Shown: one piece after another, positions 1-64,000 of the stretch
How positions within the stretch are numbered: the first letter of the stretch is position 1
How the letters are laid out: each line of letters opens with the position of its first letter
From: Methylomarinovum tepidoasis
Lineage (GTDB): Bacteria > Pseudomonadota > Gammaproteobacteria > Methylococcales > Methylothermaceae
Direction: 5' to 3'
Length of the DNA stretch: 64,000 bases
Assembly: GCF_030294985.1 (NCBI RefSeq)
Contig: NZ_AP024718.1
Coordinates: forward strand, 744,001-808,000
Made by a program: the position numbers and the translations under genes
The notes under the pieces: generated by a model
Told to the model about the DNA's origin: nothing
Databases searched by the model: none
What the model saw: the letters and a program-made list of their open reading frames with translations, nothing else

Positions 1-79
1 ATTCGCCACCGAAGCTCCCACTTGAACCGACCGGTTCAAGAGCAAAGGGACGTTACGGCGCAGGCGGGGGATACATTCC
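1..79 (+). ncRNA. ssrS: 6S RNA, 3' end (5' part outside the window)
   Basis: The first 79 bases resemble the 3' end of gammaproteobacterial 6S RNA: a TTGAACC...GGTTCAAG hairpin at about 23-41, then GTTACGGCGCAGGCGG and a closing ATTCC, in the same order as in the E. coli RNA. 6S RNA binds sigma70 RNA polymerase and represses transcription in stationary phase. The downstream EVE-domain and rpiA genes fit the neighbourhood often seen for ssrS. The closing-stem partner lies upstream of the window, so the fold cannot be checked here. The match is from memory of the family. Confidence 0.72.
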
Positions 80-97
80 TTTCCCATCCGCGCCTTC

Positions 98-580
98 ATG
101 AGCCGATCCACCCGCCGTTACTGGCTGCTGAAATCAGAACCGACCACCTTCGGTATCGATGACCTGGCCGCCTGCCCGGACCAGACCACCCATTGGGACG
201 GGGTTCGCAACTACCAGGCCCGCAATTTTCTTCGTGACCGGATGCAAGGGGGCGATCAGGCCTTCTTCTATCATTCCAACTGCAAGGAGCCAGGCATCGT
301 CGGCACCGTGGAAATCGTCCGTGCCGGCTACCCCGATCACACCGCCTTCGACCCGGACAGCTCCTATTACGATCCTAAAAGCACGCCGGAAAATCCGCGC
401 TGGTTCATGGTGGACGTGCGCCTGACGGAACGTTTCCCCCACACCCTCACCCTAGCGGAAATCAAACGCCACGGCGACCGCCTGGAGGGGTTGGCGCTGC
501 TCCGCCGCGGCAATCGCCTTTCGGTGATGCCGGTGGCGCCGGCGCATTGGCGGTTTCTGCTGGAACTGGCCCGCCGCTAA
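98..580 (+). CDS. EVE domain-containing protein
   Basis: 160 residues, essentially a single EVE domain. The N-terminal YWLLKSEP, the central [17 protein letters not shown] and the FFYHSN motif are typical of this PUA-like fold. EVE domains bind modified nucleotides in DNA or RNA; the ligand of this stand-alone bacterial form is not defined. It lies between the 6S RNA end and rpiA, a common order in gammaproteobacteria. No strong Shine-Dalgarno precedes the ATG, which sits only about 20 bases after the presumed 6S RNA end, so it may be co-transcribed with that RNA. Confidence 0.9.
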
Positions 581-654
581 CCTCCGTTGCCAAGCAGCGG
601 CCATGGCCGCTATCATCGTCGGTTCCAAATTCCGAAACACCTAAGGAGATGTCC

Positions 655-1317
655 ATGAGCTCTGCCGACGACCTCAAACGCAAAGCCGCCGAAGCCGCCC
701 TCGAATACGTGCGCGGCATCCCCATCCTCGGCATCGGCACCGGTTCCACCGTCAACCATTTCATCGATCTGCTCGCCGATTTCAGGCACGAAATCGAGGG
801 CGCCGTCTCCAGTTCCGAGGCCAGCACCGAACGTCTGAAGAAGCTGGGCATCCCGGTCCTCGACCTCAATGCCGTCGGCGACCTGGAGGTCTATGTGGAC
901 GGCGCTGACGAAATCAATCCCCATCTGCAGCTGATCAAGGGCGGTGGCGGCGCCCTGACCCGGGAGAAGATCATCGCCGCCGCCAGCCGCAAGTTCGTCT
1001 GCATCGCCGACGAGGGCAAATATGTGGACGTGCTCGGCCGCTTCCCGTTGCCCATCGAAGTGATCCCGATGGCCCGCAGCTACGTCTCCCGGCAGATGGT
1101 CAAACTCGGCGGCCAGCCGCAGTGGCGTGAAGGCTACGTTACCGACAACGGCGGCCAGATCATCGATGTCCACAATCTGGAGATCCTCAAACCCATCGAG
1201 CTGGAACAGAACATCAACAACATTCCCGGGGTGGTCACCGTCGGCATCTTCGCCCTGCGGCCGGCGGACGTGGTCCTGCTCGGCACCCCCGAAGGCGTCA
1301 AGACCCTGAGCCGTTAG
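655..1317 (+). CDS. rpiA: Ribose-5-phosphate isomerase A
   Basis: 220 residues, close to the 219 of the E. coli enzyme. It interconverts ribose-5-phosphate and ribulose-5-phosphate in the non-oxidative pentose phosphate pathway in the cytoplasm. Visible signatures are [12 protein letters not shown] (phosphate-binding loop), VDGADEIN (catalytic Asp region) and [18 protein letters not shown] lies about 6 bases before the ATG at 655; an in-frame ATG at 649 abuts the same GGAG and is too close. It is followed by a strong terminator shared with the convergent UPF0182 gene. zwf of the same pathway is at 27 kb. Confidence 0.96.
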
Positions 1318-1340
1318 ACCTTCTCGTGTCAGCTCCCATC

Positions 1341-1365
1341 AAAAAGCCCGCTATGCGGGCTTTTT
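1341..1365. terminator. Bidirectional rho-independent terminator between rpiA and the UPF0182 gene
   Basis: AAAAAGCCCGC and GCGGGCTTTTT form an 11-base inverted repeat around a three-base loop. The A and T runs give a U-tract in both directions, so it can end rpiA (+) and the convergent gene (-). Confidence 0.9.
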
Positions 1366-1370
1366 GCATT

Positions 1371-4040
1371 TCAGGGGACGACGGCTTCCCGCGCGGGTTC
1401 CGGCAGCGGTAGCGCCGGTGCTCCCGGATTGACGCCCTCCAGGGTCTGCCCGCGCAGTTCCAGCTCCCGCACTGTCTTGGCGAGCAACTCCTGACGCAAC
1501 CTGTCGAACGCTTCTTTGAGGGAACGCTCCATCACCACCACGTTGCCCATGGAGACGATGATCCGGGTCAGCTGCGGAATGCGGGTCTCGCCGGCGGCGA
1601 TCAGATAGACCGGCTGCACGTACAGCACCGAGTGCCCCACCGGCAGGACGATGATACGGCCGCGCTTGACCTGAGAGCCCTGTTGGTTCCACAAGGTGAA
1701 GGCGGCGGAGATTTCCGGGTCCTGGTCGATGAGGGCGTCGATCTGGGCCGGTCCGTCCACCTGCACTTCCTTCTTGAACTGGTAGACCACCAGCTCGGGC
1801 ACGTAGGGCCCTTCGGTCAGATCGCGGACCCCGGCGATCGCCAGCGCCCGCAGATTGTCGCGGCCGATCGGGGTCAGGGGACTGATCTGTACGAAGGGTT
1901 GCAGATGCGGATGGGATTTCTCCACCAGCTGGACCGTCAGGTAGTAGGGCAGCTTGGGCACGTCCTTGACTTTGGCGAAGTCCCAGGTGTCGGCCTGCTG
2001 GAAGAACAGCTCCGGCTCCCGCTGATGGTACTTGGCGTAGATCTGCATCTGGATGCGGAAGAAGTCGCGCGGGTAGCGCAGCTGGGTCTGAATCACGTGG
2101 GGCATGGCGCCGATGGGCTTGAACACCCCCGGAAAGGCGCGGGCATAGGCGCGGATGATGGGATCTTCCGGATCGGCGACGTAGAAATCCACGTGGCCGT
2201 CGTAGGCATCGATGACGATCTTGACCGAATTGCGGATGTAGTTGATCTCCCGTTCCAGACCCTCCAGGGTGGTAGGCTTGGAGATCGGATACCAGTCGGA
2301 AATGGTGTAGGCGTCGATGAGCCAGTAGAGACGGTCATCGGTGACGATCACGTAAGGATCGCTGTCGATCATCAGGTAGGGCGTCAGCTCGCGAATCCGC
2401 TCGATGATATTCCGACGGATGCGCAGGCGACTTTCTTCGTCGATGTTGATGGAGAAGAAGATCTTGGGATCCTGGAAATAGACCGCGGCGATCAGCTTGC
2501 GGAACAGAGATTTGATTTCGACCCCGCCACCGCCGTGGTATTTCTGCGGCGTCGCCTTGGTTCCCGGCAGCTCGGCGATTTCCAGCTCGTTGGGAACGAT
2601 GGCGTAGGTCAGATTCTCCTGACCGTAGTAGATGTCGGGGGTGTCGATCTTGAAGCCGACCGGCGAATACAGGGTCAGGTCACGGATGAACCATTCCATC
2701 GGCCGGTCGCCTTCCTGGGCCGCCGGGGTCATCACTACCCCGTAGCCATGGGTGTAGCGCAAGTGCACGTTCTCCCAGTTTTCCACCACCGAGGCCGGCA
2801 GCTTGCTCAGGTTCAGCTCCCGGGCCGCCAGGTTGACCTGCTGCACCCGGCCGTGGATGGTGTAGCGGGCCACGTCCACCGGCGAGAAGCGGTAATAGGG
2901 CCGCAGCCCCTGGAGCTGCTGATAGACGTCGTAGAGGAAATTCTCGTCCCAGACCGGGATGTTGTTGATGTAGCTGGCGACGTCTTCGCCGATGTCGGTT
3001 TCCGGCCGCCGGCTGACCTCGAAGTCCACTGCCGTCGCCTTGTCCAGGCGATAGGCCGCCAAGGTCGCTTCGATGTTGTTCTTCATGAAGCGGCCTTCGG
3101 TGGTCACCGGATTGGCCTTGACGATGTACTGGTTCAGCATTGCCGGGATCAGATCGACGTGACGCAAGCCGACAGCGGCGAGAAACACCACCGCACCGGT
3201 GATGCCAGCGATCAGATAGACGCTCCGGCGTAGGTTGACATAGAAGATGAAGGCCACCGCCGCGATCAGAAAAGCGAGCAGCGCCAGCCAGATCAACGGC
3301 AGATGGTAGTAAACCTCGACGAAACCGGGGCCGTAGAAGGTCGGCTCGTGATCATCCACGTAGAGAAGGGCGAAACGCTGGAGCATCAGCCCCCAGGCCA
3401 GCACCAACGCCGACAGAAAGGCGAGGATCGACAGATGGACCCGGACGCCGTCGGGGAATTCCTGCCGCTTGACCGGAATCACCCGGTTCTCCAGCCAGTA
3501 AAGGAATCCCACCCCCACGAACAGAATCAGGAAGGTGGCCAGCAGTCCCCGCTGCAGCATCAGAAAGATCGGCAGCCGGAACAGATAGAAGGAGACGTCG
3601 TTACCGTAAAGCGGATCGTCCACCCCGGCCCCGGGGCCGAAGAAGAACAGCAGTCCGGCTTCCCACTGCTGGTAGAAGGGGATCGCCAGAATGATCCCCA
3701 TCACCAGCGACAAGGGCGTATAGACCTCCATCGCTCCGGTCTGGAACTTGTGGATCCAGCCGTTGGAAACCCGGCCGCGGGCGTTGCGCCCCAGATAACG
3801 GGAGGCGATCCAGAAATTGGTGAAAAAAAGGATGAAGAAAAACAGCGTCACTCCGCCCGCGAGGATGTAACGGTACAGCAGGCGCAGCCAGAAATAGCCG
3901 CCGAAGTTGAGGGACAGATACCACCACAGATCGATGAGAAAGTGGCTGAACAGAATCCCCAGCACCAACAGCAGCAGCGCCAGGAACAAAAGACCGCCGC
4001 CGGCGACGATCAACCCTCTCTTCCAGTTACCCATTCCCAT
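1371..4040 (-). CDS. UPF0182 family large membrane protein
   Basis: 889 residues. The N-terminal third (roughly residues 8-310) holds about seven hydrophobic segments, starting with GLIVAGGGLLFLALLLLVLG. A large soluble region follows, with the family-type stretches YTHGYGVVMTPA, PDIYYGQENLTYAIV and LYWLIDAYTISDWYP. This matches UPF0182 (COG1615), known mainly from actinobacteria and cyanobacteria and less often from proteobacteria. The function is unknown. The length is typical, so the gene looks intact. The start is MGMGNW; an ATG two codons later is equally possible. It stands alone, convergent with rpiA. Confidence 0.85.
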   Translation of the reverse strand: MGMGNWKRGLIVAGGGLLFLALLLLVLGILFSHFLIDLWWYLSLNFGGYFWLRLLYRYILAGGVTLFFFILFFTNFWIASRYLGRNARGRVSNGWIHKFQTGAMEVYTPLSLVMGIILAIPFYQQWEAGLLFFFGPGAGVDDPLYGNDVSFYLFRLPIFLMLQRGLLATFLILFVGVGFLYWLENRVIPVKRQEFPDGVRVHLSILAFLSALVLAWGLMLQRFALLYVDDHEPTFYGPGFVEVYYHLPLIWLALLAFLIAAVAFIFYVNLRRSVYLIAGITGAVVFLAAVGLRHVDLIPAMLNQYIVKANPVTTEGRFMKNNIEATLAAYRLDKATAVDFEVSRRPETDIGEDVASYINNIPVWDENFLYDVYQQLQGLRPYYRFSPVDVARYTIHGRVQQVNLAARELNLSKLPASVVENWENVHLRYTHGYGVVMTPAAQEGDRPMEWFIRDLTLYSPVGFKIDTPDIYYGQENLTYAIVPNELEIAELPGTKATPQKYHGGGGVEIKSLFRKLIAAVYFQDPKIFFSINIDEESRLRIRRNIIERIRELTPYLMIDSDPYVIVTDDRLYWLIDAYTISDWYPISKPTTLEGLEREINYIRNSVKIVIDAYDGHVDFYVADPEDPIIRAYARAFPGVFKPIGAMPHVIQTQLRYPRDFFRIQMQIYAKYHQREPELFFQQADTWDFAKVKDVPKLPYYLTVQLVEKSHPHLQPFVQISPLTPIGRDNLRALAIAGVRDLTEGPYVPELVVYQFKKEVQVDGPAQIDALIDQDPEISAAFTLWNQQGSQVKRGRIIVLPVGHSVLYVQPVYLIAAGETRIPQLTRIIVSMGNVVVMERSLKEAFDRLRQELLAKTVRELELRGQTLEGVNPGAPALPLPEPAREAVVP

Positions 4041-4143
4041 AGATAGCCGCCCCTGTTGTCCTACGGCAAACGTTCAAAAAGGAATTAAGGGTAATACGTC
4101 AAGACAACGGAAACAAGGAGAAAGGCAGCGGGAGAGGGAAGGA

Positions 4144-4170
4144 GCGGGGCGGGGGGAGAACCCGCCCCGG
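4144..4170. repeat. GC-rich inverted repeat between the FKBP and UPF0182 genes
   Basis: GCGGGGCGGG and CCCGCCCCGG can pair around a short loop. It lies after the stop of the minus-strand FKBP gene and before the UPF0182 start. There is no clear U-tract, so it could be a weak or Rho-assisted terminator, or simply a 3' stabilising hairpin. The rest of the 161-base spacer shows only a purine-rich stretch. Confidence 0.4.
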
Positions 4171-4201
4171 ACAATGACAATCCGATCGGTAGGTCAGCCG
4201 A

Positions 4202-4663
4202 TCAGTGGACGTGACCGTGACTCTTTTCTTCCTCGGTGGCGTCGCGCACGTCGGTGATGTCCACGGAGAAGTGCAGGGTTTCCCCCGCCAGGGGATGATT
4301 GCCGTCGACGATGACTTCGTCGCCCTCGACCTTCACCACGGTGAGGATCTGCATGCCGGCCGGCGTCTGGGCCTGGAACTGCATGCCCGGCTTGATTTCG
4401 TCCACACCCTCGAAGGCGCTGCGCGGCACCGCCTGAACCAGGGCGTCGTTCCGCTCCCCATACGCTTCTTCCGGAGCGATGCTGACATCCACGTGTTCGC
4501 CGACGTCCTTGCCTTCGAGCGCTTTCTCCAGGCCGGGAATGATGTTGCCGACACCGTGGAGATAGGTCAGCGGCTCGCGGCCTTCGGAGCTGTCGATCAC
4601 CTCACCGGCATCGTTTTTCAGCGTATAGTGGATGGAAACGACTTTGTTTTCAGAAACTTGCAT
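4202..4663 (-). CDS. slyD: FKBP-type peptidyl-prolyl cis-trans isomerase (SlyD-like)
   Basis: 153 residues. The N-terminal FKBP half-domain (VSIHYTLKNDAGEVIDSS, then GVGNIIPGLEKALEGKDVGE) is split by an insert-in-flap domain (about residues 65-125: PEEAYGERNDALVQAVPRSAF, VDGNHPLAGETLHF), the layout of SlyD. It catalyses proline isomerisation and acts as a chaperone in the cytoplasm. The metal-binding tail of E. coli SlyD is reduced here to HGHVH. It is divergent from rpsT. Confidence 0.88.
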   Translation of the reverse strand: MQVSENKVVSIHYTLKNDAGEVIDSSEGREPLTYLHGVGNIIPGLEKALEGKDVGEHVDVSIAPEEAYGERNDALVQAVPRSAFEGVDEIKPGMQFQAQTPAGMQILTVVKVEGDEVIVDGNHPLAGETLHFSVDITDVRDATEEEKSHGHVH

Positions 4664-4751
4664 GAAACGAACCTTATATGCACAATGGAAAGTAACCTCC
4701 CATCATACGCCGATGGGGAAAAAAACCAAGTCTTTTGTCATTTTCCTCCGT

Positions 4752-4780
4752 TTGACATCGCCCTTACGGCCCACGATAAT
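4752..4780 (+). promoter_or_regulatory. Sigma70 promoter of rpsT
   Basis: A perfect TTGACA at 4752-4757 and GATAAT at 4775-4780, 17 bases apart, about 40 bases before the rpsT start. It is one of the best matches to consensus in the window, as expected for a ribosomal protein gene. Confidence 0.8.
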
Positions 4781-4820
4781 ATGAAGTTTCCTGAATCAAC
4801 GGCAATCATAGGGGAGCGAC

Positions 4821-5099
4821 TTGGCTAACATCGCATCTGCAAAAAAGCGCGCGCGCCAGAACCTGAAGCGCTACGCGCTCAACAAATCCCATCGCAGCCG
4901 CATGCGCACCTTCATCAAGAAGGTCATCAAGGCGGTCGAGGCCGGTGATCTGACTGCGGCCCAGGAAGCCTACCGCAAGGCGGTGCCGGTCATCGATTCG
5001 ATGGTCAACAAGGGCATCATCCACAAGAACAACGCCGCTCGCAAGAAAAGCCGCCTCAACGCCCGCCTGAAGGCGCTGGCGCAGCAGGCTTCCGCCTAA
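4821..5099 (+). CDS. rpsT: 30S ribosomal protein S20 (UUG start)
   Basis: 92 residues, very basic, beginning [13 protein letters not shown] after the initiator, the hallmark of S20, which binds 16S rRNA early in 30S assembly. The start codon is TTG, preceded by AGGGGAGC. E. coli rpsT also starts with UUG, and that weak start is part of its translational autoregulation, so the same control is likely here. It is a single-gene unit with its own promoter and terminator. Confidence 0.96.
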
Positions 5100-5121
5100 G
5101 ACCGAAACGGCAAAGATTTCA

Positions 5122-5152
5122 ACCACCGCAGCGCCTGGCGCTGCGGTGGTTT
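5122..5152. terminator. Terminator between rpsT and proB
   Basis: ACCACCGCAGCGC and GCGCTGCGGTGGT form a 13-base perfect stem around a three-base loop. Only a short T-rich stretch follows on the plus side. It sits between convergent genes and may serve both. Confidence 0.7.
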
Positions 5153-5160
5153 CGTATTGT

Positions 5161-7357
<2,197 letters not shown>

Positions 7358-7615
7358 TCAGGCAGGCATGACGCTGACGAATTTGCGCTTCTTCGGCCCC
7401 TTGACCTGAAAGACCACTTTACCGTCCGTCAGCGCGAACAGGGTGTAATCCTTGCCCAAGCCGACGTTCTCACCCGGGTGGAAATGGGTACCGCGCTGGC
7501 GCACGATGATGTTGCCCGCTTTGACCTGCTGGCCGCCGAAACGTTTCACGCCGAGGCGCTTGGAAATCGAATCGCGGCCGTTGCGGCTGCTGCCGCCCGC
7601 TTTCTTGTGAGCCAT
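7358..7615 (-). CDS. rpmA: 50S ribosomal protein L27
   Basis: 85 residues beginning [16 protein letters not shown], the conserved N-terminus that reaches the peptidyl-transferase centre. [15 protein letters not shown] and [18 protein letters not shown] are also family-typical. It follows rplU by 18 bases in the standard rplU-rpmA-obg order. Confidence 0.98.
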
Positions 7616-7633
7616 GGTTGCCTCCGCTGAAAA

Positions 7634-7942
7634 TCAAGAAATGTCGGTGATCTCGACTTCGGTATAATACTGCCGATGACCCTGGCGCTTCATGTGATGC
7701 TTGCGCCGCTTGAACTTGAGGATGTTGATCTTCTTGTGGCGACCGTGGGCGATCACCCGGGCGACCACTTTGCGGCCTTCTACGTAAGGTTTACCGGCCT
7801 CGATTTTGTCGTCCGAACGCAGCAGCAGAACCTTGTCGAATTCCACCGTGTCGCCTTCGGCTGCGTTGAGCTTTTCGACCTTGAGCTTGTCGCCGGTGCC
7901 GACTTTGTACTGTTTGCCGCCTGTTTTGATTACCGCGTACAT
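7634..7942 (-). CDS. rplU: 50S ribosomal protein L21
   Basis: 102 residues from the ATG at 7942 ([14 protein letters not shown]), matching the roughly 103 usual for L21. An upstream in-frame ATG would add 13 residues not seen in the family and is rejected. [15 protein letters not shown] near the C-terminus is the conserved rRNA-binding segment. It is first in the operon, with a promoter just upstream. Confidence 0.97.
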
Positions 7943-7993
7943 GGCTATCTGCTCCCTTGGCAAGCCGTTGCAATCTTCCAACGTAAACTAGGA

Positions 7994-8022
7994 ATTTTAT
8001 AGCCGTGATTAAATTTGGTCAA
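7994..8022 (-). promoter_or_regulatory. Promoter of the rplU operon
   Basis: On the minus strand TTGACC (8022-8017) and TAAAAT (7999-7994) are 17 bases apart, about 50 bases before the L21 start. Confidence 0.7.
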
Positions 8023-8044
8023 GGGTAAAGTCCTGTTGTATTAT
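8015..8044 (+). promoter_or_regulatory. Candidate ispB promoter overlapping the rplU promoter
   Basis: TTGGTC at 8015-8020 and TATTAT at 8039-8044 are 18 bases apart and point towards ispB. The -35 box overlaps the rplU -35 box on the opposite strand, so the two divergent promoters may compete for polymerase. A TCCTG...CAGGA inverted repeat surrounds the -10. Confidence 0.5.
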
Positions 8045-8087
8045 TCCAGGACTCATCCGACCATCGCAGCACGGTTTTTCTTCCGCA

Positions 8088-9098
8088 ATGACGGCCACGG
8101 TTTCCGAGAACACGTCCGCTTCCCCGCAGCAAACCTTCGAACAGGTCCGTGCCCTGGTCGCCGACCAGGTCGAGGCCGTCGACCGGCTGATTCTGGCGGA
8201 GCTCAGTTCGGACGTGGTGCTCATCAATCAGATCGGCCGTTACATCGTCAGCAGCGGCGGCAAGCGTCTGCGTCCGCTGCTGCATCTACTCGCGGCCAAC
8301 GCGCTTGGCTACGAGGGGGATGACCACATCACCCTGGCGGCGGTCATCGAGTTCATCCATACCGCCACCCTGCTGCACGACGACGTGGTGGACGAATCCG
8401 AGCTGCGCCGCGGCCGCGACACCGCCAACGCGGTGTGGGGCAACGCCGCCAGCGTGCTGGTAGGCGACTATCTCTATTCCAGCGCTTTCGAAATGATGGT
8501 GCGGCTGCAGCGGATGCGGGTGATGGCGGTGATGTCGAAGACCACCACCGCCATCGCCGAGGGTGAGGTGCTGCAGCTGCTCAACGTCAACAATCCGGCC
8601 ACCAGCGAGCAACGCTATCTGGAGGTGATCTGGCGCAAGACCGCCATTCTGTTCAGCGCCGCGGCCCAGCTGGCCGCGGTCATCGCCGGCAGCGACCCGG
8701 CCACCGAGGAGGCCCTGCGCCGCTACGGTATGCACCTGGGCGCGGCGTTCCAGCTCATCGACGACGCCCTCGATTACCGCGCCGATCCGGAGAGCCTGGG
8801 CAAGAACCTGGGTGACGATCTCGCCGAGGGCAAGCCGACCCTGCCATTGATCTACGCCATGCAGCAGGCTGGGGCGGACGATGCCGGCCTCATCCGTCGC
8901 AGCATCGAGGAGGGGAACCGCGATGCCTTCGCCGAAATCTACAAAATCGTTGAATCCACCGGCGCGATCGCGTACACTGAAAAACGTGCCAGAGACGAAG
9001 CGCGCAACGCGATCGAAGCGCTGGCACCCATCGCAGCTTCTCCCTTCAAGGAGGCGATGGTCGCCTTGGCCGAGTTTTCGGTGCAACGGTCTTACTGA
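8088..9098 (+). CDS. ispB: Octaprenyl (polyprenyl) diphosphate synthase
   Basis: 336 residues. Trans-polyprenyl synthase making the quinone side chain from farnesyl diphosphate and isopentenyl diphosphate. Both aspartate-rich motifs are visible: LLHDDVVDESELRRG (first) and LIDDALDYRAD (second), plus GGKRLRP near the N-terminus. It is divergent from rplU, the usual position. Chain length cannot be read from sequence alone. ubiG at 49.7 kb belongs to the same ubiquinone pathway. Confidence 0.93.
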   Translation: MTATVSENTSASPQQTFEQVRALVADQVEAVDRLILAELSSDVVLINQIGRYIVSSGGKRLRPLLHLLAANALGYEGDDHITLAAVIEFIHTATLLHDDVVDESELRRGRDTANAVWGNAASVLVGDYLYSSAFEMMVRLQRMRVMAVMSKTTTAIAEGEVLQLLNVNNPATSEQRYLEVIWRKTAILFSAAAQLAAVIAGSDPATEEALRRYGMHLGAAFQLIDDALDYRADPESLGKNLGDDLAEGKPTLPLIYAMQQAGADDAGLIRRSIEEGNRDAFAEIYKIVESTGAIAYTEKRARDEARNAIEALAPIAASPFKEAMVALAEFSVQRSY

Positions 9099-9111
9099 AT
9101 CCGACCAGATT

Positions 9112-9188
9112 CGGGGTGTAGCTCAGCTTGGTAGAGCGCCGTCTTCGGGAGGCGGAAGTCGCTGGTTCAAATCCAGTCACCCCGACCA
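9112..9188 (+). tRNA. tRNA-Pro (CGG)
   Basis: 77 bases forming a full cloverleaf: the acceptor CGGGGTG pairs with CACCCCG, the D arm is GCTCAGCTTGGTAGAGC, the anticodon loop TTCGGGA has CGG at 9146-9148, and the T arm is GCTGGTTCAAATCCAGT. CCA is encoded. It lies 13 bases after ispB and may be processed from that transcript. Confidence 0.97.
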
Positions 9189-9198
9189 TCTCCTTCGC

Positions 9199-9228
9199 TT
9201 CAATCGCGGTTTCCCCGTTTGTTATAAT
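9199..9228 (+). promoter_or_regulatory. Candidate promoter of the TonB receptor locus
   Basis: A consensus TATAAT lies at 9223-9228 with a weak TTCAAT at 9199-9204. Between it and the receptor start is an interrupted inverted repeat, TTGGT...ACCAA (9237-9252), a possible regulator site. Confidence 0.5.
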
Positions 9229-9266
9229 CGCGGCTTTTGGTTTGATCACCAACCGGAGTCGCGCCC

Positions 9267-11342
9267 GTGATTACAAGAAATACAAGAAAAAGCTCGCTCC
9301 CCGCCCGGCTGCTTTCCTGCGCCGGTCTGCTGGCCCTTCCCCTCGCCCCGTCCGCCGATGAACTGCAGCTGGAAACCGTCGAGGTGGTCAGCCGCGCCAG
9401 CAACGTGCTGGGGATGACGTCTTCGGCTTCCCAAGGTTTCGTCGGCCGGCCGGAATTCGAATTCCGCCCCTGGATGCGGGTGGGCGAACTGGTGGAGGTG
9501 GTCCCCGGCATGGTGGCGACCCAGCACAGCGGCGAAGGCAAAGCCAACCAGTATTTCCTTCGTGGTTTCAACCTGGACCACGGCACCGATTTCGCCGGCT
9601 TTCTCGACGGTGCCCCCCTCAACCTGCCGACCCACGGACACGGGCAGGGGTGGCTGGATCTCAACTTCATGATCCCTGAGCTGATCGATTACATCGAATA
9701 TGGCAAGGGGCCCTATTATTCCGAAATCGGCGACTTCGCCTCGGCCGGCTATGCCAAATTCCACACCGCCAACCGCTTGGAAAAAGGCTTCTTGAAACAG
9801 ACCTTCGGCAGCGACAAATACTTCCGCACCGTGGTCGCCGACTCCATCGACATCGGCCAGGGCACACTGCTGGGAGCGACTGAAATCGGCTTCTTCGACG
9901 GTCCCTGGGACACGCCCATGGACATGCAGCGCTACAAGGGTTTTCTGAAATATTCCTGGGAAGGCATCGGCCGCGGCTTCGACATCAGCGCCAACGCCTA
10001 CTTCAACGACTGGACCGCCACCGACCACATTCCCGAACGGGCGGTACAACAGGGTCTGATCTCCCGTCTGGGGACTATCGATCCCAGTGACGGTGCCCAG
10101 GTGCACCGCTTCGGCCTCACCCTCAACGGCTGGAACGATTCCCGCTGGGGGCAGACCCGCCTGACCCTGTATACCTATTATTCCGACCTGCGGATTTATT
10201 CCAATTTCACCTATTTTCTCGACGATCCGGTCAACGGCGACCAGATCTTCCAGAAGGACCGCCGTTTCGTCCTCGGCGGCAAGCTGAGCCATCACTGGCA
10301 CTGGTTGTTCCACGGCATCGACGCCGGCTTCAAACTCGGCGCCCAGATACGCCAGGACTTCATCCCCAAAGTCGCCCTGTACCATACCCAGCGACGCCGC
10401 ATCTTGGATCCGGTCCGTATCGACGAAGTCAGCGAAACCAACGTAGCCTTCTACCTGGAAAACAATACCCGCTGGCACGAGAAAGTCCGCACCATCGCCG
10501 GCCTGCGGGGCGACATTTTCCTGTTCGACGTCGAGGATCGCTTCATCGACGCCAACAGCGGCGACACATCCGACTACAAAATCAGTCCCAAGTTCGGCAT
10601 CGTCCTTGGGCCGTGGTACGACACCGAACTGTATTTCAACTACGGTTTCGGCTTCCACAGCAACGACGCCCGCGGCACCGTCACCAAAATCGATCCCCGG
10701 AGCGGCAATCCGGTCAGGCCGGTCGATCCCATCGTCGGTTCGCGCGGCTTCGAGGTCGGTCTTCGCACCTACTGGATTCCCAACCTCAGCACCACTCTGG
10801 CGCTATGGCAGCTGCGGCTGGATTCGGAACTGGTGTTCGTGGGCGACGCCGGCACCACCGAGCCCAGTGGGGAGAGCAAGCGCTACGGCATCGAGCTGAG
10901 CAACACCTACAAGCCCCTCGACTGGCTCACCCTGGACTTCGACATGGCCCTGACCCGGGCCCGCTTCCTCAACGTCGGCAGCCATGCCAACAACGTCCCC
11001 AACTCCGTCGGCCGCGTCATCACCGGCGGCATCACCGTCGATCATCCCACCGGCGCCTTCGGTTCCATCCGGGTGCGCCACTTCGGCGCCATGCCGTTGG
11101 AAGAAACCGGCACCCACGATGCCGACAGTTCCACCATCGTCAACATGGGGGTCGGCTGGCGCTGGCGTGACCGGCTGCGGGTGTCCCTCGACATACTCAA
11201 TCTCACCGACAGCGATGACTCCGAGATCCAGTACTACTACACGTCCCGTTTGCCCGGCGAACCCGCGCAGGGGGTAGAGGACTATCACTTCCATCCGTTC
11301 ATGCCACGGCAGTTCCGCGGCACGGTGCAGTTGTTCTTCTGA
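9267..11342 (+). CDS. TonB-dependent outer-membrane receptor
   Basis: 691 residues from a GTG start with CCGGAG upstream. An export signal covers about residues 1-30, followed by a TonB-box-like LETVEVVS. The plug domain (about 45-160) contains NQYFLRGFNLDHGTDFAGFLDG and a histidine-containing PTHGHGQGW loop. The rest is a 22-strand-type barrel ending in the outer-membrane signature FRGTVQLFF. The substrate cannot be read directly. The downstream CopC and PepSY genes suggest a metal or metal chelate, with copper favoured and iron-siderophore possible. ExbB/ExbD energisers are at 24.5 kb. Confidence 0.88.
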   Translation: MITRNTRKSSLPARLLSCAGLLALPLAPSADELQLETVEVVSRASNVLGMTSSASQGFVGRPEFEFRPWMRVGELVEVVPGMVATQHSGEGKANQYFLRGFNLDHGTDFAGFLDGAPLNLPTHGHGQGWLDLNFMIPELIDYIEYGKGPYYSEIGDFASAGYAKFHTANRLEKGFLKQTFGSDKYFRTVVADSIDIGQGTLLGATEIGFFDGPWDTPMDMQRYKGFLKYSWEGIGRGFDISANAYFNDWTATDHIPERAVQQGLISRLGTIDPSDGAQVHRFGLTLNGWNDSRWGQTRLTLYTYYSDLRIYSNFTYFLDDPVNGDQIFQKDRRFVLGGKLSHHWHWLFHGIDAGFKLGAQIRQDFIPKVALYHTQRRRILDPVRIDEVSETNVAFYLENNTRWHEKVRTIAGLRGDIFLFDVEDRFIDANSGDTSDYKISPKFGIVLGPWYDTELYFNYGFGFHSNDARGTVTKIDPRSGNPVRPVDPIVGSRGFEVGLRTYWIPNLSTTLALWQLRLDSELVFVGDAGTTEPSGESKRYGIELSNTYKPLDWLTLDFDMALTRARFLNVGSHANNVPNSVGRVITGGITVDHPTGAFGSIRVRHFGAMPLEETGTHDADSSTIVNMGVGWRWRDRLRVSLDILNLTDSDDSEIQYYYTSRLPGEPAQGVEDYHFHPFMPRQFRGTVQLFF

Positions 11343-11415
11343 GACGATGGATCGGAGCCGGAACTAACCCCCGCATGGACAATCCAATCCTGCGGTTCGA
11401 ATCAAGAGGATCTTT

Positions 11416-11796
11416 ATGGCCACGAAACGATTGTTGCTGTTCTGGCTGGCGACCTTGCTGCCGTTGTGGGCCCAGGCCCATGCCATTCTGGTGGAGGCCA
11501 ATCCGGCTCCGAAATCGGTCATCAAGGTGAGCGAGGCGCCCAGGGAAATCTGGCTCCGCTTCGACGCTGGCGTCGGTGAACGCTATCTGGCGCTGGCGGT
11601 GATCGACCGCAGCCGCAAGAAGCGGGTGGACGCCAAGGATGCCGACCGCGATTTCACCGATCCCAGTATCGTGCGGGCGAGCTTCAAGGAACCGCTCCAG
11701 CCGGGCAAATATATGGTCCGCTACCGGGTCCAGTCCGCCGACACCCACATCATCACGGGCCGTTTCCAGTTCACCGTCGTCGAGGATGACCAATGA
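11416..11796 (+). CDS. copC: CopC-family periplasmic copper-binding protein
   Basis: 126 residues. The signal peptide ends at AQA, so the mature protein starts with His (HAILVEANPAP), the N-terminal Cu(II) ligand of CopC. The partner SADTHIITG provides the Asp/His pair of the same site. The methionine-rich Cu(I) loop of plasmid CopC is missing, as in Cu(II)-only CopC. GAGGAT lies before the ATG. It overlaps the next gene by 4 bases (ATGA). No CopD follows, although CopC often pairs with it. Confidence 0.88.
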   Translation: MATKRLLLFWLATLLPLWAQAHAILVEANPAPKSVIKVSEAPREIWLRFDAGVGERYLALAVIDRSRKKRVDAKDADRDFTDPSIVRASFKEPLQPGKYMVRYRVQSADTHIITGRFQFTVVEDDQ

Positions 11797-12413
11797 ACCT
11801 GCGTATTTTCGTTACCCTGCTGGCGTTGCTGGTCGCTGGCTTCTCACTTCCCGGACAGGCCGCCCCCAACATGAAGGGACGCGCCTGCATGATCACCACC
11901 GACTTCTATATCGTCCATTTCTCGGCCTTCCAGCCTCCGGCCAAGAAGCCGGAAACCGACGCCGAGCGCAAGGAGGCCTTCCGTCCCTACTGTCATGAGC
12001 TGCCGCGCACCGGCACCACCTATTTCGGCATGGACTTCATCGACCGCGACGTGCGGCAGATGCCCATCAGCATGAAAGTGGTGGAGGAAAAACCGACTGC
12101 CGGCGAGGAAGGCAAACCGCAGGTCGTGCGGGTGGTCAAGGAAGTTCCGCCCACGCTGTATCCGCAGGGGGTCGCCGATCTGCGGGTGAATTTCGACAAG
12201 CCGGGACACTACGCCCTGATCATCCAGTTCGGCGGCGAGGACGCGCTGGAGGAGGACATCATGCGGGTTCCGCTGACCGTGGCCCTGAGTTCGCCCTGGA
12301 AGCATATTCCCTTCCTCAAATACGCTGCGGTAGCCGCCATCGTGGTGTTCTTCACCATGGTGATCTTCTTCATTTCCCATTTCCGTGGCGCCCGCAAAGC
12401 CACGCAGGCGTAA
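11793..12413 (+). CDS. Membrane-anchored periplasmic protein of the CopC locus, unknown
   Basis: 206 residues. A signal peptide covers about 1-23, a periplasmic region 24-170, and one C-terminal membrane helix (YAAVAAIVVFFTMVIFFISHF) with a short basic tail. The mature N-terminus contains two cysteines and methionine/histidine residues (MKGRACMITTDF, YCHELPRTGTTYFGMDF), and VNFDKPGHYALIIQFGG suggests a beta sandwich. It is translationally coupled to copC and overlaps the PepSY gene by 29 bases. A role as a metal or redox partner is inferred from context only. Confidence 0.7.
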   Translation: MNLRIFVTLLALLVAGFSLPGQAAPNMKGRACMITTDFYIVHFSAFQPPAKKPETDAERKEAFRPYCHELPRTGTTYFGMDFIDRDVRQMPISMKVVEEKPTAGEEGKPQVVRVVKEVPPTLYPQGVADLRVNFDKPGHYALIIQFGGEDALEEDIMRVPLTVALSSPWKHIPFLKYAAVAAIVVFFTMVIFFISHFRGARKATQA

Positions 12414-13524
12414 ATCCCACAGCCACCGCTGGCCGATCACCGGCCGGCGGTGGGCTTTCCGCCTGCACCGCTGGCTGGCCCTGGGCACCGCCCTGTTGCT
12501 GGTGCTGCTGGGGCTGAGCGGCAGCCTCCTGGTCTATCGCGACCCGCTGTACCGGCTGCTGCACCCCCAAACCCGGATTCAGATCGATGGGCAACCCGCA
12601 CCCCTGGGACGCCTGCTCGATGCCGCTTTCACCTTGTATCCCCCCGACTCCGGCGTCTGGCGGCTGGTGCTGCCCGGGCGGGCCGGCGAGCCGGCCAAGG
12701 CCACTTACGTCAGCGACGACCCCTTCGAAGGCCCGGAAGGGGAGGTGATCGTCTGGATCGATCCGTACCGTGCCGAAGTCCTGCGTGCCTTCGAGAAGGA
12801 CAGGGACTGGTTCGAGGGGTGGTTGTACCGCTTCCATTCCACCTGGCTGCTGGAGGAAGGCAAGCTGCTCACCGCCGCCCTGGGGACGGTGCTGGTGATC
12901 CTCATCGCCACCGGCCTGTCCCTGTGGTGGCCGACCCGCCGCCGCCTGCACCTGAATCTGGCCGGCAGCCACCGCTGGCTGGGGGCCCTGGGCAGTCCGC
13001 TGCTGCTGTTCAGCACCCTCACCGGGCTCTATCTCGCCATCCCCCACGCCTGGCTGCCAGCACTGTATCCGGCCGTGGTCAGCGAGCCGCGCCCGCCTGT
13101 CCTCGAGCCGGCGGACACCGCGCCGCTGGACATCGACACGCTGGTGGCCCGCATCGTCCGCCGGCATCCACGCCTGGAACTGCGGGCCCTGACGCCGCCG
13201 CGCAGCGAAACCGACCCCTGGCTGCTGGAATTTCACCGCCAGGGGAGTTACGATGCGCCGCCAAGCTGGGACAAACTCTGGGTCGATCCCTGGCGCGCTC
13301 GCATCGCCGGCCGGATTGCGCCGCCGCCCACCTGGCGGGAGACGCTGCTGTGCTGGATGTTCCCGCTTCATAGCGGCGCAGCCATCCCGCCTGGAACCCT
13401 GCCGTTGCTGGCTCTCACCGGCCTGCTGCCCCTGCCGCTGGCCGGTACCGGCCTGTGGCTGTGGCTGCGACACCGGATCAGGAAGCGACACCGTGCTCTA
13501 TCTGCTCGCCAAAACCGTCATTAA
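12385..13524 (+). CDS. PepSY-associated transmembrane protein (possible metal reductase)
   Basis: 379 residues from GTG. Membrane segments lie at about 29-50 (LHRWLALGTALLLVLLGLSG), 165-185, 200-220 and 335-360. Histidines at or in membrane segments (FRLHRW, YRFHSTW, SHRWLG, FPLHSG) are typical of the PepSY_TM family. Characterised members such as FpvG and FoxB take part in reductive release of metal from siderophores in the inner membrane. Here it lies behind a TonB receptor and CopC, so periplasmic Cu(II) or Fe(III) reduction is a reasonable guess. Confidence 0.8.
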   Translation: MAPAKPRRRKSHSHRWPITGRRWAFRLHRWLALGTALLLVLLGLSGSLLVYRDPLYRLLHPQTRIQIDGQPAPLGRLLDAAFTLYPPDSGVWRLVLPGRAGEPAKATYVSDDPFEGPEGEVIVWIDPYRAEVLRAFEKDRDWFEGWLYRFHSTWLLEEGKLLTAALGTVLVILIATGLSLWWPTRRRLHLNLAGSHRWLGALGSPLLLFSTLTGLYLAIPHAWLPALYPAVVSEPRPPVLEPADTAPLDIDTLVARIVRRHPRLELRALTPPRSETDPWLLEFHRQGSYDAPPSWDKLWVDPWRARIAGRIAPPPTWRETLLCWMFPLHSGAAIPPGTLPLLALTGLLPLPLAGTGLWLWLRHRIRKRHRALSARQNRH

Positions 13525-13834
13525 CGCCCTCATCATCACCGCCGCCAGCGAAGCGGCCAAGCGCAGCCCGCTGATCGGCGCGGTGCTGGCGTCGATCCCG
13601 CTGGTTTCGGTACTGGCGATGATCTGGATGTACCACGAGCAGCACGACGTGGCCCAGATCGCCGCCTTCGCCCGCGACATCTTGTGGCTGGTGCTGCCGT
13701 CTCTGCTGCTGTTCGCAATCCTCCCGCCGCTGTTGCAGCGGGGACTGCATTTCTATCTCAGCCTCGCCATCGCCATCGCCGTCACCGTCGCCGGTTATGG
13801 CCTGATGGTGGTATGGTTGCGCCGTGGCGGTTGA
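13493..13834 (+). CDS. DUF3147-like small membrane protein
   Basis: 113 residues from a GTG overlapping the PepSY gene by 32 bases. It has four hydrophobic helices: LLAKTVINALIITAASE, SPLIGAVLASIPLVSVLAMIWMY, ILWLVLPSLLLFAILPPLL and YLSLAIAIAVTVAGYGLMVVW. The (A)KRSPLIGAVLASIPLVS segment is characteristic of the DUF3147 family, whose function is unknown. It is the last coupled gene of the TonB-CopC-PepSY run. Confidence 0.75.
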   Translation: MLYLLAKTVINALIITAASEAAKRSPLIGAVLASIPLVSVLAMIWMYHEQHDVAQIAAFARDILWLVLPSLLLFAILPPLLQRGLHFYLSLAIAIAVTVAGYGLMVVWLRRGG

Positions 13835-13896
13835 TTTCCCCCGCCGCAAACCCTATTTTCCCTAAGAAAAAGCAACTTTTTGGAGGAAAAACTGCG

Positions 13897-14415
13897 ATGA
13901 GCGAGGCAAAACAACTGTGGGGCCGGCCCCTGCAGCAGTGGTTGATCGGCGGCGGTATTCTGCTGGCCCTGATCGTCGGCTGGGCCCTGTTCTCCAGCGA
14001 GGAGGCGCAATATCAGGAGAAGGACAAGGTACTGGCCCGCTGTCAGGACAACTATCTGCGCGGCTGGATCAAACGGGTACGGGCCACCGGTTACGAAGTC
14101 AAGTTCGACAAGGACACCCAGCCGATCCTGTGCACCCCCTATCTCTGGAAACCGATGTTTCTGGAGCCTTATCAGCCGGTCACGGAGGTCGAGGTCGGGG
14201 GGACGTCCTACAAAATCGGTGACAAGGTGGCCTTCGACATCAAGGTGGAAAAGAAGCGCTACAAACTGATCGCCGAAATCGTCGATCTCACCGCCGACGG
14301 CAAGGTCCGGCTCAAGGTGGTCGATGGCGATCCCCTGGCGCGGGGTTACTATGACCAGCACATCGGTTCCAACTATATCGCCCTGGACCGCTTCAAGCTG
14401 ACCAAGGTCCACTGA
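13897..14415 (+). CDS. Single-span membrane-anchored protein, unknown
   Basis: 172 residues behind a strong GGAGG. One N-terminal helix (WLIGGGILLALIVGWALFSS) is followed by a soluble, probably beta-rich periplasmic domain with two cysteines (LARCQDNYLRG and PILCTPYLWKP) that could form a disulfide. No family was recognised. It is 62 bases after the DUF3147-like gene and may be transcribed with it. Confidence 0.7.
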   Translation: MSEAKQLWGRPLQQWLIGGGILLALIVGWALFSSEEAQYQEKDKVLARCQDNYLRGWIKRVRATGYEVKFDKDTQPILCTPYLWKPMFLEPYQPVTEVEVGGTSYKIGDKVAFDIKVEKKRYKLIAEIVDLTADGKVRLKVVDGDPLARGYYDQHIGSNYIALDRFKLTKVH

Positions 14416-14438
14416 GAACCCGGCGTCAGGGCCAGCCT

Positions 14439-15032
14439 TCAGCCATAGAGATCCAACTCCAGCGACGCCTCGGCGTCGGTGACCCGAACGTGGCCGTAGG
14501 CGCTGATGTCCGCTTCCTGCCCTGCGTTCCGGCGCAGGGGATTGTCGCCGCCATCCTGACGCTGCTGGATCTCGATCTGCGCCTTCATCGCCATCGCTGC
14601 CGCCGCGGCGGCGACGCTGCGGTCCTGGGGCGAGGGATCGCCGGGGGCGAGGGCGGCACGGCGGATGGTTTCCGCCTTGCGCAAGGTCGCCTCGGGATCG
14701 CTGGGAACCGGCGAGGTGTCGATGTTGATGTGACCGCCGATGGCATAGCGCTGGCCGTCCGGTCCCACTTGGTATTCGAACGACGGCCCGCCCAGGGCGT
14801 AGGAACCGGCAGCGGCCAGATGGGCCATCTCATGGGCCCGCACCTCCCGGTCGCGCTGGCGCAGTCGTTCCACCTGCCGCAGCTGGGCCTGATCCAGTTG
14901 CAGGCGGTCCGTCACGGCGGCCTTGGCTTTTCCCTCGCTTTCGGCGCCACGGCCTGCCACCGGAGAACCGGCCACCTGCACGTGGGGAAGAAACGCCTGG
15001 GAGGCGGAAGGAACCTGCACACCTGTCACCAT
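14439..15032 (-). CDS. SprA-type putative metalloprotease
   Basis: 197 residues. HEMAHLAAAG around residue 67 is a zincin-type HExxH site, and the following GPSFEYQVGPDGQRYAIGGHINIDTSPV is the conserved block of the SprA-related, CJM1_0395-like metalloprotease family. The low-complexity N-terminus is family-typical. The biological substrate is unknown. It is last in the minus-strand run, 43 bases after the M14-like gene. Confidence 0.82.
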   Translation of the reverse strand: MVTGVQVPSASQAFLPHVQVAGSPVAGRGAESEGKAKAAVTDRLQLDQAQLRQVERLRQRDREVRAHEMAHLAAAGSYALGGPSFEYQVGPDGQRYAIGGHINIDTSPVPSDPEATLRKAETIRRAALAPGDPSPQDRSVAAAAAAMAMKAQIEIQQRQDGGDNPLRRNAGQEADISAYGHVRVTDAEASLELDLYG

Positions 15033-15075
15033 AGAGATTGACCCTTTGCCGTTAGCGGCCGCTACCCCGGATTCT

Positions 15076-16098
15076 TTAGGGATCGGTTTCGTCCAGACGC
15101 TCCATCAGATAGCACAGGCAGTCCTGGCGGATGACGCGCTCGTCCAGAGTCAGCATCGACGGCATCACCCGCTGGCGCTGGACCAGCCTGCCGCTTTCGA
15201 CGGCGAAATAGCGCCCCGTCACCTCCCGGCCTTCCTCGTCCACCACCTGCACTGGCATGCGTTCGGTGTGCACCTCGCCCCAGGCGACGCCGGGGGGCAG
15301 CTCGGTGAAGTTGAGGTGGTCCAGGTCGCCGCGCAGCACCAGATCGGCGCTCTCGTCGTGGAAGCTGAAGCGGATGTGGTCGGGAATCCTGACCTGAGCC
15401 ACGGTGTGAAACAGGTCGATGGCGCCGCGGCCGATGGGTTTGTCGGGCACCTGGCGCAGATGCAGGCAGGTGTCGATGAAATCGGCGGCATGGGCCGCGC
15501 CGCGCTCCACCCCGGGCTTGCCGCATTCCAGGGTCACCGCCGGGCACAGTTCGGCAAAAGCCAGCGACTGCACCCCGCGGGGCCGGAGGAAATACACCAC
15601 CAGGTGACCGAACAGCGCCGCCAGGTTGAGGAACGGCCGCGCCAGTCTGTTGACACAGGCGTAGTGGGGATTGCGGCCGGTGTTGTTGTGGACGTCGACG
15701 CTGGCGAACACCCGGCGCCGGCGCATGATCTCCCACACCTGCCGCATCAGCCGCACTTCCGGGCAATCCGGGTGGTCGGTTCCCGGCCAGACCCGGTTGT
15801 AGTCCGGCTGGCCGTCGAGCCGCCGCATTCCCGCCGCCGCAGCGGCGACATTGCCGAAGAACACCGACAGGGAACGCGGTAGCGGCGCAGCCCGGTATTT
15901 TCGCAGAAGGCGCTGGACCGCCTGCAGCCCGGTCACCTCGTTTCCGTGCAGCAGCACGGAAACGAACAGGGGCCGCGCCTCGCGGCCCGGAAGATGCAGC
16001 AGGGTGGGGCCCGGCAGCAGGGTGTGCAGGTCGCGGGCCTTGATGTCGAGCAGACCTTCAGGAACGCGGTCGATTTGATACAGGGTCAGATCGGCCAT
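15076..16098 (-). CDS. Succinylglutamate desuccinylase/aspartoacylase-like M14 hydrolase
   Basis: 340 residues. Zinc ligands of the AstE/ASPA branch of M14 are seen: LLHGNEVTG (HxxE) near residue 50 and DVHNNTGRNPHY; TLECGKPG supplies a further conserved block. The family cleaves N-acyl amino acids such as N-succinylglutamate. There is no arginine-catabolic ast cluster here, so an astE assignment is not justified. It overlaps the upstream glutamate-cysteine-ligase-like gene by 13 bases, suggesting that the ligase and the hydrolase act on related compounds. Confidence 0.82.
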   Translation of the reverse strand: MADLTLYQIDRVPEGLLDIKARDLHTLLPGPTLLHLPGREARPLFVSVLLHGNEVTGLQAVQRLLRKYRAAPLPRSLSVFFGNVAAAAAGMRRLDGQPDYNRVWPGTDHPDCPEVRLMRQVWEIMRRRRVFASVDVHNNTGRNPHYACVNRLARPFLNLAALFGHLVVYFLRPRGVQSLAFAELCPAVTLECGKPGVERGAAHAADFIDTCLHLRQVPDKPIGRGAIDLFHTVAQVRIPDHIRFSFHDESADLVLRGDLDHLNFTELPPGVAWGEVHTERMPVQVVDEEGREVTGRYFAVESGRLVQRQRVMPSMLTLDERVIRQDCLCYLMERLDETDP

Positions 16099-17504
16099 GT
16101 ATGGACAGGGTCTCCTTGGCGTTGATGACGAAGATAGGCCGCTGTCAGGGCGATGAAGTCACGCCCGTGGACGGCGGCGAAGCGGCGCTGCCACAGGGCG
16201 CCGTTCTGGTCGGCCAGCACCCGCTGGCGCACGATGTCGAGATAGAATTCACGGTCGCGGCGGCATATCCCTAACCGCTGCAGACCCTCCCGCGCCAGCG
16301 GGATCAGCTCGTCACGCAGCAGTCTGGACAGGTGCCAGCGCTGGCCTCCGGCCCAGATCACCCGCGCCTCCCAGCCGTGTTTGGCGGCGCGATAGAAATT
16401 GTCCCGGGCGACGGCGAAGGGCAGGGGCTTTTCGTGGCTGAGGGACTCGGCCAGCCCGTAGTACAGCGCCGCGTTGGCGATCATGTCCACCAGGGTCGGG
16501 CCGGCGGGCAGTACCCGGTGCTCGATACGGAAATGGGGGGTGCCGTCGGCGTCGAACCCCACCAGCGGGCGGTTCCAGCGCCAGATGGTGCCGTTGTGCA
16601 GGCGCAGGTGGGCCAGCTTCTCCGGCGGGGTGTCGAAGCAGATCGGCAGCAGCGGCGGAAAGTGCCGCAGGTTCTCCTCGAACACCTCGCTCAGCCGGCG
16701 GCGGGCGTAGCCGCTGCCGAAGCCGACCCGGCGCAGGGGGCCGCGCACCGCCGCCCCGTAACCGCCCACTTCGATGGCTTGCTCGAACAGGGGGATGCGG
16801 GTTTCGGCCCACAGATCGCGGCCGAACAGGAACGGCGAATTGGCCCCGGCCGCCACTGTTGCCGCCGAAGCGACGATCGATGCGTTATAGAGGGCCACCG
16901 CCCGCTCCCGGGGGGCCTGCAGATGGATCTGGAATGAGGTGGCGGCCGACTCCAGCATGACGTCGTGATGCAGACACCTGAGGTGTTCGAGGCCGTGGAT
17001 GTCCAGCCGCAGCGGCTGGCCGCCGCGCTGTTTCAGGATCTGCTCGTTGAGCGCCAGATAGCGGTTCAGCGGCGACATGTTGGCCAGGCTGAGATCGGCC
17101 TGCCGCAACGTGGGCAGGATGCCGATCATCAACAGCGCCAGATCGAGGCGGCGGGCGCAGGCATCGGCTCGGCGCCACAGCTGCGCCAAATCGTGATGGA
17201 AGCGGCGCAAAGCGTCCTCACGCAGCGGACGGGGCCGATTGTTGAGCTCGACGTTGAAGCGCGCCAGCTCCGCCGAAGCCAGGGGATCGGCCAGGGCCTT
17301 AAGATAGCGGACGTTGTCCGGCGCCGGGCGCAGCCGGCGGTCCACCAGCCAGGCCTCGATTTCGAAGCCGCCCACCGGCTCGCGCCCGGAAAGATGGCCC
17401 TCGTGCTCCAGCACCCGCAGCAGGTGGGTTTCTTCGGCGACCCGGCGGCGGAAGCGCTCGAAATCCGCCGGCGTGAAGCGGATACGTTCGATTTCCTGGC
17501 CCAA
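16086..17504 (-). CDS. Glutamate-cysteine-ligase-like carboxylate-amine ligase
   Basis: 472 residues using a TTG at 17504 with GAGGAG 10 bases upstream; no better in-frame start lies near. Visible blocks are GGFEIEAWLVDRR, ARFNVELNNRP (metal-binding Glu/Asn), SFQIHLQAP and FRIEHRVLPAGPTLVDM, placing it in the glutamate-cysteine ligase superfamily (GCS2-like). These enzymes join an amine to the gamma-carboxyl of glutamate or a similar acid using ATP. The substrate is uncertain; no glutathione synthetase is adjacent. Confidence 0.75.
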   Translation of the reverse strand: MGQEIERIRFTPADFERFRRRVAEETHLLRVLEHEGHLSGREPVGGFEIEAWLVDRRLRPAPDNVRYLKALADPLASAELARFNVELNNRPRPLREDALRRFHHDLAQLWRRADACARRLDLALLMIGILPTLRQADLSLANMSPLNRYLALNEQILKQRGGQPLRLDIHGLEHLRCLHHDVMLESAATSFQIHLQAPRERAVALYNASIVASAATVAAGANSPFLFGRDLWAETRIPLFEQAIEVGGYGAAVRGPLRRVGFGSGYARRRLSEVFEENLRHFPPLLPICFDTPPEKLAHLRLHNGTIWRWNRPLVGFDADGTPHFRIEHRVLPAGPTLVDMIANAALYYGLAESLSHEKPLPFAVARDNFYRAAKHGWEARVIWAGGQRWHLSRLLRDELIPLAREGLQRLGICRRDREFYLDIVRQRVLADQNGALWQRRFAAVHGRDFIALTAAYLRHQRQGDPVHTWPI

Positions 17505-17529
17505 GTTGAGCGATCTCCTCGGTCGAAGG

Positions 17530-18366
17530 TTACAGATTGAAGGCGTTCCACACCGGCTCGACGCCCGGCGGCAGCGGCGCCAGCCGCCCGAGATCGATCC
17601 AGGGAAAGGCCGGATCGTGGAAATCGGACCCCACCGACCCGGCCAGGCGGTAACGGCGGGCGTAATCGGCGCAGGTGGCGATCTGGTTGGGGGAGCTGTT
17701 GCCGCTGACCACCTCCAGCCCCACCCCGCCGGCGGACTGGAAGGCCGACAGAAAGCGCCGCAGCCAGCTGGCGGTGAGCTGATAGCGCAGCGGATGGGCC
17801 AGCACCGCGACGCCGCCGGCGGCGCGGATCCATTCCAGAGCCTCTTCCAGCCCGGCCCAGCGGGTGGCGACGTAACCGGGTTTGCCCCGCACCAGATAGC
17901 GGTCGAAGACGTCGGCCACCGAAGCGGCATAATCCTGGGCCACCAGAAAGCGGGCGAAGTGGGTGCGGGTGATCATACCCCCGCCGGCCATTTCCTCCAC
18001 CGCCGCCAGACTGCCCTCGATGCCGTGTCTGGCCAGATTCTCGGCCATCGCCGCCGCCCGCTCGCGGCGGATCCGCTGCAGGCCGGCCAAGCCCCGACAC
18101 AGGATTTCGTTGGTGGGATCGACACCCAGACCGAGGATGTGGAAGCATCGCCTCTCCCAGGTGACGGAGATCTCCACCCCGGCGATCAGGCGGACACCGA
18201 GCGCCTCGGCGGCGCGGCGGGCGCTCGCGATACCGGCGACGCTGTCGTGGTCGGTGAGGGCCAGATGACGCACGCCATTGGCCGCCGCCCGGCTCACCAC
18301 CTGTGGCGGGGACAGGGCGCCGTCGGAGGCGGTGGAATGACAGTGGAGATCGAACGCCGAGGTCAT
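17530..18366 (-). CDS. PHP-domain phosphoesterase (RNase AM / nucleoside-bisphosphate phosphatase type)
   Basis: 278 residues. PHP metal motifs are FDLHCHSTASDG (near residue 6), LALTDHDSVAGI, LIAGVEISVTW, VLAHPLRY and SDFHDP. This is the YciV type; E. coli RNase AM (YciV) acts 5'-3' on short RNAs and on 3',5'-bisphosphonucleosides. It overlaps the upstream ABC exporter by 4 bases (ATGA). Confidence 0.88.
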   Translation of the reverse strand: MTSAFDLHCHSTASDGALSPPQVVSRAAANGVRHLALTDHDSVAGIASARRAAEALGVRLIAGVEISVTWERRCFHILGLGVDPTNEILCRGLAGLQRIRRERAAAMAENLARHGIEGSLAAVEEMAGGGMITRTHFARFLVAQDYAASVADVFDRYLVRGKPGYVATRWAGLEEALEWIRAAGGVAVLAHPLRYQLTASWLRRFLSAFQSAGGVGLEVVSGNSSPNQIATCADYARRYRLAGSVGSDFHDPAFPWIDLGRLAPLPPGVEPVWNAFNL

Positions 18367-20186
18367 GGCAAAGCCTGCTGGCGTTCGCCGTAAAGCCTGG
18401 CGTAGAGGCCGCCCTGGGCTAGGAGATCGGCATGGCCGCCCTGTTCGCAGATGCGGCCGTCCTCGAATACGTAGACCCGGTCGGCCTGTTTCACGGCGCT
18501 GAGACGGTGGGCGACGATCACCGTGGTGCGGCGCGCCAGGAAGCGGGACAGCGCTTCGTGGAGCCGCTGCTCGGTTTCGGTGTCCAGCGCCGAGGTGGCC
18601 TCGTCGAAGATCACCACCTTCGGCTCGGCCAGAATCATGCGGGCGATGGCGAGGCGCTGGCGCTGCCCTCCGGAAAGGCGCATGCCGCTACGGCCGATGA
18701 CGGTGTCCAGACCGGCGGGCAGGGCGGCGACGGTGTCGGCGAGCTGGGCGGTCTCCAGGGCCCGCCACAGGCGGCGGTCGTCCAGATCGCGGCCCAGGGT
18801 CAGGTTGGCGCGGATGGTGTCGTTGAACAGCACCGGCTGCTGCAGCACCGTGGCCACGTGTTCGCGCACCACTTCCATGCCGATGCGGGTGATGGGCTCG
18901 CCGTCGTAATAGACCATTCCCCGCGTCGGCGCGTAGAGGCCGATGAGCACCTGCACCAGGGTGGACTTGCCACCGCCGCTGGCGCCCACCAGGGCTATCT
19001 TTTCGCCCGCACCGACGTCGAGGCTCACGCCTTTGAGGACTTCGTCCCCCTGATCGTAGCGGAAATGCAAGTCCTCGACCCGGATGGACACCGTGGGCTT
19101 GCCGCGGAAGGGATTGACCCGATGCGGATAACGCGGCTCCTGGCGCAACGCCAGCAGACGGTTGATCCGCGCCAGCGCCGCCTGAGCGCTGTAGAAGGCG
19201 TACTGGATGCCGAGCAGTTCCTGCACCGGCCCCATCATGAACCACAGGTAACCGAACACCGCCAGCATCTGGCCGATGCTGAGGTCGGAAAACAGCACCA
19301 TGGTCATGGCGGTAGCGCGGAACAGATCGACGCCGTGGAGGAAGACCACGAAGCTGAAACGGTTGAGGGCGTCGCTTTTCCAGGCATACTGCCCGGCACG
19401 GTGGCGCACCTGGTCGGCGTGATCGCGCAGGCGCTCGAAGTAATAACGCTCGCGGTTGCTGGCGCGGATCTGCTGGATGGCGTCCAGGGTTTCGGTCAGG
19501 GCCTGCTGGAACGCCTCCAGAGCGCCGTTTTCCTTCTTCTTGAGCTGCTTGACCCGTTTGCCCAGGGCGCGGGTGAAGTAGATCACCAGGGGATTGAGAC
19601 AGAGGATGAACAAGGCCAGGGGCCAGTGGATCCACAGCAGGATCGCCGCAGTGCCGACGATGGTGAGCGCGGCGATGAGAGAGCGGCTGATGGTGGCGCC
19701 GAGAAACTGGTCCAGGGTGTCGACATCGGTGACCAGGTGGGTGACCACGGTGCCGCTGCCGAGGGATTCGTATTCCGCCATCGACACCCGTTCCAGGCGC
19801 TTGAGCAGATCGGTGCGCAGCCGGTAGGTGACGTCCTTGGAAATCTCGGTAAACTGGCGCGTCTGCCAGACGTTGAAGCCCAGGGCCGCCAGGCGCAGCA
19901 GGAACGACAGCACCAGCACCGCGCCGATGTACCACAGGGCCCGGTCCCAGGGGAACGCCGCCGGCGGCGGCAACCAGCGGTCGATGAAAGCGGTCACCGG
20001 TCCCGGATGCCCCAGCAGGACCTCGTCCACCAGGGTCGGGATCAGCAGCGGCACCGGCACCGCCGCCAGGGCCGCCAGCAGCGCCACCGCCTGGGCCAGG
20101 AGCAGCTTGCGCCGGTGGCGCAGGCTCAAGCGGATCAGGGTGCGCCAGTCGTAGCGGCGCGGTGGCAGGGCGGCGGTGCGGGACAT
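18363..20186 (-). CDS. ABC exporter, fused membrane and ATPase domains (MsbA-like)
   Basis: 607 residues. A six-helix membrane domain covers about residues 25-330. The nucleotide-binding domain has a Walker A GASGGGKST at 401-409, a signature LSGGQ near 504 and a Walker B VVIFDEA near 524. One half-transporter that works as a dimer. Candidate substrates are lipids, glycolipids or peptides. It lies 4 bases after a Wzz/GumC-like gene, so involvement in surface polysaccharide or lipid export is possible. It is not clearly MsbA itself, as no lpxK follows. Confidence 0.88.
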   Translation of the reverse strand: MSRTAALPPRRYDWRTLIRLSLRHRRKLLLAQAVALLAALAAVPVPLLIPTLVDEVLLGHPGPVTAFIDRWLPPPAAFPWDRALWYIGAVLVLSFLLRLAALGFNVWQTRQFTEISKDVTYRLRTDLLKRLERVSMAEYESLGSGTVVTHLVTDVDTLDQFLGATISRSLIAALTIVGTAAILLWIHWPLALFILCLNPLVIYFTRALGKRVKQLKKKENGALEAFQQALTETLDAIQQIRASNRERYYFERLRDHADQVRHRAGQYAWKSDALNRFSFVVFLHGVDLFRATAMTMVLFSDLSIGQMLAVFGYLWFMMGPVQELLGIQYAFYSAQAALARINRLLALRQEPRYPHRVNPFRGKPTVSIRVEDLHFRYDQGDEVLKGVSLDVGAGEKIALVGASGGGKSTLVQVLIGLYAPTRGMVYYDGEPITRIGMEVVREHVATVLQQPVLFNDTIRANLTLGRDLDDRRLWRALETAQLADTVAALPAGLDTVIGRSGMRLSGGQRQRLAIARMILAEPKVVIFDEATSALDTETEQRLHEALSRFLARRTTVIVAHRLSAVKQADRVYVFEDGRICEQGGHADLLAQGGLYARLYGERQQALP

Positions 20187-20190
20187 GGCT

Positions 20191-22137
20191 TCAAGAACGC
20201 AGACAGGGATGGACCGGGTCGATCTGGTCCACGTCTTTGTCCGCTGCGATGGTGAGCGGCCGGTAACGGCTCAGGTCCTTCAGCGTCAGGGGCCCGACGA
20301 TGGCTTCCAGCCGGGCCAGTTTCAGCCCCTGGCGGAGCAGATGAACGATGCAGGCATGACGCAGCGCTTCCGGGGTTACGCTTTCCGGGTCTTCGAGCCC
20401 GGCTTCCACCGCGGCCAGATAGAGCAACTTGCGGACCGCTTCCGGATCACCAGGCACTAGGGGCGTCCCCCCGCTGGCCGCCAGCCAAGTCTTCAACCGC
20501 GGCGCCAGGGGCAGGGAGCGCCGGTGCGGGGGCGGGACCAGCAGGCGCGCATGGGCCAGATCCACATCCGTGGTTTCCAGGCGGGTCAACTCCTCCGGGG
20601 TCAGGCCGCTGAGGAGCAGGGCGACGGTCTGGCGGGTCTTCAGGTCGGCGCGGTCGATCAGGCGGTTCAGCGTTTCGGTATCGAGCTCCTGGGGCTGGGA
20701 AGGCAGCCTTTCCGGGGCCGTTTCCGTCCTGAGGGCTTCGGCCGGCGGCGGCGGGGAAAACAGGGGAGCCTGACGGGGATCGGCATAAACGTGCACCCCG
20801 GCGAGGGTCAGGCGGGTGTCCGGCAGCCGTGCTTCCCGCCGGGTCAGGAATTCCAGCAGCCAGACCGCCGCCAGTCCCAGCCCGAAGGCGAGCAGCGCCA
20901 CCACCCCAGCGTCACGCCAGTAATGGGGCCGGATGGGGCTTTCCGGCGCGTAGGCCTTTTCGACCACCTCCACCTGGGGATACTGTTCCAGCTGCTTGAC
21001 CTCCAGCTGGGTGATGCGGGCCTGCAGCTCGCGCTGCTGTTCTTCCAGCTGTTCCAGATCCTTCACCAGCGACTCGTGCTCGGCGAAGCGGGTGCTGAAT
21101 TCCTGCGCCTGGCGTTTGTGCGCCTCCAGCTGGCGCCGGGTTTCCGCCACCGTCTGGAGGGCGGCGGCGTAATCCTGTTGCGCCTGGGCCAGCACCGCCC
21201 GGCGGCCCCGTTCCACCAGCGCCGCGATCTTGGCCTCCACTTCCCGCAGCTGCTGCGGCACTTTGCGGTAGGCGGGATTGAGGCGGATGTACTGGGGAGT
21301 GAAGCGCTGTTTCATGGCGGTCAACTGCTCACGCAGCGCCTGGGCCCGCTGCTCCAGCACCGCCAGTACCTGCTGGTCTTCCTCGGGGACCACCGGCTTG
21401 CCGGCGGCGACCGCCGCCTTCACCGCCTCCAGGCGCGACCTGGCCTCGACCACCGCCTCGTTGGCCTTGTTGAGGGCCTCGGTCAGACCGTTGAGACGGG
21501 CGAGCGCGGTGTTTTCCCCGCGCTCCAGGGAAGCGATGTCGTAACGCTGGCGGAAATCCTCCAGAGCCTTGCGGCGGGCGGCGATCTTGCCCTGAAGCGC
21601 CGCCAGCCGCTCACGCAGCGCCCGCAGGGTGGCGCCGGTGGAAGCCTCGATCTCCCGTGCCCGCACCTCCCGGTAGACCTCGACCCAGGTGTTGACCAGG
21701 GGGGCGAGCAGATCGCGGTCCGGGCCTTCGGCGATCAGGCGCACCAGATTGGTGTCGGGCACCGGTTCCACCCGCAGCATCTCCCTCACTGCCGCCGGGG
21801 TCAGGCCCGGCGGCAGGCGGCCGTCCCATTCCAGCCGCTCGAGGGTTTCCTCCAACAGCGGCTGGCCGGTGAGCAGGACGCGCTGGATGGCGATGTGCTG
21901 GGGATCGACGACGACCTCATCGGCATCGACCGCCGGCGGCGGGGTGGTCAGCAAGGTGGCGCCGGCCTGATAGATCGCCGGCCGCAAGAAAACGATCAGC
22001 CAGCCCAGCAGCAGGGTCGCGGCGGCGACAGCGGCGAACACCAGAACACGGCGCTGCCGGTACCAGGGCAGAGGCGGGACGCTGGCGGGCGGGGCCGGTT
22101 CCGGCCCGGAAATGCGTTCCACGGGGATCTGTGCCAT
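20191..22137 (-). CDS. Wzz/GumC-like chain-length protein with C-terminal degenerate tyrosine-recombinase domain
   Basis: 648 residues. Helix 1 is at about 30-50, a Wzz-type periplasmic head and long coiled coils at 60-400, then the PESPIRPHYWRD motif and helix 2 at about 405-430. This layout is that of polysaccharide co-polymerases. After a proline-rich linker, residues about 486-628 read like a tyrosine-recombinase catalytic domain: LLLSGLTPEELTRLETTDVDL (here the usual catalytic Arg is Thr), VTPEALRHACIVHLLRQG (HxLRH with the first His changed to Glu, Arg kept), VGP instead of LGH, and a final Tyr in LSRY. The domain is probably inactive and cytoplasmic, and may bind or oligomerise. It lies 26 bases after purK. 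Confidence 0.8.
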   Translation of the reverse strand: MAQIPVERISGPEPAPPASVPPLPWYRQRRVLVFAAVAAATLLLGWLIVFLRPAIYQAGATLLTTPPPAVDADEVVVDPQHIAIQRVLLTGQPLLEETLERLEWDGRLPPGLTPAAVREMLRVEPVPDTNLVRLIAEGPDRDLLAPLVNTWVEVYREVRAREIEASTGATLRALRERLAALQGKIAARRKALEDFRQRYDIASLERGENTALARLNGLTEALNKANEAVVEARSRLEAVKAAVAAGKPVVPEEDQQVLAVLEQRAQALREQLTAMKQRFTPQYIRLNPAYRKVPQQLREVEAKIAALVERGRRAVLAQAQQDYAAALQTVAETRRQLEAHKRQAQEFSTRFAEHESLVKDLEQLEEQQRELQARITQLEVKQLEQYPQVEVVEKAYAPESPIRPHYWRDAGVVALLAFGLGLAAVWLLEFLTRREARLPDTRLTLAGVHVYADPRQAPLFSPPPPAEALRTETAPERLPSQPQELDTETLNRLIDRADLKTRQTVALLLSGLTPEELTRLETTDVDLAHARLLVPPPHRRSLPLAPRLKTWLAASGGTPLVPGDPEAVRKLLYLAAVEAGLEDPESVTPEALRHACIVHLLRQGLKLARLEAIVGPLTLKDLSRYRPLTIAADKDVDQIDPVHPCLRS

Positions 22138-22163
22138 CGTCTCACCTCGTTCGGCTGATGATC

Positions 22164-23243
22164 TTAGGGTAACAGGGCCAGCAGATGGTGCAGGCGCGCC
22201 TCCAGGGCCTTGGCCGAGGCCGCCCGCACCGTGGCGTGACCGACCTTGCGTCCCGGCCGCTCGGCTTTGCCATAGAAATGGCAGTGGACGCCCGGCTGCG
22301 CCAGCACGTCGGCCAGCGCCGGCAGCACGCCGATGAAATTCACCATCGCCGTATGTCCCACCGGCTCGGTGCCGCCCAGGGGCAGGTCGAGGATGGCGCG
22401 CAGGTGGTTTTCGAACTGGCTGACTTCCGCCCCCTCGATGGTCCAGTGACCGGAGTTGTGCACCCTGGGCGCCATCTCGTTGGCCAGCAGACGGCCGTTC
22501 ACCTCGAACAGCTCCAGTGCTAAGACCCCGACATAATCGAGACGTTCAAGCAGGCGGCGGGCGTATTCCTGGGCCTGCGCCGCGGCGGCATCCCCCGGGC
22601 GGCAGCGGGCGAGATGAAGGATGCCGCTTTTGTGGACGTTCTCGCTGAGGGGATAGAAGGCCGTCTCGCCGCTGGCGCGGCGCACGGCGATGACCGAGAC
22701 CTCGCGGTCGAAGGGAATGAAGCCCTCGCCGATCAGCGGCCGGCCTGCCAGCTCGGCCCAGGCGGCATCCATGTCGGCGGCGGTGCGGATCAGAAACTGC
22801 CCCTTGCCGTCGTAGCCGAAACGGCGGGTCTTGACCAGGAAAGGCCAACCCAGGCACTTGGGCGCCTCCGCCAGATCCTCCCGGCTGTCGATGGCGACGA
22901 AGGGCGGGGTGGGAATGTCGAGGCTGCGAAACAGCGATTTCTCCTGCAGGCGGTCGCGGCTTTCGGCCAAGGCCGTCAGCGGCGGATGGATGCGGGCGCG
23001 GTCCTGCAGCCTGCTCAGGCCCTCCAGGGAGACGTTCTCGAATTCGTAGGTGATGACCTGGCAGGTGTCGGCCAGCCGCGCCAGCGCCTCCGGATCGTCG
23101 TAGGGGGCGACCAGATGTTCGGCCAAAGGGCCGGCGCAGGCGTCCGGAGCCGGGTCGAGGACGGCGAAATCCAGCCCCAGGGGGTAACCGGCCAGGATCA
23201 GCATCCGCGCCAGCTGACCGCCGCCGATGATGCCGATCTTCAT
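22164..23243 (-). CDS. purK: N5-carboxyaminoimidazole ribonucleotide synthase
   Basis: 359 residues. ATP-grasp enzyme converting AIR, bicarbonate and ATP to N5-CAIR in purine synthesis. The N-terminal [17 protein letters not shown], the VITYEFENV block, [15 protein letters not shown] (ATP binding), [17 protein letters not shown] and [16 protein letters not shown] are all PurK signatures. It overlaps purE by 4 bases. Confidence 0.96.
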
Positions 23244-23743
23244 GACGCCGCCTCGCGGGGATCGGGACGGGCCAGCACGGCCTCGGTCTGGCGCTGGCGG
23301 TAGGCGCTGAGGGCGGCGTCGATCCCCGGGTGTTCCGGAGCCAGAATCGCCGCCGCCAGCAGCGCGGCGTTGACCGCCCCGGCGCGGCCGATGGCCAGAG
23401 TGCCGACCGGAACCCCGGCCGGCATCTGCACGATCGACAGCAGCGAGTCCAGGCCGTTGAGGGTGCGCGACTGCACCGGCACCCCGAGCACCGGCAGGGT
23501 GGTCTTGGCCGCCGCCATGCCCGGCAGGTGGGCGGCTCCGCCGGCGCCGGCGATGATGACCCGAAGGCCGCGCTCCCTGGCGCTGCCGGCGTATTCGAAC
23601 AGCAGGTCCGGGGTGCGGTGGGCGGAAACGATGCGCACCTCGAAGGGGACTTCGAGCTGCTCCAGCATGTCGGTGGCATGGTGCATGGTGTCCCAGTCGG
23701 ATTGGGAACCCATGATCACGCCCACGAGAGGTTGGGTGGTCAT
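23240..23743 (-). CDS. purE: N5-carboxyaminoimidazole ribonucleotide mutase
   Basis: 167 residues. It rearranges N5-CAIR to [30 protein letters not shown] and [13 protein letters not shown] are the substrate-binding motifs of class I PurE. It is first in purE-purK and shares a 155-base region with the divergent DUF1931 gene. No good Shine-Dalgarno precedes the ATG. Confidence 0.97.
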
Positions 23744-23748
23744 GGAAT

Positions 23749-23791
23749 TTTTGTCACGCTGAATGGTTGCGGCGATGTTATTATGACAAAA
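23749..23791. repeat. Spaced inverted repeat in the purE/DUF1931 intergenic region
   Basis: TTTTGTCA at 23749-23756 and TGACAAAA at 23784-23791 are perfect 8-base inverted copies 35 bases apart, next to the purE start. They could be paired half-sites for a regulator or the stem of a leader RNA. They do not resemble a PurR box. Confidence 0.35.
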
Positions 23792-23898
23792 TTCTGCCGT
23801 TCCGGCGGCGGTTCCCGGTTCGCCGCTCTTGAGAAACGGCCGGCCGGCCCCCAGATTCGCCGCCTAACCCACTCACAAAGAACAAGGAGATCCAACCG

Positions 23899-24348
23899 AT
23901 GAGCATCATGGGCATCAGCCAGTTCGAGCGCTTTTTCCGCGAAGCCGCGTCCCTGGACGTGGACAAGGACGACCTCAAGCGCCTGTCGGACTTCATCGAC
24001 CAGAAGCTGCACGACCTGCTGCTGATGGGCGTGGCCACCGCCAAGGCCAACGGTCGTGACGTCATCCTGGTGCACGACCTGCCGATCACCAAGGGATTGC
24101 AGGAAAGCATCCACCAGTTCCGCAAGATGGACCTGGCCCTGGAGCTGCAGCCGATCCTGGACCAGTTGGCCAAACTGCCGCCGCTGGAACTGGCCTACGG
24201 CGAGGACGTGGAAACCAGGCTGCCGGAAATCGTCGGCGGCCTGACCTACGCCATGGCCAAGACCTTCAAGATCATCGACCCGGCGCTGAAAAATCCCCAG
24301 ACAGAGCACTGGAACCGGGTCGCCGACATCTTCAGTCTGCTGCTATAA
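23899..24348 (+). CDS. DUF1931 histone-fold protein
   Basis: 149 residues behind AAGGAG. FERFFREAASLDVDKDDLKRLSDFI, MGVATAKANGRDVILVHDLPITKGLQE, LPEIVGGLTYAMAKTFKIIDP and NPQTEHW match the DUF1931 family, whose Aquifex member Aq_328 has a doubled histone fold. The two halves each carry a helix-strap-helix pattern. Whether it binds DNA is not established. It is a single-gene unit with a downstream terminator, divergent from purE. Confidence 0.85.
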   Translation: MSIMGISQFERFFREAASLDVDKDDLKRLSDFIDQKLHDLLLMGVATAKANGRDVILVHDLPITKGLQESIHQFRKMDLALELQPILDQLAKLPPLELAYGEDVETRLPEIVGGLTYAMAKTFKIIDPALKNPQTEHWNRVADIFSLLL

Positions 24349-24373
24349 GCCGCAACCGGATCATCCTGCCGGC

Positions 24374-24399
24374 AAAGCCCGCCTTCGTGCGGGCTTTTT
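24374..24399 (+). terminator. Rho-independent terminator after the DUF1931 gene
   Basis: AAAGCCCGC and GCGGGCTTT form a stem around a six-base loop, followed by more T. Confidence 0.88.
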
Positions 24400-24458
24400 A
24401 CCGCCTGTCGGCCGAGACTGGGTTACAATTAACCGGTTTTCCCCGAGGAGATCCGAGC

Positions 24459-25088
24459 GTGTTGGAAATCATCGAAGCGGGCGGCTGGCTCATGTGGCCG
24501 ATCCTGGCCTGTTCCGTGCTGGCGACCGCCATCGTCTGCGAACGCTTCTGGAGCCTTCGGACCGCCCGCATCATCCCACCGCACCTGGTCACCCAGGTCT
24601 GGCGCATGTTCCGCAAGGGGGAACTGGATGCGAACCACATCCGGCAACTGCAGACCAGCTCCCCGTTGGGGGCGATTCTGGCCGCCGGCCTGAGCAACTA
24701 CCGCTACGGCCGCGAGGTGATGAAGGAGGCGATCGAGGACGTGGGCCGTCAGGTAGCCCACGAGCTGGAGCGGTTCCTCGATCTGCTCGGCACCATCGCT
24801 TCGGTCACCCCGCTGCTGGGCCTGCTGGGCACGGTGATGGGGATGATCAAGGTCTTCAGCGCCATCACCGCCGTCGGCGTCGGCGATCCCAAGGTGCTCG
24901 CCGGCGGCATCTCCGAGGCCCTCATCACCACCGCGGCCGGATTGTCGGTGGCGATTCCGGCCCTGATTTTCTACCGCCACTTTCAGGCCAAGGTGCAGGA
25001 TCTGGTGCTGAAAATGGAAAACGAGGCCCTGCGCTTCCTGGACATCATGTACAGCGAAACCGACCACGAGGATTCGAAAGGAGAATGA
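24459..25088 (+). CDS. exbB: ExbB/TolQ-family proton-channel subunit
   Basis: 209 residues from a GTG with CGAGGAG upstream. Three membrane helices are at about 8-30, 110-135 and 155-180; IASVTPLLGLLGTVMGMIKVF and GISEALITTAAGLSVAIPAL are the MotA/TolQ/ExbB channel signatures. With ExbD it couples the proton gradient to TonB. A TACAAT at 24424-24429 is a possible -10. It overlaps exbD by 4 bases. It could energise the TonB receptor at 9.3 kb. No tonB gene is nearby. Confidence 0.92.
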   Translation: MLEIIEAGGWLMWPILACSVLATAIVCERFWSLRTARIIPPHLVTQVWRMFRKGELDANHIRQLQTSSPLGAILAAGLSNYRYGREVMKEAIEDVGRQVAHELERFLDLLGTIASVTPLLGLLGTVMGMIKVFSAITAVGVGDPKVLAGGISEALITTAAGLSVAIPALIFYRHFQAKVQDLVLKMENEALRFLDIMYSETDHEDSKGE

Positions 25089-25501
25089 ACTTCCGCACCA
25101 CCCGGCGCGAGCGCCTCGAACTGAGCCTGACGCCGATGATCGACGTGGTGTTTCTGCTGCTGATCTTCTTCATGGTCACCACCACCTTCGACCGCCAGGC
25201 CCGCCTCAAGCTCGAGCTGCCCAAGGCCAAAAGCGCGGTCCAAAGCCCCCAGCAGAAACCGCTGGAGGTGGTCATCGACGCCGAAGGTCACTACTACATC
25301 GGCGGGCACGAATTGATCAACACTCGCCTGGAGACCCTGAAAAAAGCCATACGACGGGCGCTGCAGCAGGGCGCCCGGCCGGTAGTGGTCATCGTCGCCG
25401 ACAAGCGCACCCCCCATCAGGCGGTGATCCGGGTGCTCGACGCTTCCCGCCAACTGGGTCTGAGCCACATATCCTTCGCCACCGAAACCACCCAAGAGTG
25501 A
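25085..25501 (+). CDS. exbD: ExbD/TolR-family protein
   Basis: 138 residues. One N-terminal membrane helix has the essential Asp in [17 protein letters not shown]; the periplasmic domain includes [32 protein letters not shown]. It partners the upstream ExbB in a coupled pair. Confidence 0.93.
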
Positions 25502-25505
25502 ACCG

Positions 25506-25700
25506 ATGGACAAGAAACTCCTGGACATCCTGGTCTGCCCGGTCTGCAAGGGCAAACTGATCTACGCCCCCGAGACCGAAGAGCTGATCTGCAAGGCCGA
25601 CCGACTGGCCTATCCGATCCGCGACGACATTCCGGTGATGCTCGAAGAGGAGGCCCGCAAGCTGAGCCTGGAGGAATACGACCGTATCAAGGACCGATGA
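25506..25700 (+). CDS. Trm112/YcaR-like small zinc-type protein
   Basis: 64 residues. [16 protein letters not shown] carries a CxxC pair; the second pair of the eukaryotic fold is reduced (one Cys in [21 protein letters not shown]). This is the Trm112-like family normally found just upstream of kdsB in gammaproteobacteria. The precise role is unclear. It overlaps kdsB by 4 bases. Confidence 0.92.
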
Positions 25701-26461
25701 CCGGCTTCAAGATCGTCATCCCCGCCCGCGCCGCCTCCTCGCGCCTGCCCGACAAGCCCCTGCTGCGCCTGGCCGGGGAGCCGATGATCGTCCACGTCTG
25801 CCGCCAGGCGCTCAAGGCCGACGCCGACGAGGTGGTAGTCGCCACCGACGACGTCCGCATCGCCGAGGCCGCTCGCGGTGCCGGCGTGGAGGCGGTTCTG
25901 ACCTGCCCGTCCCACACCAGCGGCACCGAAAGGATCGAGGAGGCCGCCCGCCTTAAGGGCTGGGACGACGACACCATCGTGGTCAACTGGCAGGGGGACG
26001 AGCCGTTGCTGGACCCGCACCTGGTCAACCGCCTGGCCTGCGACCTGGATGAACATCCGGACGCCATGGTCGCCACCCTGGCGGCGCCGGCGAGCGAGAC
26101 CGAGATCTTCAATCCCAACGCCGTCAAGGTGGTCATGGACCAGGCCGGCTATGCCCTTTATTTCAGCCGCGCTCCCATTCCCTGGCATCGCGAATCCTTC
26201 GCCACCGACCGCCCCGATCTCGCCGCCGCCTGTTGCTGGCGCCACATCGGCGTCTACGCCTACCGGGTGGGGCTGCTGCACCGCTACGTGCACTGGCCGC
26301 CGGCGCCGCTGGAGCAGGCCGAGGCGCTTGAACAATTGCGCATCCTGTGGCACGGTGAGCGCATCGTCGTGCTGACCGTGGATCATGCGCCGGAACCGGG
26401 CGTGGACACCCGCGAGGATCTGGAAAGGGTGAACCATGTGCTGCGGCAGCGTCAGGGCTGA
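25697..26461 (+). CDS. kdsB: CMP-KDO synthetase
   Basis: 254 residues. 3-deoxy-manno-octulosonate cytidylyltransferase, which activates KDO for lipopolysaccharide inner-core synthesis. [15 protein letters not shown] is the nucleotide-binding N-terminus, and [17 protein letters not shown] and YFSRAPIPW are family blocks. It confirms a Gram-negative envelope. Confidence 0.96.
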
Positions 26462-26485
26462 AACCACCATTTCGAGGTAAGCGTC

Positions 26486-26971
26486 ATGATTCGTATCCTG
26501 TTCGTGTGCATGGGCAACATCTGCCGTTCCCCCATGGCCGAAGGGGTGTTCCAGAAACTGCTGGAACGGGAGGGGCTGGCCGATCAGGTCATGATCGATT
26601 CCGCCGGCACCCACGCCTATCACCTGGGCAAGTCCCCGGACGAGCGCGCCATCCGCGCCGCCCGCGAGCGCGGCATCGACATCTCCCACCTGCGCGCCCG
26701 CCAGGTGGAGCCAGGGGATTTCGAGGAATTCGACCTGGTTCTGGTGATGGACGAGCAGAACTACGACACCCTGCTGTTTACCGGTGCCCGCAAGTATCAG
26801 CACAAACTGGGGTATCTCCTCGACTACGCCCCCCATCTCAAGACCCGCAACCTGCCCGATCCCTACTACGGAACCGAACCGGGCTTCGACCGCGTCCTCG
26901 ACATGATCGAAGACGCCTGCGAAGGTCTGCTCGCCCATCTGCAGGAACGCCGCCAACGACAGGCGCCCTGA
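26486..26971 (+). CDS. Low-molecular-weight protein tyrosine phosphatase
   Basis: 161 residues. The CX5R phosphate loop [11 protein letters not shown] starts at Cys8, and the acid residue lies in LPDPYYG near residue 128. It acts on phosphotyrosine, often on the tyrosine kinase of polysaccharide export; a Wzz-like protein is 4 kb away but no kinase was seen. It follows kdsB by 24 bases, a common order. Confidence 0.93.
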
Positions 26972-26972
26972 C

Positions 26973-28466
26973 GTGGCCACACCGCAACCCTGCGCCTTCG
27001 CCATTTTCGGCGCCACCGGGCATCTGGCCCGGACCAAGCTGCTGCCGGCCCTCTACCGCCTCGATGAGGCCGGGCGCCTGGGCGGGCCGACCCGGATCGT
27101 CGGCGTCGGCCGCCGGGACTGGGACGCGGCCACCTGGCGCGGCATCCTCGCCGAGCAGCTCGGCGAACGCCTGACCCTCGACGATGCCGCCCTGGCCCGC
27201 TTTCTGGAACGCCTGCATTTCGTCCCAGTGGACCTGGACCGGCCGCAGACCTTCGCCAACCTGGCCGCCACCGTAGCCAAGCCGGATTTTCCGCCCAACT
27301 GGGTGTTCTATCTGTCGATCCCGCCACAACAGTACGCCGAGGTGGCCCGCCACCTCGCCGCTCACGGTCTCAACCGTGAGGATCACGGCTGGCGCCGTCT
27401 GGTGGTGGAAAAACCGTTCGGTTACGACCTGGAAAGCGCCCGCGTTCTCGATCACAGCTTGCACCGCGATTTCGCCGAGTCGCAGATCTACCGCATCGAT
27501 CACTATCTCGGCAAGGAAACGGTCCAGAACATTCTGGTGTTCCGCTTCGCCAACCTGCTGCTGGAACCGCTCTGGAACCGCAATCACATCGACCACGTCC
27601 AGATCACCCACGCGGAAACCGCCGGCGTCGAAGGCCGGGCCGGCTATTACGACGGCACCGGCGCCCTGCGCGACATGATCCAGAGCCACTTGCTGCAGAT
27701 GTTGGCGATGGTGGCGATGGAACCGCCGCCGCGCCTGGACGCCGAGTCCCTGCGCGACGAGAAGGTCAAGGCCCTCAAGTCGGTGCGGCCGATCCGCCCC
27801 GACGCGGTCCACGCCCACGCCTTCCGGGCCCAGTACACCCGCGGCCGGGTCGGCGACCGGGAAGTGCCCGGCTATCTGGAGGAAGAAGGCGTCGCCCCCG
27901 ACAGCACCACCGAAACCTACGCCGCCCTCAAACTCTATCTGGACAACTGGCGCTGGCGCGGCGTGCCCTTCTACCTGCGCACCGGCAAGCGCCTGGCCCG
28001 GGACCGGGCCCTGGTCGCCATCCGCTTCAAGCATCCCCCACAACAGCTGTTCCGCAGCGCTCACATCGAACGCCTCGAACCCAACTGGCTCCTGCTCGGC
28101 ATCCAGCCGGACCAATGCATCCGCGCCGAAGTTTACGTGCGCGAACGGGGCACGGCGATGAAAATCCACAAGGTTCAGCTCGACGCCACCACCTGCGGCA
28201 TCGACCTCGACCGACTGGGAGCCTACGAAACCTTGCTTCTGGACGTGATCGCCGGCGACCACTCCCTGTTCCTGCGCAGTGACGAGGTGCTGTGGGCGTG
28301 GCGGGTGGTGGACCCGGTCCTCAAGACCTGGGCGGTGGAACGCGACTACATACCCACCTATCCGGCCGGCAGCTGGGGGCCGGAGGAAGCCCGCGCCCTG
28401 TTCGACCGCGACGACCATCATTGGCGCAACGGTTTGGAAACCGATTCGGAGGAGGACACGCGATGA
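26973..28466 (+). CDS. zwf: Glucose-6-phosphate 1-dehydrogenase
   Basis: 497 residues from a GTG one base after the phosphatase stop. [18 protein letters not shown] binds [17 protein letters not shown] is the active-site signature and EKPFG follows the usual spacing. It makes 6-phosphogluconolactone and NADPH. No pgl or gnd lies beside it. It overlaps the next gene by 4 bases. Confidence 0.95.
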
Positions 28467-29203
28467 CGATTCAGACCCGTGAAGTGGAATATTTCGACGG
28501 TGACACCCGCCTGGTCGGCTTTCTCGCCTGGGACGACGCCCGCACCGTCCCCATGCCCGGGGTGCTGATCGCCCACATGTGGGGCGGGCGCGAAGCATTC
28601 GTCTGCGACAAGGCGGTGGCTCTGGCGGAGCTGGGCTATGCCGGCTTCGCTCTGGATCTCTACGGCGACGCCAGGACCGGCAGCGGCCCGGAGGAAAACG
28701 CCCGCTTGATGCAGCCGTTCCTCGACGACCGCACCCTGCTGCAGCGGCGCATGATCCTGTCCTGGGAGACCATGCGCCGCCAGTCCATGGTCGATCCCGC
28801 CCAGACCGCCGCCATCGGCTACTGCTTCGGCGGCCTGTGCGTGCTCGATCTGGCCCGCACCGGCACCGAAGTGGGCGGGGTGGTCAGCTTCCACGGCCTG
28901 CTCAAGCCGCCGGGCAACACCGCCGGCAACCCGATCAAGGCCAAGGTGCTGGTGCTCCACGGCCACGACGATCCCATGGTGCCGGTGGAAGACGTGGTCG
29001 CCCTGGAAACCGAGCTGACCGAGGCCGGTTGCGACTGGCAGGTGCACGTCTACGGTCACACCCTGCACGCCTTCACCAACCCCAAAGCGAACGATCCGGC
29101 TTTCGGCACCGTCTATAACCCGGACGCCGACCGGCGCTCGTGGATCGAAATGCGGAACTTCCTGGACGAACTGTTCAACGCCCGGTCAACCACCCCTCCC
29201 TGA
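28463..29203 (+). CDS. Dienelactone hydrolase family protein with element-derived 3' end
   Basis: 246 residues. Alpha/beta hydrolase with nucleophile GYCFGG (Cys near residue 124), Asp in HGHDDPMVP and His in HTLHAFTNP: the Cys-Asp-His triad of dienelactone hydrolases. The physiological substrate is unknown. Translationally coupled to zwf. The last codons and the TGA lie in the left end of the IscB element, so the native C-terminus was replaced by about five foreign residues (STTPP); the catalytic domain is complete. Confidence 0.9.
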
Positions 29204-29458
29204 AGGAAGGGGCTTGTGGAGAAATCCACAAGCCCGGGGTTGACCAGGGAAAGCTGTAACCAACCGGCTACGTTGCAGGTAAGGCCAAAAGACCCACCCT
29301 GGGATGCTTCCTCAGTCCCAGGCTCTGGAAGTCCCGGTTGCAGACAAGGGCCGGGTACCCACGAAACGGACCGGGACAGCGGGCCGGCCTGCAACATTCC
29401 CGAGGGGAGACACCCTGAAATGGGTGCGTTACCAGGCCCGTAAGGGCGTTTTTGGAGA
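29184..29458 (+). ncRNA. Candidate omegaRNA scaffold upstream of iscB
   Basis: Several helices can be drawn by eye. GGTCAACC (29184-29191) pairs with GGTTGACC (29238-29245), enclosing a CCCCTCCC hairpin and GCTTGTGG/CCACAAGC (29213-29220 with 29225-29232). GTTGCAGG (29272-29279) pairs with CCTGCAAC (29388-29395), enclosing CCTGGGA/TCCCAGG (29298-29304 with 29316-29322). Then come CACCC/GGGTG (29411-29426) and GCCC/GGGC (29436-29447). IscB omegaRNAs lie in this position and carry the guide at the 5' end, so the guide would be the host sequence just before 29184. The exact ends are unknown. Confidence 0.65.
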
Positions 29459-29465
29459 GAGAACC

Positions 29466-30821
29466 ATGGCCGTTTTCGTACTCGACAGACACAAAAAGCC
29501 ACTGATGCCTTGCTCGGAGAAGCGGGCGCGGCTGCTTTTGGAACGGGGCCGGGCGGTGGTGCACCGGCGGGCGCCGTTCGTCATCCGCCTCAAGGACCGC
29601 ACGGTGGCGGAATCCCAATTGCAGCCGCTGCGCCTGACGCTCGATCCCGGTAGCCGGGGGACCGGGATGGCCCTGGTACGGGAGACCGAGCGCCTTAATC
29701 CTGAAACCGGCCAAATCCACCGGGAACGGCAGGTACTGACGCTGCTGGAACTGTTCCACCGCGGCCACCTGATCCGCAAGCAACTGGCGCAACGGGCGGC
29801 TTTCCGCCAGAATCGGCGTTACCGCAAGACCCGCTACCGCCCGCCCCGGTTCGCCAACCGCAGAAGGCCGGACGGGTGGCTCGCCCCATCGCTGCAACAC
29901 CGGGTGGATGCCACACTGGCGTGGGTGGAACGGCTCTGCCGCTGGGCGCCTGTCACCGACCTTTCGCTGGAACTGGCGCGTTTCGACACCCAAAAGCTCC
30001 AGAATCCGGAAATCTCCGGGACCGAATACCAGCAGGGCGAGCGGTTCGGCTACGAGGTGCGGGAATACCTGCTGGAGAAGTGGGGCCGGCAATGCGCCTA
30101 CTGCGGCGCTGAAAACGTGCCGCTGGAAATCGACCACATCCACCCCAGGTCCCGCGGTGGCAGCGACCGGGTGGGCAACCTTACCCTGGCCTGCCGGGAT
30201 TGCAACCAGGCCAAGGGCAACCGGGACGTCAAGGAATTTTTGTCCGGCCAACCGGATCGGCTGGCGCAGATTTTGGCGCAGGCCAAGGCCCCGCTCCGGG
30301 ATGCGGCGGCGGTCAACGCCACCCGCTGGGCGTTGCACCAGGCGCTGGTGGCAACCGGCCTTCCTGTCGAACCCGGTACCGGAGGGCGGACGAAATGGAA
30401 CCGCACCCGCTTTGCCATCCCCAAGACCCACGCCCTGGATGCCGCCTGTGTCGGGCAGGTGGATGCGGTACGAAACTGGCGCATTCCCACCCTCGGTATC
30501 CGTTGTACCGGAAGAGGCAGCTATCAACGCACCCGGCTGAACAAATATGGTTTCCCAAGAGGCTATCTGAACCGCCAGAAATGCCACTTCGGCTTTCAGA
30601 CCGGCGACTGGGTGCGGGCCGAGGTACCCTCGGGCAAGAAGGCCGGCGTCCATGTGGGCCGGGTGGCCGTCCGGGCTTCGGGCAGTTTCAATATCCAGAC
30701 GCCCCAGGGCGTCGTGCAAGGGGTCCATGCCCGCCACTGCCGCCTACTGCAACGGGCGGACGGGTATGGGTATTTCATGCAACCCAAACCAACGGAGGCC
30801 GCGCTTTCCTCCTCCGCCTGA
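29466..30821 (+). CDS. iscB: IscB RNA-guided nuclease
   Basis: 451 residues from the ATG at 29466 with GGAGAGAG upstream. Order: PLMP domain at residues 1-50 ([21 protein letters not shown]); RuvC-I with Asp60 ([11 protein letters not shown]); Arg-rich bridge helix about 115-140 ([13 protein letters not shown]); RuvC-II with Glu169 (LSLELARFD); HNH with CAYC at 210-213, Asp223-His224 in [12 protein letters not shown] and a second Cys pair (ACRDC); RuvC-III with His322/Asp325 (KTHALDAA); C-terminal omegaRNA/TAM-interacting region. All catalytic residues are present. IscB proteins are the Cas9 ancestors guided by omegaRNA. The stop TGA lies in the loop of the right-end hairpin. Confidence 0.93.
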
Positions 30822-30830
30822 AGGCGGGGG
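30811..30830 (+). repeat. Right-end hairpin of the IscB element
   Basis: CCTCCGCC and GGCGGGGG can form an 8-base stem (with one T-G pair) around TGAA. It is preceded by GCTTTCCT and followed by TCTCC, the typical look of IS200/IS605 right ends. The iscB stop codon is in the loop. Confidence 0.7.
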
Positions 30831-30849
30831 TCTCCAGCGTGGGAAACAG

Positions 30850-31818
30850 ATGAAAAACCCCCTCAACTATCTCGACTTCGAACAACCCATCGCCGAACTG
30901 GAAGCCAAGATCGAGGAGCTGCGCCGGGTCGGCTTCGATAACGAAATCAACATCTCCGAGGAGATCGCCCGCCTGGAGGAGAAGAGCCGCAAGCTCACCG
31001 CTTCGGTCTTCTCCAACCTGTCCGCCTGGCAGATTTCCCAGCTGTCGCGCCACCCGCTGCGGCCCTACACCCTGGACTACGTCCAGCAGATCTTCACCGA
31101 CTTCCACGAGCTCCACGGTGACCGCACCTTCGCCGACGATCCCGCCATCGTCGGCGGCCTGGCGCGGCTGGAAGGGCGACCGGTGATGGTGATCGGCCAC
31201 CAGAAGGGCCGCGACACCAAGGAGAAGATCCGCCGCAACTTCGGCATGCCGCGCCCGGAGGGCTACCGCAAGGCCCTGCGGCTGATGCAGCTGGCGGAAA
31301 AGTTCCACCTGCCGGTGCTGACCTTCATCGACACCCCCGGCGCCTATCCGGGCATCGACGCCGAGGAGCGGGGCCAGAGCGAGGCCATCGCCCGCAATCT
31401 CTACGTCATGTCCCAGCTCAAGACCCCGATCATCTGCAGCGTCATCGGCGAGGGAGGCTCCGGCGGGGCGCTCGCCATCGGCGTCGGCGACCGCCTGCTG
31501 ATGCTGCAGTACAGCACCTATTCGGTGATCTCACCGGAAGGCTGCGCCTCCATCCTGTGGAAGAGCGCCGACAAGGCCGAACTGGCGGCCGAGGCCATGG
31601 GCATCACCTCCGAACGCCTGGAGGCGCTGGGGCTGATCGACGAAACCATCCCCGAACCCTTGGGAGGCGCCCACCGCGACAAGAAACAGGCCGCCGCCAA
31701 CATCAAGGCCGCCCTGCTCAAGCACCTGGAACAACTGGAACGGATGCCGCTGCCCCACCTGCTCGACGAGCGCTACCGGCGCCTGATGCGTTACGGCGTC
31801 TACGACGAGGATACATGA
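30850..31818 (+). CDS. accA: Acetyl-CoA carboxylase carboxyltransferase, alpha subunit
   Basis: 322 residues (E. coli 319) from the ATG at 30850. The start [21 protein letters not shown] is typical; [25 protein letters not shown] and [15 protein letters not shown] are core crotonase-fold motifs. With AccD it transfers carboxyl from biotin to acetyl-CoA for fatty-acid synthesis. The element ends only about 12-20 bases upstream, so its ribosome site (GGGAAACAG, weak) and possibly its promoter come from or lie next to the insertion. It overlaps tilS by 4 bases. Confidence 0.96.
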
Positions 31819-33137
31819 ATGAACTGCGCCAACGGCTCCATCGCTTCCTGAGCGCCCATCCGGCCCGCCGCTACTGGATCGGTTACAGTGGCGGGCTGGA
31901 TTCTCACGTGCTGTTGCACCTCTGTGCGGAATTACGGCCAGAAACCGGCCTCGTCTTCGCCGCGGTCCACGTCAACCACCGACTCCACCCCGACGCCGAC
32001 CTGTGGCAGGCGCACTGCCGCACGGTATGCGAGCATCTCGCCATGCCGTTCCAGGCGGCGGTGGTGGACGCCCGCCCCGCCGCCGGGGAAAGCCCGGAGG
32101 AAGCCGCCCGCCGGGCCCGCTACCGGGCCTTCACGGCGACGCTGCAGGTGGGCGAGGCGCTGCTGCTGGCCCAGCATCAGGACGACCAGGCCGAAACCGT
32201 ACTGTTGCAGCTGCTGCGGGGCGCCGGTCCCGCCGGTCTGGCGGGGATGCCGGCCAGTGCGCCGCTGGGCGCGGGCAGGCTGTTGCGCCCCTTCCTCGAC
32301 ATCCCGCGCCGGACGTTACAGGACCATGCACAGGCGCAGGGACTGAACTGGATCGACGATCCCAGCAACGCCGACACCCGTTACGACCGCAACTTCCTCC
32401 GCCACCGGGTCATGCCGCTGCTGCGCCGGCGCTGGCCCGCCTGCGCCCGCACCCTGGCCCGCAGCGCCCGCCACTGCGGCGAGACGGTCGCGCTGCTGGA
32501 GAAGGAAACCAACCTCGCCCTGGAAACGCTGGTGGCGGCGGACGGCAGTCTCGATTTCGCCTCCCTGACGACCCGCCCGGAACCGCAACGACGCGGACTG
32601 CTGCGGGCCTGGCTGAAACGTCAGGGCGCCCGCCCCCCCAGCACGGTCTATCTCGACCGTATCCTCAGCGAGTGCCGGCAGGCCGCAGGCGACCGGATTC
32701 CCTGCATCCGCTGGCGCGGCGGGGAGGTGCGGCGCTGGCGGGGGCGGTTGTATTTTCTCAGCGCCCCACCGCCGCCCGCAATCGATTGGCACAGCCCCTG
32801 GGACGGGCGCGCCGCGCTCCTGCTGCCCGACGGCTCCTGCCTGGAGGCGGCCCCGGCGCCACGCGGCATCCCCTTGGCCCTGTGGCAGGAGCGCCCCATC
32901 ACGGTCCGCTACCGCCGGGGCGGGGAGATCCTCCGCCAGCACAGCCACCGGCGCCCGTTGAAAAAATTCCTTCAGGAGCAAGGCGTCCCGCCGTGGCGGC
33001 GGCAACGCCTGCCCCTGGTCTATCTCGGAGAAGAATTGGTGGCCGTGGCCGGTCTCTGGTGCGCCGAGCTGACAAACCGAGCCCCGGCGGTGCGGCCGCG
33101 ATGGCTCCCACGGGGTTTGCAATCGCAAAGGTTGTGA
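31815..33137 (+). CDS. tilS: tRNA(Ile)-lysidine synthase
   Basis: 440 residues. The PP-loop SGGLDS is at residues 25-30; [11 protein letters not shown] and [18 protein letters not shown] are TilS blocks, and the C-terminal domain ends in [25 protein letters not shown]. It makes lysidine at C34 of tRNA-Ile(CAU). The ATG overlaps the accA TGA, the usual accA-tilS order. Confidence 0.95.
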
Positions 33138-33143
33138 TAGAAT
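33117..33143 (+). promoter_or_regulatory. Candidate extended -10 promoter for the small exported protein
   Basis: TTGCAA at 33117-33122 and TAGAAT at 33138-33143 preceded by TGA (TGnTAGAAT) overlap the tilS stop. The spacing of 15 is short but the extended -10 compensates. It would leave a leader of about 110 bases before the gene at 33263. Confidence 0.45.
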
Positions 33144-33262
33144 CGATCCCGTACGCCCAAATCACGCAATACGAATCAAACATCGATTAAGTTGAACCGG
33201 GCGATCATCTCATCGACGCTACGAGTCACTAAACAACCAATACCTTGTGAGGGGGTTTAACT

Positions 33263-33649
33263 ATGAAAAAAACCATGAAGACCGTTCTGACCGCCGCCAT
33301 CATCGCCGTCTCCGGGGGCGTGATCACCGCTTACCCCACCGCGCCGCTGGCCGCTGAAACCGCCGAAGGCGTGACCGCCGCCATCGCCGAAGTGAAAGCC
33401 AACCTGGAAGAAGCCCTGAAGCTGGCCCAGGAAGGCACCGACCCCCGCGCCGTGCTGGACGCGCTGGGCGCGGTCAAACAGGCGGCCAAGGAAATCACCG
33501 GCGACCAGTTCGGCATGCCGGTGCAGCGTCTGATGGGCAACGTGCGCCGCGCCCGCGGCATGGCCCGCCGTGGCGATCTGGCCGGCGCCGAGGAACAGAT
33601 CAAGCAGGCCCTGGAACAGGTCAAGAATTTCCCGGTTTCCGGCCGCTGA
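33263..33649 (+). CDS. Small exported alpha-helical protein, unknown
   Basis: 128 residues behind GAGGGGG. A signal peptide (KKTMKTVLTAAIIAVSGGVITAYPTAPLAAE) gives a mature protein of about 96 residues, nearly all predicted helical with heptad-like Ala/Leu spacing (AIAEVKANLEEALKLAQEG, ARRGDLAGAEEQIKQALEQVKNF). It has no cysteine and only a few methionines, so no metal site is evident. No family was recognised. It has its own candidate promoter and a strong terminator, consistent with an abundant periplasmic protein. Confidence 0.8.
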   Translation: MKKTMKTVLTAAIIAVSGGVITAYPTAPLAAETAEGVTAAIAEVKANLEEALKLAQEGTDPRAVLDALGAVKQAAKEITGDQFGMPVQRLMGNVRRARGMARRGDLAGAEEQIKQALEQVKNFPVSGR

Positions 33650-33673
33650 GCGACGGTTTTCCCGTCGTTTCCG

Positions 33674-33702
33674 AAAAACCCGCTCTTTGGAGCGGGTTTT
33701 TT
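33674..33702 (+). terminator. Rho-independent terminator
   Basis: AAAAACCCGCTC and GAGCGGGTTTTTT form a long stem with a U-tract 24 bases after the small exported protein gene. Confidence 0.93.
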
Positions 33703-33810
33703 CGTTGAGCGCCTCCCCCAGTGGCAAGCTGTCTGCGCTTGTGCTTCAATATCGCCTCGCACCCTGCGTCAAGTTTCGAACGACAACAATTCCGTTTCGA
33801 GGAGGCATCC

Positions 33811-34848
33811 ATGTTCAAACGCAAATCCATCGTCGCAGCGCTGGCGCTCGCCGGCGCGACCGGGCTGGCGAGCGCCGCCCAATGGCAGGCCCTGCCGGAA
33901 AGGGCGCCGGAACCGGCGGACAACCCCACCACCCCCGCCAAGGTCAAGCTGGGGAAACTGCTCTACCTGGACCCGCGGCTGTCGTCCACCGGCACGGTAT
34001 CGTGCAATTCCTGTCACAACGTCATGGCCGGGGGTGAGGACAACCGCCCGGTGGCGGCCGGCGTCCACGGCCAGACCGGCGGCCGCAGCGCGCCTACGGT
34101 CTGGAACGCCGCTTTCAACGCCACCCAGTTCTGGGACGGCCGTGCCGCCAGCCTGGAGGATCAGGCCCGGGGGCCGGTGACCAACCCCATCGAAATGGGG
34201 ATGAAAAGCTGGGACGACGTGGTCGCCCGGCTGAAACAGATTCCCGAATATCCGCGGCTGTTCAAGGAAGCCTTCGGCCCGGACGCCGAAATCAGCGAGG
34301 ACAACGCGGTCAAGGCCATCGCCGCCTACGAGCGCACCCTGATCACCCCCAACAGCCCCTACGACCGTTACGTCAAGGGCGACAAGTCGGCCCTGACCGA
34401 ACAGCAGGTCCGCGGCATGAAAACCTTCGCCGAAGTGGGCTGCATCGGCTGTCATTCCGGCCCCGCCTTCAACGGCCAGATGGGGCAGGGTACCGGGGTG
34501 TTCCAGAAATTCCCGATGTTCGACAACCCCTACTTCGAGGGCAAGTACGACTTCAAGGACGACCTGGGCCGCTACGAGGTCACCAAGAACGAGGCCGACA
34601 AGCACTTGTTCAAGGTCCCGACCCTGCGCAACATCGCCCTGACCGCTCCCTACTTCCACAACGGCGCGGTCAAGACCCTGGACGAAGCGGTGCGGGTGAT
34701 GGCCAAGCTGCAGCTCAACAAGGACCTGTCCGACCAGCAGGTGGAAGACATCGTCGCCTTCCTCAACGCCCTGACCGGCCCGTTCCCCAAACAGGACCTG
34801 CCGCGCCTGCCGGCCACACCGGGCAGGACTTTCGACTTCGTCAAATGA
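33811..34848 (+). CDS. Dihaem cytochrome c peroxidase
   Basis: 345 residues from the ATG at 33811 with GAGGAGG upstream; an upstream in-frame ATG adds 30 residues that would spoil the signal peptide. The export signal is FKRKSIVAALALAGATGLASA. Two haem c sites: CNSCH at 65-69 and CIGCH at 211-215. GGRSAPTVWNAAFN and FKVPTLRNIALTAPYFHNG are family blocks of the CcpA/MauG group, and the size fits a peroxidase. It reduces hydrogen peroxide with electrons from small cytochromes in the periplasm. Confidence 0.94.
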   Translation: MFKRKSIVAALALAGATGLASAAQWQALPERAPEPADNPTTPAKVKLGKLLYLDPRLSSTGTVSCNSCHNVMAGGEDNRPVAAGVHGQTGGRSAPTVWNAAFNATQFWDGRAASLEDQARGPVTNPIEMGMKSWDDVVARLKQIPEYPRLFKEAFGPDAEISEDNAVKAIAAYERTLITPNSPYDRYVKGDKSALTEQQVRGMKTFAEVGCIGCHSGPAFNGQMGQGTGVFQKFPMFDNPYFEGKYDFKDDLGRYEVTKNEADKHLFKVPTLRNIALTAPYFHNGAVKTLDEAVRVMAKLQLNKDLSDQQVEDIVAFLNALTGPFPKQDLPRLPATPGRTFDFVK

Positions 34849-34872
34849 CCCGCAGCAGGCTGCAACCGACGG

Positions 34873-34899
34873 ACGGGCGCCTTCCGGCGCCCGTTTTTT
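34873..34899 (+). terminator. Rho-independent terminator after the peroxidase gene
   Basis: ACGGGCGCC and GGCGCCCGT stem with a short loop, followed by six T. Confidence 0.93.
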
Positions 34900-34924
34900 C
34901 TCCCCCCGAAAGGCGGATTGACCG

Positions 34925-34952
34925 AATCGACATGGTGTCGATTTGATATAAT
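34925..34952 (+). promoter_or_regulatory. miaB promoter with overlapping palindromic operator candidate
   Basis: TGATATAAT (34944-34952) is a perfect extended -10. Directly before it AATCGACATGGTGTCGATT (34925-34943) is a perfect 8+3+8 inverted repeat that occupies the -35 and spacer positions. A repressor or activator bound there would control the miaB-phoH-ybeY-corC-lnt run. No candidate regulator was recognised. Confidence 0.6.
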
Positions 34953-34982
34953 TTCTTGTTACTCCAAAAGAATTTCACCACC

Positions 34983-36305
34983 ATGGCGCAAAAGCTCTAC
35001 ATCCAGACCTACGGCTGCCAGATGAACGAGTACGACTCGGCCAAGATCCGTGACGTGCTCGCAGCTTCCCACGGCCTGGAGTTGACCGACGATCCCGGAG
35101 AGGCCGACGTTCTCCTGCTCAACACCTGTTCGGTGCGGGAAAAGGCTCAGGAGAAAGTGTTCTCCCAACTGGGACGCTGGAAGCCCCTCAAGCGCAAGCG
35201 CCCCGGCGTGGTCATCGGCGTCGGCGGCTGCGTCGCCAGCCAGGAGGGGGAAGAAGTCCAACGCCGCGCCCCCTACGTGGACATCGTCTTCGGCCCCCAG
35301 ACCCTGCACCGCCTGCCGGAGCTTCTGGAACAGGCCCGCAACGAACGGCGGCCGGTGATGGACATCTCCTTCCCGGAAATCGAGAAGTTCGATTCCCTGC
35401 CCCAGCCGCGCGCCGAAGGTCCCAAGGCCTACGTGTCGGTGATGGAGGGATGCAGCAAGTATTGCACCTACTGCGTGGTGCCCTATACCCGCGGGCCGGA
35501 GGTCAGCCGGCCGCTGGCGGACGTGGTCGCCGAGGTGAAAGCTCTGGCGCGCCAGGGCGTCAGGGAAGTCAATCTGCTGGGGCAGAACGTCAACGCCTAC
35601 CGGGGCGCGACCGCAGACGGCGACGAGGCCGATCTGGCCCTGCTGCTGTTCGAGATCGCCGCCATCGACGGCATCGAGCGCATCCGCTTCACCACCTCCC
35701 ATCCGGCCGAGTTCGACGACAATCTGATCGAGGCCTTCGCCGCGATTCCCCAGCTGGTCGATCATCTCCACTTGCCGGTCCAGGCCGGCAGCGACCGCAT
35801 CCTGGCGGCGATGAAACGCGGCTACACCCGCCGCGATTACGAGCGGCGCATCGCCAAACTGCGCGAGGTGCGCCCGAACCTGTCGCTGTCGTCGGACTTC
35901 ATCGTCGGCTTCCCCGGCGAGACCGAGGAAGACTTCGAGCAGACCCTGGACCTGATCGAAACCGTCGGCTTCGATCACTCCTACAGTTTCATCTACAGCC
36001 CCCGTCCCGGCACCCCGGCGGCGGAACGGGCCGACGACGTGCCCCTGGAAGTCAAGAAACGGCGCCTGGCCCGCCTGCAGGTCTTGATCCAGCGCCAGGT
36101 GCGGGCGATTTCGGAAAGGATGGTCGGCAGCCGCCAGCGCATCCTGGTGGAAGGGGCCTCGCGCAAGAACCCGCGCGAGCTGTGCGGGCGGACCGAAAAC
36201 AACCGGGTGGTCAACTTCATCGGCCCCCCGCAGCTCATCGGCCGTTTCGCCGAGGTGGCCATCACCGAGGCGCTGCCGAACTCCTTGCGGGGCCGTCTGG
36301 TCTAA
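34983..36305 (+). CDS. miaB: tRNA-2-methylthio-N6-dimethylallyladenosine synthase
   Basis: 440 residues from the ATG at 34983 ([19 protein letters not shown]). Radical-SAM cluster cysteines are at 157, 161 and 164 (CSKYCTYC); a second cluster uses the N-terminal Cys residues in [19 protein letters not shown] and [14 protein letters not shown] domain is at the C-terminus. It adds methylthio to i6A37 of tRNAs. First gene of the miaB-phoH-ybeY-corC-lnt group. Confidence 0.97.
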
Positions 36306-36376
36306 GCTATGCTAGCCGAAAGACACGCGCGCAAGAGGTGTTCAACCAGCCCGGTCAAGGGCTCAACCCAACTTCA

Positions 36377-37369
36377 TTGACAGACCGACAAGCCACAACC
36401 CTGCAGATCACCCTGGAGCCCGCCGACAACCAGAGACTGGCCAATCTGTGCGGGCAGTACGACGAAAACCTCAAACAGATCGAACAGCGCCTCGGCGTCG
36501 AAATCGCCAACCGCGGCAACCGTTTCCGCATCGCTGGCGCCAGCGAGCCGGTGGAAACCGCCTCCCGTCTGATTCAACAGCTGTTCCAGGTCTCCTCCTC
36601 CGAGGACATCACGCCGGAACGGGTCCATCTGTCGCTGCAACGGGCCCATCTCGACACCCTGCTGCAGGACAAAGACGAGGAAGCGCCGATCGCCATCCGT
36701 ACCCGCAAGGCGGTGATCAAGCCCCGCGGCGCCCACCAGCAGCAATATCTGAAGAACATCCAGTCCCACGACGTCAACTTCGGCATCGGCCCGGCCGGGA
36801 CCGGCAAGACCTATCTGGCGGTGGCCTGCGCGGTGGCGGCGCTGGAGGAGGAACGGGTCAAGCGCCTGATCCTCACCCGTCCGGCGGTTGAGGCGGGCGA
36901 GCGCCTGGGCTTCCTGCCCGGGGACATGGCCCAGAAGGTCGATCCCTACCTGCGCCCACTCTACGACGCCCTGTACGAAATGATCGGCTTCGAGCGCGTG
37001 GGCAAGCTGATCGAGCGCCACGTCATCGAGGTCGCGCCCCTGGCCTTCATGCGCGGCCGCACCCTCAACGACGCCTTCATCATCCTCGACGAGGCCCAGA
37101 ACACCACGGTGGAACAGATCAAGATGTTCCTGACCCGGGTCGGCTTCGGCTCCACCGCCGTGATCACCGGCGACGTCACCCAGGTGGACCTGCCGCGCGA
37201 CCGCCAGTCGGGCCTCAAGCACGTACTCGAGGTGCTCCGGGAGGTGGAGGGCATCAGCTTCACCTATTTCGACGCCCGCGACGTGGTCCGCCATCCGCTG
37301 GTGCAGCGCATCGTCTCCGCCTACGAGGCCCACGAGCGCCGGCAGGCGCAAACCGACGGAGCCGTCTGA
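36377..37369 (+). CDS. ybeZ: PhoH-like ATPase (YbeZ)
   Basis: 330 residues using TTG at 36377, which gives an N-terminus aligned with the family (...[18 protein letters not shown]). A GTG at 36338 is the alternative; no ATG is available. Walker A GPAGTGKT is at 138-145 and Walker [12 protein letters not shown] follows. PhoH/YbeZ is an RNA-related ATPase paired with YbeY in rRNA maturation. It precedes ybeY by 3 bases. Confidence 0.92.
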
Positions 37370-37372
37370 GCC

Positions 37373-37843
37373 GTGGACGCCCACCCTCCCGAGGTGGCGA
37401 TCCAGATCGCCACCGAATCCCCCCACCCGGAACCGGAAGACCTATGCCGCTGGGCCGAGGCCGCCCTCGAAGGCAAGGGGGGTGAGGTTTCCCTGCGCCT
37501 GGTGGACGAAACCGAAATCACCGATCTCAACACCCGCTACCGCCGCCAGGCCAAAGCCACCAACGTCCTCAGCTTTCCCTTCGACGCCCCGCCGGGGGTA
37601 GACCTGGATTTCCTGGGGGACGTGGTCATCTGCGCCCCGGTGGTCAACCTGGAAGCCGAACGACAAGACAAGACGCCTGAGGCCCATTGGGCCCACATGG
37701 TTGTCCACGGCGTGCTGCACCTGCGGGGCTTCGACCACATCGACCCGGACGAGGCCGAGATCATGGAAGCGCGCGAGCGCGAGATACTGGCCCGCCTGGG
37801 TTTCCCCGATCCCTATCAAACCGAGGAACCGACGTCATCATGA
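37373..37843 (+). CDS. ybeY: Endoribonuclease YbeY
   Basis: 156 residues from GTG. The zinc site HGVLHLRGFDH lies near residue 112; KATNVLSFPF and LGDVVICAPVV are family blocks. It acts in 16S rRNA 3' maturation and ribosome quality control. It overlaps corC by 4 bases. Confidence 0.96.
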   Translation: MDAHPPEVAIQIATESPHPEPEDLCRWAEAALEGKGGEVSLRLVDETEITDLNTRYRRQAKATNVLSFPFDAPPGVDLDFLGDVVICAPVVNLEAERQDKTPEAHWAHMVVHGVLHLRGFDHIDPDEAEIMEAREREILARLGFPDPYQTEEPTSS

Positions 37844-38691
37844 ACGAACAAGTCGCCGACAGTAGCAGTTGGGTCGAGCGTCTCAGTCAGTTTTTCACCG
37901 GCGAGCCCAAGGACCGCAAGGATCTGCTCGCCATTCTCCGCGACGCCCAGAAGCGTCACCTCATCGACCGCGACGCCCTGTCGATGATCGAAGGGGTGCT
38001 GATGGTCTCGGAGCTTCGGGTCCGTGACATCATGGTGCCCCGGGCGCAGATGGATGTGGTTCACCAGGACGCCTCCCTCAGCGACGTCTTTCCCATCGTC
38101 ATCGACACTCACCACTCCCGTTTCCCGGTCATCGGCGAGGACCGCAGCCAGGTGGTCGGCATTCTGCTGGCCAAGGACCTTCTGCCCTACGCCTACCGCC
38201 AGAACCTCCAAACGCCGGTCAAGAAGCTGATGCGTAAAGCCCTGTTCGTGCCGGAAAGCAAACGCCTCAACGTCATGCTGCGGGAATTCCGCCAGCAACG
38301 CCAGCACATGGCCATCGTCATCGACGAATACGGCGCCGCGGCCGGTCTGGTGACCATCGAGGACATTCTGGAGCAGATCGTGGGGGAGATCGCCGACGAG
38401 CACGACCTGGAAGAGGAATATATCTTCCGCCGCAGCAACCGGGTCTATACCGTCAAGGCCATCACCCCCATCGAAGAGTTCAACGCCTACTTCGACGCCG
38501 ATCTGAGCGACGAGGACTTCGACACCATCGGCGGTCTCATCGTCCACACCCTCGGTCACGTGCCCCAGCGGGGCGAGAAAATCCAAATCGACCGCTTCGA
38601 GTTCGAAGTCCTGCGCGCCGACAACCGCCGCATCCACCTGCTCAAGGTGAAGCTGCTGGAACCCAAGCCGCAAACGTCCCGTGCCGACTGA
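37840..38691 (+). CDS. corC: CorC/YbeX CBS-domain protein
   Basis: 283 residues. Two CBS domains (about 65-195: [54 protein letters not shown]) and a C-terminal CorC_HlyC domain (about 205-280). E. coli YbeX is linked to magnesium/cobalt handling and ribosome function. It lacks a membrane domain, as expected for this type. It overlaps lnt by 11 bases. Confidence 0.95.
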
Positions 38692-40162
38692 CCGACTGCG
38701 GCCGCTGCTGGCCTTCGGCGCCGGCGCCCTGACACCGCTGGCCTTCGCGCCTTTCCATCAGAGCTGGATCGCACCGCTCACCCTCGCGGCGGCGTTCTGG
38801 CTGTGGCTGCACGCCCGCAGCGTGGGCGGGGCCGCCCGCGACGGATTCCTGTTCGGACTGGGGCTGTTCGGCCTTGGCGTCTGGTGGGTGTTCGTGAGCA
38901 TGCACACCTACACCGGGGCCGGGGCCGGGGTGGCCGGCCTGCTGACGCTGCTGTTCGTCAGCGTGCTGGCGCTGTTTCCCATGCTCGCCGCAGGTTCAAG
39001 CCGCTGGCTGGCGGACACCGACACCCCACCGTGGCAGCCGGTGCTGCTCTACCCGGCCGCCTGGGTGGCGCTGGAATGGCTGCGGGGCTGGATCTTCACC
39101 GGCTTCCCCTGGCTGCAGCTGGGCTACAGCCAGACCACCGCCCCCCTGGCCGGTTATCTGCCGGTCTTCGGCGTCCTCGGTGCCAGCTGGGTCCTGGCGC
39201 TGACCGCCATCGTCCTGGTGCAGCTGCTGCGGCGGCAGCCGTTGCACCGCTGGGTCGCGGCAGTGGTCGTCCTCTGGCTGGCCGGCGCCGGCCTGCACCG
39301 GATCGACTGGAGCGAACCGGCCGGCCCGTCCCTGACGGTCAGCCTGCTCCAGGGCAACATCCCCCAGGAAATGAAATGGCGCCCGGAAAGCCGCCGGCAG
39401 ATCGTCGCCACCTATCTGGAGATGACCCGCCAGCGCTGGGGCGCCGACGTGATCGTGTGGCCGGAGACGGCCGTGCCCTACTTCCACCATCAGGCCAAAA
39501 AGGACCTGCTCGATCCCCTGCAGCAGGAGGCCCTGAGACAGGGCACCAATCTGCTCATCGGCATCCCGGTCAAAGACGGGCAGGGCCGCTACTACAACGC
39601 CCTCGTCAGCCTGGGAAAAACCCCCGGTATGTACTTCAAGCGCCACCTCGTGCCCTTCGGGGAATACCTGCCGCTGCGGCCGCTTCTGGGTTTCTTTCTC
39701 GAACTGATTCAGTTCCCCATGAGCGATTTCACCCCCGGCGGCGACGATCAGCCGCCGCTGCGGGCCGCCGGCCACCCCCTGGCGCCGACGATCTGCTACG
39801 AGGACGCCTTCCCCCGCGACACCCTGCGCTACCTGCCGCAGGCCGCCTACATCGTCAACGTCAGCAACGACGCCTGGTTCGGCAACACCATCGCCCCGGC
39901 CCAGCACCTGCAGATGGCCCAAGCCCGCGCCCTGGAGGCGGGCCGCTACCTGCTGCGGGCCACCAACACCGGCCTGACCGCGGTCATCGGTCCCCACGGG
40001 CGCATCCTGGCCCAGGCCGCCCCTTTCGTCCGCACCTCCCTGACGGCGACCTTCGTCCCTCTGCAGGGCATCACACCTTACGTGCGCTGGCACGACTGGC
40101 CCCTCGCCGCCGCCTTTGCCGGATTGCTGATCTGGGGAATCGCGCAGCGAAGGAAGCGCTGA
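38681..40162 (+). CDS. lnt: Apolipoprotein N-acyltransferase
   Basis: 493 residues from GTG. Six to seven N-terminal membrane helices are followed by the nitrilase-like domain with Glu (VWPETAVPYF), Lys (YFKRHLVPFGE) and Cys (TICYEDAFP), and a final helix. It adds the third acyl chain to lipoproteins on the periplasmic side of the inner membrane. Last gene of the group, with a terminator right after it. Confidence 0.96.
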   Translation: MPTDRLRPLLAFGAGALTPLAFAPFHQSWIAPLTLAAAFWLWLHARSVGGAARDGFLFGLGLFGLGVWWVFVSMHTYTGAGAGVAGLLTLLFVSVLALFPMLAAGSSRWLADTDTPPWQPVLLYPAAWVALEWLRGWIFTGFPWLQLGYSQTTAPLAGYLPVFGVLGASWVLALTAIVLVQLLRRQPLHRWVAAVVVLWLAGAGLHRIDWSEPAGPSLTVSLLQGNIPQEMKWRPESRRQIVATYLEMTRQRWGADVIVWPETAVPYFHHQAKKDLLDPLQQEALRQGTNLLIGIPVKDGQGRYYNALVSLGKTPGMYFKRHLVPFGEYLPLRPLLGFFLELIQFPMSDFTPGGDDQPPLRAAGHPLAPTICYEDAFPRDTLRYLPQAAYIVNVSNDAWFGNTIAPAQHLQMAQARALEAGRYLLRATNTGLTAVIGPHGRILAQAAPFVRTSLTATFVPLQGITPYVRWHDWPLAAAFAGLLIWGIAQRRKR

Positions 40163-40168
40163 AAGAAG

Positions 40169-40202
40169 AAAGGCCCATCCGAAGCATTACGGATGGGCCT
40201 TT
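40169..40202. terminator. Bidirectional terminator between lnt and the tRNA genes
   Basis: AAAGGCCCATCCG and CGGATGGGCCTTT form a perfect 13-base stem around eight bases, symmetrical enough to end both lnt and the oppositely transcribed tRNA genes. Confidence 0.88.
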
Positions 40203-40208
40203 GCCGAT

Positions 40209-40284
<76 letters not shown>

Positions 40285-40310
40285 GTGGAAAACCGATTGT
40301 ATCTTGAAAT

Positions 40311-40387
40311 TGGCGCGCCCGGAAGGATTCGAACCTCCGACCACCTGGTTCGTAGCCAGGTACTCTATCCAACTGAGCTACGGGCGC
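40311..40387 (-). tRNA. tRNA-Arg (ACG)
   Basis: 77 bases with encoded CCA. The acceptor GCGCCCG pairs with CGGGCGC, and the anticodon stem CCTGG/CCAGG encloses CTACGAA, giving ACG (read as ICG after deamination). It is 26 bases upstream of tRNA-Asn, probably one transcript. Confidence 0.97.
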
Positions 40388-40454
40388 AGCGCTTAGAGAT
40401 GCATAAATATAAGCACGTGTTCCCCGCTTGTCAAGCTTTATTGCGCGGCGCGGT

Positions 40455-40484
40455 TTGGCACCAACGCGGGGGATTGCTTACAAT
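40455..40484 (+). promoter_or_regulatory. Candidate glgP promoter
   Basis: TTGGCA at 40455-40460 and TACAAT at 40479-40484, 18 bases apart, 40 bases before the glgP start. A small GAAGC-TTT-GCTTC hairpin follows in the leader. Confidence 0.55.
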
Positions 40485-40523
40485 GGAAGCTTTGCTTCAT
40501 CAACTCCTTAGCGGAAATCGCCT

Positions 40524-43028
<2,505 letters not shown>

Positions 43029-43051
43029 CCGCAGCGGCCGCAACCATCAGG

Positions 43052-43081
43052 AAGGCGGACCGCTTCGGTCCGCCTTTTTTC
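43052..43081 (+). terminator. Rho-independent terminator after glgP
   Basis: AAGGCGGACCG and CGGTCCGCCTT with a CTT-type loop and a T-run. Confidence 0.93.
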
Positions 43082-43094
43082 GTGGAGAAACGCG

Positions 43095-43913
43095 ATGACG
43101 CACCTGTCCAAAACGACCATTTTCCACACCCTCAAATACCTGATCTATCTGCTGCTGGCCTACGATGCCTGGCAGTATTTCCAGCAGGACTACGCCGCCA
43201 GCCGCCAGATTCTGGGCGCTGGCTTCAGCTACCAGCAGTTCGTCGAGAGCTTCGCCATCACCATCGACGTGACCTCGTGGCTGGTGCTGCTGCTGTGCTT
43301 CGAGGTGGAAACCGTGTGGTTGCCGCCGGAGAGGCTCCGCGGCTGGGTGTCCTGGCTGCTCCACGGCATCCGCGTGGTGTGCTACTTCTTCGTACTGTCG
43401 TCCTACTACGGCTACATCGCCAAATATCTGCTGTTCACGCACACGGCGCCGCTGCCGGTGGCCGATGTCTGCGAACTGGCGGGACGGGGCTACACCTGGC
43501 TGCAGGGGCTGGACGAATATCCGCCCCTGGATGCGGCAAGCTGCCAGCGCCTGCGGGAGCTGCCTTTGGCGCTGATCGCCGGCACCCGTATCGTCGCCGA
43601 TCTGGCGACCCTGGAGGAAACCCGTTTCATGGCCTGGGTGGACGTGCTCTACGCCACCACCTGGCTTTTGGTGATCGCCATCCTGGAACTGGACGTCTAT
43701 CTCAAGGAACGGGGAAAACTCAAAGGCTGGGTGCTCAAGATCAGCGAGATCATCAAGGCGGTCCTCTACCTGGGGCTGTTGGGCGGGGCCGTTTTCTGGG
43801 GCCTCAAAGGGGAATTCCTGGATTTCTGGGATTCCTTCCTGTGGCTGGCCGCCTTCGTGCTGATCGACCTGGACGTGTTCGGCATCACCGCCGACGCCGA
43901 GCCGGCCTCATAA
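43095..43913 (+). CDS. Multi-pass membrane protein, unknown
   Basis: 272 residues behind GGAGAAACGCG. Hydrophobic segments: YLIYLLLAYDAW (about 15-30), VTSWLVLLLCFEVETVW (57-75), LLHGIRVVCYFFVLSSYYGYI (87-108), WVDVLYATTWLLVIAILELDVYL (180-203), IIKAVLYLGLLGGAVFWG and FLWLAAFVLIDLDVFGI. Acidic residues within the membrane segments (CFEVE, LELDVY, LIDLDVF) are unusual and could bind a cation. No family was recognised. It ends 6 bases into the convergent SDR gene. Confidence 0.75.
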   Translation: MTHLSKTTIFHTLKYLIYLLLAYDAWQYFQQDYAASRQILGAGFSYQQFVESFAITIDVTSWLVLLLCFEVETVWLPPERLRGWVSWLLHGIRVVCYFFVLSSYYGYIAKYLLFTHTAPLPVADVCELAGRGYTWLQGLDEYPPLDAASCQRLRELPLALIAGTRIVADLATLEETRFMAWVDVLYATTWLLVIAILELDVYLKERGKLKGWVLKISEIIKAVLYLGLLGGAVFWGLKGEFLDFWDSFLWLAAFVLIDLDVFGITADAEPAS

Positions 43914-44606
43914 GGTACGCACGTCCAGGAACGACCCGCTTTCGTATTCCCTGAGCCGGGGGAAGGTGGCGGCGAGCCGTTCTGCCGCTTCCTCCGGCGA
44001 CAGCTTCTCCACCTCCTGGATGCGCTTGACCGAAGGATATTTCTCCGTGTCCGCCGTCTCCACCACCTTGGCCAGCATCGGGGTCCAGATGATGCCCGGC
44101 GCCAGGGCGGTCAGGTGGGTGCCCGCCATCTCGCGGGCGTAGAGCTTGAGCAGGGCGTTGAGGCTGGCCTTGGAGAGGGAATAGGCGTTCCAGCCCCGGT
44201 TGCAGTTGACCGCCGCCCCGGAGGAAATGCCGACGATCTGCTCCACCGGCAACTCCAGGTCGATCAGGGTGTCGAGCAGCACCTTGTTGGCCCAGACGTT
44301 GACCGTCATCACCCAGTCGATCTCGTACAGCGGGGTTTCGGTCATATCCTTGATGGCGCCGAGCACCCCGGCGTTGAGGATCACCAGGTCGAGCCGCCCG
44401 GCGTCGGCGAGCAGCTTGCGCAGGGCCGGGCCGACCGCTTCCAGCTGCTGCAGGTCACAGGGCTGGAAGCGCAGCCTGGGATGACCGGCGAGATCGTCGG
44501 GCAGATGGCGGCCGAGGGCGAAGACCCGATCGCCCCGGTTCAGATAATATCCGGCCAAGGCCTTTCCGAGGCCGGAGCCGATACCGGTGATGAGGAGGTT
44601 GGCCAT
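43908..44606 (-). CDS. Short-chain dehydrogenase/reductase
   Basis: 232 residues. Rossmann motif LLITGIGSGLGKALA, catalytic Tyr/Lys in YSLSKAS and Ser in GISSGAAV, with the NAG motif in LVILNAGVL. The substrate is unknown. The start lies 4 bases after the stop of the truncated MazF-like fragment, so its upstream region may have been supplied by that remnant. Confidence 0.9.
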   Translation of the reverse strand: MANLLITGIGSGLGKALAGYYLNRGDRVFALGRHLPDDLAGHPRLRFQPCDLQQLEAVGPALRKLLADAGRLDLVILNAGVLGAIKDMTETPLYEIDWVMTVNVWANKVLLDTLIDLELPVEQIVGISSGAAVNCNRGWNAYSLSKASLNALLKLYAREMAGTHLTALAPGIIWTPMLAKVVETADTEKYPSVKRIQEVEKLSPEEAAERLAATFPRLREYESGSFLDVRTL

Positions 44607-44610
44607 GGAT

Positions 44611-44824
44611 TTACTCCTGGTAGGCTTCGCCGCGTTTCATCCGCAACGTCCGCGATCAAACTTTCCGACCATTCCAGGGGCTCCCGCTCTCGTTCCTCAT
44701 CCTCGGCCATTTCCCGGTAAGCGGCGTCCATGTCTTCGGGGACGACGAAGGGTCGGGCCAGATCTTCGAGGAAACGGCCGATCCGCCCCCGGCCGATTTT
44801 ACGGTGCAGCCCCTCGTAAACGGC
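44611..44824 (-). pseudogene. Decayed MazE/MazF-type toxin-antitoxin remnant
   Basis: Translating the minus strand after an in-frame TAA (44827-44825) gives VYEGLHRKIGRGRIGRFLED, then DAAYREMAEDEEREREPLEW and SESLIADVADE. This closely resembles the C-terminal part of a MazE-like (CopG/AbrB-type) antitoxin, but its N-terminal part is lost and no start codon fits. Overlapping its end in another frame, ATG at 44640 reads MKRGEAYQE and then stops; MKRGE is the usual start of MazF toxins. The antitoxin-before-toxin overlap is preserved, so this is probably a dead two-gene locus. A 63-residue product from the internal ATG at 44731 is possible but would include unrelated sequence. Confidence 0.62.
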
Positions 44825-44856
44825 TTATCAAACCATAACCTCAACCTCGAAAATCG

Positions 44857-45321
44857 TCAAACCGCCCCACTAAACCCCTGCTGCCGCCAGGCCTCGTAAA
44901 CCGCCACCGCCACGGCGTTGGACAAATTCAGGCTGCGGCTCGAAGGCGCCATCGGCAGCCGCAGCTTGCGTTCATCCGGCAAGGCGTTGAGGATCCCGGC
45001 AGGCAGGCCGCGGGTTTCCGGGCCGAACAGGAGGGCATCACCGGGTTCGAAAGCCGCCTGAGTGTGCCAGCGCCGGGCCTTGGTGGTGAAGGTGAAAATC
45101 CGGCGCGGGGCGACCACATCGAGAAAGGCGGCGTAGCTGCGGTGGACGCGGACCACGGTCAGATCGTGGTAGTCGAGACCGGCGCGGCGCAGCTTCCTTT
45201 CCTCCAGATCAAAACCCAAAGGTTCGATCAGATGCAGGCGGCAGCCAGCGTTGGCGCACAGGCGGATGACGTTGCCGGTGTTGGGGGCGATCTCCGGTTC
45301 CAGCAGGACGACGTCGAACAT
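44857..45321 (-). CDS. trmL: tRNA (cytidine/uridine-34 2'-O)-methyltransferase
   Basis: 154 residues. SPOUT fold with [23 protein letters not shown] at the start, [11 protein letters not shown] in the middle and [19 protein letters not shown] at the knot, the signatures of TrmL. It methylates the wobble ribose of tRNA-Leu isoacceptors. It overlaps mtnA by one base. Confidence 0.95.
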
Positions 45322-46358
45322 CAGCCCCGCAGGGTCTCCAGCGCGTCCCGGCCCGGCCGCACCACCCCTTTTTCAGTGACGATGGCGCTGATGAGATCGG
45401 CCGGGGTCACGTCGAAGACCGGATTCCAGGCACCCGCCAGGCTGTCCTCCCGTTGGTAGTAGGCCGGCAGCAGTTCGGCCGGGTCGCGTTCCTCGATGGG
45501 AATCAGACCGCCGTGAGGGGTGTTCCAGTCGATGGTGGCGGTGGGCGCTACCACCATCAGTTTCACTCCGTGCCGGCGCGCCGCCACCGCCAGGGCGTAG
45601 GTGCCGATCTTGTTGGCGGTATCACCGTTGGCGGCGATGCGGTCGGCGCCCACCACCACCCACTGGACCCGCCCCTGGCACATCAGGAAGGCGGCGGCGG
45701 AATCGGCGATCAGCGTCGCCGGGATGCCGTCCTGCTCCAGTTCCCACAGGGTCAGACGGGCGCCCTGGTTCCAGGGGCGGGTTTCGGTGGCATGGACAGT
45801 GAAACCGGGCCGCCGCTGCCACAGGGTACGGATCACCCCCAGGGCGGTGCCGAACCCGCCCGTGGCCAAAGAGCCGGTGTTGCAATGGGTCAGAATGCCG
45901 CTCAGGTCACCGATGACCTCGGCCCCAAGTTCCCCCATGCGGCGGTTGGCGGCCACATCCTCGGCATGGATTCTTTCGGCTTCGGCAAGCGCGGCAGGGC
46001 AGGGATCGCCTTCGGCCGCCAGCACCACGCGGCGCATCCGTTCCAGGGCCCAGACCAGGTTGACCGCGGTGGGGCGGGAACGGACTAGGCGTGCGAAATC
46101 GGCCTCGATGGCCTGGCGCCAGGTTTGCGGCGCTTCCCGGAAGCGCTGACACGCCGCCAGGACCACCCCGTAGGCGGCGGCGATGCCGATGGCGGGCGCC
46201 CCGCGCACCTGCATGGCGGCGATGGCGGCGGCGACCTCGGCGGCGGTGGTGCAGCGGCGGTACTCGCAGCGGTCGGGCAGCAGGCGCTGGTCGAGCACTT
46301 CGAGAGCGGTTCCGGTCCAGCGCAGGGGACGGACCCGGTCGTGGGCGGATGGATGCAT
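45321..46358 (-). CDS. mtnA: Methylthioribose-1-phosphate isomerase
   Basis: 345 residues. [31 protein letters not shown] (catalytic Cys) and [21 protein letters not shown] (catalytic Asp) are MtnA signatures of the eIF2B-like fold. It acts in methionine salvage from methylthioadenosine. It is divergent from mtaD, which removes the amino group of the same metabolite. Confidence 0.96.
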
Positions 46359-46409
46359 GTCGCGGCTTTCCGTGCTAAAGTCTGTCGGCTCTGGAACCCG
46401 AGGCCCCCT

Positions 46410-47741
46410 ATGGAACCCGTAGATATCCTGATTCAGGCCGGCTGGATTATACCGGTCGTCCCCGCCGGAGAGCTACTGGTGGACGGCGCCGTGGCCGTCG
46501 CGGACGGCCGCATCGTCGCGCTGTGCAGCCGGGAGGAAGCCGAACGCCGCTTCCAGGCGGCGGAAACCGTGTCCCTGCCGGACCACGCCCTGATTCCCGG
46601 CCTGGTCAACGCCCACACCCACGCCGCCATGACCCTGCTGCGCGGCATCACCGACGACGTGCCGCTGATGGAATGGCTTAACGACCACATCTGGCCGCGG
46701 GAGGTGCGCTGGGTCGATGCCGACTTCGTCCGCACCGGCACCCGCCTGGCGGTGGCGGAGATGCTGCGGAGCGGCACCACCTGCTTTGCGGACATGTACT
46801 TCTTCCCCGACGCCGCCTGGGAGGTGGTGCGGGAAACCGGCATCCGCGCCGCCCTGGGGCTGATCTTCGTGGACTTCCCCACCCCCTGGGCCCGCTGCCC
46901 GGAGGAGTATCTGGAGAAAAACCGGGCGCTGCTGCAGAACTGTCCGGCCGACGACCAGATCCAGTGGCTGCTGGCGCCCCACGCCCCCTATTCGGTCGGC
47001 GACGCCACCTTCGAACGCATCGCCGAACTGGCCGATCACGCCAATCTCCGGGTGCACCTCCACCTGCACGAAACCGCGCAGGAAATCCACGAGAGCCTGG
47101 ACCGTTACGGCGAGCGCCCCCTAGCCCGGCTGGATCGGCTGGAATTGGTGAACGAGTGCCTGCTGGCGGCCCACATGGTCCATCTGACCGAGGAGGAAAT
47201 CGAAACCGTCGCCGAGCGCGGCGTCCACGTGCTCCACTGCCCCGAATCCAACCTCAAGCTGGCCAGCGGCTTCTGCCCCGTGGCCCGCCTGGCCGACCGC
47301 GATGCCGCGCTGGCGCTGGGCACCGACGGGGCGGCGAGCAACAACGACCTCGACCTCATCGGCGAGATGCGCACGGCGGCGCTGCTGGCCAAAGGGGTGG
47401 CCGGCGACCCGGAAGCGCTGCCGGCGGCCAGGGTCCTGGAAATGGCCACCCTGGGCGGGGCCGAGGCGCTTCATTTCGACCACTGCATCGGCTCCCTGGA
47501 ACCCGGCAAGTACGCCGACATCGTCGCCGTCGATCTGGGCCGGCCGGAAACCCAGCCCTGTTACGACCCCATCTCCCAGATCGTCTATGCCGCCACCCGC
47601 GAGCAGGTCACCGACGTCTGGGTCGGTGGCCAGCAACTGTTGACCCAACGTCGCCTGACTCGGCTGGACTGGACGGCGCTAAAAGCGGAAATTCGTCCCT
47701 GGGAAATTCGTTTGGCTGAACCTTTGGAACAACTGGAATGA
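46410..47741 (+). CDS. mtaD: 5-methylthioadenosine/S-adenosylhomocysteine deaminase
   Basis: 443 residues from ATG 46410. Amidohydrolase fold: metal motif [15 protein letters not shown] near residue 66, [18 protein letters not shown], and [14 protein letters not shown] near the end of the barrel. TRZ/ATZ family; the MtaD function is supported by divergent mtnA. The final ATGA overlaps the multicopper oxidase start. In related genomes ubiG normally follows directly. Confidence 0.93.
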
Positions 47742-49615
47742 ACACGAAAAAACAGACTTTCAAGGTATTCGCGGGCATTATATTGAGCCTATCGGCCTTG
47801 GCGGCGCAGGCAGACTGGAAAGTGGCGTTAAATATTCTCGGACATCCTATGAAGAAAGCAGGCGAGGCGCTGGAACTCAACTTGGAAACCCAAGGCGATG
47901 AAGGGTTGGCGGACATATATCTGGCAGTAAAGAAACTGCCAGACGGTCCCTTCTCGTTCATATCATCCGATTCATCCGCCACACAGTTCACCACCGAGCC
48001 ACACCCTTATGCCACAGGAATTACCAACAAAAACACAAACCATAGGTTTGAAATACCCAAGCTATCACGCGACATTCCGGCTGGTAAATACGCATTCTAC
48101 GCCGTAGCCGTGCCAGTCGGCGCCAATGTGTTCAATCAGGATGCTTGGTTAAGCCCGCTCGCAATCAAGGAAATATTTTTTGTAAACAACAACAATACGC
48201 TGCCTGTTCCCCCATTGCTGACTGGCACATTGAACGACGCCGGGCAAAAAGTTTTCGAGCTTAATCTCCAACGGGGCCAAAAGAGCTTCCTGCCTGGAAC
48301 CTCAACCGAAACGTTCGGCATCAACGGGGATTACTTGGGGCCTACAATCCGCCTCTCCAAGGGTGACAAAGCCTTGTTCAAAGTCACCAATCATTTAGGA
48401 GAGCGTACGACGATTCACTGGCATGGCGCTCATGTTCCTGCCGCTATGGACGGCGGTCCCCATCAGGTCATAGAAGCCGGTGAGACCTGGCAGCCATCCT
48501 TCGAGATCATGCAACCCGCCGCCACACTCTGGTATCACCCCCATTTGCACGGCAAGACAGGCGAGCATGTCTATAAAGGTTTAGCGGGGTTCTTCATTGT
48601 CGATGATGAAGTCAGCGATAGTCTGCCCTTGCCAAAAACCTATGGCGTGGACGACATTCCCATCGTGATACAGGATCGAAACATCGATCCCGATGGCACC
48701 ATGAATTACACAATTAACAACATGGAAAACATGATGGGTTTTCGTGGCGCCTACATCCTGGTCAACGGAGCAGTAACGCCGACCCTGGAAACCAAAGCCC
48801 AGATGATTCGTCTGCGGTTGCTCAATGGTTCCAATGCGCGAATTTATAACTTTGGGTTTTCGGACAACCGAACGTTCTACCAGATCGCCACCGATGGCGG
48901 TCTGCTGCAAACCCCGGTACCCATGAATCGCCTGCGCCTAGCGCCGGGCGAACGTGCCGAAATCTTGCTCGACTTGAGGCAAGACATCAACAACTACCTG
49001 ATATTGAAGAGCTACTCCGAGGAAACCACCCCTTCCCTCATGCGAGACAGCATGATGTCTCGAGGCCGCATGATGTCCGATGATCTGGATATGCAGACAT
49101 TCGATGTCATGTATATTCGCATAGGCGAGATTGGCGATAACGGCGCCTCCCTTCCAAGCCAATTGACTTCCATAGATTGGCTCCAAAGCGCCACCGCCGT
49201 CAGAACCCGCACCTTCGTATTGGGCATGGGCATGGGCATGGGCATGGGCAGGAGATTCTCCCAATCAACCGAAAGGCACATGTTCACCATCAACGGTCAA
49301 TCCTTCGATATGAATCGTATTGACGAAACCGTACGCTTGGGAGATACGGAGATATGGGTGATTCGTAACCAATCCATGGCGCATCCGTTTCATATGCACG
49401 ACGTCCAATTCCAGATTCTGGATAGGAACGGCGCCCCACCATCCGCCAGTGAAAAGGGGTGGAAAGACACCGTATTGGTCATGCCCAATGAAACCGTGCG
49501 TGTTATCGCCCGCTTCGATGATTTCGCAGATCCCGATCATGCCTATATGTATCATTGTCATATCCTTGAACACGAAGATGATGGCATGATGGGGCAATTC
49601 ATCGTCGTGCCTTGA
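47738..49615 (+). CDS. Multicopper oxidase with N-terminal extension, probably acquired
   Basis: 625 residues. Signal peptide about 1-25; an extra beta-type domain about 26-145; then cupredoxin domains with all copper motifs: HWHG at 227-230, WYHPHLHGK, HPFHMHDVQF and HCHILEHEDDGMMG from residue 606 (T1 Cys607). A methionine-rich stretch (RDSMMSRGRMMSDDLDM) and a Gly-Met repeat (GMGMGMGMG) near residues 495-503 recall CueO-like copper sensors. Probably periplasmic cuprous or metal oxidase. Codon use and composition are visibly more AT-rich than in both neighbours, and the gene splits mtaD from ubiG, so transfer is likely. Its ATG nevertheless overlaps the mtaD stop. Confidence 0.88.
   Translation: MNTKKQTFKVFAGIILSLSALAAQADWKVALNILGHPMKKAGEALELNLETQGDEGLADIYLAVKKLPDGPFSFISSDSSATQFTTEPHPYATGITNKNTNHRFEIPKLSRDIPAGKYAFYAVAVPVGANVFNQDAWLSPLAIKEIFFVNNNNTLPVPPLLTGTLNDAGQKVFELNLQRGQKSFLPGTSTETFGINGDYLGPTIRLSKGDKALFKVTNHLGERTTIHWHGAHVPAAMDGGPHQVIEAGETWQPSFEIMQPAATLWYHPHLHGKTGEHVYKGLAGFFIVDDEVSDSLPLPKTYGVDDIPIVIQDRNIDPDGTMNYTINNMENMMGFRGAYILVNGAVTPTLETKAQMIRLRLLNGSNARIYNFGFSDNRTFYQIATDGGLLQTPVPMNRLRLAPGERAEILLDLRQDINNYLILKSYSEETTPSLMRDSMMSRGRMMSDDLDMQTFDVMYIRIGEIGDNGASLPSQLTSIDWLQSATAVRTRTFVLGMGMGMGMGRRFSQSTERHMFTINGQSFDMNRIDETVRLGDTEIWVIRNQSMAHPFHMHDVQFQILDRNGAPPSASEKGWKDTVLVMPNETVRVIARFDDFADPDHAYMYHCHILEHEDDGMMGQFIVVP
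49222..49250 (+). repeat. GGGCAT hexanucleotide tandem repeat inside the multicopper oxidase gene
   Basis: Nearly five copies of GGGCAT in a row encode alternating Gly-Met. Six-base units keep frame, so copy-number changes would vary the number of Met residues without breaking the gene. Confidence 0.85.
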
Positions 49616-49659
49616 GCCAAGGCCCGTAACCTACTTTCCTTACAGGAAACTGAAAGACA

Positions 49660-50370
49660 ATGCCCCAGGAAAACGTCCATCCCGAGGAAATCGCCAAGTT
49701 CACCAGCAAGGCCGAGCGCTGGTGGGACCCGGAAGGGGAGCTCTGGACCCTGCACCGGGTCAATCCGCTACGAATTCAATTTATCCGCGAAACGGCCGCT
49801 ATCGAAGACAAGCGCATCGTCGATGTCGGCTGTGGCGGCGGCATCCTCAGCGAGGCCCTGGCCAAGGCGGGGGCCGCCGAAGTCCTCGGCATCGACCTGA
49901 GCGCGGAACTGATCGACGTGGCCGAACTGCATGCCTTGGAGCAGGGGGTGGACAACGTGAAGTACGAACGCATCAGCGCCGAGGCGCTGGCCGAACACGA
50001 GCCGGAAAGTTTCGATCTGGTCACCTGCATGGAGATGCTCGAACACGTGCCGCGCCCCGCCTCGGTGGTGGCCGCCTGCGCCCGGCTGGCGAAACCCGGC
50101 GGCAAGGTGTTCTTCTCCACCCTCAACCGCAACCTCAAGTCCTATCTGCTGGCCATCGTCGGCGCCGAATACGTCCTCGGCATGATCCCCAAGGGCACCC
50201 ACGAATACGAAAAATTCATCCGCCCCTCGGAACTGGCGGCCTGGGCGCGGGCGGTGGACCTGGAACCGGTGGCGATCCGCGGCATCGAATACAATCCGCT
50301 GACCAAGCGTTTCTCCCTCAGCGACGACATCGACGTCAACTACCTGATGGCTTTCGAGAAAGCGCCATGA
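49660..50370 (+). CDS. ubiG: Ubiquinone biosynthesis O-methyltransferase
   Basis: 236 residues. [21 protein letters not shown] is the UbiG-specific start, [19 protein letters not shown] binds SAM, and EMLEHVPRP and [16 protein letters not shown] follow. It performs both O-methylations of ubiquinone. First of a coupled run ubiG-gph-SDR-sufT. Confidence 0.96.
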
Positions 50371-51065
50371 CCCTGCAGTGCATCCTTTTCGACCTCGACG
50401 GCACCCTGCTCGACACCCTGCCGGATCTGGCCCTGGCGGTGAACACCGTGCTGGCCGAGGAAGGCCGCCAGCCCCTGGCCGAAGCGGTCATCCGCATGGC
50501 GGTTTCCGACGGCGCTCCAGGAATGGTGCGGCTGGCCTTTGGCGAAGACCAGGACAAGGAAGACTTCGCCCGCCGCATGGCCCGGCTGCGGGAAGTCTAT
50601 CTCGACCACCTGACCGACCGCACCCGCCTGTTCCCCGGCATGGAAACGGTGCTCGAAGACATCGAAGGCCGAGGTCTGAAATGGGGCATCGTCACCAACA
50701 AGCGCCGTTACATGACCATTCCCCTGCTGCGAGAACTGGGGCTGCTGGCGCGGACCGACGCCGTGGTCTGCGGCGACGACACCCCCCTGGGCAAACCCAA
50801 CCCCCAACCCCTGTGGCTGGCCTGCCGGGAAGCCGGCGTGGAGGCGACCCGCTGCGTCTATGTCGGCGATGCCGCCCGCGACATCGAGGCCGGCCGCCGC
50901 GCCGGCATGATCACGGTGGCGGTTGGATACGGCTATCTGGCCCCGGAGGACAAACCGGAGCGCTGGGGCGCCGACCACCTGATCGAACACCCGGGCGAAA
51001 TCCATTCCCTGCTGGAGGGCTGGCTGCCGACGGCCCGCCCGGCCGGAACCGTCAGCGCCGCCTGA
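50367..51065 (+). CDS. gph: HAD phosphatase (Gph/MupP-like)
   Basis: 232 residues. HAD motifs: [14 protein letters not shown] (nucleophile Asp9), [15 protein letters not shown] and [17 protein letters not shown]. It is placed directly after ubiG as for Gph (2-phosphoglycolate) or MupP (MurNAc-6-phosphate) enzymes, and motif inspection cannot separate these. ATGA overlap with ubiG. Confidence 0.9.
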
Positions 51066-51838
51066 TGCGAATTCCCATCCCCCTGCCGACGCCGGACACC
51101 CTCGCCGGCCGGGTCATTCTGGTCACCGGCGCCGCCGGCGCCCTGGGGCGGGTGGCGGTGGCGGCGTGCCTCAGCGCCGGCGCCGAGGTGATCCTGCTCG
51201 ACCGCGACGTGCCGGCACTGGAGCGTCTGCGTGACGAAATTTTGACACGTCAACCAGGCGCGGCCTTGGGTCTGTTTCCCTTCGATCTGGCCGGCGCCGG
51301 CCCCGAGCACTACCGGGAACTGGCCGCCACCCTGGAGCGCCACGCCCCCTGCCTCGACGGCCTGCTCCACAGCGCCGCCCATCTGGACCATCTGGAGCCC
51401 ATTGCCTGCCTGCCGCCCGAGCGCTGGTTCCGGAGTCTGCAGGTCAACCTGCACGCGCCTTATCTCCTGGTTCACCATCTCCTGCCGCTGCTGCAGCGCA
51501 GCAGTGACGCCAGCGTCGTTTTCACCTCCGATTCCTCCGCCCGCCAGGCGGAAGCCTACTGGGGCGCCTACGGCGTCGGCAAGGTGGCCGTGGAGGCCCT
51601 GGCCCGCATCCTGGGACGGGAATGGCAGGTCAACGATCATCTGCGCGCCAACGTCCTGGTGCCGGGTCCGGTGGCAACCCCGATGCGCCACCGCGCCTTC
51701 CCGGGAACGGAAAAAGACTTGACCGGTCCACATTCCTTAGCAAAACTGTATGTTTATCTGCTGGGGCCGGAAAGCCGGGACCACAGCGGCCAGGTGTTCA
51801 CTTTCCAGGACGAGAATCATGTTCTACGGTCAGGGTGA
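51065..51838 (+). CDS. YciK-type short-chain dehydrogenase
   Basis: 257 residues. ILVTGAAGALGRVAV binds the cofactor, LHSAAHLDHL replaces the NNAG-type block, and YWGAYGVGKVAVEAL carries the catalytic Tyr and Lys. This YciK-like protein commonly follows ubiG-gph; the substrate is not known. One-base overlap with gph and 20-base overlap with sufT. Confidence 0.88.
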   Translation: MRIPIPLPTPDTLAGRVILVTGAAGALGRVAVAACLSAGAEVILLDRDVPALERLRDEILTRQPGAALGLFPFDLAGAGPEHYRELAATLERHAPCLDGLLHSAAHLDHLEPIACLPPERWFRSLQVNLHAPYLLVHHLLPLLQRSSDASVVFTSDSSARQAEAYWGAYGVGKVAVEALARILGREWQVNDHLRANVLVPGPVATPMRHRAFPGTEKDLTGPHSLAKLYVYLLGPESRDHSGQVFTFQDENHVLRSG

Positions 51839-52373
51839 AAGCATCGTCCTCCAGCGTGACGTCGAGGCGGTGCGCGTTCCCGACGGCGAACCCGTCAAAC
51901 TCCACAAGGACGAAATCGTCACCCTCTATCAGGCGCTCGGCGGCAGTTACACGGTGCTGACCGAGGACGGCACCATGGCGCGCATCAGCGCAGGCGACGC
52001 CGACGCCCTCGGCAAGGAACCGCCGGTCATCCCCGATCTCAGGGAGGGCACCGACCCGGAAACCGTCAAGCACAACGTCTGGCAGGTGCTCAAGACCATC
52101 TACGACCCGGAAATCCCGGTCAACATCGTCGATCTGGGCCTGGTCTATCACGTCCGTATCACACCCATCGAGGAAGGCAAAAACCGGGTCGAGATCGTCA
52201 TGACCCTGACCGCCCCCGGCTGCGGCATGGGGCCGGTGATCCAGCAGGACGTGGAAATGGCGGTGAAGAACCTCCCCGGGGTCGAGGAAGTGCAGGTCGA
52301 AGTCGTCTTCGATCCCCCCTGGTCGCGAGACATGATGACCGAGGCCGCCAAACTGCAGCTGGGCATGATCTGA
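51819..52373 (+). CDS. sufT: SufT-type Fe-S assembly protein (DUF59/MIP18)
   Basis: 184 residues. An N-terminal SufT-specific segment (residues 1-75, HKDEIVTLYQALGGSYTVLTEDG) is followed by the DUF59 domain (TIYDPEIPVNIVDLGLVYHV, MTLTAPGCGMGPVI with the key Cys, FDPPWSRDMMTEAAK). It assists Fe-S cluster insertion. No suf genes are adjacent. Confidence 0.93.
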   Translation: MFYGQGESIVLQRDVEAVRVPDGEPVKLHKDEIVTLYQALGGSYTVLTEDGTMARISAGDADALGKEPPVIPDLREGTDPETVKHNVWQVLKTIYDPEIPVNIVDLGLVYHVRITPIEEGKNRVEIVMTLTAPGCGMGPVIQQDVEMAVKNLPGVEEVQVEVVFDPPWSRDMMTEAAKLQLGMI

Positions 52374-52504
52374 AGCGGCAAGCGGCTGCCAGCTTTGGAC
52401 AGTCAATTTTCCGTCGTTTGCCGCTCTCTGGCGAAAGCCAACTCCAACAGACTGATTTCATTATATAAATTTTTTGGCACGGGTTTCGCTAATCACCCCT
52501 TGAA

Positions 52505-52523
52505 CCATTGCGGTACGCAATGG
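52505..52523. repeat. Palindrome in the leader of the diguanylate cyclase gene
   Basis: CCATTGCG-GTA-CGCAATGG is a perfect 8-base inverted repeat 22 bases before the ATG, downstream of an AT-rich TTATATAAAT (about 52461-52470) that may hold the -10. It could be an operator or an RNA hairpin near the ribosome site. The rest of the 172-base gap also has AGCGGCAA/TTGCCGCT arms about 40 bases apart. Confidence 0.5.
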
Positions 52524-52545
52524 CCCGATACACGAGGGGAGAGCC

Positions 52546-53445
52546 ATGCGACAGGAACGAGCCACCTTGGAGGTCATCCACAACCCGGCCTTCCAGCAAA
52601 AGGAACCGATCGCCACACCGGAACAGATCCAGCGCCTGGAACTGAGCGGCATCCTCCAGACCACGCTGGTACTCGACCAGCTGCTGCAGCTGTTCAGCCA
52701 AGCGATCCGCCAGTGGGTTCCCCACGACGGCTTCCACTACCGCTATCAGGATCTGGGACTGCAGATCCGCGGCGGCGAGCGGGCGGTCCACAGCTGCCAT
52801 TACACACTGACCCTGGAGGGCGAGTCGCTGGGGGAACTGACCCTGACGCGGCGCAAGCGCTTCAGCGAAAAGGAGCTGGAAACCTTCGAAACCCTGCTCT
52901 GCAGCCTCTTTTATCCGTTGCGCAACGCCCTGCTTTACTATCGGGCGCTGGAATCGGCCCACACCGATCCCCTGACCGGCGTTTACAACCGCACCGCCCT
53001 GGACAGCGCCATGCAGCGGGAATGGAAACTGGCCCAGCGCCTGCACACCCCGTTGTCGATCCTGGTGCTCGACATCGACCACTTCAAAGCCATCAACGAC
53101 ACCTACGGCCACCCCGCAGGCGATGCCGCCCTGGTCAAGATCGCCGACTGTCTGCGTCAGGGCGTGCGCGCCAGCGACATCATTTTCCGTTACGGCGGCG
53201 AGGAATTCGTCATCCTGCTGAGCAATACCGACACCGAGGGCGCGACCTTGCTGGCCCAGCGCCTGCGGCGCCGCATCCGCGACATGGACTGCAGCGACAT
53301 CGCCCCCAACCTGCGCATCACCACCAGCATCGGGGTGGCGACCCTCAATCACCCGGAGGAAACCCCCGAGCAGATGCTCAAACGCGCCGACGACGCCCTC
53401 TACCGCGCCAAGCGCCAGGGTCGGGACCGGGTGGTGACGGCCTGA
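52546..53445 (+). CDS. Diguanylate cyclase (GGEEF)
   Basis: 299 residues behind AGGGGAG. A soluble GAF-like N-terminal part (about 30-130) is followed by a GGDEF domain: DPLTGVYNRTALD, LDIDHFKAINDTYGHPAGDAAL, and the active motif GGEEF at 217-221. It makes cyclic di-GMP in the cytoplasm; no RxxD inhibitory site was noticed just upstream of the motif. The signal is unknown. A GGDEF-EAL gene lies 4 kb on. Confidence 0.92.
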   Translation: MRQERATLEVIHNPAFQQKEPIATPEQIQRLELSGILQTTLVLDQLLQLFSQAIRQWVPHDGFHYRYQDLGLQIRGGERAVHSCHYTLTLEGESLGELTLTRRKRFSEKELETFETLLCSLFYPLRNALLYYRALESAHTDPLTGVYNRTALDSAMQREWKLAQRLHTPLSILVLDIDHFKAINDTYGHPAGDAALVKIADCLRQGVRASDIIFRYGGEEFVILLSNTDTEGATLLAQRLRRRIRDMDCSDIAPNLRITTSIGVATLNHPEETPEQMLKRADDALYRAKRQGRDRVVTA

Positions 53446-53500
53446 GGGCGAAACCGCGTAAAATGGGAGACTCTGTCATCGCAACGAGGAAAACCCCATC

Positions 53501-53914
53501 ATGAGCGGTTACCGTTTCCATCTCCATCACGTCAGCCTGCTGGTGTCCGATACCCGACGGGCGTTGGATTTCTACTGCGGCGTCCTCGGCATGGCGCAGA
53601 CCGAACGCCCCGATCTGCCGTTTCCCGGCGCCTGGCTGCAGATCGCCGAACACCAGCAGATCCATCTGCTGGAACTGCCCAGCCCCGACCCGGTGGAGGG
53701 CCGGCCGGCCCACGGCGGCCGCGACCGCCATTTCGCCCTGGTGGTACCCGACCTGGAAGTCATCCGCCGGGCCCTGGAGGCGGCCGGCTGGCCCTATTCA
53801 CCGAGCAAATCCGGCCGCCGGGCACTGTTCTGCCGCGATCCAGACGGCAACGCCGTCGAGTTCTTCGAGAAGGGCGTGGTTGCCGGCACCGAAAGGCTGT
53901 TCCCGGATCCCTGA
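53501..53914 (+). CDS. VOC-superfamily protein (glyoxalase-like)
   Basis: 137 residues with two beta-alpha-beta modules: FHLHHVSLLVSDTRRALDFYCGVLGM and RHFALVVPDLEVIRRALEAAGW, ending in FCRDPDGNAVEFFEKG. His at the module start and Glu at the end are likely metal ligands. The substrate is unknown; dioxygenase, lyase and resistance proteins share this fold. Confidence 0.88.
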   Translation: MSGYRFHLHHVSLLVSDTRRALDFYCGVLGMAQTERPDLPFPGAWLQIAEHQQIHLLELPSPDPVEGRPAHGGRDRHFALVVPDLEVIRRALEAAGWPYSPSKSGRRALFCRDPDGNAVEFFEKGVVAGTERLFPDP

Positions 53915-53944
53915 AAAAACCCCGGCGTTGTGCCGGGTTTTTTT
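53914..53944. terminator. Bidirectional terminator between the VOC gene and htpX
   Basis: AAAAAACCCCGGC and GCCGGGTTTTTTT around a GTTGT loop, with runs suitable for both convergent genes. Confidence 0.92.
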
Positions 53945-53950
53945 CAGGCT

Positions 53951-54856
53951 TTAGCCCCGCATCCGTCGCAGCGCTTCGATGCGCTCCTCGATGGGGGGAT
54001 GGCTCATGAACAGGCGCGCCAGCCCCCGGCCGATGCCGCCATTGATGCCGAAGGCGGCGAACTCACCCGGCAGATCCCGGGGTTCGGCGTAGCGGCGCAG
54101 GGCCTCCAGGGCCGCGATCATCTTGTGGCGGCCCGCCAACCGGGCGCCGCCGGCGTCGGCGCGGAACTCACGCCAGCGCGAGAACCACATGACGATGATG
54201 GTCGCCAGAATTCCCAGCGCGATCTGGGCCAGCATCTGGGTGATGTAATAGCCGGGGCCGTAGCCGTAGTAATTGCCTTCTTCGTCGGCGGACTGGAACA
54301 GGGTCCTGTCCACGATGTGGCCGATGATGGTGGCGAAGAAATAGACGAAGGTGTTGAGCACCCCCTGGAGCAATGCCAGGGTGACCATGTCGCCGTTGGC
54401 CACGTGGCTGACCTCGTGCCCCAGCACCGCCTCGATCTCCTCAGCGTCCATGGTCTCCAGCAGGCCGGTGCTGACCGCCACCAGGGCGTCGTTCCTGTCC
54501 ATGCCGGTGGCGAAGGCGTTGGGGTCGGGACTGGGGAAGATTCCCACCTCCGGCATGCCGATGCCCGCCTGGCGGGCCAGGCGCTCCACCGTGCTCACCA
54601 GCCAGGCCTCGGTGCGGTTCTGGGGCCGGTCGATGACGTAGACCCCCATCGAGGTCTTGGCCATCCACTTGGACAGCGCCAGGGAAACGATGGAGCCGGT
54701 CATGCCGATGAGCGCCGACATGATCAACAGGGCGGTCAGGTTCAGATGCACCCCCTGACGATCGAGGAATTCGCCCAACCCGAGCCACTGGAACAGGGCG
54801 GTGATCATGACGAGCACCGCCGCGTTGGTCGCCACAAACAACAGGATACGCAGCAT
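53951..54856 (-). CDS. htpX: Membrane zinc protease HtpX
   Basis: 301 residues from the ATG at 54856 with AAAGGAG upstream; a longer frame would add 22 non-conserved residues. Two N-terminal helices, VLGHEVSHVANGDM (HExxH) near residue 140, two more helices at about 155-210, and FRADAGGARLAG with the third ligand Glu nearby. Inner-membrane quality control of misfolded proteins, often heat or envelope-stress induced. Confidence 0.95.
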   Translation of the reverse strand: MLRILLFVATNAAVLVMITALFQWLGLGEFLDRQGVHLNLTALLIMSALIGMTGSIVSLALSKWMAKTSMGVYVIDRPQNRTEAWLVSTVERLARQAGIGMPEVGIFPSPDPNAFATGMDRNDALVAVSTGLLETMDAEEIEAVLGHEVSHVANGDMVTLALLQGVLNTFVYFFATIIGHIVDRTLFQSADEEGNYYGYGPGYYITQMLAQIALGILATIIVMWFSRWREFRADAGGARLAGRHKMIAALEALRRYAEPRDLPGEFAAFGINGGIGRGLARLFMSHPPIEERIEALRRMRG

Positions 54857-55025
54857 GGATGTCACTCCTTTGGAAACGTTGGTTCGAATGGAATGGATGG
54901 AGACAATGACCGCAGGATTCAAGCCTTTGTTTCCAAAAAGCTTATCACAATACCCCGTGGTGGTGGACGCCGCCGCCCGTGCAGCCGATAATGATCGCCA
55001 TCACCCTTTCGGAGGAGGCCGATCC

Positions 55026-56123
55026 ATGTTGCGTCTCACGATTCTGCTCTGGTGCTGGCTGGCTGCCGCCCACGCCTTCACCGATCCGGTCGCCACCCTG
55101 CTGAAGCTGCCGCCGGGCTTTCACATCGACCTCTACGCCCGGGACCTGCCCGACGCCCGCTCGCTGGCCCTGGGGGACGACGGCACCGTCTACGTGGGCA
55201 GCCGCAAGGCCGGCAAGGTCTACGCGGTGCGTGACGAGGACGGTGACGGCAGGGCCGAGCGCCGCTTCGTCATCGCCACCGGCCTGACCATGCCCAACGG
55301 CGTGGCTTTCCGCAACGGGGCGCTCTACGTGGCGGAAGTCTCCCGCATTCTGCGCTTTCCCGGCATCTCCGGCCGCCTTGCCGATCCCCCAAAGCCGGAG
55401 GTGGTCTTCGACGGCTTCCCCGGCGATCTCTGGCACGGCTGGAAATACCTGCGTTTCGGCCCCGAAGGCAAGCTCTACACCGGTGTTGGCGCCCCCTGCA
55501 ACATCTGCAAACCGGCCGACGAGATCTACGCCACCCTGGTGCGCTTGAACCCGGACGGCTCCGGCCTGGAAATCTTCGCCAAAGGGGTCCGCAACAGCGT
55601 CGGTTTCGACTGGCACCCTGAGACCGGCTCCCTCTGGTTCACCGACAACGGCCGCGACTGGCTCGGCGACGACCGCCCGCCCGACGAGCTCAACCAGGCG
55701 CCCCGGCCCGGGCTTCACTTCGGCTATCCTTACTGCCACGGCGGCGACATCCCCGATCCCCGTTTCGGCCGGGACGTGGACTGCAAGGAATTCGAGCCGC
55801 CGGCCTGGCGCTTCCCCGCCCACGTCGCCCCCTTGGGAATCCGCTTCTACACTGGCGCCCGTTTCCCCAGGCGCTACCGGGGGCAGCTGTTCGTCGCCGA
55901 ACACGGCTCCTGGAACCGCTCGCAGCCGGTCGGCTATCGGGTCGTGTGGCTGGAATTCGACCACGGCCGCCCTGTGGCCGAGCATCCCTTCGTCGAAGGC
56001 TGGCTGCGGCCGGACGGCCGGGTGATGGGCCGGCCGGTGGACGTGCTCCAGCTGCCGGACGGTTCGCTGCTGGTCTCCGACGACTTGCGCGGAGTCATCT
56101 ACCGGATCGACTACCGCCGCTGA
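55026..56123 (+). CDS. PQQ-type sorbosone/glucose dehydrogenase-like protein
   Basis: 365 residues from the ATG at 55026. The signal peptide LRLTILLWCWLAAAHA is followed by a six-bladed propeller: LPPGFHIDLYARDLPDARSLA, KGVRNSVGFDWHPETGSLWFTDNGRDWLGDD, FVAEHGSWNRS. This matches the soluble GDH/sorbosone dehydrogenase family, periplasmic. The GAPCNICKPADEIYATL loop carries a Cys pair seen in bacterial members. Substrate unknown. Confidence 0.88.
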   Translation: MLRLTILLWCWLAAAHAFTDPVATLLKLPPGFHIDLYARDLPDARSLALGDDGTVYVGSRKAGKVYAVRDEDGDGRAERRFVIATGLTMPNGVAFRNGALYVAEVSRILRFPGISGRLADPPKPEVVFDGFPGDLWHGWKYLRFGPEGKLYTGVGAPCNICKPADEIYATLVRLNPDGSGLEIFAKGVRNSVGFDWHPETGSLWFTDNGRDWLGDDRPPDELNQAPRPGLHFGYPYCHGGDIPDPRFGRDVDCKEFEPPAWRFPAHVAPLGIRFYTGARFPRRYRGQLFVAEHGSWNRSQPVGYRVVWLEFDHGRPVAEHPFVEGWLRPDGRVMGRPVDVLQLPDGSLLVSDDLRGVIYRIDYRR

Positions 56124-56186
56124 GGTTCGGCTGCGATTCATTTCCGATGGACTACAGTTGAAGCAGGATTCAAAAAAGCGATCGCC

Positions 56187-57134
56187 ATGACCCAAGACAC
56201 CGACACCTCCTGGGAACGCCAAGTTCTGGAACGCCTGGCGAACGAGACCCTCGCCGAACGCCGCCGGGCCCGGCGCTGGAACGTCACCATCCGCCTGCTG
56301 TTCCTCGCCTACCTGATCGCCGTCACCCTGAGCCTGATGAAGCCCTGGTCCCAGGAAGGGCTGGCCGGCAACGCGCAGATCACCGCCAAGGTGAAGGTGG
56401 AAGGCATCCTGCTGCCCGATGCGCCCGCCAACGCCCAGGCGCTGATCGAAGGGCTGAGACGGGCAGCGAAGGCGCCCAACGCCAAAGGCATCCTGCTGGA
56501 GATGAACTCTCCCGGCGGCAGCCCGGTGCAGGCGGCGCTGGTCTACGACGCCATCCGCCGTCTCAAAAAGGAAAAGCCGGATCTGCCGGTAGTGGCGGTG
56601 GTGCAGGACATGTGCGCCTCCGGCTGTTATTACATCGCCGCCGCCGCCGACAAGATCTACGTCAGCCCCTACAGCATCGTCGGCTCCATCGGCGTCATCA
56701 TGAACGGCTTCGGTTTCGTGGAAGCGATGAAGAAGCTCGGTATCGAACGCCGCCTGCTCACCGCCGGAGAGCACAAGGCGCTGCTCGATCCCTTCTCCCC
56801 GGTCAAACCGGAGGAAAAGGCCCATGTGCAGGGCCTTCTGAACGAGGTCCATCGTCAGTTCATCGCCGCGGTCAGACAGGGAAGGGGACAGCGTCTCAAG
56901 GACACCCCCGAAATCTTCTCCGGACTGATCTGGGTCGGCCATCAGGGCATCGAACTGGGACTGGCCGACGCCATCGGCGACACCTACAGCGTCGCCCGCG
57001 AAGTGATCGGCGCGGAAAAGATCGTCGATTTCACCCCGGAGGAGAACGTCTGGGAACGCGTGGCCCGACGTTTCGGCACCTCGCTGGGAATGATGGTGGC
57101 CGCAACCGTCGGCGGCGCGAGGCTGGGACCGTGA
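56187..57134 (+). CDS. sppA: S49 signal peptide peptidase (SppA 36K type)
   Basis: 315 residues. One N-terminal membrane helix (LLFLAYLIAVTLSL). MNSPGGSPVQAALVYDAI, the serine nucleophile in DMCASGCYYIAAAADKIY, VGSIGVIM and the general-base Lys in LLTAGEHKALLDPF. It degrades cleaved signal peptides in the inner membrane. GTGA overlap with the next gene. Confidence 0.94.
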   Translation: MTQDTDTSWERQVLERLANETLAERRRARRWNVTIRLLFLAYLIAVTLSLMKPWSQEGLAGNAQITAKVKVEGILLPDAPANAQALIEGLRRAAKAPNAKGILLEMNSPGGSPVQAALVYDAIRRLKKEKPDLPVVAVVQDMCASGCYYIAAAADKIYVSPYSIVGSIGVIMNGFGFVEAMKKLGIERRLLTAGEHKALLDPFSPVKPEEKAHVQGLLNEVHRQFIAAVRQGRGQRLKDTPEIFSGLIWVGHQGIELGLADAIGDTYSVAREVIGAEKIVDFTPEENVWERVARRFGTSLGMMVAATVGGARLGP

Positions 57135-57379
57135 AGCCGATCCGCATCGCACTGGTGCTGGGGATTGCCCTCATCACTTCCAGGGTGGCAGCAATCACCG
57201 TCGAGGAGGCCGCCAAGGCGGTACAGCAAGAGGTCAAGGGCCGCGTTCTCGGCGCCAAAACCGTCACCGAGGACGGACGGAAGATCCACGTCATCCGCAT
57301 CCTGACCCCGGACGGACGGGTCCGCCATATCCGGGTGGATGCGGCCAGCGGCAGGATACTCAAGGAAACTTCAAAATAA
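57131..57379 (+). CDS. Small exported PepSY-domain protein
   Basis: 82 residues from a GTG overlapping the sppA stop. The signal peptide is KPIRIALVLGIALITSRVAA; the remainder is one PepSY domain (ITVEEAAKAVQQEVKGRVLGA, then RIRVDAASGRILKE-type ending). PepSY domains are thought to inhibit or regulate proteases, so coupling to sppA is suggestive, though direct interaction is not shown. Confidence 0.82.
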   Translation: MKPIRIALVLGIALITSRVAAITVEEAAKAVQQEVKGRVLGAKTVTEDGRKIHVIRILTPDGRVRHIRVDAASGRILKETSK

Positions 57380-57404
57380 ACAGGGGCAAAGCAGTGAGGC
57401 GGCG

Positions 57405-59417
57405 GTGAGCGCAATCCTGGTTCTCTCCATCGGCATCCGTCTCATCGCCTTCTTCATCTCCCTACGGGTCTGGCACCGCATCCGCGACTGGCGTATCGGT
57501 TTTCTGGCCCTGATGCTTCTGCTGATGGCCGTGCGCCAGGGGTGGACCCTGATTGAAAGGACCCAGGACTGGCATACCTTACGCTGGCAGGCATGGGAGG
57601 AACTGCCAGGACTGGTTGTCAGCGTGATCGCCCTGGCGGCGGTCTTCTGTCTGGAAAGAATGTTCACCGAACTCAGGCGCCGTACCCGCGAAGACCGCCT
57701 GTTCAACGACATTCTCAGACACACCTTCGAAGACGCCCGGAATTTTTTCACCCATCTGCTGCAGGCGCTGCTTCACCATGCCGACCTGCCCCTGCAACAA
57801 AAGGCCGCCATCTGGTTGAAAAACGAGGAACGGGAACCGTTCCGGTGCATCGCGCAGATCGGAGATCCTCCCCAACCGTCCAGGCCGCTCTTTTCCTGCC
57901 CACTGAAACCCAAACCTTGTGCCGACTCCCACGAAATCAAAACCATCGAAATCGACGCAAAAGGAATCGTGCGCCTGTGCTTGAAGGGGGAAAATGGCTG
58001 CTGCGGCTGGATAGAACTGTACCTTCACCCCGACAGCCGTCTAAACCCAAGAGACACACGGCTGCTGGAACACGTCGGCCAACTCGCCAGCCTGGCCTAC
58101 AGGCGCCAGCAGGCCGACCGCCGCATCGCATACCAGGCGCACCACGATGCGCTGACCGGCCTGTACAACCGCCACGCTTTCCAAACGTGCCTGGAAACGG
58201 CACTGAAAGACGTCAGACACGGTGCCCCCCCCTACGTGCTGTGTTATTTCGACCTGGACCAGTTCAAACTGGTCAACGATACTTGCAGTCATGCAGCCGG
58301 AGACGCGCTCTTGTGCCAGATCGCCCAGCTGATCCGCCAGCAGCTGACCCCTGGCGACTGCTTCGCCCGCCTGGGTGGCGACGAATTCGCCCTATTGTTG
58401 CGCCATTGTCCCCTGGATCGGGCGCTGGAACGGCTGCAAAAGATCCGCGCCACGCTCAACGACTGGCCTTTCGTCTGGGAAGGGCGGACCTTCCACGTCA
58501 GCGCCAGTTTCGGCGTGGTTCCCCTGTCATCTGAACCGACCAGCGCGGAAACCGCCCTCAGCCACGCCGATGCCGCCTGTTTCCTCGCCAAGGACTACGG
58601 CCGCAACCGGATCCAGATCTATCGCAGCAGCGATCTCGAGATCAGTCAGCGCCGCCAGGAAATGAACTGGATCGCACGTCTGGAGCAGGCACTGAAAGAA
58701 AACCGTTTCGAGCTTTATGCCCAGCCCATCGTCCCCATCGGCCAGATTTCACGCCCGACCGCCCGTCATTACGAAATCCTGCTGCGCCTGCCTCAGAGCA
58801 ACGGCGTCGAACCCCCGGCAAGCTTTCTGTCTGCAGCCGAACGCTATCATTTGATGCCCCGAATCGACCGCTGGGTGGTCTGCCGCACACTCACCCTGTT
58901 GTCCCGGCACTCCAACCCCACGACCCGGTTCTCCATCAACCTGTCGGGACAATCCCTGGGCGATCCGGAACTCCTGGCGCTGATCCAGGAAGGTTGCCAG
59001 CATTTTGACCCAAAACGCCTGTGTTTCGAAATCACCGAAACCGCCGCCATCACCCACCTAGCCCAGACCCAGCCCTTTCTCGCCACCCTCAAATCCCTGG
59101 GTTGCCGGCTGGCGTTGGACGATTTTGGCGCCGGTTTTTCGTCTTATGCCTATCTGAAACGGCTGCCGGTGGACTATCTCAAGATCGACGGCCAGTTCAT
59201 CCGCAATCTCAGTCAAGATCCGGTGGACCTGGCCATGGTCCGCTCCATCAACGAGGTTGCCCACATTCTCGGCAAACGGACGGTGGCAGAGTTCGTCGAA
59301 TCCGAAGCGATCATGCAACAACTGATAGAGCTGGGAGTCGATTACGCCCAAGGGTTTTTCGTCGGTCAACCGGTACCCCTGAAAACCGTTCTGCAAACGC
59401 AGCCTCAGACCCTGTGA
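57405..59417 (+). CDS. Membrane GGDEF-EAL cyclic di-GMP protein
   Basis: 670 residues from a GTG at 57405. Two N-terminal helices (about 2-20 and 60-78), a GAF-like region with several cysteines (about 120-240), GGDEF at 324-328 intact, and an EAL domain whose signature reads EIL at 457-459 with LALDDFGAGFSS, DYLKIDGQFI and VAEFVESE conserved. Both activities look possible; the EIL variant needs testing. The next gene starts inside its stop codon (GTGA). Confidence 0.92.
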   Translation: MSAILVLSIGIRLIAFFISLRVWHRIRDWRIGFLALMLLLMAVRQGWTLIERTQDWHTLRWQAWEELPGLVVSVIALAAVFCLERMFTELRRRTREDRLFNDILRHTFEDARNFFTHLLQALLHHADLPLQQKAAIWLKNEEREPFRCIAQIGDPPQPSRPLFSCPLKPKPCADSHEIKTIEIDAKGIVRLCLKGENGCCGWIELYLHPDSRLNPRDTRLLEHVGQLASLAYRRQQADRRIAYQAHHDALTGLYNRHAFQTCLETALKDVRHGAPPYVLCYFDLDQFKLVNDTCSHAAGDALLCQIAQLIRQQLTPGDCFARLGGDEFALLLRHCPLDRALERLQKIRATLNDWPFVWEGRTFHVSASFGVVPLSSEPTSAETALSHADAACFLAKDYGRNRIQIYRSSDLEISQRRQEMNWIARLEQALKENRFELYAQPIVPIGQISRPTARHYEILLRLPQSNGVEPPASFLSAAERYHLMPRIDRWVVCRTLTLLSRHSNPTTRFSINLSGQSLGDPELLALIQEGCQHFDPKRLCFEITETAAITHLAQTQPFLATLKSLGCRLALDDFGAGFSSYAYLKRLPVDYLKIDGQFIRNLSQDPVDLAMVRSINEVAHILGKRTVAEFVESEAIMQQLIELGVDYAQGFFVGQPVPLKTVLQTQPQTL

Positions 59418-60433
59418 AACCCACCTTCCAGCCCCAACTGGTCAACGATCCTTTTGGCGATCCGGCCCTGTATGTGGAGTTTCTGTTCCAGAAACGGGCC
59501 CTGCTGTTCGATCTCGGCGACATTCACGCTCTCAGCCCGCGCAAGCTGCTGCGCCTGACCCACATCTTCGTCTCCCACGCCCACATGGATCATTTCTACG
59601 GCTTCGACTACTTGCTGCGGGTGTGCCTGGGGCGGGCGATAACCCTCCGCCTCTACGGTCCTGCAGGTTTCATCGACCGAGTCGAACACCGTCTCGGCGG
59701 CTACACCTGGAATCTGGTGGAAAATTACGCCGACGAGCTGATTTTCATCGTCCACGAATGGGAGGGCGGTGCGACGATGGCTCGGGCCCGCTTCCGCTGC
59801 CGCCGGACTTTTGCCCGGGAAGACCTAAGCGCGGTGCCGGTCGAGAACCGGACCCTGGCGGCCGAGCCGGGCCTGAAGGTTCGCGCCGCGGTCCTAGACC
59901 ACAAGATCCCTTGCCTTGCCTTCTGTCTGGAGGAAACCGAACACGTCAACATCTGGAAGAACCGCCTGGAGGAACTGGGCGTTCCCACCGGCCCCTGGCT
60001 GCAGGAACTGAAACGGGCCGTTCTGGCCGGAAAGCCGGATGACCTGATCATCACCGCCTACTGGCGCGATGGGACGATCCCCCGGAAACGCCGCTTCACC
60101 CTGGGCGAACTGAAGCGGAAAATTCTCAGAATCGTCCCCGGGCTGCGCATCGGCTATGTGGTGGACTGCCGCTACGACCCGCAAAACCTCAGAAATTTGC
60201 AGGCTATACTTTCCGGTGTGGACCGGCTTTACATCGAAGCGCCCTTTTCCCATGAGGAGGCGGAGATGGCACGGGAAAAATATCATCTGACCGCCTGGCA
60301 GGCGGGCGACATCGCCCGGCGTGTCGGCGCCAAACGCCTGGTGCCGTTTCATTTCTCCGCGCGTCATCAGCAAAATCCCGAGCTTCTGTATCGTCAGGCG
60401 GCGGAAGGATTCGGCAGGCCCCTGTCATCCTGA
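59414..60433 (+). CDS. RNase Z-like metallo-beta-lactamase-fold hydrolase
   Basis: 339 residues from GTG. VSHAHMDHFYGF is the HxHxDH site, LDHKIPCLAFCLEE matches the RNase Z substrate-side block, YVVDCRY and the final HFSARH give further ligands. It is longer than canonical RNase Z and lacks a clear flexible arm, so true tRNA 3' processing is unproven. Coupled to the GGDEF-EAL gene upstream; 12 bases before the phosphoesterase gene. Confidence 0.82.
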   Translation: MKPTFQPQLVNDPFGDPALYVEFLFQKRALLFDLGDIHALSPRKLLRLTHIFVSHAHMDHFYGFDYLLRVCLGRAITLRLYGPAGFIDRVEHRLGGYTWNLVENYADELIFIVHEWEGGATMARARFRCRRTFAREDLSAVPVENRTLAAEPGLKVRAAVLDHKIPCLAFCLEETEHVNIWKNRLEELGVPTGPWLQELKRAVLAGKPDDLIITAYWRDGTIPRKRRFTLGELKRKILRIVPGLRIGYVVDCRYDPQNLRNLQAILSGVDRLYIEAPFSHEEAEMAREKYHLTAWQAGDIARRVGAKRLVPFHFSARHQQNPELLYRQAAEGFGRPLSS

Positions 60434-60445
60434 AAGACAGCGACA

Positions 60446-61399
60446 ATGACAAAACAGCCTGACAACCAGGAAACGACCCTGCTGAGGCTGCGCCTCGGCC
60501 GCACCCACCTGGAACAGCGCCTGGGGATGGAGGCCGACTTCGAACGCCGGGTCTTCGGCGGTCTGGCGCGCAATTTCTTTCACCTCGAGAACTGGTACTC
60601 GGTTCACGGTTTCATCCGCGGCTGCCTACGGCTGGTCGGTCTGCACGGCCGCGGCCGTCGCAACGCCCGCTGCATCCAAGTGACCCGCAACGAAGTGACG
60701 ATTCCGCATCTTCCGTCCATCTTCGACGGCTTCACCCTGCTGCACCTGAGCGACCTGCATCTGGACATGAGCCCCGATCTGCCGGCAGCCCTGAATGCCG
60801 CCGTGGCCGGGCTGGAATACGACCTCTGCGTTGTCACCGGCGACTTCCGCGCCCGCACTTTCGGTCCCTGGGAACCGGCGCTGGCGGCGCTGGCCCAGGT
60901 CGTCCCGCAGTTGACCGCACCTGTCTTCGGCATTCTCGGCAACCACGACACCGTGCGCATGGTCCCCGGCCTGGAGGCGCTGGGAATCCGCATGCTACTG
61001 AACGAAGCTGCCGCCATCGAGCGGGAGGGGCAGACGATCTGGCTGGCCGGGGTCGACGATCCCCATTACTACCGTGCCGACAATTTGGAAAAGGCCCTGG
61101 ATGCGGTGCCGGAAGGGGAGGTGACCGTACTGCTGGCCCATTCCCCGGAACTGTACCGCCAGGCCACCTATGCCGGCTGCGATCTGTACCTGTGCGGCCA
61201 CACCCATGGCGGCCAGATCTGCCTGCCCGGCGGCATCGCCCTGATGCGTAACGCCGCCGCTCCCTACCGCCTCTGCAACGGCCCCTGGCGCTACGACAAG
61301 CTTCAGGGCTATACCTCGCGCGGCTGTGGCGTGAGCGTGGTGGACGTGCGCTTCAACTGCCCGCCGGAAGTGACGCTCCACACCCTGCGGGCTCAATAA
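60446..61399 (+). CDS. Calcineurin-like metallophosphoesterase (YkuE/YaeI type)
   Basis: 317 residues. Metal motifs LLHLSDLHLDM, VVTGDFRART, ILGNHDTV, LLAHSPELY and LCGHTHGGQICLPGG. No clear membrane helix at the N-terminus. Family members act on lipid-linked or other phosphate esters at the membrane; the substrate here is unknown. Its end overlaps the convergent CarS-like gene by 7 bases. Confidence 0.9.
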   Translation: MTKQPDNQETTLLRLRLGRTHLEQRLGMEADFERRVFGGLARNFFHLENWYSVHGFIRGCLRLVGLHGRGRRNARCIQVTRNEVTIPHLPSIFDGFTLLHLSDLHLDMSPDLPAALNAAVAGLEYDLCVVTGDFRARTFGPWEPALAALAQVVPQLTAPVFGILGNHDTVRMVPGLEALGIRMLLNEAAAIEREGQTIWLAGVDDPHYYRADNLEKALDAVPEGEVTVLLAHSPELYRQATYAGCDLYLCGHTHGGQICLPGGIALMRNAAAPYRLCNGPWRYDKLQGYTSRGCGVSVVDVRFNCPPEVTLHTLRAQ

Positions 61400-61893
61400 G
61401 GCCGCTTGCGGATTCCCAAGCGGTACAGGAGCGGGGAAAGGGTCACCTCGAGGACGAAGAACACCGCCACCAGCAAGAAGATGTTCTCCCAGCGCAACCC
61501 GCACCGTTCCCTGACCCACCACAGCGGCAACAGGCTTTCGGGGAGCTGATCCAGACCGCGGGCCTTACCGCTGGGCGCGATGTCCAGGCGCCGCTTGAGG
61601 AAACTGGACAGCAGATCGCCCGCCAGCGCCCCCAAAGCCACCATCGAACCGGTCTGCCAGGACAGGCCGAGCATCAGGGCGGCCGCCGGCGTGGCCAGCA
61701 GGGCGGCAAACAGTCCGCGCCAGGTCTTGGAAGGGCCGAACAACGGACGGCCGTCCCGCCAGCGCCACCCAAAATCCACCGGCCAGGCGAAACGCTCTCC
61801 GAACAGGTCCCAGGCGACCACCGGCGCGCCGTTGGCCACCAGCAGCAGGCACAACAGCTTGAATTCCAGCACAGCCATCCCCAAGATAAGCAA
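61393..61893 (-). CDS. CarS/DUF46-like CDP-alcohol synthase family membrane protein
   Basis: 166 residues from TTG, or 161 from the ATG at 61878. Hydrophobic segments at about 5-22, 58-75, 78-95 and 135-158. [18 protein letters not shown] and [37 protein letters not shown] match the DUF46 family that includes archaeal CDP-archaeol synthase; bacterial members are of unknown role. The D..SS.KRR and DQ.PE blocks are cytidylyltransferase-like. Confidence 0.82.
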
Positions 61894-61924
61894 ACAGGCA
61901 AGCCATCATAGCAGGGGAGGAGGG

Positions 61925-62356
61925 ATGGCCGAAGCGGGCTGGGAACATTTCGAACACATGGCCGACATCGGCGTGCGCGGTTGGGGGCCCACCTTGGAGG
62001 AAGCCTTCGCCCAGGCGGCCCTGGCTTTGACCGCAGTCACCACCGACCCGGCCCGGGTCGAACCCAGACAGGCGGTCACCATCGAGCTGGAACGCGACGA
62101 CGACGGCGACCTGGAACTGCTGCTGGTGGACTTTCTCGATGCCGTCATCTACGAGATGGCGGTGCGCAAAATGCTGTTCAGCCGCTTCGATGTCGAGATC
62201 GACGACCGCCGCCTGCGGGCGACTCTGTGGGGCGAACCGGTCGACCGCGCCAGACACCAGCCGGCGGTGGAAGTGAAAGGGGCGACCTTCACAGAGCTGA
62301 AGGTGACCCGGAGCGACGACGGCCGCTGGATCGCCCAGTGCGTGCTGGACGTATGA
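61925..62356 (+). CDS. Archease
   Basis: 143 residues behind [40 protein letters not shown] is the signature start; the acidic [22 protein letters not shown] and the C-terminal [18 protein letters not shown] complete the fold. Archease activates the RNA ligase RtcB, encoded 12 bases downstream. Confidence 0.94.
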
Positions 62357-62368
62357 CGAGGTGAAGCG

Positions 62369-63799
62369 ATGGACATCAGCAAGCTCGAGCGTATCGACGA
62401 AACCTGCTGGCGCATTCCGGCCACCGGCAAGATGCGGGTGCCGGTGCTGATCTATGCCGATGAGGCGCTGATCCGCGACATGGACGACAAGGTGGCCGAG
62501 CAGGCCGGCAACGTCGCTTCCCTGCCCGGCATCGTCGGGGCCTGTTACGTGATGCCCGACGCCCACTGGGGCTACGGCTTCCCCATCGGCGGGGTGGCGG
62601 CTTTCGATCCCGACGAGGGGGGGGTGATTTCCGCCGGCGGAGTCGGTTTCGACATTTCCTGCGGGGTGCGCACCCTCACCACCGGCCTCAAGCGCGAAGA
62701 GCTGGAACCGCTGAAAAAATCCCTGGCCGAGGCGCTGTTCATCCACATCCCCGCCGGGGTCGGGAGCAAGGGTTCGATCTCCCTGAACGATGCGGAAATG
62801 AACGCCATGCTCAAAGGCGGAGCGGCCTGGGCGGTGGAACGGGGTTACGGCCGCGAGGCGGATCTGGAACGGATCGAGGAACACGGCTGCATGGCTGGCG
62901 CCGACCCGGCCCAGGTGTCGAAAAAGGCCCGCGAGCGCCAGCGCCGGGAGATGGGCACCCTCGGCTCCGGCAATCACTATCTGGAAGTCCAGGTGGTGGA
63001 GCAGATCTTCAACCCGGATGTGGCCAGGGTCTTCGGCCTGGAGGCGGAGGAAGTGGTGGTCACCATCCACTGTGGCTCCCGCGGCCTCGGCCACCAGATC
63101 GGCAGCGAATACCTCAAGCTGATGCAGAAGGCGGCCAAGGAGGCGGGGATCGAGCTTCCGGACCGGGAGCTGGCCTGCGCCCCGATCCGCTCCCCGGTGG
63201 GGCAGCGTTATCTGGGCGCCATGCGCGCCGGAATCAACTGCGCACTGGCCAACCGCCAGATCATCACCCACCTGGTGCGCCAGGTGTTCGCCGAATTCTT
63301 CCCCGACCACGATCTCAAGCTCATCTACGACGTCTCCCACAACACCTGCAAGGAAGAGGAACACGAGGTCGGCGGCAGGCGGCGGCGGGTCTTCGTCCAC
63401 CGCAAGGGAGCGACGCGGGCCTTCGGCCCCGGCCATCCGGCCCTGCCGGAAGTGTTCAGGCCGGTGGGGCAGCCGGTCATCATCGGCGGCTCCATGGGAA
63501 CCGGCTCCTACATCCTGGTGGGCACCACCGAGAGCGAACGCCACTCCCTGTCCTCGGCCTGCCACGGCGCCGGGCGCTGCCTGAGCCGGCGTCAGGCCAC
63601 CAAAACCTGGAAAGGGCAGCAGGTCATCGCGGAGCTGGAGCGCCAGGGCATCATCGTCCGCAGTCCGTCGATGCGCGGGGTCGCCGAGGAGGCACCGCAA
63701 GCTTACAAGCCGGTGGACGCCGTGGTGAGAGCCGCGGATAAGGCGGGACTGGCCAGGCTGGTGGCGCGGCTGCGGCCCCTGGTCTGCATCAAGGGCTAG
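62369..63799 (+). CDS. rtcB: RNA-splicing ligase RtcB
   Basis: 476 residues. VMPDAHWGYGFPIGGVAAF, GVGFDISCGVRTL, GSGNHYLEVQVV, HCGSRGLGHQIG and the guanylylated His in SACHGAGRCLSRRQA are all present, so the GTP/Mn-dependent joining of 2',3'-cyclic phosphate or 3'-phosphate ends to 5'-OH looks intact. Forms an operon with archease; no RtcA or RtcR is seen nearby. Confidence 0.97.
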   Translation: MDISKLERIDETCWRIPATGKMRVPVLIYADEALIRDMDDKVAEQAGNVASLPGIVGACYVMPDAHWGYGFPIGGVAAFDPDEGGVISAGGVGFDISCGVRTLTTGLKREELEPLKKSLAEALFIHIPAGVGSKGSISLNDAEMNAMLKGGAAWAVERGYGREADLERIEEHGCMAGADPAQVSKKARERQRREMGTLGSGNHYLEVQVVEQIFNPDVARVFGLEAEEVVVTIHCGSRGLGHQIGSEYLKLMQKAAKEAGIELPDRELACAPIRSPVGQRYLGAMRAGINCALANRQIITHLVRQVFAEFFPDHDLKLIYDVSHNTCKEEEHEVGGRRRRVFVHRKGATRAFGPGHPALPEVFRPVGQPVIIGGSMGTGSYILVGTTESERHSLSSACHGAGRCLSRRQATKTWKGQQVIAELERQGIIVRSPSMRGVAEEAPQAYKPVDAVVRAADKAGLARLVARLRPLVCIKG

Positions 63800-63822
63800 C
63801 GCCGGAGCGGAAACGTTCTGGT

Positions 63823-64000
63823 TCAGGCCAGCAGAACCGCCAGCACCCCGGTCATGAAAATGCCGTCGAAGGTGCCGGCCCCACCGATGGAGGCGATGGG
63901 CGCCCCGAGCCGGGGGATGTCCCTAAGATGCAACACGTCGGCCCCGATCAGCACGCCCAGGGTGCCGCAGATGTAGGCGAAAGGCGCCCGGTATTCCTCC
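63823..64000 (-). CDS. DUF1614 family membrane protein, C-terminal end (continues beyond window)
   Basis: The last 58 codons can be read on the minus strand up to a TGA: EEYRAPFAYICGTLGVLIGA, then DVLHLRDIPRLGAPIASIGG and AGTFDGIFMTGVLAVLLA. SIGGAGTFDGIF near the end is typical of DUF1614, a membrane family of unknown function. The 5' part lies outside the window. Confidence 0.75.
   Translation of the reverse strand, partial: EEYRAPFAYICGTLGVLIGADVLHLRDIPRLGAPIASIGGAGTFDGIFMTGVLAVLLA

Follow-up and report, generated by a model that had tools for sequence, protein, structure and literature searches.

What does a DNA-recombinase fold do at the end of a membrane protein that resembles polysaccharide co-polymerases (PCPs)? 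The question is raised by one gene in a stretch of 64,000 nucleotides from Methylomarinovum tepidoasis, referred to here as the window: an open reading frame (ORF) of 648 codons plus stop, beginning with ATG on the minus strand at positions 20191-22137, in a genome of 2.44 Mb in two contigs. Plus-strand ORFs over the same interval were ruled out as the gene, because the plus-strand frame there has an internal stop. The fusion ORF, its segments and the gene that follows it are, in window coordinates:

20191..22137, minus strand: fusion ORF (ORF list; near-full-length homologues of 53-95% identity across the nine other congeneric genomes searched)
21985..22065, minus strand: first membrane helix, residues 25-51 (AlphaFold2 helix 25-51; hydropathy peak 31-49)
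20923..21984, minus strand: Wzz/Wzc-like body with long coiled-coil helices, residues 52-405, periplasmic by homology (TIGR03007; Foldseek match to Wzc)
20842..20922, minus strand: second membrane helix, residues 406-432 (AlphaFold2 helix 406-432; hydropathy peak 410-428)
20701..20841, minus strand: flexible linker, residues 433-479 (AlphaFold2 pLDDT below 50 at 434-479)
20194..20700, minus strand: tyrosine-recombinase-fold domain without the catalytic set, residues 480-648 (AlphaFold2, XerA match, residue census)
18363..20186, minus strand: MsbA-type ABC exporter, 4 bases after the fusion stop (TIGR02203, E 1.7e-107, below the equivalog cut-off)

Residues 25-432 form a two-helix, coiled-coil body resembling PCPs and Wzc, and AlphaFold2, Foldseek and hydropathy together give the PCP-2 architecture, in which two membrane helices flank a Wzz-like domain with extended helices. 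The Wzz/GumC-like membrane part that a preliminary description had read from the DNA is borne out by a pair of hydrophobic stretches, whose best windows are 31-49 and 410-428, and by the match to Wzc. The body reaches an E of 6.9e-16 with TIGR03007 over residues 28-434 (57.5 bits against a curated cut-off of 278.85), 45.3 bits with TIGR03017 (cut-off 422.75), 14.2 bits with Pfam Wzz (cut-off 25.5) and 15.1 bits with Pfam GNVR (cut-off 27.7); because all these scores lie below the cut-offs, we file the protein as PCP-2-like by fold and not as a member of the named families. The AlphaFold2 model of the whole fusion, built on 19 sequences, has a mean pLDDT of 81.2 and a pTM of 0.36, and does not fix the placement of the two halves relative to each other. 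A single Foldseek search with this model matched both halves, one to Wzc (9r64) and the other to XerA (5hxy_A). The Wzc match has an E of 9.8e-9 but a TM-score of 0.26 and an rmsd of 20.6 across the whole chain, and the XerA match an E of 1.5e-5, an rmsd of 2.9 over 172 columns and 23% identity. The fold of the body makes polysaccharide the likely cargo. Of the name "chain-length protein" given earlier, the PCP-like body fold stands; the chain-length role would follow from the fold, and the 80 named loci show no neighbouring gene common to the different lineages.

Wzc-type PCP-2 proteins, which top the Foldseek matches for the complete model, likewise have two membrane helices with long helices between them, but carry a cytoplasmic kinase domain where the fusion has a recombinase-fold domain, and no gene neighbourhood shared by its lineages emerged for the fusion from the 80 named loci. 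By homology to Wzc, the tail of the fusion would lie on the cytoplasmic side. It is not a bacterial tyrosine kinase (BYK) domain of the Walker type: Phage_integrase is the one Pfam family that it matches at E values up to 10, and tyrosine recombinases head its list of fold matches. Two further co-polymerase-like proteins are encoded elsewhere in the window genome (L002 and L003, with open frames of 779 and 524 amino acids), the former with what we take, from its length and a Walker-like motif, to be a kinase tail.

The preliminary description had placed a tyrosine-recombinase catalytic domain after the second membrane helix, a claim that profiles, AlphaFold2 and comparison with the PDB confirm at residues of about 480-648. 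When residues 474-648 are modelled by themselves on 53 diverse tails, the domain reaches a mean pLDDT of 94.5 and a pTM of 0.90. The best solved match by VIA-align is XerA (5hxy_B; Z 15.7, rmsd 2.7 A over 145 residues, 24% identity), and XerA is also ranked first by Foldseek (E 2.2e-7). The structure prediction, which would have refuted the claim by showing no recombinase fold, returned one with XerA as its best solved match. The best 50 fold matches are tyrosine recombinases and their relatives, with type IB topoisomerases last, a ranking in which the absence of other folds carries no weight. The NCBIfam XerA model matches the tail with an E of 2.8e-7, best over residues 565-626 (30.4 bits against a full-length cut-off of 220), while Pfam Phage_integrase gives the window tail alone an E of 1.5e-5 and 25.3 bits, just below its 27.1-bit cut-off, and matches 37 of the 53 diverse tails at E <= 0.01. 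Profile-profile comparison of the tails with 12 XerC/XerD domains from six fusion-bearing genomes gave 98.1% in forced global and 97.3% in local alignment. The motifs named earlier are placed at residues 510-516 (SGLTPEE), 588-601 (TPEALRHACIVHLL), 614-619 (VGPLTL) and 623-625 (SRY).

The tail shares the catalytic-domain fold of XerA, XerC and XerD without their active site. The catalytic set of the family consists of Arg-I, His-II, Arg-II, His/Trp-III and Tyr. As noted from the letters alone, the window tail has T513 at Arg-I, E590 at the first His and P616 for the His of the GH pair, and keeps R593 (the second Arg) and Y625. A census of 92 distinct proteins (those left after dropping copies identical in the last 300 residues) found Arg-I in none (Thr in 53, Ser in 27, others in the rest) and the first His in none (Glu in 42, Asp in 15, among others), so that both differ from the Xer proteins throughout; the third catalytic position holds a His in 10. 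Arg-II survives in 84 of the 92 and Tyr likewise in 84, with both present in 78. By this census the tails lack the full set of residues that characterises a tyrosine recombinase, and the missing ones suggest that DNA cleavage has been lost. Other tail positions are strongly conserved (G511 and G615 in all 92; Q603, P644 and R540 in 91; Y596 in 90). The earlier term "degenerate" is therefore apt for catalysis, the catalytic residues being gone, and misleading for selection, the tail being conserved.

Whether the tail might still hold DNA bears on a rival reading, in which it would bind DNA without cutting it, much as MrpR does, and tether the nucleoid or some regulatory site to the membrane. 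MrpR (YopR), the repressor of the SPbeta prophage, is described as a recombinase-fold protein that has lost recombinase function and been reused for binding DNA (PMC10516654). The recombinase-fold regulators MrpR/YopR and SroF are among the structural matches of the tail (Z 11.2-12.5), and the conservation of R593 (84 of 92) and R540 (91 of 92) would suit a DNA contact. Acidity speaks against it: all 53 tails carry a net negative charge (-15 to -1) with a pI of 4.29-6.57 (median 5.03), whereas the recombinase domains of the six fusion-bearing genomes (last 185 residues; 23 of 30 recombinase loci, with fragments and the weakest left out, from 46 matches listed) have a median pI of 9.81, 22 of the 23 lying at 8.6 or above and one at 6.82. 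Net charge is a crude proxy for DNA binding and leaves room for a local basic patch, yet acidic tails beside basic recombinase domains in related genomes argue against binding, and the tail has probably lost DNA binding as well as cleavage. The linker ahead of the tail is predicted to be disordered, which implies that the N-terminal core-binding domain is absent there; this, the acidity and the attachment to a membrane protein set the tails apart from XerA, XerC and XerD, and the pI likewise points away from a basic DNA-binding surface. We consider the DNA anchor unlikely.

The extreme C-terminus invites two further readings. The tails end in a His/Tyr-Pro pair (H643-P644 in the window) that, in the forced global alignment, superposes on the HP of XerC/D; since the local profile alignment stops before the pair, this likeness is a lead only. 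One reading makes the tail a mimic of XerD that would bind a partner of the Xer proteins, for instance the FtsK gamma domain, and so couple envelope synthesis to division. The tail does align with the C-terminal domain of XerD in 5dcf (Z 10.2), and the superposed HP would fit, but with the local alignment ending short of it we regard the mimic as very improbable, more so than the DNA anchor. In the other, somewhat less doubtful and still speculative, the C-terminal segment (P644 in 91 of 92) would dock in cis, or swap in trans from one tail to its neighbour, like helix alpha-N in XerA/Cre and switch ring assembly without tyrosine phosphorylation; if true, the recombinase's own assembly mechanism would have been exapted for a membrane co-polymerase.

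An assembly error joining two genes would have refuted the fusion, and the distribution of the fusion disposes of it. A search of genome contigs with a single protein as query gave no loci, and one with the fusion alignment did. In all, 122 loci were collected, with 92 distinct proteins, from Methylococcales, Nitrosomonas/Nitrosospira and some other Gammaproteobacteria; two collections contributed the same gene to the 122, and that all of them reach the tail is biased, the loci having been sought with patterns from the fusion alignment. The survey of related genomes proposed at the outset thus found the same fusion well beyond the window. A near-full-length match is present in all ten genomes searched from the genus, among them that of the window. 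Among the best 80 of 104 loci, which were found with the same patterns and named, the nearest homologues are from Methylothermaceae/Methylohalobius, and the others include further methanotrophs (Methylobacter, Methylotuvimicrobium buryatense (L062), Methylocaldum) and Nitrosomonas europaea (L099), N. eutropha, several Nitrosospira, Sedimenticola and Neptunomonas antarctica.

A fairer count than the 122 loci comes from the order, where 98 of 301 genomes give a match at E <= 1e-20. A tally made by hand puts 71 of them down as unbroken matches that take in the tail; in five more the tail belongs to a match that is split, interrupted or partial (G274, G080, G137, G240 and G299, the last a lone tail that begins at the contig's end). 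The remaining 22 have no tail in the match: 17 belong to a single genus, g12, and end before the tail; in G010, G256 and G300 the match is cut by the contig end; and besides G287 this leaves G161 as the remaining case. The G287 locus (L196) has a piece of the head (model 1-88) and one of the tail (566-650) lying close together in different frames with the middle missing, either a broken gene or a misassembly. Three genomes of another genus, g42 (G145, G223 and G235), hold two near-full-length fusion copies each. Outside the order the fusion is rare: 7 of 369 genomes match in a sample of the class, one with the body only and two being the window's own and another member of the order, and 3 of 398 in a sample of the phylum, again with the window's own. 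A tail profile run on the class sample, with at most 10 candidates scored per genome, hit 5 of 321 genomes at E <= 1e-16, in every case inside the fusion. Only 4 of 72,556 plasmid records matched, by the tail alone (three annotated as tyrosine recombinase, one unannotated), and 4 of 50,697 phage records, by weak recombinase or integrase matches (E 0.01-0.08); being few and tail-only or weak, these point to no mobile donor.

The presence of the fusion in many genomes, including single-contig ones (e.g. G003 and G402), means that it is not an assembly join. The related idea, that the tail is the leftover of an inserted recombinase in decay, could appeal to the lost catalytic residues and to one clade without a tail, but the same junction recurs in 92 distinct proteins, and the tail is under purifying selection in all 12 close pairs analysed. 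Its dN/dS is 0.064-0.222, compared with 0.050-0.160 for the body and 0.051-0.369 for the linker, and exceeds that of the body in 11 of the 12 pairs, some of which have sequences in common and two of which have a dS near 1. Recurrence across genomes and selection on the tail lead us to reject artefact and leftover alike, to which we attach practically no probability.

The fusion apparently arose once, as the tails form one clade and the architecture is the same throughout. In a tree of 53 tails with 22 recombinases of the six fusion-bearing genomes (22 of 30 recombinase loci, from 46 matches listed), the tails are a single clade with SH-aLRT 100; this tree and that of the fusion were built by a quick method with SH-aLRT as the sole support measure. 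The copies of Nitrosomonas and of Nitrosospira/Nitrosovibrio occupy two separate places among the methanotroph copies of the fusion tree, a placement that suggests two transfers between methane and ammonia oxidisers. The fusion tree contains two changes in the tail, one in g12 and the other an artefact of labelling as tailless the locus L175 (G010), which a contig end cuts. Fourteen loci of g12 (L163-L174, L179, L180) keep the body without the tail and group in a single clade (SH-aLRT 98), next to three loci of the same genus that have the tail. No tail remnant was found in the fetched flanks of the 14, and no separate tail in the 13 of the 14 tailless genomes that were searched whole, the best match (E 3.0e-11) being at the level of an ordinary recombinase, of which XerD in the genome of the window (2.7e-10) is an example. 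With the body retained and the tail gone, the tail is not indispensable, and this clade offers a natural comparison for its role.

The gene neighbourhood bears on what the tail might bind. In the window the fusion gene lies between purE-purK and the MsbA-type ABC exporter, and an exporter of like sequence, judged by resemblance, stands directly downstream in at least 7 of the 80 named loci (best 80 of 104), which makes it a candidate partner in Methylothermaceae and in two Methylococcaceae loci. Another cluster lies directly downstream in 10 of these 80, one representative being a glycosyltransferase 2 (TIGR04283), and a third, of putative phosphoenolpyruvate carboxylase-like genes, lies upstream in 8 of the best 80. 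The tail might serve to recruit a specific enzyme of the cytoplasm or the membrane, for example the exporter in Methylothermaceae or a glycosyltransferase in other methanotrophs, in place of driving ring assembly. Such recruitment would explain an exporter only 4 bases from the fusion stop and the recurrence of both genes, but the neighbour varies by lineage and the Nitrosomonas loci, viewed one gene to each side, show neither. No neighbour is common across lineages in the best 80 of 104 loci, whose neighbours were clustered and in small part scanned against family models. We hold recruitment to be possible though doubtful, the strongest of the alternatives. Farther along the window, a gene on the plus strand at 29304-30821 encodes RRXRR and HNH domains (Pfam) and is IscB-like; a HEARO RNA (Rfam RF02033, 126.4 bits) at 29185-29415 overlaps its start, and the two are presumably an IscB with its guide (omega) RNA.

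The reading that we prefer to recruitment, and in which our confidence is evenly balanced, is that a PCP-2-like protein was fused once to a Xer-type catalytic domain whose descendant is now a non-catalytic module that binds itself or a partner and sets oligomeric state. In this scheme a PCP-2-like inner-membrane protein would have gained the recombinase domain as a cytoplasmic tail by gene fusion, apparently in a single event; the tail would then have lost DNA cleavage and probably DNA binding, and would persist as a folded cytoplasmic module that, by binding to itself or to a partner protein, sets the oligomeric state of the membrane ring or else senses it. The binding or oligomerisation module suggested by the preliminary description fits the evidence, and a protein-binding or ring-forming part in place of the kinase tail is the most likely role by analogy. 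That R593 and Y625 are each kept in 84 of 92 proteins counts against a pure scaffold, which need not keep them. The analogy comes from a study of PCP-2 systems, in which a tyrosine kinase sets the oligomeric state; for the pseudokinase EcpK of Myxococcus xanthus, action by binding alone is proposed, as a non-catalytic scaffold on the PCP EpsV (PMC12004946). By that analogy the tail would stand where Wzc has its tyrosine kinase domain. EcpK differs in being a separate protein of kinase fold, whereas the module of the fusion is attached and of recombinase fold.

No report of a recombinase-fold tail on a membrane co-polymerase-like protein was found among the titles and abstract starts listed in searches of open-licence PMC papers, and a paper on the methanotroph S-layer (PMC11784148) mentions neither Wzz nor a recombinase; the domain combination may already be present in protein databases. 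Reuse of a dead recombinase fold is already known from MrpR (PMC10516654), but MrpR is a DNA-binding repressor, and the fusion tail is acidic and sits on a membrane protein. The recombinase fold thus seems to have been given a new role that does not involve DNA cleavage, and its known uses would widen from DNA cutting and, in MrpR, DNA binding to an acidic, apparently protein-binding module. For the PCP-2-like proteins, the fusion points to control independent of a kinase, the question that EcpK opened, in a family with members in named methanotroph and ammonia-oxidiser strains such as Methylotuvimicrobium buryatense and Nitrosomonas europaea.
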